From NCBI GenBank assembly GCA_022823085.1, contig JAJDXV010000013.1, positions 1-64,000 of the forward strand: a stretch of DNA of 64,000 nucleotides, in the 5' to 3' direction. Positions within the stretch are counted from its first letter, which is position 1. Each line of letters begins with the position of its first letter. The DNA is from Candidatus Poribacteria bacterium. GTDB taxonomy: Bacteria > Poribacteria > WGA-4E > WGA-3G. Both the position numbers and the translations under genes were made by a program. This document shows, in pieces, positions 1 to 64,000 of the stretch. The notes below the pieces were generated by a model. The model did not search any database. It saw only the letters and a list, made by a program, of their open reading frames with translations, and was not told the origin of the DNA.

Positions 1-303
1 TAATACCAAATCTAATTGATGATTCCTCTTAAAAGTGCCATCATCTTTCAGTTATGCCCGGTTCGGTTAGGAAACCGAACCTACCGGGTCCGGGTGGACG
101 GTGTAGGGTTAATGCAATACAAACTTTTAGAAATGGTATAATACCACATTGCCCGATTGTAGGGGTTGGGTACCCCAACCCCTACGCGCAACCGCGCGTC
201 GAAATAATTATGGGCTTTACTATAAGCAAAATTTCATAGAGAGATTGGCAGTCGGAATTGGTATCAGATTGATACTTATGGAGCATCCACAGACAAAACC
301 GGT

Positions 304-2316
304 TCAATGCGGTGGTTTTGCTTTGTGCTTTGAAATACCGAGGGTGAGTGTCGGTAATACAGTCTCAGAAATGTCAACAGAATAATCAAAGATCGTCCAC
401 CCTGAAGCACCTAAGGTCCGGGATAGATAAATCTGCTCGGCTACGGCATCGGGTGTCAGTAGCGAATTGGAGGCAGTCGCGCCGATACCGGGATAAATGG
501 GTACATTCTTAGGCATGAGAGCGAGTTGGTTGGTAAGCAACTCCGTAAAATAGCCAGAGTCTTCAGTATAATTCATCGGACAGACAAAATCGAGGTAACC
601 AGATTTTGCCCATGCGACCCAATCCTGTCCGATACTCTTGATACATCCCGGATACCAGCCAAAGACAGCGGCAGAGATTTTGATTTCGGGATCAACTTCG
701 CGCGAACGTTTGTGAATTAGGCGCACCAACCGTGTGATTTGTTGGACGCGCCATTCGGTATACTGCTGACCATAAGTACCGGTTTTCGGTAAGACCTCGG
801 CGGGCCATTTGTTGATCGGTTTTCGTATCGTCCGTAGAAATCGCTTACGGCAGCCCTCACAGTAGCAGGCGTGGCTTCCCGGATAGCGGATATAATCGAG
901 ATGGATACCGTCTACATCGTAATTTGTCACGATCTCAAGGATACTATTCAATTCCAGAAGCACATTTTTCGGATGTGATGGGCAGAGCCAATTGAGTGCT
1001 TCTCCAGTTGCGGAGACTTGGGTCCGTCCTTCCTCGCGTATTTTTTCGACGAATTCTTTCGGCGCGCCTTCCAAATTCCATGTAATCTTCCAGACATGGA
1101 CCTGTAAACCGTGTGCGTGTGCTGCCTGAACGCATTGTGCAATCTGATCGCCGTATTGTGTAAAAGTTTTGCTCTGTGGCAAGATTTTACTCGGATAGTG
1201 TGCGACACCTGCCCACGCCATGTTTGGGAGAATTATATTCACACCGGCGGCTGCTAACTCTTTCGCGGCGCGGTTCCAATCTCCCGGATATGCGCCGAGT
1301 CCGGAGTGATTCCATACCGCGCGGCCTTCGGTTTCGACGCTGGTGTGCGATAGGAAATAGGCTTTGGAAAATTCGGCACGACTTGCGCGGGCTGTCGTTA
1401 TTGCCGCATTGTAATCCGCAGTATCATATTCGGTGCGCGCCTGTTTCATCAAACCTGCTCCGGCATTTAACACCTGATTCGCTTCGCGGACACCGCTTCT
1501 TTGGACAAATTGCGCTAACTCTGTAAAGTTTTTGGTGTGTCCAACGGTTGTCATCGTCGCTATTGCCTGTTTAGCAAACGTCTGGCGAAATTCTGGGACG
1601 AGATGTCCGAAAAGGGCAGCGAGCATCTGCGTTTTACGTTCGGTGTCGTCTGCGAGGAAAACGTGGCTAAAGAAGACTCCGGCATTTCCGAGAAAAAGTG
1701 CCGGCAATCCGGTCGATTCTCCGTTTTCACTATGCCAATACCCGATAATTTTTGTCTGTGGTGTCGTCGGTTCAGCCACCGTGATGTTCCACGAGTTTTG
1801 TCTGATAGACGCTGGCATATCGGAGATCCCTGGTGCATCCAACTGAACTGACGCAAACTGACCCGGTGCCTCCTGTTTTAGCCAATCCGTTTGACGCAAT
1901 CCGAGCAGCGATGCCACCGTATCCGGTAAATTATAAGCCACGAAAAGTTTACCGCCCGATACCACGAAATCCTTTAATAAACGCTCAGTTTGCGGTGCAA
2001 TCCGGGCATTCAAAGGGAACACAACCATACGGCGGGATTTGAGTTGTGCTTCAGAGAGCGCGTCTTCATCAAGTATGTCGGCAGTTAATCCGATACTGTT
2101 GAGCAGTCGGTTGAATCTTTTGCCCATTGACTGAGCGTATTGAATGTCGCCATCCGATACCCTTGATGCCGCCGTCGGCAAAACGATTACGATCTTTGCC
2201 CCCTGTTGTGCTTCGCCATATATGAACCCCCCGGTACACAAGAGGGTGGTGAAGATGAGAAGCACGATTGTGAGTCGGCGTGTTTGGTATCTGTTTGCAA
2301 GTCGGTTCAAAGACAT
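304..2316 (-). CDS. Family 10 glycosylhydrolase-like protein (GHL10/DUF187 type) with N-terminal signal/TM segment
   Basis: 670-aa ORF; TIM-barrel-like motifs 'GVNIILPNMAWAG', 'VDGIHLDYIRYPG', 'DFVCPMNYTED' typical of GHL10 proteins. Confidence 0.75.
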   Translation of the reverse strand: MSLNRLANRYQTRRLTIVLLIFTTLLCTGGFIYGEAQQGAKIVIVLPTAASRVSDGDIQYAQSMGKRFNRLLNSIGLTADILDEDALSEAQLKSRRMVVFPLNARIAPQTERLLKDFVVSGGKLFVAYNLPDTVASLLGLRQTDWLKQEAPGQFASVQLDAPGISDMPASIRQNSWNITVAEPTTPQTKIIGYWHSENGESTGLPALFLGNAGVFFSHVFLADDTERKTQMLAALFGHLVPEFRQTFAKQAIATMTTVGHTKNFTELAQFVQRSGVREANQVLNAGAGLMKQARTEYDTADYNAAITTARASRAEFSKAYFLSHTSVETEGRAVWNHSGLGAYPGDWNRAAKELAAAGVNIILPNMAWAGVAHYPSKILPQSKTFTQYGDQIAQCVQAAHAHGLQVHVWKITWNLEGAPKEFVEKIREEGRTQVSATGEALNWLCPSHPKNVLLELNSILEIVTNYDVDGIHLDYIRYPGSHACYCEGCRKRFLRTIRKPINKWPAEVLPKTGTYGQQYTEWRVQQITRLVRLIHKRSREVDPEIKISAAVFGWYPGCIKSIGQDWVAWAKSGYLDFVCPMNYTEDSGYFTELLTNQLALMPKNVPIYPGIGATASNSLLTPDAVAEQIYLSRTLGASGWTIFDYSVDISETVLPTLTLGISKHKAKPPH

Positions 2317-3836
2317 TACCTGTTCCTTTTAGTGCTTGTAGCGGCAAGTTTTGGACTTCGCGCTGCAACAAACGGCGTTTTACCTGTTTTCCCCAAAAAC
2401 CTATCGACACCTTGCGCGATTGCAGTCGCAACTTTACGCTGATATGCTGAGGTCGCGAGTTTCTTCCCTTCTACCGGATTCGATACAAATCCGGTTTCAA
2501 TGAGGATCGCAGGTACCTTTGTCCCAATCAGGACGACAAAACGTGCGTGCTTAACACCGCGATCAACTGCACCGGTACTGTGTACCAGCGCCTGTTGTAC
2601 GTATCGTGCCAAGCGTTTGCTGTCCTCGCTTTTACTTTGCCGTATCAAGCCTTCCAATAGTGTATCGAGTTCTTGGATACTATAACCGGAGTCTATATTT
2701 TCGCGGGCAGCGACTTTTTCTGCGGCATCGTCTGTACTCGTAATGCCCAGATAATAGGTTTCGATCCCGTTGGCTCTTGTGCTTTCACTGCCGTTGGCAT
2801 GGATACTGAGAAAAAGGTCTGCTTTATGTTGTGTTGCGAATTCGGTGCGCTTTTTGAGTGGAATAAAGCGGTTGGTATCGCGCGTCATCAGGACGGTATA
2901 ACCTTTTGCAGTTAATATCTCGCGAAGTTTCTCCGAAATACTGAGGACAATCCCTTTCTCTTGTAGTCCGCTTGTCCCCAATGCACCAGGGTCTTTACCG
3001 CCGTGTCCCGGATCAATAACAATTGTTTTGGCTGTCAGTCCAAATTCGCGTGTCAGCGATTTAGGTGTTAAAGGTTTAGGTTTTGCAGTTGGTCCTACAA
3101 GTCTTGGCTGCTGCGGAGGTTGTGAGGGTTTTGGTTGTTGGACCTGTTTTGGCTGTTGCGGTTGTTGCCTTCGTTGTTCGGTCGGTTTCTGTACGATTTG
3201 TTGCTTTTGCGTTGTATTTTGTGGTGATGATACAACCGGTTTTCTTTCTGTTTTGAGTGCCTGTAACTCTATCAATGCAGCGGCACCGATTTCATGATTT
3301 CCTGAAGCGTTGATCAGATTTTCATAGACCGTCTCTGCCCGTTTGATGTCTCCTTGTCCGACATATAGACGTGCTAATTCGAGCTTAGCAAACGCAGACA
3401 TTTCGGAATCCGCGTAGCGGTTCTTCACAACTTGGTACTGGACGCTCGCCTGATAGCCGTCTCCGATATAGTCGTAGCAGCGCCCCAACCAATAGTACGC
3501 GAAGGGGACGTACTCAGAATTCGGATAAGTATAAATCAGTTTTTTGAATGCTTCAATCGCGCGATGCGATGCTTCACTGTTGCCTGACTTGATACTCCAC
3601 AGCCAACTTGAAGCGATTGCGTATTGTGCATCATCTGCTGATGCTCCCTTCGGATCGGCATCAATCACCCTTTGGAACTCTGAAATAAGGGCGCGCCATT
3701 CCGTAGCAGTCGCAGGTGTTGTGCCGGTTGCATACGCATGATGACGCAGTGAAGCCTCTTTATAACCTGACATGCTCATACACGCAGACACGACTGCTAA
3801 AGAAAGTATCAGCAGACAGGAATAGCACATTTTCAT
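2316..3836 (-). CDS. N-acetylmuramoyl-L-alanine amidase (Amidase_3) with N-terminal TPR region and lipoprotein-like signal
   Basis: 506 aa; 'TIVIDPGHGGKDPGALG', 'LFLSIHANGS', 'PAILIETGFVSNPVEG' are Amidase_3 motifs; TPR-like N-terminus; Q/P-rich linker. Confidence 0.9.
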   Translation of the reverse strand: MKMCYSCLLILSLAVVSACMSMSGYKEASLRHHAYATGTTPATATEWRALISEFQRVIDADPKGASADDAQYAIASSWLWSIKSGNSEASHRAIEAFKKLIYTYPNSEYVPFAYYWLGRCYDYIGDGYQASVQYQVVKNRYADSEMSAFAKLELARLYVGQGDIKRAETVYENLINASGNHEIGAAALIELQALKTERKPVVSSPQNTTQKQQIVQKPTEQRRQQPQQPKQVQQPKPSQPPQQPRLVGPTAKPKPLTPKSLTREFGLTAKTIVIDPGHGGKDPGALGTSGLQEKGIVLSISEKLREILTAKGYTVLMTRDTNRFIPLKKRTEFATQHKADLFLSIHANGSESTRANGIETYYLGITSTDDAAEKVAARENIDSGYSIQELDTLLEGLIRQSKSEDSKRLARYVQQALVHSTGAVDRGVKHARFVVLIGTKVPAILIETGFVSNPVEGKKLATSAYQRKVATAIAQGVDRFLGKTGKTPFVAARSPKLAATSTKRNR

Positions 3837-4045
3837 AATTTTTACCTCTTACACGATGTGTTTTTTACAATTTGTTTTAGTTATTATAAAATAAAACGAG
3901 ATATCCCAATCTTTCGTTACTAAATTGCGAAATTGAGACAACGTTGGTTTCTATTTCGCGTACGACACTTCAATATTGACCCGTATAGTGATTTGTGATA
4001 AACTACCAAACTATATTTGACCTTTAACAGGATGGAAGGCACACG

Positions 4046-4750
4046 ATGAAACTGACACCGCAAGAAGTCCAATTGTTTCGCCACAACGGCTTCATTAAAT
4101 TTCCGACGCAACTCTCCGCAGAACACGTTGAGGCACTGAAGGCATCAGCGTTAGCGGACATGTCGGGAGCCGTAGAACCCGTCGTGCGGCAAGATGACAG
4201 AATCGTCCGAATTTCTGCAGTATGGGAACGCGGCGGCATTTTCCGAGAAACGATTACTTGTGACGAAATTCTCAATCCTCTGGAATCGTTATTGGGAGCG
4301 GATATAGAATTTGTGCTAAATCGACATAATCATATCTATCTTCGAGATGCGGGTACGAGTCATTCTCTTGCGCTACACCGTGATGTCCGTCACTGGTCGC
4401 GGACCATCGCGACTGTCCTCGTCTATTTGGAGGACACTAACCTTGAGAATGGGTGCACACGGGTTGTGCCGGGTTCACACCATCTGCCTGCTTTCGCTGA
4501 TCTCAAAGGTGATGCAGTTCAAGAGATCGCTGCGAATCAAGCGATTCCGTTACCGATGCCAGCAGGCGGGTTGCTCGCGATTGATAGTATGATTATTCAT
4601 TCGGCTGGCATCAATTATACCGACGGTACACGGATGAGTATGACGCTCGGTTATCACAGTGCAGATGAGCTTACATGGGAAGACAACCCGAGGCGCGTAC
4701 TTGTCCGGGGGACACGACCGTACCGAGGCAACGACGAACCGCGAAAATAA
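4046..4750 (+). CDS. Phytanoyl-CoA dioxygenase (PhyH) family protein
   Basis: 234 aa; 'LHRDVRHW', 'VYLEDTNLENGCTRVVPGSHH', 'HSAGINYTDGTRMSMTLGYHS' Fe(II)/2OG dioxygenase motifs. Confidence 0.85.
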   Translation: MKLTPQEVQLFRHNGFIKFPTQLSAEHVEALKASALADMSGAVEPVVRQDDRIVRISAVWERGGIFRETITCDEILNPLESLLGADIEFVLNRHNHIYLRDAGTSHSLALHRDVRHWSRTIATVLVYLEDTNLENGCTRVVPGSHHLPAFADLKGDAVQEIAANQAIPLPMPAGGLLAIDSMIIHSAGINYTDGTRMSMTLGYHSADELTWEDNPRRVLVRGTRPYRGNDEPRK

Positions 4751-4802
4751 TTTTTTGTTATCTTCTCATTTTACCCACTTTCAGAAAAAAAACAATTTTT
4801 TC

Positions 4803-4831
4803 TTGACAAACATCAAACTATGTGGTATACT
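4803..4831 (+). promoter_or_regulatory. Sigma70-type promoter upstream of the tRNA genes (TTGACA-17 nt-TATACT)
   Basis: TTGACA at 4803-4808, TATACT at 4826-4831, exact 17-nt spacer, about 40 bp before tRNA-Val. Confidence 0.75.
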
Positions 4832-4870
4832 TAATAACGTCCTTGAGGTGAGATCACACTATAATCTCAT

Positions 4871-4947
4871 GGGCGGGTAGCTCAGGTGGCTAGAGCGACA
4901 GCCTTACAAGCTGTAGGTCACAGGTTCAAGTCCTGTCCCGCCTACCA
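4871..4947 (+). tRNA. tRNA-Val (anticodon TAC), CCA encoded
   Basis: Cloverleaf by eye: GGGCGGG/CCCGCCT acceptor (one G-T pair), anticodon arm ACAGC-CTTACAA-GCTGT, T arm ACAGG-TTCAAGT-CCTGT, terminal ACCA. Confidence 0.92.
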
Positions 4948-4962
4948 GTTAGGAATTTTTAT

Positions 4963-5037
4963 GGGCTCGTGGCGCAGTTGGTTTAGCGCGCCTGCCTGTC
5001 ACGCAGGAGGTCGCGGGTTCAAGTCCCGTCGGGCCCG
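4963..5037 (+). tRNA. tRNA-Asp (anticodon GTC)
   Basis: Acceptor GGGCTCG/CGGGCCC, anticodon loop CTGTCAC, T arm GCGGGTTCAAGTCCCGT, discriminator G. Confidence 0.92.
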
Positions 5038-5057
5038 TTTTCATTACATCGAATTAG

Positions 5058-5091
5058 CCACAGATTGTGCTATACAATGCTGTGGTTTTTT
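5058..5091 (+). terminator. Rho-independent terminator after the tRNA pair
   Basis: CCACAGATTGT-gctat-ACAATGCTGTGG hairpin followed by TTTTTT. Confidence 0.75.
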
Positions 5092-5180
5092 CGTTACAGG
5101 AGAGTCTGCCGTAGATTGTCTCTCATAATGGTGATGAATAGTCTCGTATAAATCTAAAAAAACGGAGGATCGGAACCGCT

Positions 5181-6470
5181 GTGATTGATCTTAAATTTAT
5201 TCGCGAAAACACCGAAGATGTCCGCCAGATGTTAGCAGATCGGCATACTGAAGCGGATCTGGACAGGTTAGTAGCACTGGATACACGCTGGCGCGAGAAT
5301 CTAACACATACGCAATCCCTCAAAGCACACCAGAATCAGGTCTCGCAACAGATCGCAGAACGCAAAAAGGCGAAATTGGATGCGTCAGAGACCATAGCGG
5401 AGATGCGGGAACTCTCACAAAAAATCAAGGAACTCACCGCTGAAAACAACGATACAAAAGCCGAGATAGACGCTATTCTATTGACAATTCCGAACATGCC
5501 TGAGGTGAGTACGCCTGTTGGTACCAGCGAAGACGATAACATCGAAATCAAGACATGGGGTGAATTGCCGAGCTTTGATTTTCAACTGAAACCGCACTGG
5601 GAAATCGCGGAGCAGTTGGATATTGTCGATTTTCAACGCGGTGCGAAGGTCGCAGGTAGCAACTTTGTGCTTTTCAAAGGTTTAGGTGCGCGGCTGGAAC
5701 GCGCGCTGATTCAGTTCATGCTTGATTTGCATACGACGCAGCACGGTTATACCGAAGTCTCACCGCCGTTCCTCGCCAACCGTCCTACGATGACAGGGAC
5801 CGGACAACTCCCAAAATTTGAAGCGGATATGTACCGATGCGATAGGGACGAAGAGAACCCTGATAGCGATCTGTTTCTCATTCCGACGGCTGAGGTTCCC
5901 GTGACGAACCTTTTTGCGGGTGAAATCCTCTCTGCTGAAGATTTGCCTATCTACTACACCGCTTATACGCCGTGTTTCCGTCGCGAAGCGGGTGCTTACG
6001 GCAAGGACACACGTGGCTTACAGCGTATCCATCAATTCGACAAAGTGGAGATGGTGAAGTTTACGACACCTGAGACCTCTTACGCTGAACACGAATCGCT
6101 ACTGGCGAATGCTGAGAGCGTCCTACAAGCACTGGGTTTGCCTTACCGCGTCGTACAACATTGCACAGTGGAACTCGGTTTCTCCGCAGCGAAATGCTAC
6201 GATATTGAGGTCTGGGCACCTGCCCGACAGCGGTTTTTAGAAGTTTCTTCCTGTAGTAACTTCGAGGCGTTCCAGGCACGCCGTGCGAATATCCGTTATC
6301 GTCCGGAGGCGGGTGCGAAGCCGGAGTTCGTTCACACGCTTAATGCGTCCGGTACAGCGTTGCCGCGCGTCGTCATCGCACTCCTTGAGACGTATCAGAA
6401 CCCGGATGGCACAGTCCGCATACCCGCGGTGCTGCAACCCTATATGGGTGGTCTGACGCAGATTGGATGA
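5181..6470 (+). CDS. serS: Seryl-tRNA synthetase
   Basis: 429 aa; starts [18 protein letters not shown]; class II motifs '[11 protein letters not shown]', '[26 protein letters not shown]', '[16 protein letters not shown]'. Confidence 0.98.
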
Positions 6471-6488
6471 TGATCAAAGATTCAAGCC

Positions 6489-6713
6489 ATGAAACTCAAC
6501 TACTATCCAGAAACTGACTCACTGTATATCAATTTGTCCGAGCAGCCCAGTGTAGAGAGCCAAGAAATCTCAGAGGGTATTTTTTTTGATTATGATGCTG
6601 AAGGTAAGCTTGTTGGTATTGACATTGATAATGCCAGCCACAAAGTTGAAATGGAGAAACTGATCCTTAGTAAACTCCCCGGCAGAGTTGAAATGGTGAG
6701 GGCAACGGATTAA
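6489..6713 (+). CDS. DUF2283 domain-containing protein
   Basis: 74 aa; 'YYPETDSLYINLSEQPSVESQEISEGIFFDYDAEGKLVGIDIDNAS' matches the DUF2283 pattern. Confidence 0.8.
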   Translation: MKLNYYPETDSLYINLSEQPSVESQEISEGIFFDYDAEGKLVGIDIDNASHKVEMEKLILSKLPGRVEMVRATD

Positions 6714-6772
6714 AGATTCTATTTGTACTGACGAAATTTTTCACGGCGACTGTTATTAGGCATTGTTTGGAA

Positions 6773-7876
6773 TTAAGTGCTGGATTCTATGCGGGGTCTC
6801 AACACTTTCAGATCTTTGAGAAGGACATCCCTTTTTTTTGTGTCTTTTAAGTTGGTTTGTGGGGTCGTGTCCTCATTTGTTTTTACTATGAAACCGGCAT
6901 CCCGAATCATCTCCATTGTTCGCGATGCCGCTGAGCCTTCCGCATTCAGGTACCCCTCTATAAACATTGAATTTGCCGGATAGAGTGCCATGACTTCCAT
7001 GCTCCGTAGGTGGTGTTCCCTACCTGCTGCGACCCGTATCTCTGCGCGTGGGTTCAGAAACCGAAATAGACACAAGACGCGGAGGCAATAATCCGGGGTT
7101 AAATGCGTTGGCACACTCCGTTCTGCCGGCACAAACTCCGATAGCTGCGTGCCGGATATCGGCAGGAAAAAATTGACAGGCAGTGATGCAACCGCAAGTT
7201 GACGGAGTGCCTTGGCAACTTTAACTATGTCGTCTGTACTTTCACCCATCCCGACGATGACTCCTGAACAACAGGCGAGTCCAACGGTTTGTGCGGCTTG
7301 CAACGTCTCCATCCTGTCTTGATAGGTGTGCGTGCTACATATCTTCGGATAGTGGGTTTCGGAGGTATTCAGGTTATGGTTCAACCTATCCAGTCCGGCA
7401 GCCTTCAAGACTTTGGCGGATTCAAAATCAATCAACCCGGCTGAGAGACACACCTCAATCGGATAGTGTGCTTTTACAGTGTGGATGAGTTCAGCAAGGT
7501 GCGCAACCCGTTTGGGTGAGGGACCCCTTCCGCTCATGACGATGCAGTAGCGATACGCGCCAGATTCGTAAGCACGTTTCGCTTCCTCCAAAATTTCGGC
7601 ATCAGGTTTTAAGGGATATGCGTCAATATCTGTCGTTGCGGTACTTGCTTGCGCGCAATAGCCACAATCCTCCGGACAATAGCCGTTTTGTGCATTGTTG
7701 AGGATATGGAGTTGTACATCGTTCTGGAAGTAGGTTTTGCGAACCTGATATGCAGCGTCCAATAGCGGAAGTAATTCCACGTCCGACCCAGTGAGTATCT
7801 TTTCACAACAGGCATCGGAAAGCAATTTGTCTTGGAGGCTGGTGGTTGTTAATTGAGAATAAAATGTAGTTTTCAT
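6773..7876 (-). CDS. bioB: Biotin synthase
   Basis: 367 aa radical SAM; 'GYCPEDCGYCAQ' (CxxxCxxC), 'LDRLNHNLNTSETHYPKICSTHTYQDRMET', 'CCSGVIVGMGES'. Confidence 0.96.
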   Translation of the reverse strand: MKTTFYSQLTTTSLQDKLLSDACCEKILTGSDVELLPLLDAAYQVRKTYFQNDVQLHILNNAQNGYCPEDCGYCAQASTATTDIDAYPLKPDAEILEEAKRAYESGAYRYCIVMSGRGPSPKRVAHLAELIHTVKAHYPIEVCLSAGLIDFESAKVLKAAGLDRLNHNLNTSETHYPKICSTHTYQDRMETLQAAQTVGLACCSGVIVGMGESTDDIVKVAKALRQLAVASLPVNFFLPISGTQLSEFVPAERSVPTHLTPDYCLRVLCLFRFLNPRAEIRVAAGREHHLRSMEVMALYPANSMFIEGYLNAEGSAASRTMEMIRDAGFIVKTNEDTTPQTNLKDTKKRDVLLKDLKVLRPRIESST

Positions 7877-7938
7877 TTTTTTATTTTTTTATTTTGTTAT
7901 AATTTGACACAAACGCGTCTATTTTTTTCAAGCCTCTC

Positions 7939-8790
7939 CTAAATGTCCCACACAATGTCAGTCGCATTAAAGACTGGACCCTCGGTGCAAACACGTTGGT
8001 ATTCTATAGTATCGGTGTCCGTACGGACAGGACAAACACATCCGAGACAGACCCCCATTGCACACCCCATCCGATTCTCCATAGCAATTTGCGTCGGCAC
8101 GCCATAGTTGGCTGCAATTTTTGCGACGACAGAAAGCATGCCGTGTGGACCACATGCATAAATTGTCGGACGATGCCAATTCATTTTCTCAAGCAGGTCT
8201 ATGAGAGTATCGGTAACATATCCGTGATGTCCGATGCTCCCATCATCTGTGGCTATGTGTACCGTGATACCGATTGCTTCTAAATCTGCCACACTTAAGA
8301 GCCGTTCTTGTCGTTGCGCGCCTACCAATCCAATCGTCTCAATACCGTTTTTACGTAATGCTGTAGCGAGTAGCATAAGTGAGGCGATACCGGCACCGCC
8401 ACCAACAAGGATAGCCGGTTCAGGATGTGTGATAAAATCGAACGTATTCCCCAGAGGTCCTAAAACGTGGAGTGGTTCACCTACGGGCATTTCTGACAAC
8501 CGTTTCGTTCCTTCACCAATGATCTGATAGAGCATTGTAATTTCGTGTCCATCTACCGTATAGATTGTAAACGGACGACGTAATAGCATACCCGTATCTT
8601 GCGAGACCATAACGTGAATGAACTGACCGGGGCGTGCGTGCTGAGCGATTTCGGCACACTCACAGCGCAATAGATAGTGGCCATCCGCCACTACCTCATT
8701 TGAACGGATAACGGTGCGGCGATCATAGATGTTCGATAAACGGTTATTTCGCATAGCATGTATTTTAACACGAAAAATTGGATATAGCAA
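7939..8790 (-). CDS. pyrK: Dihydroorotate dehydrogenase electron transfer subunit (PyrK family)
   Basis: FAD/NAD-binding fold 'RRPFTIY', 'GGGAGIASLMLLA' and C-terminal 2Fe-2S motif 'MGCAMGVCLGCVCPV'. Confidence 0.9.
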   Translation of the reverse strand: MLYPIFRVKIHAMRNNRLSNIYDRRTVIRSNEVVADGHYLLRCECAEIAQHARPGQFIHVMVSQDTGMLLRRPFTIYTVDGHEITMLYQIIGEGTKRLSEMPVGEPLHVLGPLGNTFDFITHPEPAILVGGGAGIASLMLLATALRKNGIETIGLVGAQRQERLLSVADLEAIGITVHIATDDGSIGHHGYVTDTLIDLLEKMNWHRPTIYACGPHGMLSVVAKIAANYGVPTQIAMENRMGCAMGVCLGCVCPVRTDTDTIEYQRVCTEGPVFNATDIVWDI

Positions 8791-9072
8791 GATTATTCTA
8801 ATGTAAAGGTAGCGTATATCGAAAAGTGTCGCGATTTACTGAAGCAATTCATAGCGGATTTCTGGTGAGGTTTCTAACATCGCCAGTATTGTGTTTAGGA
8901 AATTCTGTGGGAGAAATATTTTTCTATCTTTTTATCCACAGATGTCTCTATAATATAGGCAATTTATATAAGTTGATGTTATAATTCTCCATCATACAAT
9001 TCTGAAATCAAGAATTCACTTGCAATTTTTGGGAATTATGCTATGATTTTGCCCGAAGGAGAGAATTCGATA

Positions 9073-10017
9073 ATGAAAAATATATTAAGATTCCGCAGTG
9101 ATCGGTGTTTCAAAATTGTTCAATTTACTGATATTCATTGGCACAACGGGGAAGCACCGGATCAACAATCAGCGAAACTAATGACACAAATTGCAAAGGC
9201 TGAGTCCCCAGATTTAATTGTACTGACGGGTGATATTTTGTCGGGTGGTGGTTGTGAGGATGCTGCCGATTCCCTCCGACAGGTTATCGAGACTGTGGCG
9301 GCATGCGAGGTGCCGTGGGCAGCTGTTTTCGGCAACCACGATGACGAAGGCAATGCTGATCGGCACGAGTTGATGGCAGTTATGCAAGAGAACAGTTTTT
9401 CTTTGTTGCAACCGGGTCCCGAAGACGTACCGGGTGTCGGTAATTACACGCTACCCATCCAGAGCTCTGACGGGAATGCATCTGCAGCAATACTTTATTT
9501 TATCGACTCTGGTAGTTATGCACCGACCGACATCGGTGGTTATGACTGGATTAGACGCGAACAAATAGCATGGTACTTACAAGAATCTGCCAAGTTCACT
9601 GCTGAAGCCGGGCATCAATTACCTGCGCTTGCCTTTTTCCACATCCCGATTCCGGAGTATGACGAGGTTTGGGATTTTCATACCTGTTATGGTGTGAAAT
9701 ATGAGAATGTTTGCGCGCCTCAGATCAATACCGGTTTTTTCGCTGCGCTACATGAAGCTGGCGATGTCATGGGTACATTTGTGGGCCATGAACATATCAA
9801 CGATTTCTGGGGTGATTTACACGGTATCCGTCTCTGCTATGGTCGTGCAACCGGTTATAATACTTATGGGAGAGAAGGCTTTCCGCGCGGGGCACGCGTA
9901 ATTCAGTTACAGGAAGACGAGCGGCAATTTGAGACTTGGTTACACCTTGACGACGGCACCGTAGTCCACTCCCAACCAGAGCATACACCGCTGCAACGAA
10001 CTTTTACTGAGGATTAA
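9073..10017 (+). CDS. Metallophosphoesterase (calcineurin-like family)
   Basis: 'FTDIHWHNG', 'VLTGDILSGG', 'AVFGNHDDEG', 'GHEHINDF' motifs. The listed ORF starts at 9043, but a TTGCAA-16-TATGAT box overlaps that codon and AAGGAG precedes ATG at 9073. Confidence 0.88.
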   Translation: MKNILRFRSDRCFKIVQFTDIHWHNGEAPDQQSAKLMTQIAKAESPDLIVLTGDILSGGGCEDAADSLRQVIETVAACEVPWAAVFGNHDDEGNADRHELMAVMQENSFSLLQPGPEDVPGVGNYTLPIQSSDGNASAAILYFIDSGSYAPTDIGGYDWIRREQIAWYLQESAKFTAEAGHQLPALAFFHIPIPEYDEVWDFHTCYGVKYENVCAPQINTGFFAALHEAGDVMGTFVGHEHINDFWGDLHGIRLCYGRATGYNTYGREGFPRGARVIQLQEDERQFETWLHLDDGTVVHSQPEHTPLQRTFTED

Positions 10018-10091
10018 TGATTAATCGATCATATTACAACCAATACTAAGATTGACGGTAGGTTTTATTTTATATTTTATAGGAGGGTATT

Positions 10092-10442
10092 GTGAGGGCA
10101 AATTCTCAAATCTCTGTTCGACATCAAGACGAAGGAAAGATCGCGATATTCGATATTACGGGTTATCTTACGGATGCTTCTGAACCTATATTGAGCGATG
10201 CTTATGCAGACGCGGAGGTTCAAGATGCAGAGAAAGTTCTACTTAACTTTGAACGCCGCAGTTTCATCACCAGTAGTGGTTTCGGTGAGATTATCAGATT
10301 GCTCTGGAAGATGCGCGAGAAAGGACAGGTTTTAAGGGTTGCGCATCCGTCCACCCAAGTCAGAAATATCTTCAACACGATCGGATTGACGCAGAGCATA
10401 GGGGTCTTTGAATCTGAAGAAGACGCACTCAGAGATTTCTAA
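10092..10442 (+). CDS. STAS domain protein (anti-sigma factor antagonist-like)
   Basis: 116 aa; 'IAIFDITGYLTDAS', 'VLLNFERRSFITSSGFGEIIRLLW' STAS pattern; start codon is GTG or a downstream site. Confidence 0.8.
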   Translation: MRANSQISVRHQDEGKIAIFDITGYLTDASEPILSDAYADAEVQDAEKVLLNFERRSFITSSGFGEIIRLLWKMREKGQVLRVAHPSTQVRNIFNTIGLTQSIGVFESEEDALRDF

Positions 10443-10471
10443 TTCGTTGTTGTGTTGTTCTGGAAGTTGCT

Positions 10472-12364
10472 TTATGGAAAAAGCGTGTACATGTTTTTGT
10501 TTAATATAACCCCGAGCAAACTCCAGAAGCTTCCAGCAAGGAATTGACCGAATACGAATCCCAAGAAAAGCGGCAATGCTTGACGGTAGGCGCGTACCCC
10601 ACCTCCTGTGAAAAGTAATTGCTTGAAGAGCCATCCCAAAAAGATTGAGAACCACATCCAACCGATTGCCCAACCGTTGCCGACAGCGTAGCCGACGGGA
10701 TAAAATGGCCACCACAAAAACTGGCGTTTCAAAAACGTCAGTACACCGGTGAATAGGAAACCGAACGCTATGTGTTGGACAGCCGGAAAATTCGGTGCCC
10801 GTGGCGAGATAATCCAACTTTGCAAGCGATTAAATTCACCGACACCCCACCGTGCAAACCGGTATTCATAATAGAGTGCGACGTGTCCGACAATCGAAAC
10901 GATTGTCCCGACGATTGATGCCACAATAAGTGCGACAACCAATCGATTCTCGTGAAAGCGGAAATGTCTACCAATTTTAAACGCTTCTAACTGATGCGGC
11001 ATCGGGTGGCAGCGGTAACCGTAGGCGAGCCATGAAAGGAGCGTTGTGTTGGTCAGGTTCTGTGCACCTAAGGGACGAGTTCCACCGAACAATAACATAA
11101 TCCGGTCGGGATGCATCCCGTGCAGTTCGTGTGTTGGGGGCCCAAGTTCGGCACGCATACGCGTCATCGCGATGCATAGTATCAAGTAGATGCTGAAATA
11201 ACCGAGTGCGACCCACGGCGAGAGCCCAGCGAAATACCAGAATATCAGCACAATCGCCATACTGACGATTAACCCGAAAACGGCGAGTCTGTATAAACCG
11301 TCTTTAGATTTAAACGAGAATACGTCGCGGAGTATCCCCCAAACGTGTTTCCGGCTTGTGATAAGTGCGAGAACACCGATACCGAGCCATGCACCACCCC
11401 GTTGTTCCGTCTGTAGACCGATGGCGGTTGTCCATCCGATTGCGCTAAAAAAGACGCGCTGTGCCCCCCAAAATAGATAGAAAAACCAAAACGATAACGA
11501 CAAGTCCAACGGCATGAGGTAGCCAAACCCTATTGCAAACGGATAGACATAGATCGGCAGCCGTCCGACTGCGTTCCACGGTCGATCAGAAAAGTAGAGT
11601 TGATATTTGATTTTGAGGGAAGGTATCACAGGGAAGAGGTAGTTCAAACCTGCCAGGATCTCTAACCCGAATGCGATGCCGAAACCGAGCCAGATGAGTT
11701 TATTCCGAAAAAGTGCGGAAGTATTGCCGAGCAGTTCAATAGGAAGCGTCGTTAAAGGGTAGCTCAATTTCTCGTGGTCGATCCATTGCCTTCTAATGAT
11801 AATATTGACACAAAGCATCATAAATAGGAGGACGATGACCAAGCCGCTCCAAGCCACGATGGGCCACAGCCACGCTTCCATGTATTGTTGCTGCCAAAAC
11901 GTATCGTCGCCCTCAAAGTATCCTTGTAGGATACCACGGTCAGTGATCGTCAGCCATGTCGGCATGAATCGAAAAAAGATATCCGCCCATTCATTTTCGG
12001 GTGTTGCAAACCACCCCGCATTGGCAATCATCGGTACTAATTGTCGAACGATGTCGTGTCCTGCGAGTGCGGTTGCCACGGATACCATGACATACGTCAT
12101 AGCGAGTTCGCGGGATGTCGGTGCGAAACCCTTAAAAGCCTTTTTCAGAAGTGGCGTGATGACCGCCAACAGGAAGAAAGTGAAAAGAACTGTTGGAAAG
12201 ATAGAGAAATCGGTGAGTTCCCAGACGACGCGGTTTTCTGCCGAGATAATCCAATAACAGGTGAGAATAATAAGGATTGAACCGAAGACCAACGTTCCGA
12301 AAAAAAAACGGGATGCTGAAGACTTCTGGCTGCTTTCAGTTATAGGTGACACTCTGTGCTGCAT
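10472..12364 (-). CDS. Large polytopic membrane protein, DUF6785/DUF6784-like
   Basis: 630 aa, many TM helices; 'TSRELAMTYVMVSVATALAGHDIVRQLVP', 'WIDHEKLSYPLTTLPIEL', 'HPMPHQLEAFKIG'. Confidence 0.6.
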   Translation of the reverse strand: MQHRVSPITESSQKSSASRFFFGTLVFGSILIILTCYWIISAENRVVWELTDFSIFPTVLFTFFLLAVITPLLKKAFKGFAPTSRELAMTYVMVSVATALAGHDIVRQLVPMIANAGWFATPENEWADIFFRFMPTWLTITDRGILQGYFEGDDTFWQQQYMEAWLWPIVAWSGLVIVLLFMMLCVNIIIRRQWIDHEKLSYPLTTLPIELLGNTSALFRNKLIWLGFGIAFGLEILAGLNYLFPVIPSLKIKYQLYFSDRPWNAVGRLPIYVYPFAIGFGYLMPLDLSLSFWFFYLFWGAQRVFFSAIGWTTAIGLQTEQRGGAWLGIGVLALITSRKHVWGILRDVFSFKSKDGLYRLAVFGLIVSMAIVLIFWYFAGLSPWVALGYFSIYLILCIAMTRMRAELGPPTHELHGMHPDRIMLLFGGTRPLGAQNLTNTTLLSWLAYGYRCHPMPHQLEAFKIGRHFRFHENRLVVALIVASIVGTIVSIVGHVALYYEYRFARWGVGEFNRLQSWIISPRAPNFPAVQHIAFGFLFTGVLTFLKRQFLWWPFYPVGYAVGNGWAIGWMWFSIFLGWLFKQLLFTGGGVRAYRQALPLFLGFVFGQFLAGSFWSLLGVILNKNMYTLFP

Positions 12365-12432
12365 GTTTATAATTATACCACACCTATTAACGTTGAGGCA
12401 AATAATTTTCCGTTAAACCTGAGGCTTGGAAT

Positions 12433-12461
12433 TTGCCATTTCTGTGGGTTTGTGGTATAAT
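12433..12461 (+). promoter_or_regulatory. Sigma70-type promoter (TTGCCA-17 nt-TATAAT)
   Basis: TTGCCA 12433-12438, TATAAT 12456-12461, just upstream of the GT9 gene. Confidence 0.65.
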
Positions 12462-12496
12462 ACACGACACTTTAACTCCCTACATAAGGCATAACT

Positions 12497-13576
12497 ATGC
12501 TATCCGATGGTCAGACTTCCGCCGTGAAAGTTGCGGCTCGCGGACAAGACAATATGCTTCCTCACATCAATAAGATACTCGTGATTCGGGTTGATGGTAT
12601 TGGCGACTTGCTGAATTCAACGCCGGCAATCGCGCTGTTAAGGGGAAATTATCCATCGGCGGAGATAACAGTATTGGCGCGTCCGCTCAACGCACCAGTG
12701 TTAATCGGTAACCCCGACGTGGATCGGATCCTCATTTTTGATCGTAAGGATAAGCACCACGGTATTGCAGCACAACTCCGATTCTATCATGAATTGCGCC
12801 GTGAAGGGTTTCAGCTTGTCGTCGCTATGCAGACGGCAATGTGGTCACACCTTGTTGCGTTTCTCTCCGGCGCGCCGTATCGGTTAGGACGGTATCAGAA
12901 ACGTTTTAGATCCACCCTCACGCATGCATGGCGCGGTCAATACCGAAAAGGTGAAACCCATGAAGTTGACAGGAACTTGGAATTGGTGCGCCTGATTTGC
13001 CAAGGCGAAAGTAGACGGAAATTGGTATACCACATGTCGGCTGACGAGATCGCCACCGCTAAAGCGCAGCAGACATCATGGGGTATCGGTGACGATGCAT
13101 TTCTCATCGGTATCCATCCAGGCGGAAGTTCGTTTGATAAACGCTGGCCCGAAAAGCAGTACGCTGACCTCGCCGACAGATTAGCACAACAATACAATGC
13201 AACAATACTCCTCTTACGTGGCCCCGAAGAAGCAGAATTGGTGCAGAACATTCAAGAAGCGATGCAATCTCACGCTATCACTTACGCTCCAAAGACAATT
13301 CGTGAGTTGGGTGCGCTGTTATCTTGTTGTGATTTGGTGGTCTGTAATGACTCTGGTCCGATGCATCTCGCTGCGGCGTTGGATGTACCGATGGTGGCGA
13401 TTTTCGGTCCCACAGATCATGTGGCGTGGTATCCGCTGAGTGAAAACGCCTCTATCGTACGGCGAGATATGCCGTGTTGGCCGTGTAGTGCACATAAGTG
13501 TAAAATCGGATGGGAATGTACGAAAAAACTTCCTGTTGACCCCGTTTGGGATGCAACAACGGAGAAAGTGAAATGA
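12497..13576 (+). CDS. Glycosyltransferase family 9 (ADP-heptose:LPS heptosyltransferase-like)
   Basis: 'ILVIRVDGIGDLLNSTPAIALLRGNYPSAEITVLARP', 'IGIHPGGSSFDKRWPEKQYADLADRL', 'CDLVVCNDSGPMHLAAALDVPMVAIFGPT'. Confidence 0.92.
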   Translation: MLSDGQTSAVKVAARGQDNMLPHINKILVIRVDGIGDLLNSTPAIALLRGNYPSAEITVLARPLNAPVLIGNPDVDRILIFDRKDKHHGIAAQLRFYHELRREGFQLVVAMQTAMWSHLVAFLSGAPYRLGRYQKRFRSTLTHAWRGQYRKGETHEVDRNLELVRLICQGESRRKLVYHMSADEIATAKAQQTSWGIGDDAFLIGIHPGGSSFDKRWPEKQYADLADRLAQQYNATILLLRGPEEAELVQNIQEAMQSHAITYAPKTIRELGALLSCCDLVVCNDSGPMHLAAALDVPMVAIFGPTDHVAWYPLSENASIVRRDMPCWPCSAHKCKIGWECTKKLPVDPVWDATTEKVK

Positions 13577-14805
13577 AAATTGTCGTCGTCTGCTGGGGAT
13601 CAACCGGAGATGTCTATCCCGTTTTAGCACTCTCAGAACGTTTACTGGAACGCGGACATCAGGTGCGTGTCTGTTCACCAACACTCTATAGAGATAAGAT
13701 TCTTGAGGTTGGCGCGGAATACTACGAGATAGGTGTCGCTTTTGATTTAGCGGAATTTCACGCGGCAATGGATGCTATTATTCCGAAGCGCGACCCGACA
13801 GCGATGCTACGACTCATCGTGGAAGAGGCGATTGTCCATCGGGGTGAGAAGTGGTATCAGGATTGTTTAACCGCTATGAAAGGGTTTGATATAGCGATCT
13901 GTCATTCAGTGGATATTCCCGGACAGGAAGCAGCGATTCGCAACGGTTTACCATGGCTTACCGTGACGTATTGTCCGGGTTTTATTAAATCTTTAGACTT
14001 CGCGCCCTATCCGTTCCCGAATTGGGGACGTATATTCAACGCTATCGTGTGGAAATTGGCGGAACTCCGTCTTGCCTCAAGTATAGATACACTCTTTAAC
14101 CAATTTATTGCGTCCATTGGCGGAGAGCCGAGGTCTTCCGTGGCGTTAGATGGCATGTATTCGCCACATCTAAACCTCATTGCCGCATCTCCAACGCTTT
14201 GTCCACCTGCTGATTTCCCACCGAATCACAAATTCACGGGTGTCTGGCATCTGGCATCACCTGCTTACGATCCACCGTCTGAACTTGTCGATTTCTTGGA
14301 GGCGGGCCCGCCACCGATTATCATCACGTTTGGGTCTATGGGAGGTTCCAATGGACGTGAGACGACGGAAATCCTGATTGAGGCTGTTAGAAAAACCGAA
14401 CGGCGTGCGATTATTCAAGCGGGTTGGGGACAACTCGGCACACCAGAGACATCATCGGACATCTACTGTGCAGAATATGTCCCACACCAGTGGCTGTTTC
14501 CACAAGGGTGCTGCATCGTGCATCACGGGGGTGCTGGAACGACTGCTTCGGCGTGTCGTGCGAAAATTCCATCTGTCGTCGTAGCGCATCACGCAGATCA
14601 ACCGTATTGGGGGAAACGTCTATCGGACTTAGGTGTTGCGCCACGACATCTACATCGTCGAAATCTTACCGCTGAACGTTTGGCAAACCGTATCCAAGAG
14701 GTTTTGCAAACTCCGGCGATGACTGCACGTGCTCAGGTTTTGGGAGCACAGATGGAAACAGAAGATGGTTTAACTGCAGCTGTTAACCTGATTGAATCTT
14801 TTTAA
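13573..14805 (+). CDS. Glycosyltransferase, UGT/MGT-type (GT1/GT28 superfamily)
   Basis: 'KIVVVCWGSTGDVYPVLALSERLLERGHQVRVCSP', 'FGSMGGSNGRETTEILIEA', 'CCIVHHGGAGTTASACRAKIPSVVVAHHADQPYWGKRL'. Listed ORF begins 13546; likely start is 13573 in an ATGA overlap. Confidence 0.9.
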   Translation: MKIVVVCWGSTGDVYPVLALSERLLERGHQVRVCSPTLYRDKILEVGAEYYEIGVAFDLAEFHAAMDAIIPKRDPTAMLRLIVEEAIVHRGEKWYQDCLTAMKGFDIAICHSVDIPGQEAAIRNGLPWLTVTYCPGFIKSLDFAPYPFPNWGRIFNAIVWKLAELRLASSIDTLFNQFIASIGGEPRSSVALDGMYSPHLNLIAASPTLCPPADFPPNHKFTGVWHLASPAYDPPSELVDFLEAGPPPIIITFGSMGGSNGRETTEILIEAVRKTERRAIIQAGWGQLGTPETSSDIYCAEYVPHQWLFPQGCCIVHHGGAGTTASACRAKIPSVVVAHHADQPYWGKRLSDLGVAPRHLHRRNLTAERLANRIQEVLQTPAMTARAQVLGAQMETEDGLTAAVNLIESF

Positions 14806-14983
14806 CATGGACAGGCATTGGGTGCTGGAGAGCGGCAATTTCTCCGAAACGGAACCGTTCGTGAGGCAAAAGCGGAATATGAGAAATCAAAAGAGATGCC
14901 CGCGCATTATGCCAAAGCTGAACTGGCAGAATAGGACGCAGTGGCTCGATATGAAAACGGAAAACCGACGAAATTGAGATAAT

Positions 14984-15104
14984 AGGACTTACGCATGCTG
15001 CTCTTTTGTAGCATAACCTGTTAGGTTGTGCCACGAGAACATCTATGTTTTTTTAGAGTTCTCCCTCTAACAGAGCGTCATATCGTCAAAATTACGTAAG
15101 TCCT
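14984..15104. repeat. MITE-like element copy A (121 bp, terminal inverted repeats)
   Basis: AGGACTTACG...CGTAAGTCCT termini; the reverse complement aligns with copies at 54020-54138 and 59664-59782. Confidence 0.8.
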
Positions 15105-15130
15105 GGAGAAAAAAAAAAGGAGATAGAAAA

Positions 15131-15637
15131 ATGCTAAACTTGTTTGACATTCCAATGTACGACAGAGAAGGCTTTATTGAAGTTTTAGAAAAACTTGAAG
15201 CAAAAACAACCGATGTTGCATGGGAGTTTTTGGAGCGTGAGATCCCCGGCGTTGCTGACGATGACGCGTTCGATGGGCTGTGCTGGCTTGAGATCGCCGA
15301 AGAAGCACTTGACTTAACCCTGAAAGAAATGATGGCTCTAACAATTTTTGACCCTATAGGTATCAGTAGCGACGCGATGCACATGCAGGGACGGGATCCG
15401 CTCAGTGACGTGCAGTATCTTCACAATCTTTATGAATGGTGGGAGGCATTACAAAAAGATCGTGAAACACTTGAAAACCTTTTTCAAAACAAAGCCGTTT
15501 CTGAAATACTTGAGGAAATACACACCGTTCTAAAAATCTATAGTATCCCTTTTGGTAGCATAGAGAGCGTTCACAGGTTCTGTGACAACGCAATGCGGGA
15601 AGCGATGGATGTGTGGTTAAAAGACGAGAAGCGTTAA
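15131..15637 (+). CDS. Hypothetical protein
   Basis: 168-aa ORF with AAGGAG-like RBS; acidic helical protein with no recognised motif. Confidence 0.6.
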   Translation: MLNLFDIPMYDREGFIEVLEKLEAKTTDVAWEFLEREIPGVADDDAFDGLCWLEIAEEALDLTLKEMMALTIFDPIGISSDAMHMQGRDPLSDVQYLHNLYEWWEALQKDRETLENLFQNKAVSEILEEIHTVLKIYSIPFGSIESVHRFCDNAMREAMDVWLKDEKR

Positions 15638-15853
15638 ACCCTCTCCACTTCAAACTCACGTATATTTGGGCGTTGCGTCTAAATTTCCGATATTTATAGT
15701 GACATGAAAAAATAATAGGATATGTCTTGGAAAACGGACGAGGAAACCTCGCCCCTACGAACCGTCTTTTGTTAAATGAAAAGTGTCCATTTAATTGTCG
15801 GTTTCACTATACTCAATTTGCGTAAGTTCTGATTAAAAAACCTTTGATAAAAA

Positions 15854-16828
15854 ATGCTGAAGAAAATTCTCGTCTTTAGTTTCTCTTTTATTGGTGACGC
15901 AGTGCTATCCACTGCTGTTATCCAACCGCTGCGAAGACACTTCCCAAATGCACATATTACCTTCCTCGTCGGACCGAGAGCGTCCGATCTCCTCGCCACT
16001 GAACCCAACATTGATGCCGTTATTGTCTATGACAACCGCGGCGAACACGCTGGTTGGCGCGGACGTTTGCGGCTTGTAAAAGCGTTGCGGCGTGATAAAT
16101 TCGATCTTGTTGTGAATTTACGGGACAGTCTTACGGCGCGGTGTATCGGTGTAAAACATTGGGGTATGGTGCGCGGGGAGAGCAATCGGCACGCTGTGAC
16201 CCGCTATCTGGAGGTACTCCAAAAGCGCGGTGTGGATACAACAGGCGCAAATCCGCGTTTAGAGTTGACTGAAAATGAACAGACGGCTGCACAGCGTTTT
16301 CTTGCCGAAGCCGGCTGGACATCAGAACGGTTGTTAATCGGTATCCATCCGGGCGGGAATTGGGTATACAAGTTGTGGGACGCAGGGAACTATGCGCGTG
16401 CGGCGAACGCTTTGGTAGAGAAACGGAACGCAGCGATTTTGCTTTTCGCCGGTCCGAATGAACGAGAACTCCAAGCACAAGTTGCGAATATAATGAACGT
16501 TCCGCCGATTCTTGTTCAAACGGAAAATCTACGACATCTCGCGGCGTTAATCTCTACCTGCGACGTATATATTGGGAATGACACGGGACCGATGCATATT
16601 GCGTCAGCAGTGGATACACCGGTAATCGCGCTTTTCGGTTCAACGAACCATCTTCGGAGCGGTCCCTACGGTGAGCAACATACAGTCGTGCAGAGCGGAA
16701 TGAATCTGGGGTGTAACCCGTGCCATCCGGGTCGGCACCCGGGGGGATGCGGTGCGGAGAGTTGTGAAGTGATTGCGGGGATCACTGTGGAGCAGGTATT
16801 GGCAGCAGTAGAGCGTTATACCTCTTGA
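15854..16828 (+). CDS. Glycosyltransferase family 9 (LPS heptosyltransferase-like)
   Basis: 'ILVFSFSFIGDAVLSTAVIQPLRRHFPNAHITFLVGPRA', 'IGIHPGGNWVYKLWD', 'CDVYIGNDTGPMHIASAVDTPVIALFGSTN'. Confidence 0.93.
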   Translation: MLKKILVFSFSFIGDAVLSTAVIQPLRRHFPNAHITFLVGPRASDLLATEPNIDAVIVYDNRGEHAGWRGRLRLVKALRRDKFDLVVNLRDSLTARCIGVKHWGMVRGESNRHAVTRYLEVLQKRGVDTTGANPRLELTENEQTAAQRFLAEAGWTSERLLIGIHPGGNWVYKLWDAGNYARAANALVEKRNAAILLFAGPNERELQAQVANIMNVPPILVQTENLRHLAALISTCDVYIGNDTGPMHIASAVDTPVIALFGSTNHLRSGPYGEQHTVVQSGMNLGCNPCHPGRHPGGCGAESCEVIAGITVEQVLAAVERYTS

Positions 16829-19632
16829 ATCTCAATTCCTAATGCTCGTAAATTTTCCTTAAGTTCCTCGTAAGCATTTTGTGAAATTTCACCATCAGAA
16901 GCTTTCAATTCAAATTGTATGTTCTGAAAATTAGACTGCAGTTGGCTGAGATATGGTGCTACATCGCTTACTTTCCCTTGAGGTAGTCTAAAACGGATGC
17001 CGATTGTTTTTTTTGAAACTCCATCATCGGCACTGCCATCTGGTGGATTCGGGTTCGGCGGATTAACAGTGTCACCATCTGGTGGATCCGGGTTCGGTGG
17101 ATCAACAATCAGGCCCGTACAAAGTTCTGTTTGGATAAGGACCTCACTATCACTCAACGTAATTGCTGGGGGTTCTTCCATGAAAGCCCGGGGAATGATT
17201 TTATCTCTGATTTTATCTCCAATTCCAAAAGTGCCTTGCCGAACACCTTCACGTATTGCTGCTTCCCACACATCGCGAAGTGGCCGAGGCTCGTTAGCAG
17301 ATTGCGGGTTGTATTGGAACGGCAGAGATGTTGAAATTGTCTCGTTTTCCTTCAAGTAGTTATGTAAGATTTCTTCTGATGTGATATTTTCTTGGACGAG
17401 ACTCGGTTGGATAATCACTTCAGCGTCAGCGAGAGTGACTTCCGGTAGTGCTGAGTTAAAAGCGCGTGGCACGAGCCTATCAGCTATTCTCTCACCGATT
17501 CCAAATATCTCGGTTTCAACACCTTTGCGAATACCTTCTATCCACGTCTGGCGTTGGACGCGTTTTTCGCCTGGGGTGCGGAGGCTCGTGTTGAGCAACT
17601 GGACGGTTGAGACGGTGTCATTATTTTGCAAATAAGCAATGGCGATGTTTCGGGGCCCGAGATTTGTGGCAATTACATTCTTTACACAGAGCAGGTCGTA
17701 GACCATTTCGTCAAATGGAGTTGTCATACCAACGACGGGAAGGCCGAGGTCTTCCTCAATAAATCCATCTTTTTGCGGAACGAGCACTACCCGATAATCC
17801 CGCCTTAACGCACTTTCTAAACTACTATTAGATTGCTTTAGTGCGTCATCTACCTCTCTTTTTTGGTTCCTTGATAAATTGAGGGAGGTGTCCTTTTTAA
17901 TCTCTTCGTAAGCGATGACTTTTCTCGTTTCTGCTTCGAGTTCAGTTGCTTTACCAGAGGCAGGGAGAATAAAAAAGAGGGTATTGCGATAGATACGTCG
18001 TGTCTCGCCTCGATTCTCTATAAGGTCTTGGCAGAATGCGTCATCGCGTCTATCTAAAACTATCAATTTCAGGGTTTCATCCTCGGGAACGGCCATACTA
18101 TCTTTGGGCAGGCAATGGATTTTGAGGCGTGCCTCACGACCCTGTTTGAAACTTTTGCTGAGTTGTGAGGCGACGCGTGCTTTGACGATTTCAGGGTCTA
18201 TGTTCTCCATTCGGGTTTGGACAATCCGGTTTAAGTTAGGCTGTGTGTCAAAGTAGGTTTTTCCGTTCTCGTTCCGGAGGAAAAAGAGATGTTCGGTGAG
18301 TCGGTTTTTTGCGGCATCAATGATAGCTGCAGGGTGTTCTAACACGGCGGCACTCCGTTTGATCTCCTCCAATGTTGCCCCGCGCTCCATGCCGCCTGTG
18401 AAAGAGTAAAGGAAGATAGCAGTTGCGGTGCGCGTGCCTAATGCCGAATGTTGATAGGTGCCTCCCAATATTATGTCAACAGCTTTAGTCCCGGCGGTGC
18501 GTCCCGTAATATCGTTGTTGATGATCCCGCGGTAGGGAGCATCAATGTGTTCTAAGAGTTCATCGCGTATATCATTGTCGGTGAGGTCAAAATCGGCGAG
18601 TGTGATGTAGGGGCGGTTTTTACCACTTGCCCGATGCACGACGCGTGAGAGAAACCTGAGAACACCGCGGGTTCGTTGGAAGTTCGGGAAACTACCCCAT
18701 CTTTTGTATAGGACATCGATGACTTCCGGCTGGAACGGGTAACTTTCCACGAATTGTTTGCGATATTCAGATTCTTGAATACCGGGTGGAAGGATATTCT
18801 CCTGTCTGGCGTATTTTGCGAATTCTTGGGTGCTCCGCTTGACTTCATTGGAATTGATCTCTGCGAAAAGCCGTTTCCGAATGATACTGGCGATTTCGGT
18901 GTCTTCAACGGGCGTGACCACGCGTTTCATGCGTGTGAGCAGCTCGGTGAAGAGAGGGAACTTCTCTGTGATAGGAGCAATTTCGCTTGCTTGTAGAGTC
19001 GCAACGAAAATGATACGCTTATTAGATGCGACTGCTTCTGTTAATGAAAGCATGAATGCTATGGTTTGTTCTGCTAATGTGCTTTGCTGTACAGATATTC
19101 CTGCGGCGCGTTCAAGGTAATTAAGCACCTCGTCCATTAAGATAAGGACCGGTTTTTGTGTGCGATTAAACATGTCGGTGAGACTATCACTACCGGGGGC
19201 GACTTGCGTTGTGAAATGCTGGAGGTTGCCTGTGAGCTGCCGTTCAATAGAAGCCCAGAAGGTGTCGCCATGTCCAGGATCCATCGCTGATCCGACCATC
19301 ACGACGGGGAGAGCGTTCCACTCTTTTGCTCTATGATAGAGTGCGATAAGGGTATGTGTTTTCCCACCGCCGAAGGGGGTCTGGAGTTGGATGATCGGAT
19401 CTTGGTTTCGCCGGTTGCGTCCTTTCAAACGACCTTCTACACCATTTAGCAGAGATGTCAATCCGTTTGTCTGGTGTGTCCTCTGAAAAAAACGCTGGGC
19501 GTTTCTGTACTCAAGGGGGCCCTCATTTTGAACGACTTGTCCAAGTCTCGCAGCATAAGTGTCTGCTGTAAAATTGCCTTTTAGTATATCGCTGTGCGGT
19601 TTCGCAATGGTTTCAAAAGCGGATAATCTCAT
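16816..19632 (-). CDS. DUF499-type P-loop ATPase, anti-phage-associated
   Basis: 938 aa; 'IIQLQTPFGGGKTHTLIALYH' Walker A, 'PVLILMDEVLNYLERAAG' Walker B; typical DUF499 N-terminus; duplicated C-terminal module and P/N/D/G-rich linker. Confidence 0.85.
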   Translation of the reverse strand: MRLSAFETIAKPHSDILKGNFTADTYAARLGQVVQNEGPLEYRNAQRFFQRTHQTNGLTSLLNGVEGRLKGRNRRNQDPIIQLQTPFGGGKTHTLIALYHRAKEWNALPVVMVGSAMDPGHGDTFWASIERQLTGNLQHFTTQVAPGSDSLTDMFNRTQKPVLILMDEVLNYLERAAGISVQQSTLAEQTIAFMLSLTEAVASNKRIIFVATLQASEIAPITEKFPLFTELLTRMKRVVTPVEDTEIASIIRKRLFAEINSNEVKRSTQEFAKYARQENILPPGIQESEYRKQFVESYPFQPEVIDVLYKRWGSFPNFQRTRGVLRFLSRVVHRASGKNRPYITLADFDLTDNDIRDELLEHIDAPYRGIINNDITGRTAGTKAVDIILGGTYQHSALGTRTATAIFLYSFTGGMERGATLEEIKRSAAVLEHPAAIIDAAKNRLTEHLFFLRNENGKTYFDTQPNLNRIVQTRMENIDPEIVKARVASQLSKSFKQGREARLKIHCLPKDSMAVPEDETLKLIVLDRRDDAFCQDLIENRGETRRIYRNTLFFILPASGKATELEAETRKVIAYEEIKKDTSLNLSRNQKREVDDALKQSNSSLESALRRDYRVVLVPQKDGFIEEDLGLPVVGMTTPFDEMVYDLLCVKNVIATNLGPRNIAIAYLQNNDTVSTVQLLNTSLRTPGEKRVQRQTWIEGIRKGVETEIFGIGERIADRLVPRAFNSALPEVTLADAEVIIQPSLVQENITSEEILHNYLKENETISTSLPFQYNPQSANEPRPLRDVWEAAIREGVRQGTFGIGDKIRDKIIPRAFMEEPPAITLSDSEVLIQTELCTGLIVDPPNPDPPDGDTVNPPNPNPPDGSADDGVSKKTIGIRFRLPQGKVSDVAPYLSQLQSNFQNIQFELKASDGEISQNAYEELKENLRALGIEIQEV

Positions 19633-19665
19633 GTGTATCCTTTTTCTAAAATATTAGCCTGACAA

Positions 19666-22375
19666 TCAGAAGAGTTTTCCTTCTTCGGGTTGTTCCAATA
19701 GGTTTTGTACTTCGCGTTGGATAGTGGTTCGGTCGGCGATCCAACCTTCCAGCCATTGGCGTTCTTGACTTTCCGTTGATAGTGTTTTGCTAATTTGCTG
19801 GGCGATGTTCCATATCAGTTCGTTTAGGCCGATACCGTTTTTCGAGAGTCGTTGAATCATTTCGGGTCGGTTTCCGGAACGCCATAGAAGTAGCACGTGG
19901 TGCAGAACGTCAATCAATTCTTCACGCTTAGAGAGGTCGGTCTGTTCTCGTTCTTGTGGTCCTAATACGCGCACATCTGTTTTCTTCTGCTGGATAAAAC
20001 TGCCTTCTCCCCATTCCTCTGTGAGTTCAATGCCGAGGGATATCGCGAGTTCCCGGGCATCGTTAAAGATTACCGATTTTTCCTCGTGTTCCCGTCGCCA
20101 ACGGAGGTAGAACCGTGTGAGTTTTGTCCCTGCTATCCCCGCTTGTTCTCCATTAAAGCGCTCTAATATTTCTCGGATGTCTGCTATCATCCTATCTGCA
20201 CGAATCTCGGTATCATCGTCGTCAATTACTTGTTTGTATTTGCCAAACACCTCAATTCCGATGCCAATGGCGGCAATGAATAGATCTGCTCCAGAGAATC
20301 CCCATTCCCATAAAGTAAAGAGTTTCTGTTCAAGGTACGTCTCTAATTCTGCTTTAACGTCGTGATAGAGTCCCAAGGGTTGTCGTTCTTGTTTGCGCGC
20401 GACCATATAGATGGAAGAAGCAAGAGCTGCAGAATCATAACTACGCCAGCGAACTTTTTGTTCTGTATCAATGGGCCATGCTGCCGTAATCACAAGATTT
20501 GAAGCCAACAGGGCATTCATGAGAGTCTCCCATCCCTCCGTGGATTTGTGGGCATAGACAATCACCGCAATACCGTTAGGTTTTAGTACACGATGCATCT
20601 CCTGAAACGCTTTCGCTAGTCCTTCTTCAAACATTTTTTTTCCGGTTTCCAACCCACCTTCAAGGTGACCATAAGCCACGATCTCTCCATCTTTCGGAGT
20701 CAAGGTTTCCTTAAAGAGTTCCGGGTGATGCTCACCGATACTTCTTTTAAGCCACACATAAAAGAAATCGGAAAGATAAGCGTACGCAGCGTTATCGTAG
20801 TAGGGTGGATCTGTCAGCACTGCATCAAATGTGTTATCAGGATAGGGCAGATTTTGCGCGGAAGCCTGTTCCACGGTAGCCGTTGAATTTTTATCCATTT
20901 GGGATAGGTGCAGTAGTGGTTTTAAAAGGGTGTTTAATCGGGTTTTCCCTATATGCAATAGGTTCGCTTCCCCGTAATCCCAAACCATTGGTAACGTTGC
21001 CATCCCAAAAAGTTTAACAACAGATTCGTTGGTATTGCCCCATAAACAGATGTTTGAACCTTTATCAGCAATACGATCCAACCAAAGGCCCAAGTAAGTT
21101 GAGACGGCTTTCGCATATTCGGTATCTAATCCTTGCGAAAGCATCCCCGAATGTGCCTCCCGAATCTTTTCTATTAGGGTGACAAATGTTAATTGCTGGC
21201 GTGCATTGAAAAGTTTACCATAGGTATTTAGGTTGTAATTGTGAATAGAAATTCCGCGTTCTGCTCCGGCACCTTTTATTTTAGGTGTTGGCTCATCTGG
21301 TACAGGGTCAAGTCCCCACTTGGTTCTGAGACGTTCTCGTTTTTCAGAGAGGCGTTCTTGTACCTTGTTGAAAATTTCCAGATCTTTATCCGTAGCGAGT
21401 CGGTACTGTTTGCCTTTCTGTTTTGAATGTTGTGTTACCACAGCCAACAACCTTTCGTCGGCTTCATCGTTTTGGAAGAGTTGTTTCGTCTGATTGGCAG
21501 TGATCGTGCTTTTACAAAGCGGACAAGTGGGGATGGCGCGGGTGATTGTGCCATTATTAGGATCGAAACCGTCCGGTATAGCATCATACCCTGTGCCAAC
21601 GATGCGAAAAATGATATGGCCATCGGCATCGCAAGAGACATTCCCATCGGTATTATAAGGACAAAGTGCTATTTTCTTCTCCTTCTTTTTCTTCTTAGCT
21701 TTTTTGTTCGCCAACCAAAATTGCTTTATCAGTGGAATGATAGCGTTGCAGTTGAGGTTTTGACAGGGGAGGGTACGTGCCCAGATATAGGCGTAGACTT
21801 CAGATTCGTCAGGTTCTATCGGATAGAAGGGGGATAATTCTTCTGTTAATTGTGCAAGGATTTTATGCCCCCAATTCTTGACATCGTTGTAGAGACGAGG
21901 TCCACATTTTTGTGGGTATTCTAAGGTACATTTCTGAATGAGGACGGCCAGGGGATTGAGGTCACAGGAATAGGTTTCGCAGCCGAGACGTTGTGCTTCT
22001 AACGGAATAGCACCACGTCCGCCGAAGGGGTCCAGCACTTTTGCTGGTTTGCCGCCATGTGATTTTAGGATGCGTTCTTTTGCTTCTCCAACCCAATAAG
22101 AGCCTGCTGAATTGACATTTTCCCATTTTGAGAGTTCAGCGATAAAATTTAGTTCATCAATAATGGTGATGTACTTATCATAAGTTGAGTGGGGGGGGGG
22201 GGGCAAGTGCCGTATATGTTGTCGCGCGAGAGGGGCCGAGCGGTCGGCTTGCCCAATAGATATGGAGGCCAGTGATTTGACGTTTGTATTTATCGCGGCG
22301 TCCCTGTTCGCTAACCTCCTCGACAGGGAAGGCAACTTCAATGATACGTTTGTTGTTATTCATGCATTCATCCAT
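19666..22375 (-). CDS. DUF1156-type adenine DNA methyltransferase, split by a frameshift at a 13-nt poly-G (poly-C on coding strand) tract
   Basis: Catalytic part 'DPFGGRGAIPLEAQRLG', 'FDAVLTDPPYYDN' in the 891-aa ORF (19666..22341); the N-terminus 'KRIIEVAFPVEEVSEQGRRDKYKRQITGLHIYWASRPLGPSRATTYTALAPPP' is in another frame (22178..22375). A 12-nt tract would fuse the two. Confidence 0.85.
22191..22203 (+). repeat. Homopolymer G13 tract within the DUF1156 methyltransferase gene
   Basis: Direct reading: ...gagt-GGGGGGGGGGGGG-caag... Confidence 0.95.
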
Positions 22376-22465
22376 TCATGTAAAAAATTGTAGATATAAT
22401 ACCAGACAACGACTTAATTGTCAATTTTATTTTAATAACACGTTTCTAAAGGGGGTTTATCAGTA

Positions 22466-23362
22466 TTAAAGCGTCAAAAAACCAATAATTTTTTTAAACA
22501 AATTATAAAGGGAATTTCCAAAAGCCCCGGCCAATCCTCCTATGATTAGAGTTCCCAAAATGTATCTGTGTTTTCGTACAGTGTCTGTTAAACTTTTGTA
22601 CTCAACAATCGGGAAAATCCATCTGGCATAGTCAAACAGTATTTTGAACACGTTTAGCATCAAGAAAAATAAACAAACATAGGCCCCATTTTGGACAAAT
22701 ACAGAAAATCCTCCAAAGATACTGTTTATCAATCCTGATGACTTGTAGGCCATCCAAAATGCGAATGGGATCCCTACGAGAAGAAGAAGCAAATCATAAA
22801 CGCTATGTCTATGAAAAAACCTGCGACGGGTTCTTTTTTCTTTGATAAAATCTGTGACTTTACGATATACGCCGCTGACCCAATCAGAATTTAGACCGGT
22901 AACAAAAATGTTGCTTGCATTTGGCGTAGATATGGAGGGGGACAGTGATAGATTGAAAAGTTCGGGTTTGGTGAAATCCAACAGCAGTTCAAAGCGGTTC
23001 CTGGGGGACCAATTATGTGAGTTTTTTAAATCCAATTCGCTGTTGATGTAAAGTGTTTTAACCTTATCTGGAAAACGAGGGGAACTGAACACTGCTGGAA
23101 TTGTACCAGAGAGCACCTTATCATCTGTTCCACGCACGGTTACCTGTAATTCAAATCCTGACCTTAGGATTTCTCTATCTGTAAGAATTTGCTCCATAGG
23201 TCGATCGAGAGGTGTATAATTAGCTATTTCCTCTTCTGCCGCTGCGTGACTTGACTCTTGTAGTATTTCACAAAGTATTCTTAAATCGTCTTTAGAAAAG
23301 GCACAAGCAGTAATTTGCTGTGACAATTCTGTTGTCAATATCGCTCGGTTTTGTTGCCCCAT
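22466..23362 (-). CDS. Uncharacterised membrane protein in candidate defence locus
   Basis: 298 aa; soluble N-terminal half, then hydrophobic segments 'YDLLLLLVGIPFAFWMAY', 'GAYVCLFFLMLNVFKILF', 'YILGTLIIGGLAGAFGNSLYNLF'. Confidence 0.75.
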   Translation of the reverse strand: MGQQNRAILTTELSQQITACAFSKDDLRILCEILQESSHAAAEEEIANYTPLDRPMEQILTDREILRSGFELQVTVRGTDDKVLSGTIPAVFSSPRFPDKVKTLYINSELDLKNSHNWSPRNRFELLLDFTKPELFNLSLSPSISTPNASNIFVTGLNSDWVSGVYRKVTDFIKEKRTRRRFFHRHSVYDLLLLLVGIPFAFWMAYKSSGLINSIFGGFSVFVQNGAYVCLFFLMLNVFKILFDYARWIFPIVEYKSLTDTVRKHRYILGTLIIGGLAGAFGNSLYNLFKKIIGFLTL

Positions 23363-23480
23363 TTCAATTCCTTACGCATCATCTTGGAGAGAGTTACCTA
23401 ACGTCGTACCATTGGTGATTTTCCCTTCATCCTTATAGTAGCTGTGGAAATTTGTCTATTGAAATCGATCACAAGGTGTT

Positions 23481-23708
23481 TTAGCGTTCATGGCTGACTT
23501 GATGAAAATCAAATTCGACAAGTCTAATGACCCCGGGTTCCTTGTCGTACACCACACCGATGGATGCAATCGCTTCTCCAGATCCTGAAGGGTTCTCAAA
23601 TTGGAGAATATCACGGATTTGTCCAGGATTCCCGTCTACGGTGATCCTATCGCCAACTTTCCAATCCTTCACACGTTGGAAGGGGATATAATTTACTGGG
23701 TTAGTCAT
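23481..23708 (-). CDS. Small hypothetical protein, possibly beta-barrel/SH3-like
   Basis: 75 aa between helicase and TM-protein genes, same strand; 'KVGDRITVDGNPGQIRDILQFEN'. Confidence 0.6.
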   Translation of the reverse strand: MTNPVNYIPFQRVKDWKVGDRITVDGNPGQIRDILQFENPSGSGEAIASIGVVYDKEPGVIRLVEFDFHQVSHER

Positions 23709-23863
23709 TGTTTGGGTTTCCTTTCTTAGAATTGGATTTATCAGAGGTAATGCTTCCGTTTTTTTAGTTTCCGACAGAAAGTTAGTCTGTTACGCAGCCA
23801 ATTTACGTTAGGTTATTATACCACGTTAAGTTTAAAGGGTCAAATCAATTTCTCAAAGAAGGA

Positions 23864-26800
23864 CTAAATGAGTTCTCCGCTTCCCGTTATCTCCGAAAGT
23901 GGAACTTGATACCTAACCTCTGTGACCTGCCGGACTGCACTTATCTGTTCGGCAGGATTCTGAATAATGTAGAGTTCCGGTTGCGTTGCAGCATTGAGAA
24001 CGACGTAAAGGAAATAATCATCTTTGAGTTGTTTTGCTCTGAACCATTCGTTGGAAGTGAGAACGATAGGCGCGCGGTCTGAGCGCGCTTTCACTTCAAT
24101 ACATCGGATTTTTCCATCTGGAGTTTTTGACCGTAAATCAAAACCGAGATTTTCTGCTGAGACATCCTCTACAGTGCAATTTTGTGCTTTTTCATAACAA
24201 GTAGCGCGCTCCATACCAATCTGTTCAATTTCCAATCGGTTGTGCATTGCAGGCTTCGTTTCTATACCATCAGTAGCGGGTCTAACGCGAATTGCACCGA
24301 CGAAAGTAGGCGGTTTTCTGGAGAGTGTTACCTCTTGCCGACAGGATTTTTCCAGTTTCTCTTTTTCTCCTTCGTAATGGTGTTTTTGTTGTTGTTTGTT
24401 CTGCGTGGCGCGTCTGACATCCTCACCGCTTTCGGATCGCGTCCCAAGCTCAAGCAATTCACCGTCCAATTTAAGGATAAGTTGCTCTAATGAAGCAATA
24501 CCATATCTTCTTTTGATAGCTACCTGCCTTTTCCGTTCTTCTGTGAGTTCTTGCTTATATTGATCCAAGTGGAAACGCAGTTCTGAACTAACTTTTGCTT
24601 CAAGTTCTTGTATCTGGATCGGTTCTGATGTAGGATCAACTTCCGATTCTTGGAAGTCCCAGATGAGTACTGGATTGATCCGTTCTACAGTCTCAGAATT
24701 TTTGGGAAGGTAAAAAGAAAATAATTGTTTTCCGGTAACTGTATCGGTTCCATCTCGAATTTCACCTTCATAGAATGCGATAACTCCATTGAATTTGGCA
24801 TCGGGGTCTTCAAAGCATGATCCAGCTTTAAGATCCTCGGTGTATTCTTGTTCTACGTACCGAAGGGTTGCTTCAAAAAGCGGATGTCCAAAAGAGATAA
24901 ACTCAATTGATGAATCTGTAGAAGCTTGCGCCTTATCAAACGTCACTTTTGCATATTTTTTTCCAACTACACTTGGATACATCTGTCGGAACTGTTCGTC
25001 TTGACTCATTCGTACTATTTGGGTTGGGATACGAGGAATGCTGAAAAATTCATCTCCGCGCTGACGAAGTTGGGCATTATGAATTTCTAAGGTTTTACGG
25101 AAGAATTCACGTGTGTATTCGGGAATGAGTCCGTGTTCACGTGCCTTTTGCTGGAGTTCATTCACTTGCGGCAAGTTAATGAAAGGTGAGACGAGTGTAT
25201 CTTGGTTAAAATCTGTAAAGAGGTCAAGCTGTTCTGGATCAAGAGAGGCTTCAATTTCGTCAAGGAGTTGGGCGTGGTCGCGGGTACTCGCAGCGGCTTC
25301 AAGCATGAGTTGCGCAAGATTTCTCTTGGGAAAAAGTTCTCCAATAACATCATAGACGCGATCTCTGCCGAGTGCATCTCGGATGGTATCAAGTTTTGCA
25401 AAGAGGCGGTTAAAAACAGCCCCTTCCCGGGTATCGGACGCTACAAGGTTGATAACATGAACCTCTTTTTTTTGTCCATAGCGATGAATTCGTCCCATCC
25501 GTTGCTCAAGACGGTTCGGATTCCACGGTAAGTCGTAGTTAATCATCAAGTGACAGAACTGGAGATTAATACCCTCGCCTGCAGCCTCCGTTGCGATGAG
25601 GATCTGCGTTTCCTCTTCAAATGTTTGTTGTGTTTTTACCCGCTTTTCGTGTGGCATTTTTCCATGGATGACAGATACAGAAAAACCCCACGCCTCTACC
25701 TTCTGGGCTAAGTAATCCAGCGTATCAAAGTACTCAGTGAAGATGAGAATCTTTTCATTTGGGTGTTGCCCGTTTAGTTCATCAAGTGCTTTTTTGAGTT
25801 GTTGTAGCTTAATTTCTTTTTCACTATCAATAATCTGTTGTGCGTTACGTTCAAGGTGTTTGAGCGTCTCGATTTCATCTTCTAATTCCTCCCTGTTTTC
25901 AGCAACGGAGAGGACTTCCCATTGCTGCTCCCGCTCCCAGCGTTCGGCTTCACTGAGATCTTCTATTTCGTCGCGCTGCTGCTCGGTTGGTGCTGTATCC
26001 ACTTGAAGTGTGACACTCTCAAGTAATTCTGTTAGACGTTTTTGTCGGCGTTGGAGTGAGATGCAGAGCGCGTGCGTACTGGAGGCAAGTCGTCTTTGCA
26101 AGATAACCAGGGCAAAAGCGATGTTGTTTCGCTTCTGTGAATCCTCAGAAAATCGGTTGTACTGCTCACGGATGTACTCGGAGAGCGCGTTATAGAGTTC
26201 CATTTCTCGTTCTGATTCTGCTCCGAGGCGGAATGGTTTCGTCTGAACGTGCCGTGGTAAGAAAAGTTTTCTTCCTTCAAAATCTTTTAGATCTTCCTTA
26301 ACCCGTCGAATAAAGAGAGGATTGTCCCGATTGTTGATAGATTCTCGAATTTGGGTTGCATCTGCGAAGAAGCCGGGTTCAAGAAGATCAAGGAAAAGTC
26401 GGAAGTTTTCAGGGTCTCCTCTATGTGGTGTCGCCGTGAGAAAGAGAAGATGTGTGGTGCTGTTTGATAAACATTCACCAAGTTCGTAACGCTTTGTTTT
26501 GTCAGTTTTGTCTCCGTACTGATAGGCAGCCATCTTATGTGCCTCATCAACAATAATCAGATCGAAATGGGTATTAGCGATTGTACCGCGAATTTCATCC
26601 TGTCGAGCAAAATCCATAGAGGTAATCAACTGTTGTTCGCGATTCCATACGTTTTCATGCGGATAGGCATTAACGAGGCCGCGTGTAACTTGCGTAAAGT
26701 TCTCCTCAAATTTCACCTTCATCTCTTGAGTCCACTGTGTGACCAGGTGTCCGGGAGAAACGATCAAGATACGTTTGACCTGATTTCGGAGTTTTAGCTC

Positions 26801-27232
26801 CTTCGCGATGAGCCCTGACATAATTGTTTTACCCGCGCCCGGATCATCAGCGATAAGGAAGCGAATACGCGGTTGCTTGATAACTTGCCATACCGCTTCA
26901 ATCTGGTGTGGCAGCGGATCAACTTTAGAGACACTAATAGCAAGGGTTGGATTGTAGAGCGCAGCATATCGATACCGTTTCGCCTCAAGCGCAAGGAAAG
27001 CACAGCGTGCCTTGCCAGTAAAATCTACTTGTGACTGCACAACCTGCAATTTGTTTGCTTCCGTTGCTGTGATTTCCTCGTTGATAGGTAGTTGTGAATT
27101 TGTTAGGGTACCGACGATATGAAAACTACCGTCAGGAAGTGGCTGGTAAGCAAAAATTTGGACAGGTTCGGACCATAGGGGGCCTTCAATTATTGTGCCA
27201 TAGGTGATATTAGAAGTCATGATTTTCTCCAC
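23864..27232 (-). CDS. SNF2/DEAD-type helicase with C-terminal DUF3883-like (PD-(D/E)XK-like) domain; DrmD-like
   Basis: 1122 aa; 'DDPGAGKTIMSGLIAKEL', 'IIVDEAHKM', 'LFLTATPHRGDPENF', 'GEGINLQFCHLMINYDLPWNPNRLEQRMGRIHRYGQ'; C-terminal 'GFDLRSKTPDGKIRCIEVKAR'. Start may be 27220. Confidence 0.88.
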   Translation of the reverse strand: MEKIMTSNITYGTIIEGPLWSEPVQIFAYQPLPDGSFHIVGTLTNSQLPINEEITATEANKLQVVQSQVDFTGKARCAFLALEAKRYRYAALYNPTLAISVSKVDPLPHQIEAVWQVIKQPRIRFLIADDPGAGKTIMSGLIAKELKLRNQVKRILIVSPGHLVTQWTQEMKVKFEENFTQVTRGLVNAYPHENVWNREQQLITSMDFARQDEIRGTIANTHFDLIIVDEAHKMAAYQYGDKTDKTKRYELGECLSNSTTHLLFLTATPHRGDPENFRLFLDLLEPGFFADATQIRESINNRDNPLFIRRVKEDLKDFEGRKLFLPRHVQTKPFRLGAESEREMELYNALSEYIREQYNRFSEDSQKRNNIAFALVILQRRLASSTHALCISLQRRQKRLTELLESVTLQVDTAPTEQQRDEIEDLSEAERWEREQQWEVLSVAENREELEDEIETLKHLERNAQQIIDSEKEIKLQQLKKALDELNGQHPNEKILIFTEYFDTLDYLAQKVEAWGFSVSVIHGKMPHEKRVKTQQTFEEETQILIATEAAGEGINLQFCHLMINYDLPWNPNRLEQRMGRIHRYGQKKEVHVINLVASDTREGAVFNRLFAKLDTIRDALGRDRVYDVIGELFPKRNLAQLMLEAAASTRDHAQLLDEIEASLDPEQLDLFTDFNQDTLVSPFINLPQVNELQQKAREHGLIPEYTREFFRKTLEIHNAQLRQRGDEFFSIPRIPTQIVRMSQDEQFRQMYPSVVGKKYAKVTFDKAQASTDSSIEFISFGHPLFEATLRYVEQEYTEDLKAGSCFEDPDAKFNGVIAFYEGEIRDGTDTVTGKQLFSFYLPKNSETVERINPVLIWDFQESEVDPTSEPIQIQELEAKVSSELRFHLDQYKQELTEERKRQVAIKRRYGIASLEQLILKLDGELLELGTRSESGEDVRRATQNKQQQKHHYEGEKEKLEKSCRQEVTLSRKPPTFVGAIRVRPATDGIETKPAMHNRLEIEQIGMERATCYEKAQNCTVEDVSAENLGFDLRSKTPDGKIRCIEVKARSDRAPIVLTSNEWFRAKQLKDDYFLYVVLNAATQPELYIIQNPAEQISAVRQVTEVRYQVPLSEITGSGELI

Positions 27233-29442
27233 TGCAGCCGTAGACTATTTAGCACGACGGATACGCTGCTAAATGCCATTGCAAACGCTGCGAGCATGGG
27301 GTGTAGTTCCCGGAACATCATCGGTACGGATGGTAACGGATAAAGCACGCCTGCTGCAATAGGGATCAATAGCACATTGTAGAAGAATGCCCAGAAAAGG
27401 TTCTGTTTAATCGTACGCATCGTTGTTCGGCTGAGCCGAATTGCATCGGGGAGTCCACGCAAATCGCTGTGCATGAGGGTCACGTGTGCTGTCTCCCTTG
27501 CAATATCGGTGCCTGTGCCGAGCGAGATGCCGATGTCGGCTTGTGCCAATGCGGGGGTGTCGTTAATGCCGTCGCCTACCATCGCGACGAGTCCACTATT
27601 TTCCGCTTGTAACTTTTTAACGGCTGCCGCTTTATCTTCGGGTTTGAGTTCTGCCATGACATCGCTAATCTGCGCAGCCTTGGCGATCGCATCAGCCGTA
27701 ACGCGGTTATCCCCTGTCATCATTGTTACCGTACATCCAAGTTCGTAGAGTTCCGCGACCGCAGCTTGTGCTTCCGATTTCAACGTGTCGGCGACCGCCA
27801 GAAGTCCAACAACGTGCCCATCAACAGCGACCCATAAGACGGTTTTCGCCTCGGTCTGTAAACGTTCTGCTGCTTCTTCAAATCTCCTTGTCTGGATATT
27901 GTGTTGTTGCATTAAGGATAAATTGCCGATGATGACACTGCTTTCACCGACTTGTGCAGTGATACCGTGCCCAGTGACGGCTTCAAACTGATCCGGTGTA
28001 GCGATGTCCAATCCACGTTCCTTAGCGGCTTGAACAACTGCTTTTCCGATGGGATGCTCACTGCCACGCTCTGCAGCAGCAGATAGTTGTAGGAGTTCCG
28101 ATTCATCTTGATCCGTGAGAATATCGGTAAGTATGAGTTTTCCTTCTGTCAAGGTGCCTGTTTTATCGAGAACGATTGTGGTTAATCCGCCTGCGCGTTC
28201 GAGTGCTTCGCCGTTTCGGAAGAGGATGCCGCGCTGCGCACCGATACCGGTTCCCATCATGACAGCAGTCGGCGTGGCGAGTCCCAAGGCACAAGGACAA
28301 GCTGTAACAAGGATTGCAACGAGACGGAGCATTGCCGGTGTGAATCCTGCGCCAATGACGAACCACCACACGAGAAATGTCACAACGGCAATCGCGGTAA
28401 CGATAGGTACAAACACATTTGTGACTGCGTCGGCAGCGCGTTGGATAGGGGGTTTGCTCTGTTGTGTCGTGTATACCAATCGGACAAGTCGTGAAAGGGC
28501 TGTTTCGGCACCGACGTGCGTGGCTTCGATTGTGAGCATCCCACTCTGGTTCATCGTGGCCGCGGTCACAGGGTCGCTCGGTCCCTTATCCGCAGGTAGG
28601 CTTTCTCCGGTGAAGACGCTTTCGTCAATGGCACTTTTGCCGCTGCGGACTACGCCATCAACTGGAATGCTTTCGCCGGGACGAACTATTAGGACATCTC
28701 CTACACCGACCTGCTCAATGGGGATTTGTTGTTCTTCGCCGTTTTTTAGGCGACAGGCTGTTTTGGGGGCAAGTTGCGGGAGTTTCTTGAGGGCTGCGTT
28801 TATCTTACCTTTGGCGCGTGCTTCGAGAAGTTTTCCTAACTTAATCAACGTAACGATAACTGCGGCTGTCTCAAAATAGACGTGTGTGCCGAAGCGTTCT
28901 CCCGCGCCCGCGGTTAGGGCAATCGTTACGACGAGGCTATAGAGAAACGCGACCGATGAACCCATAGCGACGAGTACATCCATATTGGCGGATCGGTTGC
29001 GCAGTGCCTTAAAACCGCCGATGTAATAGTCCCATGCAACATACCCCTGCACTGGGAGTGCTAAGCCGAACATGAGCCAGTTAACCCAGTGTGCAGATGC
29101 CCACTCACCGATCAGGTTCATATCTCTACCCATGCTGATGAGGAAAAGTGGGAGCGTGAAGATGACCCCGACAGTGAATTGCAGCTTCTGTCGTCGGAAT
29201 TCTGCAGCGCGCGCTTCATCTTCTTCATCTTCATCGACAACATCAAAACCGAGGTCTCGAATTTTATCGACAATAGCAGCTTCAGTAAGGGTGGTTGTCT
29301 CGAAGGTAACCGCGGCATGTTCGGTGGCGAGGCTGACTTCTGCGGCAAGTATACCCTCCATCTTTTTAAGATGCCGCGTGATGGTGCTTGTACAGTTTTC
29401 GCAGTGCATGCCGGTGATGGGGAGGTTAATTTGGTGTTCCAT
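27217..29442 (-). CDS. copA: Copper-translocating P1B-type ATPase
   Basis: HMA motif 'GMHCENC', 'TACPCALGLATPTAVM', 'DKTGTLTEGK', 'MVGDGINDTPALAQADIGIS'. Listed ORF begins 29475; MEHQINLP at 29442 is the likelier start. Confidence 0.92.
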   Translation of the reverse strand: MEHQINLPITGMHCENCTSTITRHLKKMEGILAAEVSLATEHAAVTFETTTLTEAAIVDKIRDLGFDVVDEDEEDEARAAEFRRQKLQFTVGVIFTLPLFLISMGRDMNLIGEWASAHWVNWLMFGLALPVQGYVAWDYYIGGFKALRNRSANMDVLVAMGSSVAFLYSLVVTIALTAGAGERFGTHVYFETAAVIVTLIKLGKLLEARAKGKINAALKKLPQLAPKTACRLKNGEEQQIPIEQVGVGDVLIVRPGESIPVDGVVRSGKSAIDESVFTGESLPADKGPSDPVTAATMNQSGMLTIEATHVGAETALSRLVRLVYTTQQSKPPIQRAADAVTNVFVPIVTAIAVVTFLVWWFVIGAGFTPAMLRLVAILVTACPCALGLATPTAVMMGTGIGAQRGILFRNGEALERAGGLTTIVLDKTGTLTEGKLILTDILTDQDESELLQLSAAAERGSEHPIGKAVVQAAKERGLDIATPDQFEAVTGHGITAQVGESSVIIGNLSLMQQHNIQTRRFEEAAERLQTEAKTVLWVAVDGHVVGLLAVADTLKSEAQAAVAELYELGCTVTMMTGDNRVTADAIAKAAQISDVMAELKPEDKAAAVKKLQAENSGLVAMVGDGINDTPALAQADIGISLGTGTDIARETAHVTLMHSDLRGLPDAIRLSRTTMRTIKQNLFWAFFYNVLLIPIAAGVLYPLPSVPMMFRELHPMLAAFAMAFSSVSVVLNSLRLQWRKS

Positions 29443-29565
29443 TTTTTTTCTGCTCCACGCTGGGCACCGCTCCAAATGTAAAGCAAAGACAAATTATGCC
29501 ATTTAAGGCATAATTTCGTTGGATACCTGCCACAGACTAACAGTCTATGCTACAGGACCTCACTT

Positions 29566-30534
29566 TTATCCTAAGTGTACAGGTAGCCCTGTTTCCAGAG
29601 ATTCGTTGGCAGCGATGGACAAAATAGCGGTTTTCGCGGCATCGGCGTACGGGGATCGGATTGCACTGCCGTCTCCGGTGCGAACAGCCTCAATGAAAGT
29701 CCGATCCATATCAATTGTGCAATTGTTCTCCGGGTTCCACGTTGTTTTTTCATCGGCTGTAGAAAGCACAAGGGCACGACGGAGATGATACTCAAGCGAA
29801 CCGTCTTCACAGAAGATGTCTAACCCGGAACGGCGCATACCATTCGTTGTGAAGCATGCAGAGAACATGATACCAAAAACACCGCTCTCAAATTGTAAGG
29901 AGACCGCGGATGCTTCTTCAATATCGTAGTCGGTATCTGGAATAAGATCGTAGCGTGCGACGGCGTAGACGGTTTTGACTTCTCCGAAGAGGTATCTCGC
30001 CATATCAAATTCGTGTGTTGTCTGCTCCATGAGTTGTCCGCCGGATTTCGCTTTCTCGCGCCACCATCCACCCGGCATGCCGCCCATCCAGTAGCCCATG
30101 AAGAATCCGACACGTCGAGAAGCGAGGAGTTCCTGCGCTTTGTCGATAATATCGAGGTAGCGTTCCTGATACCCGGTGGCAGTAATGATGCCTTTGTCTT
30201 CAATCTCTGCTGCGATCTCTTTTGCGTCGTCAGCATCCATGTGTACCGGCTTTTCTACAAACATCGGCAGCCCAGCGTTGATAACAGCGCGTTCAGGTGC
30301 GCCGTGTGCGAAGGGTGGGATCGAGATATAGACAGCATCCAATTCTTCGCTTGCGAGCATCTGGTTGTAGTCTGCGTAAGCTTTGCCACCATATTGTGTA
30401 ACAGCGCGTTCTGCTTTTTCAACAACAATATCACAAAAGGCGACGAACTTTGCGCCGCCGATCTCAGTTAATTCGCGTAGATGGCGGTTCATGTTGCCAC
30501 CTGTACCGATAAAGCCTAATCTAACATCTGACAT
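29566..30534 (-). CDS. Gfo/Idh/MocA family oxidoreductase
   Basis: 'LGFIGTGGNMNRHLREL', 'DAVYISIPPFAHGAPERAVINAGLPMFVEKPVHMD'. Confidence 0.92.
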   Translation of the reverse strand: MSDVRLGFIGTGGNMNRHLRELTEIGGAKFVAFCDIVVEKAERAVTQYGGKAYADYNQMLASEELDAVYISIPPFAHGAPERAVINAGLPMFVEKPVHMDADDAKEIAAEIEDKGIITATGYQERYLDIIDKAQELLASRRVGFFMGYWMGGMPGGWWREKAKSGGQLMEQTTHEFDMARYLFGEVKTVYAVARYDLIPDTDYDIEEASAVSLQFESGVFGIMFSACFTTNGMRRSGLDIFCEDGSLEYHLRRALVLSTADEKTTWNPENNCTIDMDRTFIEAVRTGDGSAIRSPYADAAKTAILSIAANESLETGLPVHLG

Positions 30535-30549
30535 AATGTCCTCAAAGTT

Positions 30550-30645
30550 GTTATAGGTTATAAGTTAAGAGGTTTCCCTGTAACAATCTACTGCGTGTTG
30601 GAATATGCCAAACGGGATGAGATTGTTACCAAAATCCTCTTACCC
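30550..30645. repeat. Hairpin repeat with flanking heptamer-like arm (STRR-like family, locus 1)
   Basis: 'ggttataagttaagagg', then GTAACAATCT (30580-30589) inverted with AGATTGTTAC (30620-30629). Confidence 0.6.
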
Positions 30646-30674
30646 GACCCCCAATAACGAATAACCAATCACTA

Positions 30675-32108
30675 TTAAAACACAGAATTCTGTGCGGGTG
30701 TGAGCATGAGCGATGGCAGAATTCCGATAAGTAGCACGCCAACCGCTGCGATAATCAATCCGACGACCAAAGTCGAAGCGTAGGGACTGAACTCCAACTC
30801 CTCTTCCGGTTCCCGCATATACATCGTTACAACGACACGTAGGTAGTAGAACGCTGAGATTGCGGTATTGACAGCACCGATGATAACAAGCCAGATATGT
30901 CCTGCCCCAATTGCAGCCTTGAAGATATAGAATTTTCCGACAAACCCCGCGGTCGGTGGAAAACCTGCAAGCGATAGGAGCATTACGGACATAAACATAG
31001 CGAGTAACGGTTTTCGGGTACCGAGTCCTGCATAATCTGAGATCATCAGGCTTTCGCCATCCTCCGTTTTTGCCAATATCACTACCCCGAATGCGCCGAT
31101 ATTCATCACACAATAGATCAGTAGGTATAGCATTGCACTGGAGATTCCGTCGTTATTTGCTGCTGCTAAACCTATAAGTACGTACCCTGCATGTGCGATA
31201 CTCGAATATGCGAGCATCCGTTTGATGTTCGTCTGCGCGATTGCGATAACATTCCCGACTGTCATTGTCAGCATTGCTAACAAGATGAGAACACCGCTCC
31301 ATTCGGTTTGGAGGTTGGGTAACGCTTCCATGAAAATTCTGAGGAACGCTGCGAAGCCAGCGGCCTTTGGACCTGCGGATATAAACGCTGCTATGGTTGT
31401 TGGTGCCCCTTCGTAGACATCTGGTGCCCACTGATGGAACGGAACAATCGCGACCTTAAATCCGAATCCGACGACCATCAGAAACATCCCTGCTAAGAGT
31501 AGTGGTGAGCTGCTTTCTGCTGTAATTTTTTCAGCGATTGCGGGGATACTCGTTGTTCCTGCCCCACCGTAGATCAGTGCAATTCCGTAAAGGAAGAATG
31601 CACTCGCGAATGCGCCGAGCAATAGGTATTTCATCCCGGCTTCGCTTGAAGCGGGGTTTTCTCTAAAGTAGCCAGCCAACACGTACAACGATAGCGACAT
31701 GAGTTCCAAACCGAGGAAGACGATAATCAACTCATTGCCTGCAGCCATCAACATCATGCCGAGTGTGGCAAGCAAAATCAGTAGATAGTAGGGTCCCTGC
31801 TTCCTATCCCCTCTGTCCAGATAACTCATCGAAATCAACACAACCAGAATTGTTGAGACGAGGAAGATCATGTTGAAGAAGAGAGAGAAATTATCTACCT
31901 TGAACATTTCGTTGAACTGGGTGCCGACGGTGCCTGCTTGGTGCATCTGGATAGAAACCCATAAAGCGATTGCGGCACCAACGATCGTCATCCATCCGAG
32001 GACCGTTTTTGAGATCGAATCAAAAAGGTCGAAGACGAGGACGATGAGCAACGTTAAAGCGATAACCAGTTCAGGCATCAGTAATTGCCAGTTAATCTCT
32101 ATTGGCAT
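30675..32108 (-). CDS. nuoN: NADH-quinone oxidoreductase subunit N
   Basis: 477 aa, TM-rich, 'PFHQWAPDVYEGAPTTIAAFISAGPKAAGFAAFLR', position next to nuo genes. Confidence 0.93.
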   Translation of the reverse strand: MPIEINWQLLMPELVIALTLLIVLVFDLFDSISKTVLGWMTIVGAAIALWVSIQMHQAGTVGTQFNEMFKVDNFSLFFNMIFLVSTILVVLISMSYLDRGDRKQGPYYLLILLATLGMMLMAAGNELIIVFLGLELMSLSLYVLAGYFRENPASSEAGMKYLLLGAFASAFFLYGIALIYGGAGTTSIPAIAEKITAESSSPLLLAGMFLMVVGFGFKVAIVPFHQWAPDVYEGAPTTIAAFISAGPKAAGFAAFLRIFMEALPNLQTEWSGVLILLAMLTMTVGNVIAIAQTNIKRMLAYSSIAHAGYVLIGLAAANNDGISSAMLYLLIYCVMNIGAFGVVILAKTEDGESLMISDYAGLGTRKPLLAMFMSVMLLSLAGFPPTAGFVGKFYIFKAAIGAGHIWLVIIGAVNTAISAFYYLRVVVTMYMREPEEELEFSPYASTLVVGLIIAAVGVLLIGILPSLMLTPAQNSVF

Positions 32109-32129
32109 TTTTTAACTTCCTTTTTGAGT

Positions 32130-32224
32130 CAGTTACCAGTTAACAGTTAACAGTTACCAGAAAAGAGATATTGTGTTATCCGCACACCTCTTAACTGGGT
32201 ACTGGCCACTGGTTACTGGTAACT
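32130..32224. repeat. Heptamer tandem repeat / hairpin element (locus 2)
   Basis: (cagttac)(cagttaa)(cagttaa)(cagttac)cag + core aaaagagatattgtgttatccgcacacctcttaact + inverted heptamers ccactgg ttactgg. Confidence 0.8.
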
Positions 32225-32233
32225 TCACCGCAA

Positions 32234-33736
32234 CTAACGGAGAAACACGAGTGTTACAACGACAAAGAGCGGGAATAAGATTGCTACTGACCAGAGCATA
32301 TACCCGAAAAAGCTTGGCATACGGATACCGCTTTGTTCCGCGATTGCTTTCACCATGAAATTCGGTGCGTTACCGATATAGGTATTTGCCCCCATGAAAA
32401 CTGCCCCGACAGAAATAGCAGTCAGCAATCTAACAAACTCTTGATGTGCCGGATCCGTTAATTGATTATATGGCACAGACAAAATTTCCGGCACGACGGC
32501 TTCGGTGAGATGCAATTTCCCAAGAGCGGTATTGAAGAATGTCAAATACGTTGGTGCATTGTCCAAGAAACTGGACAAGATACCAGTAATCCAGAAATAG
32601 TGAGGCGGTTGTTGCATAGCACCGATTAAACCAGCGAGTGCACCATTTTCTCCCGCCTTCAAAATTGCCAACGCGGGGATAATGGTCATAAATATCCCAG
32701 CGAAAACTTTTGCGACTTCTTCAATTGGCTCCCAAGAAAATTCGTTGGACTGACGTAATTCACCGCTAAATGGCGTATATTTGAGGGATAACAGCCCCAT
32801 AGCGACAATCATTAGTTCACGAACGATATTTTGCCAATATACATGAACACCGAGAATGTTAACTTCTCCCCACTTGAAAGTTCCACTCATTAAAACGGCA
32901 GCGATGATACCGAATAAGAAAACGAGGTTGAAAAGTCCCTCTACGCGAACGGGTTCATTGGTTCCGTCATCTGGTACGATGCCGCCTTCCCGTTTAAACA
33001 TCAGTGTGTCTATTACAAAGAACAAGACGATTAAAATAACGGAAATAAATAGCATGTGCGGAAATAGTGCCGCGGTTGTCCAGAAGAAGGGTACGCCGCG
33101 GAGGAAGCCGAGGAATAGTGGTGGGTCTCCTATTGGCGTTAAAGAACCGCCGATGTTACTTACGAGAAAGATGAAAAAGACAATTAGATGAACCTTATTT
33201 TTTCGGTACGCGTTTGCTCGGATTAAGGGACGGATGAGGAGCATTGATGCGCCTGTCGTCCCGACCCATGATGCAATCACAGTACCGATTAGTAGTAGGA
33301 ATGTATTGAGTATCGGTGTGCCACGCAACGTTCCTCGGACGAGGATTCCACCAGCGACTGTGAACAATCCCCACAAAAGAATGATGAAGGGGATATAGTC
33401 TAACAGGTAAATGTGCAGTATATCGTAAAAAGCCTCGCCTTGGAAAGCGATGAGGTACGGGACTGCGAAGATTAACGCCCATGCCAGCGACATCTTCCCA
33501 CCGTGGTGGACGAGAAAGTGTGAATCCAGCACGAGTGGGAAAATAGCAATGGATAAGAGAATACCGACAAACGGGATAATACTCCAAATGGGTAATTTCG
33601 CGCCATCTACACCGTGCCCGTGGTGTGCGTCTTCACCACCGTGTGCGTCATCTGCACCGAAGACTTCCAGCGAGACAGTTAGCGTAAATGCGAGAATTAG
33701 ACATAGAATAAGACAGGATGCGAATTTGAACTTCAC
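32234..33736 (-). CDS. Sodium:proton antiporter, CitMHS/NhaD-type
   Basis: 500 aa; 'NIGGSLTPIGDPPLFLGFLRGVPFFWT', 'FLDNAPTYLTFFNTALG', 'GANTYIGNAPNFMVKAIAEQSGIRMPSFFGYM'. Confidence 0.85.
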   Translation of the reverse strand: MKFKFASCLILCLILAFTLTVSLEVFGADDAHGGEDAHHGHGVDGAKLPIWSIIPFVGILLSIAIFPLVLDSHFLVHHGGKMSLAWALIFAVPYLIAFQGEAFYDILHIYLLDYIPFIILLWGLFTVAGGILVRGTLRGTPILNTFLLLIGTVIASWVGTTGASMLLIRPLIRANAYRKNKVHLIVFFIFLVSNIGGSLTPIGDPPLFLGFLRGVPFFWTTAALFPHMLFISVILIVLFFVIDTLMFKREGGIVPDDGTNEPVRVEGLFNLVFLFGIIAAVLMSGTFKWGEVNILGVHVYWQNIVRELMIVAMGLLSLKYTPFSGELRQSNEFSWEPIEEVAKVFAGIFMTIIPALAILKAGENGALAGLIGAMQQPPHYFWITGILSSFLDNAPTYLTFFNTALGKLHLTEAVVPEILSVPYNQLTDPAHQEFVRLLTAISVGAVFMGANTYIGNAPNFMVKAIAEQSGIRMPSFFGYMLWSVAILFPLFVVVTLVFLR

Positions 33737-35296
33737 TTATTTCGTGTTTGCCTCCTTTTCACTCTGTTCATGCTCTGTTTTGCGTAATGCGAGTTTTGTG
33801 CCTGCTGGCACGCCCTTCTCCAGTTGTCCCATAGCAGGTGCGGCCTGGACTTTTGTCACGACGAGATCTACCGATTTCTCCATTTTGTTCAGGAAAGGTT
33901 TCGGATAAACACCGATCCAGACGATGAAAAGCAGCAGCGGCAGCATGACGACGATTTCACGTGCGTTAAGGTCTGGTAACCCCTCATTTGCCTTATCGAG
34001 TGTTCCGAACATTACGCGTTGGAACATCCATAACATGTAGACGGCTGCGAGGATTACACCGGCAGTTGCAAAGACGACGTAGATCTTGGAGAAAGCACCC
34101 TGAACGAAGCTGCCGAAGAGTATCATAAACTCACCGACGAACCCGTTTAGACCGGGTAGCCCGATTGATGAGAGTGTCACAATCATGAAGACCGTAGCGA
34201 AGATCGGCATGCGTTTTGACAAGCCGCCGAAATCGACGATCATCCTGCTATGCCTGCGTTCGTAGATCATCCCGACCAAGAGGAACAGTGCACCAGTGCT
34301 TAAACCGTGATTAATCATTTGTAACACACTTCCCTGAAGCCCCGCAGGGTTTTTTGAGAAGAGTCCCAATACCACAAAACCGAGGTGACTGACACTGGAG
34401 TACGCCACAAGTTTTTTCAGATCCGGTTGCACCATCGCGACCAATGCACCGTAGATGATACCGATGACGGCGAGTGGAACGATCAGCGGTGTAAATTTTT
34501 CGGCTGCGTCCGGAAAGAGTGGCAGACAGAATCGGATGATCCCATAAGTTCCCATTTTAAGGAGGACACCTGCAAGGATAACACTGCCGACAGTGGGTGC
34601 TTCAACGTGTGCATCCGGGAGCCATGTATGGAACGGGAAGAGTGGTACCTTAATAGCAAACGCCACGAAAAACGCAAGGAACAGTAGGTCAGAATGTTCA
34701 AATGGGCCGCTGAGTGTTGTGAGATCGAAACTGTTATCGTTTTGGAAGTATAGCACTAAAATGCCGACAAGCATCAGTGCACTGCCTGCCATTGTATAGA
34801 GGACGAACTTTACAGTGGCGTAAATCCGTCGTTCGCCGCCCCAAATACCGATAAGGAAATACATCGGTATGAGCATCGACTCCCAAAATACGAAAAAGAG
34901 GAACAGGTCTAAAGAGCAGAAGACCCCCAACATCCCAGTTTCAAGAGCGAGGAGCGACATCATAAAGCCGCTCAACCCTTTCTCGACCGAATTCCATGCG
35001 GCGAGGATACAGATCGGTGTTAAGAAAGTCGTCAGTAACACCAGCCACAATGAGATCCCGTCAATGCCGATATGGTAGCTTATGCCTAAGCCGGAAATCC
35101 ACTCTATCGGTGTCCCGCCGAGTTGAAATGTAGCAGTGTCGGCGTTAAACCCGGTGTAAAGTCCTAACGAGATAACAAAGGTGATCAACCCAATGGCGAG
35201 TGCGATGCCTTTGATGGCAGACGCGCCGAGTCCTCTGAGCAACGCAATCGCTATCACACCGAGCAGTGGTAAAAAAATGACTGTTGAAAGTAACAA
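33737..35296 (-). CDS. nuoM: NADH-quinone oxidoreductase subunit M
   Basis: 519 aa; 'FLFFVFWESMLIPMYFLIGIWGG', 'PLFPFHTWLPDAHVEAPTVGSVILAGVLLKMGTYG'. Confidence 0.95.
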   Translation of the reverse strand: MLLSTVIFLPLLGVIAIALLRGLGASAIKGIALAIGLITFVISLGLYTGFNADTATFQLGGTPIEWISGLGISYHIGIDGISLWLVLLTTFLTPICILAAWNSVEKGLSGFMMSLLALETGMLGVFCSLDLFLFFVFWESMLIPMYFLIGIWGGERRIYATVKFVLYTMAGSALMLVGILVLYFQNDNSFDLTTLSGPFEHSDLLFLAFFVAFAIKVPLFPFHTWLPDAHVEAPTVGSVILAGVLLKMGTYGIIRFCLPLFPDAAEKFTPLIVPLAVIGIIYGALVAMVQPDLKKLVAYSSVSHLGFVVLGLFSKNPAGLQGSVLQMINHGLSTGALFLLVGMIYERRHSRMIVDFGGLSKRMPIFATVFMIVTLSSIGLPGLNGFVGEFMILFGSFVQGAFSKIYVVFATAGVILAAVYMLWMFQRVMFGTLDKANEGLPDLNAREIVVMLPLLLFIVWIGVYPKPFLNKMEKSVDLVVTKVQAAPAMGQLEKGVPAGTKLALRKTEHEQSEKEANTK

Positions 35297-35503
35297 GGAA
35301 CCCTCCTTAGAATATTTTAACGCTCATCAATAGGTACGATTTACCGATCACGATTCTTCTCCCGAAGAAATAGATTAAGGTCTGAAGAGTTTCTTCCAGA
35401 GCCATCTATTACCATCGAACCAAAAAAGTCTATGGTTTTCTCTTTCCTGAGACAGCCTGCGGCGGCGTTTTGAGAACTCATCTTGAGGTACCTTGCTCTG
35501 CCA

Positions 35504-35806
35504 CTAAACTTTCATCTTACGATTGAATTTTGAAACTTCCTCAGATGACCGCTCACAGTTGTCGAGGATCCACGCGCCGAGTTTGACATCATGGTCAATC
35601 TGCACAGCGGCTTCCTGAAAATTTTCCGCTGAGATGCCGAGGAAGGCTAAAATCGCGGTATCTTGTTCGGAATCAGCCCCGTATTTATAGCTCCCGATAT
35701 CGCCAGTATGTGCAGCGCGTGCTTTATCTGTCATCCGTGCGACCCCGCAGATACCAGCAACTTCTTTGTTGAGTATATCTCTCGGTCGAAAAGTGTTCTG
35801 ATTCAT
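35504..35806 (-). CDS. DUF5069-like protein
   Basis: 100 aa; 'GVARMTDKARAAHTGDIGSYKYG...AILAFLGISAENFQEA...WILDNCERSSEEVSKFNRKM'. Confidence 0.65.
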   Translation of the reverse strand: MNQNTFRPRDILNKEVAGICGVARMTDKARAAHTGDIGSYKYGADSEQDTAILAFLGISAENFQEAAVQIDHDVKLGAWILDNCERSSEEVSKFNRKMKV

Positions 35807-35986
35807 CTTCTTCCTCCATCTCGGATTGTCTAATTTTCTGAATCTTCTTTTTCAAATCCGGTGCCCCTTCCCAGTAACGGGTGGAGACCCCGGTTGCAAA
35901 CCGCACCTACCGGGCTTGAAGGTCCAAAATTGGACGGAAAAACTGAGAGCTAAATAGCCCTGCACGAGAATCTACTCCCCATCAAC

Positions 35987-37888
35987 TTAAGTGAAGAACA
36001 GATAATACGCAAGGAATATGACAATTCCGAGAACCATAGAGACGATGTATGCTTGGACGACTCCTGTTTGGAAACGTCGCAGGAGTCCGCCAATAAATCG
36101 GACAATAGCGGCGACACCGTTGACAATCCCGTCGATAATTCCGTTATCAACGAGTTTCCACAAGAGGAAGTGGGAACCGTTTTTTATCGGTTGCACGATC
36201 AGTGCGTTATATGCCTCATCAATATAGTACTTATTGGCAAGGAGTCTATGTATTGCACTGGTCGGTTCGTCAGACGGCGCGCGTTTGCTATAACGTGTCC
36301 ATGCGAACGCAATCCCTGCCAAACCTACGACCGATGAAATCACCATAAATAAGATCACATTACCGGATGCGTCGTGGTGTGCCTCTGGAAAGACAGATTT
36401 CGTGAAATGATGGAACCAACTGTCATGTCCACCCCAGCCTAATAACAGACCGATTAATGCAGAAGGAATCGCGAGGATTGCAAGCGGCACCCACATCACG
36501 GATGGCGATTCGTGCAGATGTGAGGCGACTTCGGGTTCCACGCGAGATTCCCCGTAAAACGTCACGAAGATGAGACGGAACATATAGAACGCTGTCAGGA
36601 ATGCTGTGATTAAGCCGATCACATAAATTAGGGGTGAACTTCCCCAAGCACTGTGTAAGATTTCGTCTTTGCTCCAGAAACCGCTCAGGAAAGGAAAACC
36701 GGCGATAGCGAGTGCACCGACTAAGAATGTCCAATGCGTTATCGGCATCTTCGATTTCAAACCGCCCATCTTCCGCATATCCAGTTCGTTTGCCATGGCG
36801 TGCATCACGCTGCCAGCAGTGAGGAACATCAATCCTTTAAAGAAGGCGTGTGTTACCAAGTGGAAGATACCAGATGCATAGGCACCGACACCGACACCGA
36901 CGAACATATAACCGAGTTGGCTTACAGTGGAATAGGCGAGAATACGCTTGATGTCGTTCTGTGTGAGTGCGATCGTTGCGGCGAAAAACGCCGTTAAGAC
37001 ACCGATCCATGCGACGATTTCACCGGTATGTGCGATGTTGTAAAGCACAGCGGAACGCGCGATCATATACACGCCTGCGGTTACCATTGTGGCAGCGTGA
37101 ATCAAAGCACTAACAGGTGTTGGACCTTCCATGGCATCGGGTAGCCAGACGTAGAGTGGAATCTGTGCGGATTTACCGATCGCGCCGACGAAAAGGAGTA
37201 ACGTTGCGATCACGAGCGTGCTGGCACCGAAAATCTTCTGAAAGTTATCGGCTTCGGCGGCATCAAATATAGCTGTGAAATCAAGGGTTCCGAACGCTGC
37301 AAATAGGGTGAACATTCCGAGCAGGAACCCGAAATCGCCGATACGATTTACAATAAACGCCTTTTTCCCAGCATCCGTCGCTGATTGTTTTTCATACCAG
37401 AACCCGATCAGTAAGTAAGAGCAGAGACCGACACCTTCCCATCCGACGAACATCATCAGATAGTTGTTGCCGAGAACGAGGATCAGCATGGCAAAAACAA
37501 ATAGGTTCAGGTAGGCGAAATAACGTGTATAGCCTTCATCGCCGTGCATGTAGCCGATCGAATAGACGTGGATGAGGAAACCGACACCCGTAATTACAAG
37601 TAGCATGACTGCTGTGAGTGCGTCCACATGAAATCCGATATTGAAGGCGAAGGAGTCGTCGCCGAAATCGCCTATAATCCAATCATAAAGTTTTGCTTCA
37701 AGTGGGGCGGCACCACCGTTCAACCTGAGAAAAACGATAATCGAACAGACGAAGGAGACGAGGACTGCAAACGCGCCTATCCCTCCGCTGAGTTTCTCGT
37801 TTCCTTTCAGCCATTTTCCGAATAATCCGTTAATCAGGAACCCAACGAGCGGTGCAGCTAACAGGACAATAATGAGTTCTTTTGACAT
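35987..37888 (-). CDS. nuoL: NADH-quinone oxidoreductase subunit L
   Basis: 633 aa; 'MFVGWEGVGLCSYLLIGFWY', 'KSAQIPLYVWLPDAMEGPTPVSALIHAATMVTAGVYMIAR'. Confidence 0.96.
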   Translation of the reverse strand: MSKELIIVLLAAPLVGFLINGLFGKWLKGNEKLSGGIGAFAVLVSFVCSIIVFLRLNGGAAPLEAKLYDWIIGDFGDDSFAFNIGFHVDALTAVMLLVITGVGFLIHVYSIGYMHGDEGYTRYFAYLNLFVFAMLILVLGNNYLMMFVGWEGVGLCSYLLIGFWYEKQSATDAGKKAFIVNRIGDFGFLLGMFTLFAAFGTLDFTAIFDAAEADNFQKIFGASTLVIATLLLFVGAIGKSAQIPLYVWLPDAMEGPTPVSALIHAATMVTAGVYMIARSAVLYNIAHTGEIVAWIGVLTAFFAATIALTQNDIKRILAYSTVSQLGYMFVGVGVGAYASGIFHLVTHAFFKGLMFLTAGSVMHAMANELDMRKMGGLKSKMPITHWTFLVGALAIAGFPFLSGFWSKDEILHSAWGSSPLIYVIGLITAFLTAFYMFRLIFVTFYGESRVEPEVASHLHESPSVMWVPLAILAIPSALIGLLLGWGGHDSWFHHFTKSVFPEAHHDASGNVILFMVISSVVGLAGIAFAWTRYSKRAPSDEPTSAIHRLLANKYYIDEAYNALIVQPIKNGSHFLLWKLVDNGIIDGIVNGVAAIVRFIGGLLRRFQTGVVQAYIVSMVLGIVIFLAYYLFFT

Positions 37889-38044
37889 GTTTTAATTTTC
37901 CTTGCGGTTAATCAAATAGGTTTTCACTTCAAGGAGCCATGCTTGAATCCGTTTTCCACTTCGTTTCAAACTACAGTTTTGTTTTTCGGTTAGTGAAGTA
38001 GATTTATCAGATCAGAGTCCTCTTTAACCGATAACCAACTTTGT

Positions 38045-38344
38045 TTAACCTTTCAACGAATTGATTTCATCCACGTTAATGGTTTGCCGATGTTTGAAGA
38101 CACTGACGATAATTGCAAGCCCGATCGCGACTTCAGCGGCGGCGACGGCCATTACGAAGAAAACGAACACCTGTCCGTTCGTTTCTCCGAGGTTACGACT
38201 GATTGCGACAAAGGCGAGGTTCGCGGCGTTCAACATCAGTTCAATACACATAAAAATGATAATGGCGTTCCGACGGACGAGAACACCGATAACACCGATT
38301 GTAAACAAGAGCGCACTCAGAACAAGATAGTATTCTAATGCCAT
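38045..38344 (-). CDS. nuoK: NADH-quinone oxidoreductase subunit K
   Basis: 99 aa; '[31 protein letters not shown]', '[13 protein letters not shown]'. Confidence 0.96.
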
Positions 38345-38406
38345 ATTTTTAATTTTCCTTGCGGTTCGGTCAGGCGGTTTTGGAACTTTGACTTTACTGA
38401 CTGAAT

Positions 38407-38928
38407 TTAGTTTCCTTCTTGGTTTTCGCGTTTTACCAAGACGATAACGCCGATCAATGCTGCTAACAAAATGAGTGAGGTGACCTCAAAAGGTAGCAGG
38501 TATTCATTGAACAAGAGTTTGCCGATGTCATAGGTCGTTGTAGTTCCGGTAGCCGATTCTGCTGCAGCGACTGCGGTGTCGCTGGCGGAATTCACAGCAA
38601 TATAGATTCCTTCGATAGCGAGGAGGATGCCTAAGATGACAGCAAAACCTTTGAGTTTTGGTCCGATAGCCCCCTTCGCCGAAAGCGTTCCGAGGTTCAG
38701 AAGCATAATCACAAAAAGGAACAGGACCATAATCGCACCGGCGTAAACAATGACTTGGACAGCGGCGACGAAATGTGCGCCGAGCAGGACGAAAAGACCG
38801 GCTTGTGCGAAAAAGGTTATAACGAGCGAAAGCGCGCTATAAATCGGATGCCTGAATGAGATTACAGATATCGCGCCAATCAGTGAGACTGCACCAAAGA
38901 GAATAAATAGAATTTGTTCTGCGTTCAT
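38407..38928 (-). CDS. nuoJ: NADH-quinone oxidoreductase subunit J
   Basis: 173 aa; '[53 protein letters not shown]'. Confidence 0.96.
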
Positions 38929-38939
38929 TAAGCACTCTC

Positions 38940-40124
38940 CTATTCTACTGCGTCAAGAGCCGTCGGTGCGAACTGACTGTCGCTCTCTTGTATCGCCGGT
39001 TTAGGTGTCGTCATCACAAGCAGCCCCGCCACGATAGACACAACAATAAATGCCGAAATCGCATTACCGATCCCCACCACCAGACGTGAATTTGTCGTTA
39101 TCCATAGAATTCCGGTTACGACGACTGAGGTCAATGCGACAGGTAAAAGGAATTTCCAACCGAAGTTCATCAATTGATCGTATCGGAAGCGCGGAAGCGT
39201 CCAACGGACCCAGATAAACCCGAACAGGAAGATCGCTGTCTTGACAAAGAAGATCCCGAACGAGATAAGTCCGCTCCATACGGGGCCGCCGACATTTTCC
39301 AAACCGAAGAAGTGCCAACCCCCTAAGAAGAGCGTCACGGTTACGGCAGAACCGACAATCATGTTCATATATTCCGCCATGAAGAACATAGCGAATTTCA
39401 TGCTACTGTATTCAGTGTGATACCCTGCGACGAGTTCCTGTTCGGCTTCAGCGAGATCAAATGGTAAGCGGTTCGTCTCTGCGAACATCGCTGTTGTAAA
39501 TGCCAGAAATGCGGGGAAATGAATTAAGAAGTTCCATTGCCACGGATATGAACCTTGTTCTATGGCGATTGTCCGAAGGCTGAGTGAACTCGTCAACATC
39601 AGGATACCGATGATTCCCAATCCGAGTGTCAGTTCATAACTGATCATCTGTGCGGATGAACGTAGACCACCCAAAAGTGAATACTTGTTATTCGATGCCC
39701 ATGCCCCCAGTACAACGCCGTACACACCGAGGGATGTTATCGCCAAGATATAGAGGATACCGATGTTGATGTCAGCGATCTGGAGCGGTATTTCATGTCC
39801 AAATAGTGTGATAGAACTTCCAAACGGCACGACTGCAACGACAATAAGTGCGGGGACCAACAGCATTGCGGGTGCGAGTACGTAAAGCGGTTTATCCACG
39901 TGGTCAGGGATAATATCCTCTTTAAACAAGAATTTAAGCCCATCTGCGACGGGTTGGAGCAATCCTTGCGGTCCTACGCGATTGGGGCCCAATCGATCCT
40001 GCATCCATCCGCTCACCCGGCGTTCCGCCCAAATCATTATCATCACGCCGATAAGCAAGAGATGTACAATGATAAGGATTTTGACGATTGAACTAAGGAC
40101 TAAAACGAGAGGGAAATTTTCCAT
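38940..40124 (-). CDS. nuoH: NADH-quinone oxidoreductase subunit H
   Basis: 394 aa; 'AERRVSGWMQDRLGPNRVGPQGLLQPVADGLKFLFKEDI', 'AETNRLPFDLAEAEQELVAGYHTEYSSMKFAMFF'. Confidence 0.97.
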   Translation of the reverse strand: MENFPLVLVLSSIVKILIIVHLLLIGVMIMIWAERRVSGWMQDRLGPNRVGPQGLLQPVADGLKFLFKEDIIPDHVDKPLYVLAPAMLLVPALIVVAVVPFGSSITLFGHEIPLQIADINIGILYILAITSLGVYGVVLGAWASNNKYSLLGGLRSSAQMISYELTLGLGIIGILMLTSSLSLRTIAIEQGSYPWQWNFLIHFPAFLAFTTAMFAETNRLPFDLAEAEQELVAGYHTEYSSMKFAMFFMAEYMNMIVGSAVTVTLFLGGWHFFGLENVGGPVWSGLISFGIFFVKTAIFLFGFIWVRWTLPRFRYDQLMNFGWKFLLPVALTSVVVTGILWITTNSRLVVGIGNAISAFIVVSIVAGLLVMTTPKPAIQESDSQFAPTALDAVE

Positions 40125-40144
40125 ACTTTTAATTTTCCTTTTTC

Positions 40145-40224
40145 AAGTTATAAGTTATAAGTTATAAGTTATAAGTTATAAGTTATAAGTTAAGAGGTTT
40201 ATTGTTACGAAGTACTCTTAACTT
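40145..40224. repeat. Heptamer tandem repeat (aagttat)x6 plus partial, with adjacent hairpin (locus 3)
   Basis: aagttat units 40145-40186, then AAGTTAAGAG (40187-40196)...CTCTTAACTT (40215-40224). Confidence 0.9.
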
Positions 40225-40390
40225 ACGACTTGTGCTAGATAATTTTGTTTTATAGCGTTTTGCTTATGCGCGAACGATATCTTTGAGTTTCATCAAGGAA
40301 CGTTCAAAACATCGGTTCACGGGGCACCGAGAAAACAACTAGCACAAGGCGTCTTAACTTATAACCTAAAGCGAAGTGTACTTATAACTG

Positions 40391-42079
40391 TTAACTGTCT
40401 GCTAACTTAATTCCTGCATCTCCAATATTTTGATGTGTTGCGTCTACGTAACCTGTTACGTTTTCGGCAATAGCGATTGCGATTTCGCCAGCAAAGCGAT
40501 AGTTCATTTCACTGCCCAACTGCTTGGCAAGCTGCTGGGTAATTTCCCAATCGACGCGGGCTTCACCGGGTGGGTCAATCGTCTTGCGAATCCGTTGTAT
40601 CCAGCCAGTTGAATTGGTAATTGTTCCGTCTTTTTCAACGAAAGTTGTTCCGGGTAATACCACATCCGCGAGTTGCGTGACCTCTGATGGCAAAACGTCT
40701 TGCACGATGAGGAAGTCCACATTTTCTAATGCTGTTTTTTCAGTATCTTCGAGTGGTCGTTCTGGTCCGCCGTTAACGAGATAGACGATTTTCGCACCTG
40801 AGACCTTTTTCCAGAGTGTGTCGCCTTCTAAAACGGCGTTCCCGTTTGCAGAACCGAGTATCGTTCGTGCGCCTGCCGTGTTGGGATTCTTGTCTGCTTC
40901 GATTGTAAATTGTGGGAACTTGTGTTCTTCACCGAGCGGATGTCCGAAGAGTCCCAACTGTGTTGTCTGTAGTACGTCGTGTGCGAACTGCTGCAAAACG
41001 TAGTTGTCTTCATTTGTGGCTTGTGCAGAGCCGATAATAACGATGTCATCAGCTTCCGCTTCGGATAACTGTTCGGTAATTACGGATAGCGCGTCTGCCC
41101 AGTGTGTGGTGGTGAGTTCGTCATCAACGCGTTTCAGCGGGAGTTGGAGTCGATCCTCACTGTTCACATAGTGGTAACCGAGGCGGCCGTCGTCGCATAT
41201 CCAGTGTTGGTTGATGTCCTCGTGGAAGCGCGGTTTGATTCGGTATATGCCATCGGCTTTATATTCTACAGTGATATTGCAACCGACACTACATCCGGTG
41301 CAGACACTGTTTGCTTTTTCTAAGAACCACGGACGCGACTTGAACAAGAAATCCTTGCTAATGAGTGCGCCGACGGGACAAATATCGACGACATTCCCTG
41401 CAAGTTTGTTGTCCAGCAGTTGCAATGGCGTGCCTTCATGGCTTCTCGGAATATCGATTTCGTCGTGGGAGCCTCGATTAATTAAACCTAATTCACCGGT
41501 TCCAGATACCTCTTGTGCAAATCGGATACAGCGAGTGCAAACAACACATCTTGTGGAGTAGAGCAGGACATCCGGCCCGAGGTCTTTTTTCGGTGGCACA
41601 TTCTTGACTTCAAGGTAGCGGCTCTTATCATGTCCGTGTCGATAACTGTAGTCTTGCAAGTCGCATTCGCCTGCCTGATCGCAGACGGGACAATCGAGCG
41701 GATGATGCACGAGCAAAAATTCGAGGATATCTTCCCGCGCCTTTTTGACGCGTGGACTATCTGTTTGAACGATAGCATCATATTTGTCTTCTAACTTTCT
41801 TTCAGGTGGTGCGGAACGGACTGTCGTTGTACAGCCGGTTGCTAATTGCCGGGCTGGACCAATGGTCCCTGGCGGCGCACCTGGTATGGGCTCGTAAGGT
41901 TCAACGAGACACATCCTACAGTTTGCTGGACGACTCAACCCAGGGTGATAGCAGTAGTGAGGCACCTCAATGCCGTGCTGCCGTGCAGCTTCAACTATAT
42001 TCGTTCCGTCTTCAACCTCTATCTCAAGGTCATTCAGTTTAATGAGTGCCATATAATTACTCCAATGTATTCCTACCAA
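40391..42079 (-). CDS. nuoG: NADH-quinone oxidoreductase subunit G
   Basis: 562 aa; 2Fe-2S 'HYCYHPGLSRPANCRMCLVE', 'HHPLDCPVCDQAGECDLQDYSYRHG', 'CVVCTRCIRFAQEVSGTGELG'; start probably 42052. Confidence 0.93.
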   Translation of the reverse strand: MVGIHWSNYMALIKLNDLEIEVEDGTNIVEAARQHGIEVPHYCYHPGLSRPANCRMCLVEPYEPIPGAPPGTIGPARQLATGCTTTVRSAPPERKLEDKYDAIVQTDSPRVKKAREDILEFLLVHHPLDCPVCDQAGECDLQDYSYRHGHDKSRYLEVKNVPPKKDLGPDVLLYSTRCVVCTRCIRFAQEVSGTGELGLINRGSHDEIDIPRSHEGTPLQLLDNKLAGNVVDICPVGALISKDFLFKSRPWFLEKANSVCTGCSVGCNITVEYKADGIYRIKPRFHEDINQHWICDDGRLGYHYVNSEDRLQLPLKRVDDELTTTHWADALSVITEQLSEAEADDIVIIGSAQATNEDNYVLQQFAHDVLQTTQLGLFGHPLGEEHKFPQFTIEADKNPNTAGARTILGSANGNAVLEGDTLWKKVSGAKIVYLVNGGPERPLEDTEKTALENVDFLIVQDVLPSEVTQLADVVLPGTTFVEKDGTITNSTGWIQRIRKTIDPPGEARVDWEITQQLAKQLGSEMNYRFAGEIAIAIAENVTGYVDATHQNIGDAGIKLADS

Positions 42080-42163
42080 GGAAATTATGCTTACGTCAAC
42101 TTAACAATTTTTCAAGGGACTCAATTTTCTCGCGCAACGCTTGAATCTCTATGGCTTGTCCTT

Positions 42164-42472
42164 TTATAGTATCGTCTTCTGTGTGCGGCTGCTCTGCTGA
42201 TACGCGATGAAAGCTAATGGGACACCTACAAAGGCTATAAGCGCGCCAATGAGTGTTATTATTAATGTTCCTTGGAAGTCTAATCTTTTGCTCTGCTCTG
42301 TCATACGCTTTTCTAAACGCACCTCAGTTTCGGTGATGCGCTTTTCTAAACGCACCTCGGCTTCGTTAACAATCTGCCGGATCTTCTCTAAGTCTTCAAC
42401 GCTCAGTTCGGCAGTTGTGACAGTGCTTAGGCATAAAAGTCCTGCAATGGTAAAAAACAAGGTTTTCATCAT
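42164..42472 (-). CDS. Small coiled-coil membrane-anchored hypothetical protein
   Basis: 102 aa; signal peptide, 'EVRLEKRITETEVRLEKRMTEQ' heptads, C-terminal TM segment. Confidence 0.6.
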   Translation of the reverse strand: MMKTLFFTIAGLLCLSTVTTAELSVEDLEKIRQIVNEAEVRLEKRITETEVRLEKRMTEQSKRLDFQGTLIITLIGALIAFVGVPLAFIAYQQSSRTQKTIL

Positions 42473-42509
42473 AGATGTTCCTTTCGGCCATCGCCAATTA
42501 TGCCCGCCA

Positions 42510-43985
42510 TCACTCCGATTCTAACTCTTTCGGAATAAACCGCTGTTGATACGCGTAATTTTCTTCTGGTGGTACTGTCGCCTCTGCAACAGGCAGCGTG
42601 ACGAGTTTACCTTCTCGGATAGCGGCTTCAAATTCAGGTCTGAACTTTCGCATATAACTCACAGCGGGCCAGGAAACTGCGATACCAAAGACGCAGATTG
42701 TATTCCATGTCATCGTATCCACATTTGCGATGTTGTTGGCGACACTCTCCAGCAAGTCAAGGTCTTCGTAGATTTCTTCTGTTTCACCGGTATCGCCCCA
42801 TCTACCACTTTCAGTGACACCGAATTTGGGGCGTGTGATGGTGTCTGGTCTGCCCCCTCCATCGGCAATGCGCTGAACAATATCTCGGACCCAAGGTGTA
42901 CCCCAGCGACACGGCGTGCACTGTCCGCACGATTCATGTGCGTAGAACTTCATGATATTCAGCAAGCAGTCAACAATATTCCGAGTCTCATTCATGACGA
43001 TAATGCCACCGGAACCGAGCATAGATTTAGCGAGTGTGAGTGAAGTAAAATCGAGTCGCGTGTCCAACTCATAATGCGTTAAAATCGGGGCGGAACTCCC
43101 GCCCGGAATGACAGCTTTCACTTCTTCGCCGCGCAGTCCGCCTGCGACCTCAATGAGTTCGGAGCATGTCAAGCCGAGTTCAAGCTCGTAAACACCTGGT
43201 TCGTTGACATCGCCGCTGATGCAATAGAGTTTCGTGCCTGTGTTCGGATCAGGTTTCGGCGGATCAAACCGTGTATCACCATACGTCGGTCCCATCTGGG
43301 TGTACCATTCAACGCCATTGCCAACGATGAAAGGCAGGTTACAGAGCGTTTCGACATTCTGGACGACAGTGGGTTTACTGAATACACCTTCAACAGCCGG
43401 GAACGGTGGTTTATTGCGAGGTTGTCCGCGCTTGCCTTCAAGCGATTCAATGAGTCCTGTCTCTTCACCACAGATATATGCGCCGGCTCCGGGGTGTGTA
43501 TAGATGTCAATATTAAGCCCAGTACCACAGACATCTTTTCCGAGGTAGCCTTTTTCGTAAGCCTCTTTGATAGCGGCATCTAACATCTTTTTTCCGAGCG
43601 TAAATTCACCACGGATGTAGACATAAGTCGTCTCAATGCCCATTGCGTAGCAACAGATGAGGATACCTTCAATCAATAGGTGTGGATTCTTTTCCAAGAC
43701 GTAGCGGTTACTGAACGTTCCTGGCTCACTTTCGTCAGCGTTGCAGCAGAGGTAGCACGGTTTTATATCTCTTGGCACGAAGCTCCATTTCAAACCGGTA
43801 GAAAATCCGGCACCGCCTCTGCCTTTCAACCCGGAATCCATCACCATTTTGGCGATGTCATCTGGTTGATATTCCGCGATAGCCTTTTCAAAACGTTTGT
43901 AGCCATCATATTGCCGAAAGACATCGAACGTGTTAATATCAGGCACATCCAGATGCTCATAGAGAATTCGTTTTTCTTCAACCAT
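42510..43985 (-). CDS. nuoF: NADH-quinone oxidoreductase subunit F
   Basis: 491 aa; 'GLKGRGGAGFSTGLKWSF', 'GAGAYICGEETGLIESLEGKRGQPRNKPPFP', 'ESCGQCTPCRWGT'. Confidence 0.97.
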   Translation of the reverse strand: MVEEKRILYEHLDVPDINTFDVFRQYDGYKRFEKAIAEYQPDDIAKMVMDSGLKGRGGAGFSTGLKWSFVPRDIKPCYLCCNADESEPGTFSNRYVLEKNPHLLIEGILICCYAMGIETTYVYIRGEFTLGKKMLDAAIKEAYEKGYLGKDVCGTGLNIDIYTHPGAGAYICGEETGLIESLEGKRGQPRNKPPFPAVEGVFSKPTVVQNVETLCNLPFIVGNGVEWYTQMGPTYGDTRFDPPKPDPNTGTKLYCISGDVNEPGVYELELGLTCSELIEVAGGLRGEEVKAVIPGGSSAPILTHYELDTRLDFTSLTLAKSMLGSGGIIVMNETRNIVDCLLNIMKFYAHESCGQCTPCRWGTPWVRDIVQRIADGGGRPDTITRPKFGVTESGRWGDTGETEEIYEDLDLLESVANNIANVDTMTWNTICVFGIAVSWPAVSYMRKFRPEFEAAIREGKLVTLPVAEATVPPEENYAYQQRFIPKELESE

Positions 43986-43989
43986 ATTT

Positions 43990-44045
43990 TTAATTATTAA
44001 ATTTGGTCACCGTTCCACTTCGTTTCACGGTGGTTTCCGGTTAAG
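43990..44045. repeat. Intergenic hairpin repeat (family shared with 53960-54019)
   Basis: ttattaaatttggtCACCGTtccacttcgtttcACGGTGgtttccggttaag; near-identical copy near 53960. Confidence 0.7.
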
Positions 44046-44127
44046 TTCGACCACTGTTGTGGTATGAACGTTTTTTCTCTTCCAACTATGCTTTCGATAG
44101 GCTGTTCGACTTTCAGCACGTTAGGTT

Positions 44128-44652
44128 TTACCCTGTGAGCGTCTCTAAAATTTCATCAACTTTTTCAGGAGTTAAATTCTTATAGAGATCGTCATTGATC
44201 ATGATAACAGGGGCGACATCGCACGAGGCAAGGCATTCCACCTTCATGAGTGTGAATTTACCGTCCGCAGTTGTGCCTTTCGCGAGATTCGTTTCGGAGG
44301 CGATATCCGTGTCGAGTTTTGCTTTGAGATGCTCCAGTACCACTTTGCAATCCCGCAATGCACAAGGCAACGTATGGCACACCCGAATGACGTACTCGCC
44401 TACCGGTTCTTCAAAGAACATCGGATAGAACGTAACGACATCCTTGACCTTCATCACGGTGACATCAAGTTGCTCTGCGACATACTTCATGACAGCAGGT
44501 GTGATATAACCTGCCTGTCGTTGTGCGAGATGGAGCGTCGGTAGCATTGCTGCCTCTTTAATCGGATATCGCTCTATCAATTCGTCGAATTCACGTTGAT
44601 TTTCTTCGTTAAACGCGAAAGGCGTTTCGATTTGAATGAGTTCGTCTGACAT
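44128..44652 (-). CDS. nuoE: NADH-quinone oxidoreductase subunit E
   Basis: 174 aa; 'VCHTLPCALRDCKVVLEHL', 'VECLASCDVAPVIMINDDLYKNLTPEKVDEIL'. Confidence 0.94.
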   Translation of the reverse strand: MSDELIQIETPFAFNEENQREFDELIERYPIKEAAMLPTLHLAQRQAGYITPAVMKYVAEQLDVTVMKVKDVVTFYPMFFEEPVGEYVIRVCHTLPCALRDCKVVLEHLKAKLDTDIASETNLAKGTTADGKFTLMKVECLASCDVAPVIMINDDLYKNLTPEKVDEILETLTG

Positions 44653-44684
44653 CTATGTTTTCCTTTTTTCGCCCAAGTGTTCCC

Positions 44685-45188
44685 TTAATTTATCTGCGCG
44701 TTTATCGATCCCAAAATTTCTTGGAGGAAATCGGCTTTCGATTTCGATCCTGTGAAATGTGCAACGACATTCCCGTCTTTGAGCACGGAATATTCAGGAA
44801 TGACTCCGGACTGCTTGTAGGCTAAGATGCGCTGAGAGTTTTGCCGAGCAGTATCCACATCTACTTTCACAACAGTAAAGACCTCTCGATTTTCTGCTGC
44901 AACTGCAGCGAGCGTTGGCTCCATGGCCCTACAGGCCCCTCACCAGGCTGCCCCAAATGCTATAACAACCGGTAATTCGGACTTCAACACCAGACTGTCA
45001 AATGTTGTATCGGTGACTTCAATAAACGGATTCCGGGCGAAGTCTGCCTGTTTTCTTCTTTCCAGCATGCGTGCTTCTCTTTTTTGTTGTGCTTCCTGCA
45101 GCGCGGTGCAAGCACTGAAAAAGAGACAACTCGCGACGATGGTGAAAATCAGGGCTGTTTTCATCCTATTGATGTTTATGTTTTGCAT
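44685..45188 (-). CDS. Thioredoxin-fold lipoprotein with in-frame UGA at first active-site Cys position (probable selenoprotein, WUGAC)
   Basis: ORFs 44940..45188 and 44685..44924 share a frame, separated only by TGA (44940-44942) and 5 codons; read through gives '...PVVIAFGAAW-U-GACRAMEPTLAAVAAENREVFTVVKVDVDTARQ...' with the thioredoxin motif WCxxC as WUxxC. Confidence 0.8.
44896..44909 (-). promoter_or_regulatory. Candidate bacterial SECIS apical hairpin
   Basis: GCTGC-AGTT-GCAGC stem-loop with the loop 36-39 nt downstream of the UGA; weak by eye. Confidence 0.35.
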
Positions 45189-45242
45189 CGTAAACTCCCC
45201 TGTTAATTGGTGTTTTACTCAGTTAACCGAGGCATAGAACAT

Positions 45243-45473
45243 TTAGACTGCCGCTATAAATGCCTCATGTACCTTGTGAGGTAACTCAAGAAAAATGAAA
45301 TAAGATTCAGGATATAAGTAGTCCTCTTCGGATTCATCAACGACGCGGAGATAGCCTTCACGAATCGCTTCTTCATCAGGCAGAATTTGGTAGAATTTCC
45401 GCTTTTCTATGTCTTCACAACCATCGTTTTTGATACAAAGTGCAAATTGGATTTTTAATGGTTTCTTTTCCAT
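45243..45473 (-). CDS. Conserved small hypothetical protein
   Basis: 76 aa; 'FYQILPDEEAIREGYLRVVDESEEDYLYPESYFIFLELP'. Confidence 0.65.
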   Translation of the reverse strand: MEKKPLKIQFALCIKNDGCEDIEKRKFYQILPDEEAIREGYLRVVDESEEDYLYPESYFIFLELPHKVHEAFIAAV

Positions 45474-45500
45474 AGTTTTAGTCCAGAAATCGTTTGATTT

Positions 45501-45710
45501 TCATCTTTTTTTTCCAATTCCATGTGCTTCATACCAATGAATCTCTGCTCTCCGAGTGCTACCGTTAGTCAGGTGAATATAGGCAACACCTTTAAGTTTC
45601 CGCCATCTCCCCGAACCAAATTGTTTACGGAGCCTCTGAATCTCACGGATTCGCCCACCCACAGCAATCGTTTCAATATCTTCGATTGTGCCAATGATTT
45701 CAAAATGCAT
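45501..45710 (-). CDS. Conserved small hypothetical protein, paired with the adjacent 76-aa gene; C-terminus possibly frameshifted at an A8 run
   Basis: 69 aa; 'GGRIREIQRLRKQFGSGRWRKLKGVAYIHLTNGSTRRAEIHWYEAHGIGKK'. Confidence 0.65.
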   Translation of the reverse strand: MHFEIIGTIEDIETIAVGGRIREIQRLRKQFGSGRWRKLKGVAYIHLTNGSTRRAEIHWYEAHGIGKKR

Positions 45711-45742
45711 TGGTTCCAGTAAGTTCTACTTACAAAGTAAAA

Positions 45743-46084
45743 TTAATAGTTCCCATAAAACTGAATGCGGTTGCCTTCTGGGTCGCGGATGTCGAAAATG
45801 GCACGTCCATCTTCATTTTCAAGTTTCCTTAACCGTTTCCCTTTCGATTTTATGTGTTGATGAACAGCACTCACGCTTTCAACTTGAAACATCAGTTTTT
45901 GTCGCCCTTCGTTGGGTTTGCTGGCACTGTGGAGACACAACGTGCAAGCCCCTGCTTTAAAACGGAAGAACCGGTTTTCTGGGAACGGTTGGTCTTCGTC
46001 TGGTACTAATCCGATGACATCCCGATAAAATGCAATGACAGTTTTCATGTCTTTGACGAAAAGCATAATACCTGTGAGTTCCAT
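45743..46084 (-). CDS. VOC (glyoxalase/bleomycin resistance) family protein
   Basis: 113 aa; 'GIMLFVKDMKTVIAFYRDVIGL', 'FDIRDPEGNRIQFYG'. Confidence 0.88.
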   Translation of the reverse strand: MELTGIMLFVKDMKTVIAFYRDVIGLVPDEDQPFPENRFFRFKAGACTLCLHSASKPNEGRQKLMFQVESVSAVHQHIKSKGKRLRKLENEDGRAIFDIRDPEGNRIQFYGNY

Positions 46085-46120
46085 TGAATTCTCCTAAAAC
46101 AGATCATACTTCTGACAAAG

Positions 46121-47317
46121 TTACCGATCTAATTCTCCCGCGATGACGTTCAGGCTTCCCAAGACGGCGACGGTATCGGAGACCATTCCACCCTCTAACA
46201 TGTGTGGCAGGGCTTGGAAGTGAAAGAAGCTCGGTGGACGGATACGGATACGATAAGCGGTTCCGCTGCCGTCACTCACAATATAAAATCCGAGTTCCCC
46301 GTTTGGCGATTCGGTTGCGCAGTAGTGTTCACCTTTCGGCGGTTGTACACCGTGCCCATCCATAACAACCTTAAAGTGATGAATTAACCCCTCGATATGC
46401 CCATAAGCATCGGACTTGTTTGGCATTGTAATTTTGTTATCTTCGACGTTGACGGGTCCGTCAGGCATGTTGTCTAATACTTGGGTAATGATCCCACAAC
46501 TCTGAATCATCTCTTCCATGCGGACGAGGTAACGGTCATAGGCATCGCCGTTGCTTCCAACAGGCACCTCAAATGTCACTTCATCGTAGCTGGAATAGGG
46601 TTCCGCCTTTCGGATGTCGTGCGCTACACCAGTGGCACGGAGGCAGGGCCCCGTTAGTCCGTAGTTAATGGCATCGTCAGAAGAAATGGGGCCAACATTT
46701 TTTGTGCGATCCATCCATATTCGATTTCGTGTGAGAAGCGTATGCGTTTCCTTGAGTGCCTTCGGAAAGTCGCTGGTGAATTGCCGAACATCTTCTTCAC
46801 AACCGTCGTAGAGGTCTCGGAGGACACCACCGACGCGTGTGTAACTGGTTGTTAGCCGTGCGCCTGTCGTTTTTTCAAAGATACTATACAATTTCTCACG
46901 TTCTCGGAAGCTATAGAGAAATACCGAGAATGCCCCTAAGTCGAGTGCCGCTGTGCCTAACCATAACAGATGATCAGCGACGCGTGAGAGTTCCGCCATT
47001 AAAATACGGATGTATTGACACCGTTTCGGTACTTCAATATCGAGCAATTGTTCGACAGCAAGGACATACCCGAAATTATTTGACAGTGGTGAGAGATAGT
47101 TCATCCGGTCTGTAACGACAATATATTGGTTGTAATCCAAGTGTTCACCGAGTTTCTCGAACCCGGTATGCAGATAACCTGCGTGTGGTGTCGCCTTCAA
47201 AATGGATTCACCATCAAGTTCTAACACGATGCGAAGTGTACCGTGTGTCGCTGGATGTTGCGGACCGAAGTTGAGTACCATCTTCTCGCCTGTGGCGCGT
47301 TCCACCCCACCTTGCAT
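46121..47317 (-). CDS. nuoD: NADH-quinone oxidoreductase subunit D
   Basis: 398 aa; 'LNFGPQHPATHGTLRIVLELDGE', 'TDRMNYLSPLSNNFGYVLAVEQLL', 'SPNGELGFYIVSDGSGTAYRIRIRPPSF'. Confidence 0.97.
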   Translation of the reverse strand: MQGGVERATGEKMVLNFGPQHPATHGTLRIVLELDGESILKATPHAGYLHTGFEKLGEHLDYNQYIVVTDRMNYLSPLSNNFGYVLAVEQLLDIEVPKRCQYIRILMAELSRVADHLLWLGTAALDLGAFSVFLYSFREREKLYSIFEKTTGARLTTSYTRVGGVLRDLYDGCEEDVRQFTSDFPKALKETHTLLTRNRIWMDRTKNVGPISSDDAINYGLTGPCLRATGVAHDIRKAEPYSSYDEVTFEVPVGSNGDAYDRYLVRMEEMIQSCGIITQVLDNMPDGPVNVEDNKITMPNKSDAYGHIEGLIHHFKVVMDGHGVQPPKGEHYCATESPNGELGFYIVSDGSGTAYRIRIRPPSFFHFQALPHMLEGGMVSDTVAVLGSLNVIAGELDR

Positions 47318-47332
47318 ATCATAACTCCTTTT

Positions 47333-47884
47333 TTATGCGTTCTGTTTGTCGAAATTAAAGCTTTCGCGTTCACCGCGTCCGCGGAGCGGATAATCCTTTT
47401 GAAGCGGATGTCCCTCAAAATCGTCAGGCATCAGGATCCGACGGAGGTCCGGGTGTCCTTCAAAGTTGATACCGAACATGTCATAAGTTTCGCGTTCCAA
47501 CCAGTTCGCGCCTTGCCACAATCCGGTAACAGAGGGGGTATTCAGGTCGTTTTCATGTACAGGCACTTTCACGCGAAGGCGGCACTGCCCCTGATAGGAA
47601 TAGAGCTGATAGACGACCATGAACCTTGCATAATCGAACTGCATCAATTCGGATTCCATCTGTGAATTATCGACCGCTGTAACATCAACAAGAAAGGTGT
47701 AGGCGAGTTCGGGGTCTGTTTTTAGATATTCCAAAACTGCGTAAGCCTGTTCTTTACGGATAACAACGACGACGGTGCCTCGCGTTTCGTCCTTTGATAG
47801 GAGTGCGTCGGCGTGATGTTCCTCTAATTTTTGAAGGACAAGAGGTTTCGGCTGTTCTTCAATTTCTTTCTCTTCGTTCATCAA
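47333..47884 (-). CDS. nuoC: NADH-quinone oxidoreductase subunit C
   Basis: 183 aa; 'NWLERETYDMFGINFEGHPDLRRILMPDDFEGHPLQKDYPL'. Confidence 0.96.
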   Translation of the reverse strand: MMNEEKEIEEQPKPLVLQKLEEHHADALLSKDETRGTVVVVIRKEQAYAVLEYLKTDPELAYTFLVDVTAVDNSQMESELMQFDYARFMVVYQLYSYQGQCRLRVKVPVHENDLNTPSVTGLWQGANWLERETYDMFGINFEGHPDLRRILMPDDFEGHPLQKDYPLRGRGERESFNFDKQNA

Positions 47885-47910
47885 ATTCTTCGGGATGGAA
47901 ACCTCGCCTT

Positions 47911-48933
47911 TTAAGGCGCTGAGGAAATCCCGCTCCTATAGTTGAAGTTCAGGCGTGTTAGCACTTTAAAATCTTGTGTTTTCGCATTTTGACAGAGGCG
48001 TTTTCCCGCTAAAGAATACAGAGAAATACCTGTCTTGCCAAATCCACTAATACGCGTCAAGCCATGCTTAACATGTTTCACGAGAGTGTTCTTCACGAAT
48101 CCAGCGCAAGTCGTGCCACCGTAGCGAGGACGTTCCCCACCTTTCTGTGGGTTCTGTCTGTGGAGTTCACATCTCCGTATCGGTATCAGCGATATACAGA
48201 ATATATCTGTGTTATCTACGACACCCTCGCCGCCAACGACATGGTAAGCGAGACACCAAGAATCTACACAATGGGCATCAAACGTCTCTGATAACTTCTT
48301 TGACGACTTTTTCAGACCTAACCTCTCGCGTATCTCTTTGGTTTGCCATCCTTGTAACGTCAGCAACTGCCACTGCTTTCGGATTTCGGTATAGAACCAC
48401 TGTTTACCGACTTCAAGTGGACTAAAAGATTGATTCCATTTCTTGGCACGTTCTATAGTGCGTGCCTTAATATCCTCTACACAGACGTGCGTGACGGGAT
48501 ACAACTTCGAGAGCCACTGAAGTATCCGAAGTTTCCAATCCCACCTCGCACGTGTCCCTGCCGGTAACTTCGCTTTGCCGGCGTTACGATTCGTTCTGTT
48601 CTTGCGATTCGGACACTTTCGAGAGCGTCTGCTTCTCCGCAACTCACGACGTTTTTCAACTTTCTTACCGACTTTGCTGTGAGCGTCCGCCTGCACATTC
48701 AAGTAGGTATGCTTCTTTGACTTAACAGTAACGCCTTCTTTCTTACTACCGGGGTCTACACCAACAGCAATCTCTTGGAACTCGGTATCCGATGGATCAA
48801 CGTTTAATCGGACACAGAAGATGCCGTTGTCCCAAAACGGAGTTGCCTTGCCTGATTTTATCCAACGCCTTGCCCGTGAAGGCTTAGTAGGCATTAGAGG
48901 GTGTTGATTCTTATCTACGACGCCAACGAACAT
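47911..48933 (-). CDS. IsrB/IscB-like RNA-guided nuclease (PLMP/RRXRR domain, RuvC without obvious HNH insertion)
   Basis: 340 aa; 'HPLMPTKPSRARRWIKSGKATPFW', RuvC-I 'VGVDPGSKKEGVTV', Arg-rich bridge 'KRRELRRSRRSRKCPNRKNR', RuvC-II 'VCVEDIKA', RuvC-III 'FDAHCVDSWCLA', C-terminal 'RPRYGGTTCAGF'. Confidence 0.8.
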   Translation of the reverse strand: MFVGVVDKNQHPLMPTKPSRARRWIKSGKATPFWDNGIFCVRLNVDPSDTEFQEIAVGVDPGSKKEGVTVKSKKHTYLNVQADAHSKVGKKVEKRRELRRSRRSRKCPNRKNRTNRNAGKAKLPAGTRARWDWKLRILQWLSKLYPVTHVCVEDIKARTIERAKKWNQSFSPLEVGKQWFYTEIRKQWQLLTLQGWQTKEIRERLGLKKSSKKLSETFDAHCVDSWCLAYHVVGGEGVVDNTDIFCISLIPIRRCELHRQNPQKGGERPRYGGTTCAGFVKNTLVKHVKHGLTRISGFGKTGISLYSLAGKRLCQNAKTQDFKVLTRLNFNYRSGISSAP

Positions 48934-49135
48934 GACATAAACCTCTTTCGAGTGTATATTTCCCCATCCAGATCACAGTATCTAAGGTGAATCAGACTTG
49001 GGGAGCATCCGAAACATTCTGCTGGTTGCCACACCAAGATACCGCGATATTTTACTGTAGTCAATGAGTTTCCCGCGTCCCATCTATAGCCTTGGCTGGC
49101 GTATGGGACACGCCTCGCCCTTTAGGGCGGGGTCA
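48934..49135 (-). ncRNA. Candidate omegaRNA upstream of the IsrB-like ORF
   Basis: About 200-nt non-coding segment 5' of the ORF with hairpin CGCCCTAAAGGGCG near its distal end, in the position expected for IscB/IsrB omegaRNA; not folded computationally. Confidence 0.4.
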
Positions 49136-49166
49136 CTGACAGACTGCCTCTACTGTTCCTATTCCT

Positions 49167-49715
49167 TTAAGTTTCAAGGAGATGTTCTACGCCTTTAGGC
49201 GAAGCACCGCTGGTAATTTTTTGCTGTACCTGTAGTACGGCATCAATGAGATCTTCAGGTCGCGGTGGACATCCGGGGATGTAGACATCAACGGGAATAA
49301 ATTGATCAACGCCTTGTATGAGCGTGTAGGTATCAAACACACCGCCGCAGGAAGCGCATGCGCCCATCGAAATGACCCACTTCGGGTCTGGCATCTGGTC
49401 ATAGATGCGTTTGAGAACAGGCATCATTTTGATAGAAATTCTACCCGAAACGATAAGGAGATCGGATTGGCGCGGCGAAAAACGGATCGCCTCAGAACCG
49501 AACCGAGAAAGGTCAAACTTGGAAGCCAAGGTTGCCATCATCTCAATTGCGCAGCAGGCGGTCCCGAATGGCATTGGCCAGAGTGAGTTCTTTCGTCCCC
49601 AGTTGATGACCTTATCAATAGTTGTCGTGATGATGTTTCCATCTGTTTGTTCTGCGCCTTGCGCGTTTTGGATATCAGTGTTCGTTAATCCCATGTTAAG
49701 CCTCCTTTCTTCCAA
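49167..49715 (-). CDS. nuoB: NADH-quinone oxidoreductase subunit B
   Basis: 182 aa; '[18 protein letters not shown]', '[48 protein letters not shown]'. Confidence 0.97.
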
Positions 49716-50053
49716 GCATATATATAGCCGAGAAGCAGAATGCCGATAAATACCAGCATTTCAATTAAAATAAATAGACCGCTCGTTTCAGAGAAGTCCT
49801 TGAAGACCACAGCCCAGGGATAGAGGAAGACCACCTCAATGTCAAAGATGATAAAGAGCATCGCAATGAGATCGAATCGGATGGTGAAACGTTGCCTTGC
49901 ATCACCGACTGGGCGTACGCCGGATTCGTAAACGGAGAGTTTGACGCGATTGGGACGTTTGGGTCCAAGAATGTGGGTCAGGGCGAGGTTAGCCGCTGCA
50001 AAGAGCACTGCAAACCCCCCTAACAATAAGATCGGAAGATAATCTATTAACAT
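49685..50053 (-). CDS. nuoA: NADH-quinone oxidoreductase subunit A
   Basis: 122 aa; '[54 protein letters not shown]'. Confidence 0.97.
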
Positions 50054-50255
50054 TGTTTTTAATCTATTTTGTCCTCACACATTATTAATTGGCTTTCAAA
50101 CTTCGCCAAAGTGAAGGTTAATTGAGATTCGTAAACAGATTCTTCTAATATGCTTAATAGTTTCTCATATTTTAAAAACATTGTCAAGTTTTTTTCAAAA
50201 AAATATTGGATAGCATAAATTGACAATGGACGTTCCTGCCTAAAACACCTTAAAG

Positions 50256-50906
50256 TTATGGTGATAGACGCACTATTTTCCATTTTTTATCGGACTGTAG
50301 CGTATAACAGAGTCGATCGTGGAGGCGGCTGGGGCACCCTTGCCAGAATTCAAACAGGTTCGGCACGAGTCGGTAGCCGCCCCAATGCGGCGGACGCGGA
50401 ATGTCGTCGGATGCATAGGTCTGTTCTGCCTGTTGGAAATTTTCTGTGAGATGTTCTCTGCCTGAAATCACAAGACTTTGGCGTTCTGTCCAGACGGCGA
50501 GTTGACTTGCCACGGGGCGATTGGCGAAATATGCGTCGGATTCTTCCGCGCTCATTTTTTCGACAGTGCCGGTACTCCTCACCTGTCGATCAAGTTCACG
50601 CCAGTAGAACACCAGCGCAGCATGCGGATTTTCGGCTATCTCTTGCCCTTTTTGACTCTCATAATCGGTATAGAAACAGAACCCTTTTTCGTCAAAGCCT
50701 CTCAGGACGACCATTCGCGCGGAAGGCACGCCATTTTTCGTAGCGGTTGCCAATGTCATCGCGTCCGGTAAATCGAGTTTAGCATCAAGGGCATCCGCGA
50801 ACCACTGTTCAAATTGTGTAAACGGATCGGGTGCAGCGTTTTCTTGAAGGAGGTGTCCTTTATGTGCGCTGTATTCTCTGCGGAGTTTTTCGGTTTTCAT
50901 TGTCAT
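50256..50906 (-). CDS. pdxH: Pyridoxamine 5'-phosphate oxidase
   Basis: 216 aa; 'PSARMVVLRGFDEKGFCFYTDYESQKGQEIAENPHAALVFYW', 'PRPPHWGGYRLVPNLFEFWQGCPSRLHDRLCY'. Confidence 0.95.
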   Translation of the reverse strand: MTMKTEKLRREYSAHKGHLLQENAAPDPFTQFEQWFADALDAKLDLPDAMTLATATKNGVPSARMVVLRGFDEKGFCFYTDYESQKGQEIAENPHAALVFYWRELDRQVRSTGTVEKMSAEESDAYFANRPVASQLAVWTERQSLVISGREHLTENFQQAEQTYASDDIPRPPHWGGYRLVPNLFEFWQGCPSRLHDRLCYTLQSDKKWKIVRLSP

Positions 50907-50916
50907 AAGAAATTTT

Positions 50917-52422
50917 CTATCCTTTCCAGAAATTCGGTGAAAACAGGATAAGTACTGTGTAAAGTTCTAAGCGTCCGAGCAGCATACAGAAGGAGAGGAC
51001 AAATTTTCCTGTGGTGTGAATATGTGCGTAGTTGTCGGTTGGTCCTACGCTGCCGAGTCCGGGCCCGATGTTGCCCATTGTGGCGATTGTCGCGCCTGCG
51101 GCACTGACGAGGTCAAGCCCTAAGGTCGTCATGATGCAGGTTACGATAGCAAAGATTCCGATAAAAAAGAAGAAAAAACCGAGGATGTTTGTCATCACTT
51201 CACGAGGAACGACCTGATCATTAACGCGAATAGGGAGTACCGCGTGCGGAAAGATAAGTCGCTTAATTTCAGCGCCGCTCTGTTTGATAAGGAGGAGGAA
51301 CCGAACCTGTTTCATGCCGCCACCGGTGGACCCTGCACATCCGCCGTAGAACATAAGTGTCACTAAAATGAATTGTGAGAGTGCGGGCCACTGCTCGAAA
51401 TCAGCGGTCCCGTACCCTGTGGTTGTGATGATAGACAACACTTGAAAAGTTGCGTAACGTAGTGATGTCCACATTGAATCGTAAGGGATTTCGCCATTGA
51501 CGTGAAATCTGATGGTGTTCCACGAGATCAGGGTAATACCGACGGCGATAACAGTGCAATAGAACTTAAATTCTGTATCTTGAAAATAGGCTTTAACGTT
51601 GCCTCGGAGTGCGCGATAGTGGAGTGCGAAATTAGTGCCTGCGAGGAACATAAAGACGCAGATGACCATGTCGATGTAGACGCTATCGTAATGGGCGATA
51701 CTTGCGTTTTTTGTTGAGAATCCGCCGGTCGCCATAGTGCCGAAGGTGTGGCAGAGCGCGTCAAAGAGCGGCATTTTTCCTAACATTAGGAGGATAACTT
51801 CGAGAATAGAGAGCAGGACATAAACGCCCCAGAGCAATTTTGCGGTTTGTGCGATGCGTGGCGTGAGGCGATCGGTCTGCGGTCCGGGTGCTTCTGCTCG
51901 GAAGAGCTGCATACCACCGATCCCGAGCATCGGAAGGATCGCGACAGCGAGTACGACGATTCCCATTCCGCCGAGCCAGTGTGTGAAACTTCGCCAGAAG
52001 AGCATGACGTGTGAAAGGTGTTCAATCTCTGTGAGTACTGTGGCACCGGTTGTTGAAAAACCCGCCATGGATTCAAAGTAGCAGAAGGAAAATGCTGTCC
52101 ACGGTGAACGTCCGTCAATGTGAAATACGCCCGCCAACTGATATGGGAGTGCGCCGAAGAGTGCGACTGTCACCCATGCCAAAGCGACAACGGCAAAACC
52201 TTCACGGATACCGAGTTCCTCCTGTCGTTCTCGCAGACTGTAGCGAAGGATTAATCCGGTAATCAGTGTTATTGCTGCAGAGATAATGAACGCCACTAAA
52301 TCATTGTGTGCCTCTCCGATGCTCGTCCGATAATAGATGGCGACGCCCAACGGAAATAGCATTGTACCGGCAAGACAGATCAGCAAATTACCGAGGGTAT
52401 AAATGATTAGTTTAAGACTCAT
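50917..52422 (-). CDS. trkH: TrkH family potassium uptake protein
   Basis: 501 aa; 'SMAGFSTTGATVL', 'FRSFTHWLGGMGIVVLAVAILP', 'TMATGGFSTKNAS', 'GGCAGSTGGGMKQVRFLLL', 'NIGPGLGSVGP'. Confidence 0.95.
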   Translation of the reverse strand: MSLKLIIYTLGNLLICLAGTMLFPLGVAIYYRTSIGEAHNDLVAFIISAAITLITGLILRYSLRERQEELGIREGFAVVALAWVTVALFGALPYQLAGVFHIDGRSPWTAFSFCYFESMAGFSTTGATVLTEIEHLSHVMLFWRSFTHWLGGMGIVVLAVAILPMLGIGGMQLFRAEAPGPQTDRLTPRIAQTAKLLWGVYVLLSILEVILLMLGKMPLFDALCHTFGTMATGGFSTKNASIAHYDSVYIDMVICVFMFLAGTNFALHYRALRGNVKAYFQDTEFKFYCTVIAVGITLISWNTIRFHVNGEIPYDSMWTSLRYATFQVLSIITTTGYGTADFEQWPALSQFILVTLMFYGGCAGSTGGGMKQVRFLLLIKQSGAEIKRLIFPHAVLPIRVNDQVVPREVMTNILGFFFFFIGIFAIVTCIMTTLGLDLVSAAGATIATMGNIGPGLGSVGPTDNYAHIHTTGKFVLSFCMLLGRLELYTVLILFSPNFWKG

Positions 52423-52443
52423 ATTTTATAGTTGTTAGCGTAT

Positions 52444-52552
52444 CAGTTACCAGTAACCAGTTAACAGTTAACAGTTTCCAGAAAAGAGATGTTGTGTTAT
52501 CCGAACGCCTCTTAACTGACCACTGGTTACTGGCCACTGGTTACTGGTAATT
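52444..52552. repeat. Heptamer tandem repeat / hairpin element (locus 4, near-copy of 32130-32224)
   Basis: cagttac cagtaac cagttaa cagttaa cagtttc cag + core aaaagagatgttgtgttatccgaacgcctcttaact + inverted heptamers. Confidence 0.85.
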
Positions 52553-53957
52553 AGTTTCTCCGTTCTGCGAATAGGTCTTCGACAACTGGGATCGCTTCAG
52601 GCATACTAAAAACAATGACGCGATCAGCAGGTTGTATAACAGACTGTCCGTTGGGGATGATGAGTTTTTCACGCCGAAAAATCGCACAGATAAAAGCGTT
52701 TTTTGGGAATTTTGTTTTGAAGTGTGAGAGTTCCTTATGAACGATTTTTGCGTTGATGCCGGCGGCGATTTCAATAACTTCGGCATCTATACCGTGGAGC
52801 GAAGCGACAGAAATTATGTTTCCGTGCCTGATAAGTCGGAGGATGTTGCTGACGACAGTGAGATGTCGGCTGACTGCGCTATCGAGCCGTGGGATACGTG
52901 CTAACAACGGCAGATAGCTCGGCTGTTGTACGAGTGCGAGTACGCGTTGTGCGCCGTGTTCTTTTGCTGTCATACACGCCATAATATCGTCTTCATCATC
53001 ACCCGTAACGGAAACGAATCCGTTAGCATCAGTTATACCTGCTTCTTCGAGGAGTCTGAATTTGAGATAATTCCCGTGTAAGACGGTTGTTCGTCTGAGT
53101 CCTTGAGACGCGCTTTCAGCTTTGTTTTCGTCGGCTTCAATGAGTTTAACATTGGTATCCATTTTTTCCAGTGCGCGAGCGAGTTCAATACCGATCGGAC
53201 TCGCGCCGAAGATGATCACACTATCAAGTTGTTCATTGAACCTGATGCCGCTGATCCGTAGCAGCTGTTCAACGGCAATCGCGCTGCCGATAACAAAGAC
53301 ATCGTCGCCCTGTTGTAGAACGTCGTTCCCTCTTGGAATAATAATGTGCCTATCACCGTTGCTGGCGGATTTTCCGTTTTTAGAAGGTCCACGTCGGCTA
53401 ATCGCTGGAAACCGGGTATCGTTGAGCAGCCCGCTTGCGTCTAATTCGGAGAGCGATTTTCCGATTAATGGGTTTGATTGCTTGACGCGAAAGGAGACGA
53501 GTTGTATCTGACCGTCCTCAAATTCGACGATCTCGCGGGCTTCCGGAACTTGTAAAAGTCTGATGAATTCCTGAACACAGAGCCGTTCTGGGTTAATCAG
53601 CAGGTCGATACCAAAATCTTCGGCTGTCAAGCCGCTTTCTGTAGAGAAATAGTCAGGATTTGAGACACGTGCGATCTTTGTTTCAACGTTGTATTTATCC
53701 GCAATCTGGCAGGCGAGTATATTAATTTCATCGCTATTGGTAACGGCGATGAGGAGTCCGGCTTCTTCGATGCCAGCGGTTTTGAGGAGCCGCGGCGACG
53801 CGCCCGATCCGCGTAAAGTCTGCAAATCCAACTGTTCACTTACACGATTACACGCGGCTTCGGATTCGTCTATGAGTACAACATCGTTATGTTCAACTGT
53901 GAGGAGTTTAGCGGTATGAAACCCGACTTCTCCTGCCCCTATAATTATCGCTTTCAT
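52551..53957 (-). CDS. trkA: Trk system potassium transporter TrkA
   Basis: 468 aa; 'AIIIGAGEVGFHTAKLL', second RCK 'VIIFGASPIGIELARALE', 'SVTGDDEDDIMACMTAKEHGAQRVLALVQ'. Confidence 0.95.
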   Translation of the reverse strand: MKAIIIGAGEVGFHTAKLLTVEHNDVVLIDESEAACNRVSEQLDLQTLRGSGASPRLLKTAGIEEAGLLIAVTNSDEINILACQIADKYNVETKIARVSNPDYFSTESGLTAEDFGIDLLINPERLCVQEFIRLLQVPEAREIVEFEDGQIQLVSFRVKQSNPLIGKSLSELDASGLLNDTRFPAISRRGPSKNGKSASNGDRHIIIPRGNDVLQQGDDVFVIGSAIAVEQLLRISGIRFNEQLDSVIIFGASPIGIELARALEKMDTNVKLIEADENKAESASQGLRRTTVLHGNYLKFRLLEEAGITDANGFVSVTGDDEDDIMACMTAKEHGAQRVLALVQQPSYLPLLARIPRLDSAVSRHLTVVSNILRLIRHGNIISVASLHGIDAEVIEIAAGINAKIVHKELSHFKTKFPKNAFICAIFRREKLIIPNGQSVIQPADRVIVFSMPEAIPVVEDLFAERRN

Positions 53958-53959
53958 CT

Positions 53960-54019
53960 TTTTAAATTATTAAATCTGGTCACCGTTCCACTACGTTCTA
54001 CGGTGGTTTTCGATTAAGC
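53960..54019. repeat. Intergenic hairpin repeat, second copy of the 43990-44045 family
   Basis: tttaaattattaaatctggtcaccgttccactacgttctacggtggttttcgattaag. Confidence 0.7.
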
Positions 54020-54138
54020 AGGACTTACGCAATTTTAACTGCAGCCCGTTCTGTTAGATGAGATTTCTTGGAAAACACAGCGTTATAGTGCCACAGGCTA
54101 ACAGCCTATGCTACAAAAGAGCCGCATGCGTAAGTCCT
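54020..54138. repeat. MITE-like element copy B (119 bp)
   Basis: AGGACTTACGCA...TGCGTAAGTCCT termini; internal 'tgccacaggctaacagcctatgctacaaaagagc'. Confidence 0.85.
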
Positions 54139-54180
54139 ATTAAGTTAACCGAATTTGAGTGATGTAAATTTTGTTTTCCT

Positions 54181-57066
54181 TTAATATTCATCAAGCGGCG
54201 GACAGGCACACATCAGATTCCTGTCTCCATAGACTTCGTTAATACGCGCGACAGCGGGCCAAAACTTAGCGTCACGTACCCAGGGTTTCGGGAACGCTGC
54301 TTTTTCGCGCGGGTACGGGTGACGCCAATCGGACTGCGTAACCATTTCCACTGTATGTGGTGCATTTTTCAAGACATTATCTTCCTGATCGGCAGTGCCG
54401 TCCTCAATCTCGGTTATCTCCTCACGAATTGCGATGAGGGCATCACAGAACCGATCTAATTCTGCTTTCGACTCGCTTTCTGTCGGTTCAATCATCATTG
54501 TGCCGGGTACCGGCCAAGAGACCGTCGGTGCGTGGAACCCGTAATCCATCAACCGTTTTGCGACATCTGTAACGTCTATGTCGGCACTCTTTTTGAAGGC
54601 ACGCAAGTCAATAATACATTCGTGAGCGACTAACCCTTGTTTGCCGGTGTAAAGCACAGGGTAGTGAGGTGCAAGTTTTTTGGCAATATAGTTGGCGTTG
54701 AGGATCGCAACTTCTGTGGCGGACGTGAGTCCATCTGCTCCCATCATAGCGATATACACCCAAGAGATGGGGAGAATTCCGGGACTTCCCCACGGTGCTG
54801 CGGATACGGCACCGATACCGTCTTTACCACCGACGGGGATAACTGGGTGTGTCGGTAAGAAGTCTGTGAGATGTGCTTTGACCCCAATGGGTCCCATTCC
54901 TGGGCCGCCGCCGCCGTGAGGGATACAAAATGTTTTATGAAGATTGAGGTGGCAAACGTCCGCTCCGATATCCGCTGGTTGCGCGATACCGACAAGTGCG
55001 TTCAGGTTCGCACCGTCCATGTAGACCTGTCCACCGGCTTGATGGACAATATCGCAAATTTCGCGAATTTTTTCTTCAAAAACACCGTGTGTTGATGGAT
55101 ACGTAATCATCGCTGCAGCGAGCGTATCGCGGTGCGTGTCTGCTTTGGTTCGGAGATCGTCAAGATCAATATTTCCGTCTGAATCGCAGGCGACGACGAC
55201 GACCTTCATGCCTGCCATGACAGCACTTGCAGGATTTGTGCCGTGTGCAGATGTCGGAATCAGACAGACATCACGATGTGCCGCACCACGGCTCTGGTGG
55301 TATTTGCGAATGACTAACAATCCGGCGTATTCACCTTGTGAGCCGGCGTTTGGCTGCAATGAGATGCCACTGTAACCGGTTATCTCGGCTAACCATGTTT
55401 CGAGTTGTAGAAATAGATGGCGGTAGCCTTCTGCTTGTTCTTGTGGAACAAAGGGGTGGAGTTCACCAAACTCGCGCCATGTTACGGGTATCATCTCCGT
55501 CGTCGCATTGAGTTTCATGGTACAGGAGCCGAGCGGTATCATCGCGTTCACAAGGGAGAGGTCTTTGGTTTGGAGCCTGTGGATATAGCGGAGCATCTCG
55601 GTTTCAGAATGGTAACTATTGAAAACGGGATGCGTCAGATACGGGCTTTCACGTTGCAATTCTACAGGGATGATAGGAGCAGACTGGACAGGCGGATGAT
55701 TGGAAGTCTGCTTTGGGTGTCCGCTATTGTTTTCCGCGAAAATCTGCTGAATTTCTTCAACATCATCCGATGTTACTGTTTCATCCAGAGAGATACCGAT
55801 GTGCGTTGCATCAATTGCGCGTAGGTTTATCTGTTTAGCACGTGCAGCAGCGATTAATTTCTCAGTGTTTTCTTGTGAAGGGACAGTAATAGAAATCGTA
55901 TCAAAACAGGGAAGCTCTCCGGTGGTATAGCCGAGTGCTTCAAGCCCGGTTCGTAGTGTGCAGGTGTGTGCGTGTACACGTTCAGCGATTCGTTTGAGTC
56001 CGGTGGGTCCATGATAGACTGCGTACATCCCCGCCATAACAGCGAGGAGTACTTGTGCTGTGCAAATATTACTTGTCGCTTTTTCACGTCGTATGTGTTG
56101 CTCGCGGGTCTGGAGTGCCAATCGGATGGCGGTTTCACCGTTTACATCGTGGGAAACGCCAGCGATTCGTCCGGGGATATTCCGTTTAAGTTCTTCACGC
56201 GTTGAGAGGAATGCAGCATGGGGTCCGCCATAGCCGAGCGGAACACCGAACCGTTGCGAGTTTCCGATGACAATATCTGCGCCGAATTCGCCGGGCGGCT
56301 TTAATAGCGTGAGTGACAGTAGGTCCGTCGCCGTAACGAACAAACCACCAGCGGCATACACCTGTTCAGCGAATTGATGATAATCGTAGATAGCGCCATC
56401 GGTCGCTGGATATTGTACGATTGCGCCTAAGATGGGTGTGTCAAAATTGACATCCCGATGGTCCCCGATTTGTAATTTAATGCCGAGGGGTTCGGCACGT
56501 GTTTGTAAAACCGCGATTGTTTGGGGGTGGCATGTTTCTGAAACAAAAAAGTTGTGCCATTCCTTCTGGGTTGATTTTCCTAAACACATCGTCATCGCTT
56601 CGGCGGCAGCGGTAGCCTCATCAAGAAGCGATGCGTTTGCAATGGGGAGGCCGGTTAAATCTATAACCATTGTTTGGAAGTTTAGCAACGCTTCTAAGCG
56701 ACCTTGTGAAATTTCGGCTTGGTAGGGTGTGTATTGGGTGTACCAACCGGGATTCTCCAGAATGTTCCGTTGAATAACTGGTGGCACGAAGCAGTTGTGG
56801 TAGCCCATTCCGATAAGAGAACGGAAAACCTGATTTTGGGAGGCGATATTTTTGAGGACAGCAAGCACTTCCGATTCCGAAAGTCCGTTCATGTTTCCAT
56901 TTAGATTGAAGGTTGACGCTGAGCGAATATCGGCTGGTACAACGTCTTCAATGAAATCTTGCATTGAAGCATAACCGAGCGTTGTCAACATCCGTTGAAT
57001 ATCTTCAGAACGGGGACCGATGTGCCGATCTGCGAAGGTGGAAGTTTTGTTTTTTATATCAAGCAT
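54181..57066 (-). CDS. gcvP: Glycine dehydrogenase (aminomethyl-transferring), P protein
   Basis: '[21 protein letters not shown]', '[29 protein letters not shown]', '[22 protein letters not shown]' (PLP lysine). Listed ORF starts 57117; [18 protein letters not shown] at 57066 is likelier. Confidence 0.97.
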
Positions 57067-57445
57067 GCTCCGCCTCAATATGTGCTTGATAGCTATCGGC
57101 ATCGAGAAGTGCGTCAAGTTCGCTTGGATCTGTTATCCGAATCTTGAGAAACCATCCGTCATCGTAAGGAGATTCGTTAACCTGTTCGGGTGCGTCGAGT
57201 AACGATTCGTTGACCTCAATCACTTCGCCGCTGACGGGTGCATAAAGGTCAAACGCAGCTTTGACGGACTCTATTACACCGAATTCGGTTTTCTGTGTGA
57301 GTTCAGTGCCGACTTCTGGCAACTCAACGTAGACAATATCTTGAATTTCGGATTGGGCATAGTCGCTGATACCGATGGTGACGATATCGTCTTCTTGCTT
57401 TGCCCATTCATGGCTTTCCATGTATTTTAATTCTTGTGGAATCAT
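57059..57445 (-). CDS. gcvH: Glycine cleavage system H protein
   Basis: 128 aa; '[45 protein letters not shown]' lipoyl motif. Confidence 0.97.
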
Positions 57446-57518
57446 TCTATTGCTTTCTCACTTATTTGTGTTTGCGTATTTCCCAAATAATGATATTTGG
57501 GAATAGATAAAAACCTAT

Positions 57519-59516
57519 CTACCGTTTGGTTTCTAATTCCTTTGCTTTTTCAAAGTCAATCTGCGCGGCTTCCGCTTGCCCAAGGTCCTGCTTTGAGTGT
57601 CCGCGAAGGTGGTAAGCAGTCGGATCGTCAGGTTTGAGTTCAATAGCGTGTGTAAAGTCTTCTATCGCACTCTCATGGTCACCAAAAGCTGCCTTTGCTA
57701 TACCGCGATTCTTGTAGAAATAGGCACTTTTAGGGTAGAGTTGAATAGCTTTATCGTAATCGGTCATTGCGCCTTCATGGTCGCCGAGTGCGGATTTCGC
57801 CATTCCGCGGTGATTATAAGCGACAGAATCATCAGGTTTAAGTTCAATAGCGTGCGTATAATCTTCCATCGCGCCGGTATAATCCCCCTGTTCTTGTTTC
57901 GCCCAGCCGCGATTATTATAGGCGTTACTATCCTCGGGACTGAGTTTGATAGCGTGCGTATAATCTTCTATCGCCCCCTTGTAGTCACCAAGTCTCATTT
58001 TCACCCCTGCCCGGTTTTTGTACGCATAGGCATCATCAGGTTTGAGTTCTATAGCACGCGTGAAATCCGCCATCGCGCCGGTGTGATCTCCGTGTTCTAT
58101 TTTTGCCCAACCGCGATTATTATATGCGTAATAGGCATAGGTATCGTTAGGTGTAATCGTAACTGTTGATAAACCGTGCTCGGTATACGTTTGATAGGTA
58201 AAGGAGCCGTCCTTAAGTTTTTTGATAGTTTGATTGTAATCTTCGATCGCACCACTATAGTCACCGAGTTTGCGTTTTATATCGGCGCGATCGTTATATG
58301 TAAACACATTCTTTGGGTTTAGCTTGATAGCCTTATTGTAGTCTTCTATTGCGCCCGCATCATCTCCAAGTTCAGCCTTTACTTTTCCGCGTTTCTTGTA
58401 GGCTTCGGCATCCTCAGGATTCAGCTGAATAGCTTGATTGTAGTCTTCGATCGCACCAGCATGGTCACCACTTTTGCGCTTCGCGTCCGCACTTGTCCTG
58501 TATGTGAATGCATCCTTCGGATTTAGCTTGAGAGCTTGATTATAGTCGTCCATCGCACTGGCATGATTACCCAATTTGCGTTTTGCCTCTGCCCGTTTCT
58601 TGTATGCGGATGCGTCATCAGGGTTTAATTTTATCGCTCGATTATAGTCTTCTATTGCTGCTTGATAATCTTCAAGTTTCACTTTCGATTTTGCCCTAAA
58701 TTTATAGATTTCAGCATCGTTAGGGGTTAGTTCAATCGCTTTATTGAAATTTTCGAGTGCCCCGTCAAAATCGTTGTCATAATATTTTTGCTTCCCTTGC
58801 TCGAAGTAGATATAGGCGCGGATATCGTTTCGCTTCTTCCATTGATCCAAAGATTCCGTTGAAGTGGCACCAGCAAGCAATGCCTTGATTGCGTTTACAG
58901 GACTATTACCAGGGTCATGGCCATAGTGGATTCCGATGATTTCTCCTTTACTGTTTAGCACTGGGCTGCCACTGTTTCCCGGGTACGCTTCAGCTGTTGT
59001 CTGAAACCGTTTATCATTTTCTCGTATTTTTTCAATAACGCCTTCGGTGATCGTATACCCTCTTTCTGGGAATCCGACGAGGAAAACAGGATCACCGATT
59101 TCGAGCATATCACTGTCGCCTAAAGGCAGCGGGACACCTTTACCTTTCACTTTTAGGATGGCGATGTCGTACGCAATATCAAACGCCACAACACCTTCTA
59201 CTAACCAGATTGTTTCTTTGTGACTTAGTTTTGCAGTCATAAGTCCGGATACACCTACGGCAACATGGAAATTTGTTGCAATTTTATCCGGTGCTATAAA
59301 GAATCCGGTGCCACCCCCTAATCCGAGATCAGATCCTCTGAAGGCAAACCCGACTAAGCGGACTGTGGACGCTTTTGCTTTATCAGATATTAAGTCAGTT
59401 TCCGTTAGCTGCTCGGCTTCTTGGGCAGTTTCCTGTGCGCAAACTGTGGTGTTAGAGAGTGAAAGAAATAACCCCAGAGCGAAGACAGATAACAAAAATC
59501 TTGTGTAATGCCTCAT
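57519..59516 (-). CDS. Trypsin-like serine protease with about 12 C-terminal TPR repeats, secreted
   Basis: Signal peptide; 'TGFFIAPDKIATNFHV', 'DIAYDIAILKVKG', 'AYPGNSGSPVLNS' triad; repeated 'AIEDYNxAIxLxPxD' TPR units. Confidence 0.92.
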   Translation of the reverse strand: MRHYTRFLLSVFALGLFLSLSNTTVCAQETAQEAEQLTETDLISDKAKASTVRLVGFAFRGSDLGLGGGTGFFIAPDKIATNFHVAVGVSGLMTAKLSHKETIWLVEGVVAFDIAYDIAILKVKGKGVPLPLGDSDMLEIGDPVFLVGFPERGYTITEGVIEKIRENDKRFQTTAEAYPGNSGSPVLNSKGEIIGIHYGHDPGNSPVNAIKALLAGATSTESLDQWKKRNDIRAYIYFEQGKQKYYDNDFDGALENFNKAIELTPNDAEIYKFRAKSKVKLEDYQAAIEDYNRAIKLNPDDASAYKKRAEAKRKLGNHASAMDDYNQALKLNPKDAFTYRTSADAKRKSGDHAGAIEDYNQAIQLNPEDAEAYKKRGKVKAELGDDAGAIEDYNKAIKLNPKNVFTYNDRADIKRKLGDYSGAIEDYNQTIKKLKDGSFTYQTYTEHGLSTVTITPNDTYAYYAYNNRGWAKIEHGDHTGAMADFTRAIELKPDDAYAYKNRAGVKMRLGDYKGAIEDYTHAIKLSPEDSNAYNNRGWAKQEQGDYTGAMEDYTHAIELKPDDSVAYNHRGMAKSALGDHEGAMTDYDKAIQLYPKSAYFYKNRGIAKAAFGDHESAIEDFTHAIELKPDDPTAYHLRGHSKQDLGQAEAAQIDFEKAKELETKR

Positions 59517-59663
59517 TTTATTTCTCCAACGGGTTCCGGCATACGGCGTGTGCCTACTATTTTTTCTGAACTATTGTTCCGTCCAATCTAAAATTACGGG
59601 TATGTAATTTGGTTATAGGCGAAGCGACCTCACCGCTACGATCAAATGATAAATGTCCCTAAC

Positions 59664-59782
59664 AGGATTTACGCAATTTTGGCTGTAGGCGGTTTTGTTA
59701 GATGAGATTTCTCGGAAAACATAGCATTTTGGTGGCACAAACTGGAAGTTTGTGGTACAAAAGAGCATCATGTGTAAATCCT
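59664..59782. repeat. MITE-like element copy C (119 bp)
   Basis: AGGATTTACGCA...TGTGTAAATCCT; internal 'ttttgttagatgagatttctcggaaaacatag' matches copy B. Confidence 0.85.
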
Positions 59783-59808
59783 ACGTAAAAATAAGGGCGG
59801 ACAGTCCA

Positions 59809-60624
59809 CTATTGACGTTGAAGGTTCGCAAGTTGTGTCCGGAGTTTTTCTAATTCTGCTTCAGCATTCTGTCGGCGTTGTGCTTCAGTTGCTGCGAGTT
59901 TTTCCGCATCTTGTCGGCGTTGCGCTTCTTCTTCTGCGCGTGCTTGTGCTGCTTCTCTTAGGTGATGTTCTTCAAGAGAAGTTGTAATCGGGGTGCCATC
60001 TGGGAGATACGGACGTAGCAGCCTAACGTGGGTGTGATGTTGTTCCTCCGAGCGAAAGTAGAGATTTAGTGCTTCACTGAACAGACCGCCTTCCGCGTCC
60101 GGTTCTATCTCAACAATACCACCTGACGGATCCTGCCGCCATCCGCGAAACTCCGCGGGTTTCTTCAGTTCCGGTTGATGTATAAAATACTCTTGGACAC
60201 CTATATCCTTTAGATAGAGACTAACTTTTTTCCCTCGATCTTGACGTGCTGTTACGTCAGAGAGAAACTCAAAGACAGCAACGGGTGCTGCGCCTTCTGC
60301 CCATGTATAGAAACTGCGCCGTAACGGATATTTAGCGACACCGAAGACGATGTAAATATCTGGAGCAACACATTTTGTGATGTCGCCTTCACTATAATAG
60401 ATAAAGCTGTCAACAGCGATGTGAACGAGTTCGTTGATTGCGAAGTATCGTTTGAATTGATCGGCGAGCGTGTTAATCTGTTCACCGTGAAAATTGGTTG
60501 CGGACATAGGTTCGTCATCTTCACACGGATAACCTTCAATATAAACAGTCGTTTTACCATTTGCTTTTGGAAAGACTGGCATATACTTTCTCTGCTTGAA
60601 TTCAAAGCTGTTTATGGTATCCAT
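59809..60624 (-). CDS. Uma2 family (PD-(D/E)XK) protein with C-terminal coiled coil
   Basis: 'VAPDIYIVFGVAKYPLRRSFYTWAEGAAPVAVFEFLSDVTARQDRGKKVSLYLKDIGVQEYFIHQPE'. Confidence 0.85.
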   Translation of the reverse strand: MDTINSFEFKQRKYMPVFPKANGKTTVYIEGYPCEDDEPMSATNFHGEQINTLADQFKRYFAINELVHIAVDSFIYYSEGDITKCVAPDIYIVFGVAKYPLRRSFYTWAEGAAPVAVFEFLSDVTARQDRGKKVSLYLKDIGVQEYFIHQPELKKPAEFRGWRQDPSGGIVEIEPDAEGGLFSEALNLYFRSEEQHHTHVRLLRPYLPDGTPITTSLEEHHLREAAQARAEEEAQRRQDAEKLAATEAQRRQNAEAELEKLRTQLANLQRQ

Positions 60625-60649
60625 GGTTTTCTCCGTTTGATTGTTGATA

Positions 60650-61726
60650 TTAGATAAAAGGTACCGTTACAATTTTAGCTGGGTGCATCCTACTACGGAT
60701 TTCTACGTCAATTCTATTATTTTCGGATATTGTTTGTGATGTTACAATGGCGAAACCGATATTGCATTTCAGAGTTGGCGATGGCGCGCCACTTGTCACC
60801 TCGCCTATCTGTTCACCGTCTTGATAGACGGCATAACCTGTGCGTGCCACGGCACGGTCAAGCATCTGAAAACCTATCATCTGTTTGGTGATGCCCTTCT
60901 TTCTTTCTCTAAGGAGCGCGTTCTTGCCGATAAATTGACGGTTTTTGGATTTGACAAACTTGCCGAGCCCGACTTGATATGGGTTCGTGTCGTCGTTCAT
61001 ATCTACGCCGTAGAGGCGGAGTCCTGCTTCAAGACGCAGCGTATCGCGTGCGCCGAGTCCTACGGGTTGCCCTTCTGTTTCTATTACGGCAGGATAGAGT
61101 GCCTCCCATAAATTTTCTGCATTATTTGCATCGACGTATAATTCAAAACCGATTTCACCTGTATACCCTGTTCGTGAAATTACGGTACGGATACCTGCCA
61201 CCTCACCGACTACAAACCGGAAAAAGGAGATCTCAGAGACATCCAGTTCAGGAACGAAAGGATTGAGAATGTCTATCGCCTTTGGACCTTGTAGTGCGAT
61301 GAGAGCCGTGTCCTCGCTTACATCTTTTATTTTTGCATCTGTGTCGTTGTGGCTCCGAATCCATGCGAGATCTTTTTCAATGTTCGCAGCATTGACGACC
61401 AGCATATAGCGGTTATCTGTGTACCGGTAAATAAGGAGGTCGTCAATGATTCCGCCTGCTTCATTACAGAAGAGGGTATACAAGACGCGTCCATCTGTTA
61501 AACGCCCAACATCGTTGGTGCTAAGTTTTTGTACGAACGCGTTCGCGCCTGGTCCGCGAACCTCGAATTCACCCATGTGCGACAGGTCAAACAGACCGAC
61601 AGTTGCTCGAACAGCGAGATGCTCTTTAACAATACTGGTGTATTGGAGTGGCATCTCCCAGCCGCCGAATTCGGTGAATTTGGCGTTGCAGGTTTTATGT
61701 ACCTGATAAAGTGGTGTTCTTTTCAT
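60650..61726 (-). CDS. gcvT: Aminomethyltransferase (glycine cleavage T protein)
   Basis: 358 aa; 'KFTEFGGWEMPLQYTSIVKEHLAVRATVGLFDLSHMGEFEVRGP', 'SRTGYTGEIGFELYV', 'GLGARDTLRLEAGLRLYG'. Confidence 0.97.
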   Translation of the reverse strand: MKRTPLYQVHKTCNAKFTEFGGWEMPLQYTSIVKEHLAVRATVGLFDLSHMGEFEVRGPGANAFVQKLSTNDVGRLTDGRVLYTLFCNEAGGIIDDLLIYRYTDNRYMLVVNAANIEKDLAWIRSHNDTDAKIKDVSEDTALIALQGPKAIDILNPFVPELDVSEISFFRFVVGEVAGIRTVISRTGYTGEIGFELYVDANNAENLWEALYPAVIETEGQPVGLGARDTLRLEAGLRLYGVDMNDDTNPYQVGLGKFVKSKNRQFIGKNALLRERKKGITKQMIGFQMLDRAVARTGYAVYQDGEQIGEVTSGAPSPTLKCNIGFAIVTSQTISENNRIDVEIRSRMHPAKIVTVPFI

Positions 61727-61732
61727 TGTCCT

Positions 61733-62485
61733 TTAAAGCCCATAGATACGTGCGAGATTCTCGCCGAAAATCAGTGCTTCGGCATCATCGCCGAGTTCCA
61801 GGCGTTTAAGGGCATTAATAACCTGAATAGGACGGTATTCGGGTAAATTGGATCCGAAAACGATCTGTTCGGGCCCGAGTTCATCGACAGCCTTCTTTAC
61901 TTCAGTTGGAACGACCTTGTCAGGGTCTGTCCCCCAACGGCGATGGAACCGCAAAATCGTGGTGCCCAATGAAACATTCTTATTCGCTTTTGCGACGGAG
62001 ATTCCGGCATCTAAATCGTCTGGGAACCCCATGTGATCCATGATAACAGGTGTTTCTGGTACCCAACTTGCAACCGTGCCAATCCGATTCGGATGGCAAT
62101 TGTTAGGACCGGAGTGGATCGAGACGATGAGTCCATAATCGCGGGCGGCTTCAACGACGGGTTGCACGATGGGATCGTCTACATTGTAGTTGTGAACGGC
62201 AGGCATGAGTTTGATTCCGCGCATTCCCCAACTTTCAGCCGCCAATTTGACCTGCTCAACAGGTTCCGGTTCTGTCGGGTGTACCAGTGCGCAGCCGAGG
62301 GCGCGTGGATTGCCGCGAATCGCCTCAGCGAGTTCGCTGTTTTCAGGTAGTGGTTGGGTGTTCGGCATGATAACAGCGACATCCATATCGGCTTCGTCCT
62401 CTAACGCCAACAACGCCGCTAAATCGAGTTTGCCGTTTTCGTCACGAAATGAATCGTTAAGATAGGCTTCAAAATCGCCTCGCAT
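61733..62485 (-). CDS. Amidohydrolase family protein
   Basis: 250 aa; 'RGIKLMPAVHNYNVDDPIVQPVVEAARDYGLIVSIHSG', 'IVFGSNLPEYRPIQVINALKRL'. Confidence 0.82.
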   Translation of the reverse strand: MRGDFEAYLNDSFRDENGKLDLAALLALEDEADMDVAVIMPNTQPLPENSELAEAIRGNPRALGCALVHPTEPEPVEQVKLAAESWGMRGIKLMPAVHNYNVDDPIVQPVVEAARDYGLIVSIHSGPNNCHPNRIGTVASWVPETPVIMDHMGFPDDLDAGISVAKANKNVSLGTTILRFHRRWGTDPDKVVPTEVKKAVDELGPEQIVFGSNLPEYRPIQVINALKRLELGDDAEALIFGENLARIYGL

Positions 62486-62505
62486 GAGAAAACTCCTCTA
62501 TTGTT

Positions 62506-63561
62506 CTATTCCGTAGCAATTTCATTGATAAGAATTGTGCCATCCATACTTTTTTCGATGTCAACGGATTCGCTCATTAGTGTATCTACACTGTTTCGGT
62601 AAGAGGCGTAGGTAGATTTTGCTGTGTCGGTGTCTGGCAAACGGATGATAAAAACGATCTGCGCGTCTGTCAAATCCTTTGCCTCCGGATTGTTTTGATA
62701 GTGTGCGGAGATACCGACTGCTGCATCGGTCAATTGGGGTACATGAGGCGGTAGTGTGCTGTAGATTTGCCTCAATGCCCAATTTGACCGAAATAGCTTG
62801 GTGCTTCCATATATCTTATTGTTGTTAGGTAGGTGCGTGAGCATTCTCGGTTCCGGTGGCGGGTCTTGAATTTCTGTTGCTACGGTTTTCGCGAGTTCGA
62901 TCATGCCTTCACGGATACCGGTAGCGAATTCATAGCCTTCGATCTGAATAAAATACTTCCCTTTTGCGAATCGGAGGTAGCCGCCTGAGAGCATCGCCTT
63001 AGCACCGACCCATTCAAATTTCATACGTGGATAGGTATAAAAACTGTAAATTCCGAAGGCGTTTTCCGGCGTTCCCATATCGAAGATTTCGAGTAAAATC
63101 AACGGTTTTGAACCGAATTGCGGGGCTTGGTATTCCACCTCTGCCTGTCGTTGAAAGCCGTAAGCGTAGTAAAGATCGGGCGAAGCAGCAGGCGAAACGG
63201 CTCTATCTCGGTAGAGTTTTTTTCCTTGATACGTTGAAGCAGCACGCGACTGTACCCAACCCAGTAATTCTGCGCCATCGGGTAAAAGATGCTCTGGTGC
63301 AACCGTCGTCTTTAAGGCATCTTCTGGCTCGGCTTGTGCTGAAGCGTCTTTTATGTTTTTGACGACTTCCAACATCAGCATTTCTGTCTTCTTCGCTGTG
63401 GGACCGTGCCAGACCCCGTAAATATATCTGCCTTCATGCTGAATCGCTGTCCAATCTCCTTGTTCGGTACCGCATGAAGTTAACATCAAGCTGAAGAGAC
63501 AACAGAGACTGAAGCAGCAGCGATGGAATTTCTCAAAAACATCTGTTGTTATGTATTTCAT
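62506..63561 (-). CDS. DUF6599-like lipoprotein
   Basis: 351 aa; lipobox-like 'LMLTSCG', 'VEYQAPQFGSKPLILLEIFDMGTPENAFGIYSFY'. Confidence 0.55.
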   Translation of the reverse strand: MKYITTDVFEKFHRCCFSLCCLFSLMLTSCGTEQGDWTAIQHEGRYIYGVWHGPTAKKTEMLMLEVVKNIKDASAQAEPEDALKTTVAPEHLLPDGAELLGWVQSRAASTYQGKKLYRDRAVSPAASPDLYYAYGFQRQAEVEYQAPQFGSKPLILLEIFDMGTPENAFGIYSFYTYPRMKFEWVGAKAMLSGGYLRFAKGKYFIQIEGYEFATGIREGMIELAKTVATEIQDPPPEPRMLTHLPNNNKIYGSTKLFRSNWALRQIYSTLPPHVPQLTDAAVGISAHYQNNPEAKDLTDAQIVFIIRLPDTDTAKSTYASYRNSVDTLMSESVDIEKSMDGTILINEIATE

Positions 63562-63570
63562 AGTGTTCTT

Positions 63571-64000
63571 TTACCACTGTTCTGCAAGTTGGTTGTAAAG
63601 ATCGTCTATTAGTTCGTCTACAATGCGCCTCTCAGCTTCTTCACGGGTTTCCGGCGGTTCCGCTCGACCTGATACGATATAGTAATCATGAACTTGGAGA
63701 TGGTTGTCTGCTCGAGCGATCATGTTGTTCCGAACGCGGTCAAAGAATTCATATTCGATCTGTAGCGTCATACGTACCATTTCGACTTGTCCTTGGGGTC
63801 CGTAATCTTGTTCGCGTAGATCAAAATCTTGTATGCGTATTGTAAGTTCGGAATCGTTGCCGTCTCGCCATTTCCGATTGAAACGTTCCGTCATTTTTTC
63901 GTGAATGACTTCATCGTAAGGACGCTGTGAGGCGTTATCGTAAGAGAAATCGGCGTCCAAAATTTCAATAGGTGCGATACGGATCGTGCTGATATGCTCT
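63571..64000 (-). CDS. LptE-like LPS-assembly lipoprotein, 5' end beyond window
   Basis: Frame stays open to the window edge ('EHISTIRIAPIEILDADFSYDNASQRPYDEVIHEKMTERF...'); 'MVRMTLQIEYEFFDRVRNNMI' resembles LptE. Confidence 0.6.
   Translation of the reverse strand, partial: EHISTIRIAPIEILDADFSYDNASQRPYDEVIHEKMTERFNRKWRDGNDSELTIRIQDFDLREQDYGPQGQVEMVRMTLQIEYEFFDRVRNNMIARADNHLQVHDYYIVSGRAEPPETREEAERRIVDELIDDLYNQLAEQW

Follow-up and report, generated by a model that had tools for sequence, protein, structure and literature searches.

Phase variation is best known from pathogens, and we found no report of it from Poribacteria in the open-access literature, an absence that is no proof. In Bordetella, the promoters of fim2, fim3 and fimX contain a C-stretch together with a conserved fim box, and changes in tract length alter transcription (PMC1891110). 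Repeat tracts also occur within coding regions: in the type III mod genes of the phasevarions of Neisseria, Haemophilus, Moraxella and Streptococcus suis, a tract in the DNA methyltransferase gene sets the reading frame, and several such methylases can be present per genome (PMC11868660). In Campylobacter, G/C homopolymers serve as contingency loci both inside and between surface-related genes (PMC8355987). The Hma system has been described as a candidate defense system consisting of a helicase, a methylase and an ATPase (PMC8565338). Here we describe a C tract in the hmaB gene of a sponge-associated member of the Poribacteria, which is very probably a simple-sequence contingency locus and part of a lineage-wide set of C tracts with a common adjoining box. 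This lineage-wide set has not been reported previously.

The window, i.e. the complete stretch of 64,000 nucleotides that was analyzed, represents contig C33 of G000, a 5.2-Mb genome of a Candidatus Poribacteria sponge symbiont. Genes matching HmaA, HmaB and HmaC are adjacent (Table 1), and helicase, methylase and ATPase thus lie in one operon, as in the Hma system known from PADLOC and the literature (PMC8565338). Judged by these matches, the broken methylase is the HmaB component of an Hma defense operon. Unlike in the described system, an extra gene, whose product has neither a Pfam nor a PADLOC match, separates hmaA and hmaB, and hmaB is itself interrupted by the putative phase-variation tract. 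Two kinds of repeats were observed elsewhere in the window. Bases 1-141 recur on the same contig (L059, 11608-11748) with 97.9% identity, and a dispersed repeat of ~120 bp is found at 14979-15105, 54016-54142 and 59663-59784, with copies that are 71-83% identical; the latter repeat also occurs near the C-tract loci L048, L050, L052 and L053.

The tract in hmaB (22191-22203) is the only run of at least eight identical bases in the window, and in a shuffle control as many 8-mer matches were obtained in 1 of 100 shuffles of the window. From its start at ATG 22375 (or 22363), the N-terminal ORF extends through a match to DUF1156 (Pfam PF06634, E 4.9e-10) to a TGA at 22180-22178, just beyond the tract. 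In the other frame, the homologous part of the methylase body starts at the tract (~22190) and extends over ~800 amino acids to the stop at 19666, without any other stop in between. The mononucleotide tract therefore sets the reading frame of hmaB, as expected of a contingency locus. An earlier note on this DNA had placed the break between the DUF1156 N-terminus and the catalytic body at exactly these 13 consecutive G/C, and both the ORFs and the Pfam match bear this out; the positions that it gave, 22178-22375, coincide with the N-terminal ORF, and its calculation that 12 or 15 bases would restore a single full-length ORF is correct. As no ATG, GTG or TTG is present in the body frame between the tract and GTG 22038, no full methylase is to be expected from the assembled, frame-broken allele. 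The assembled C13 allele is OFF and does not provide the intact single-protein methylase that would be expected of a working Hma system. We propose that this out-of-frame condition is a reversible OFF state.

Table 1. Coordinates of the hma genes, the C tract and the adjoining motif in the window.
Feature	Position	Strand	Evidence
HmaC, DUF499 ATPase	16816..19632	-	PADLOC HmaC, E 4.2e-106
HmaB methyltransferase body, other frame	19666..22341	-	ORF and PADLOC HmaB, E 4e-99
Tract-adjacent motif ACTCAACTTATGATAAGTA, two mismatches to the box consensus	22172..22190	-	Model match 22166-22198, E 4.1e-5
HmaB N-terminal fragment, DUF1156	22178..22375	-	ORF and Pfam
C13 homopolymer tract, proposed slippage site	22191..22203	- (G13 on +)	Sequence
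298-aa protein with hydrophobic segments, between hmaA and hmaB	22466..23362	-	ORF
HmaA, SNF2/DEAD helicase with NOV_C domain	23864..27232	-	PADLOC HmaA, E 5.2e-205

At the same linker, hmaB of G017 has a C8 tract and hmaB of G010, a single-contig genome of 5.85 Mb, a C7 tract, and in both species the body is out of frame with the N-terminus. The frame is shifted in one direction in G000 and G017 and in the opposite direction in G010. The hmaB gene of G011 has a linker without tract and is in frame, as are the tract-free genes of the more distant G032, G044 and G014; in G009 and G002, contigs end near the site. Variation of tract length among orthologous copies, which is a further hallmark of contingency loci, is thus observed between three species (C13, C8 and C7), and all three sampled tract alleles are OFF. 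According to the earlier note, a switch would be refuted by relatives that lack any homopolymer at this site, and the outcome is mixed in this respect: G011 is tract-free and in frame, but G017 and G010 do have the tract.

The main alternative raised at the outset was a homopolymer error in sequencing or assembly, with a true tract that is in frame and a gene that is always intact. Long homopolymers are error-prone, and the count of 13 is the call of one assembly only, without reads or other independent support and without coverage of any mixture of lengths within the population. An error could explain this exact count. It does not explain, however, the conserved recurrence of the tract, the motif or the overall pattern: the C8 and C7 tracts are short, easy to call and still out of frame, and the same arrangement is present in other methylase genes across MEGAHIT-, SPAdes- and single-chromosome-style assemblies. 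We therefore regard an error as an improbable source of the frame break. In the long-read-style genomes G010, G018, G021 and G028, no G run of at least ten bases was found, which could reflect either biology or homopolymer compression in assembly. Sponge symbiont genomes of the Sanger project are described as HiFi-based, but the accession of G010 was not seen among them.

Judging from substitution ratios, strong purifying selection acts on both sides of the break (dN/dS ~0.05-0.13). Between the broken alleles of G000, G017 and G010, pairwise dN/dS was 0.054-0.098 for the body and 0.055-0.115 for the N-terminus, the latter for computable pairs only. Comparison of the body with the intact G011 allele gave 0.10-0.13, similar to the values among the broken alleles. 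dS was high and near saturation, so that the ratios are approximate. The gene is thus retained under selection although it is often out of frame, as would be demanded of a contingency locus. The low dN/dS on both sides indicates that the two halves are selected as one working protein across these species, which argues against a pseudogene and also against a lone sequencing error. A decaying pseudogene, in which a chance indel broke hmaB, would fit the OFF state of all three tract alleles, but no other stop was found in the ~800 body codons of any of the three species, which share 68-71% identity. In view of this and of the dN/dS values, we give hardly any credence to decay.

All in-gene tracts that we recognized are located in DNA methylases of defense systems. 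The set comprises 12 alleles, namely hmaB from three species, three alleles of a type IIG restriction-modification gene, four of one type III methyltransferase (MTase) and two further type III MTases of G000, one of which has a box-like sequence upstream instead. The reading frame is maintained in three of the 12 alleles and lost in nine, close to the one third in frame that unconstrained variation in length would give. The type IIG gene is in frame with C13 and out of frame with C7 and C9 in three species, and its tract-free homologues in G031, G025, G018 and G007 are in frame with a short linker. Among four species, the type III MTase is out of frame with C14, C11 and C9 and in frame with C10; tract-free, intact homologues with a short linker are present in G025, G032 and G006 (90, 86 and 77% identity, respectively). 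In the tract-bearing genes of both types, the linker contains the C run and the box and is longer by tens of bp than in the tract-free homologues.

The type III methyltransferase on contig C129 has a C12 tract and is out of frame; it is also cut by an apparent insertion sequence (L056, ~4966 onward), and its end matches the ends of contigs C88 and C21. On contig C88 of G000 (L053, 500-2611), the N-terminus of a PLD/SNF2 helicase continues in frame into the type IIG restriction-modification gene; in other genomes, the two are ~4-5 kb apart. The joint is either a deletion fusion or a misassembly. A tract inside the helicase was rejected, since the C88 tract lies in the adjoining type IIG gene, to which the helicase is fused here.

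The high proportion of out-of-frame alleles (9/12) and the conservation of both halves might also be reconciled with programmed expression, in which some full-length HmaB would arise without genetic switching, either by ribosomal frameshifting or by slippage of transcription on the C run. However, because the register differs between species, with G000 and G017 shifted one way and G010 the other, a fixed-direction ribosomal frameshift cannot serve all of them and was rejected. In addition, the same tract-plus-box is present in intergenic DNA, where frameshifting is irrelevant. Programmed expression is thus a very unlikely substitute for genetic switching.

The hmaB tract belongs to a family of similar sites. 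G000 contains 14 C/G tracts of at least ten bases, one of them, with a length of 21, at a contig end. In an alignment on the C run, about ten of the 14 show a common sequence after the run, [A/G]CTT[T/A]ACA(A/T)nn(A/G)(A/T)TAAGTATT. In the 5.2 Mb of G000 there are six copies of the exact core CTTNACANNNNNTAAGTA, and all six adjoin a C run, which is interrupted by a T in one case. These two counts (10/14 tracts and 6/6 core copies) are the unbiased facts about the motif, since the sequences of the tract-plus-box model were chosen by the motif and the conservation of its columns is therefore partly by construction. At an E-value of 0.5, the model matched 36 of 37 members of the genus; at 0.001, it matched 34 of 38 members of the genus, 1/1 and 4/18 genomes of two sister genera and 0/26 genomes from other families. 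When GTDB R220 was searched for the exact pattern, 42 matches were returned, 41 of them in Candidatus Poribacteria, and these relatives with the tract motif come from sponges. The 42nd match, contig L178 of Gammaproteobacteria SB0670_bin_2, originates from the same sponge data set, has a tract, box and flank of the Poribacteria type and is probably misbinned. In the window, the match with two mismatches is not significant alone; it gains weight by lying at the tract and by belonging to the family.

The upstream flank is weakly conserved, 40 of 76 sites having TTAAC at a distance of up to 30 bp; TTAACAAGC or TTAAC often precedes tract and box. In G033 and G002 (L240, L248 and L227), a shorter box variant was observed, ATGTTAAGTA or similar. 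In G033 it is common to two different methylase genes, a hint that the module has lineage-specific subtypes. The C21 run near a contig end (L051, 44-64; contig C77 of G000) has only a partial box and may be real or an assembly artefact.

Intergenic tracts lie on the sense strand, most often ~170-200 bp upstream of the start of a co-directional gene. The nearest downstream gene encodes a member of one related set of secreted LRR/cadherin proteins in 20 of 44 cases and a DUF4007 protein, named SspB of a phosphorothioation defense system by PADLOC, in 8 of 44; some of the remaining genes resemble those of lipoproteins or exported proteins. LRR/cadherin surface proteins are often proposed as mediators of recognition by the sponge. 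Between species, orthologous tracts upstream of sspB range from C8 to C17. We do not claim a sigma-70-type promoter in the box, with TTTACA as -35 element, because a -10-like hexamer was seen in some sspB-upstream copies only. An RNA hairpin formed by RCTTA and TAAGY is not claimed either, since the outer R-Y pair does not covary (A-T 40, G-T 26, A-C 7, G-C 2).

The recurrence of the same core in unrelated contexts raises the question whether tract and box constitute a mobile mini-element, i.e. a transposable or copied cassette of ~50 bp that spread into linkers and promoters, with switching as a by-product. The longer linkers of the tract-bearing type IIG and type III genes and the lineage subtypes, such as the shorter box in two different genes of G033, would be in line with such spread. 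On the other hand, we found neither terminal inverted repeats nor target duplications, conservation on the upstream side is weak and the targets are far from random, being defense methylases and surface genes with a fixed orientation. When tract-free and tract-bearing homologues were compared by eye, linker lengths differed, and neither clean boundaries nor duplications were seen. A mini-element as such seems rather unlikely to us, although it is partly compatible with a contingency locus.

Any function of the box is inferred. As the box is common to promoter-like and in-gene tracts, it seems to go with the tract rather than with transcription. It may either help the tract to vary or have spread together with the tract, and we cannot choose between these possibilities. 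It is a tentative suggestion, about which we have more doubt than confidence, that the 19-bp box serves specifically as a cis element in tract switching, for example by binding a lineage-specific protein that promotes or steers changes in the length of the C run, within a modular cassette that could spread to promoters and to coding regions of defense methylases. MutS1 and MutL were present in 6/6 genomes tested, indicating that the tracts are not a result of lost mismatch repair, and this cause of tract instability was rejected.

For the contingency locus that we favor, we envisage that slipped-strand mispairing would add or remove C in the hmaB tract, although slippage within populations is inferred. 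A change in the number of C would bring the 800-aa methylase body into or out of frame with the DUF1156 N-terminus, so that individual cells may randomly have the HmaB methylase, and probably the whole Hma system, ON or OFF; the switching of methylation and defense is an inference as well. In linkers of methylase genes, the C tract and the 19-bp box [A/G]CTTnACAnnnnnTAAGTA would act on the reading frame, whereas the intergenic copies upstream of LRR/cadherin genes and sspB are predicted to act on transcription, an effect for which we have no direct observation. The proposal of the earlier note that the tract is a phase-variable ON/OFF switch is therefore strongly supported by comparison, through tracts of different length at the same site in three species, purifying selection on both sides of the break and, throughout the genus, sister tracts in other defense methylases and before surface genes, but population data are lacking.

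In common with the Bordetella fim promoters, the intergenic copies combine a C-stretch that varies in length with an adjoining conserved box, upstream of genes for surface proteins (PMC1891110). The Poribacteria box is different, however, is located on the side of the tract that faces the gene, recurs at dozens of loci across the lineage and is found inside methylase coding regions as well, and we have no transcription data. With the phasevarion systems, the in-gene tracts share the control of frame in the coding region of DNA methyltransferases and the presence of several such methylases per genome (PMC11868660), but the methylase in our case, HmaB, has a DUF1156 domain and belongs to an Hma operon, and its host is a sponge symbiont that has not been cultured. 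G/C homopolymers within and between surface-related genes are a common feature with Campylobacter (PMC8355987), where the gene classes differ from the secreted LRR/cadherin proteins, SspB and Hma found here. The best reading of the wider finding is a lineage-specific C-tract module with a conserved box, located in defense methylases and before surface genes, that resembles the fim C-stretch of Bordetella and is found inside genes as well. To our knowledge, no common flanking motif is known for type III mod or phasevarion tracts, and we know of no genus-wide conserved box adjoining the Campylobacter tracts. A common box beside the tracts is thus unusual and raises the question whether they vary by chance slippage or whether a cis element promotes their instability.

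For annotation, the results are a warning that, in these genomes, many methylase genes with a broken frame probably represent switch states rather than pseudogenes. An uncultured animal symbiont appears to randomize several phage-defense methylases together with LRR/cadherin surface proteins. If this is true, each sponge would harbor mosaics of defense and surface states, which would be measurable in existing long-read metagenomes, methylation calls included.
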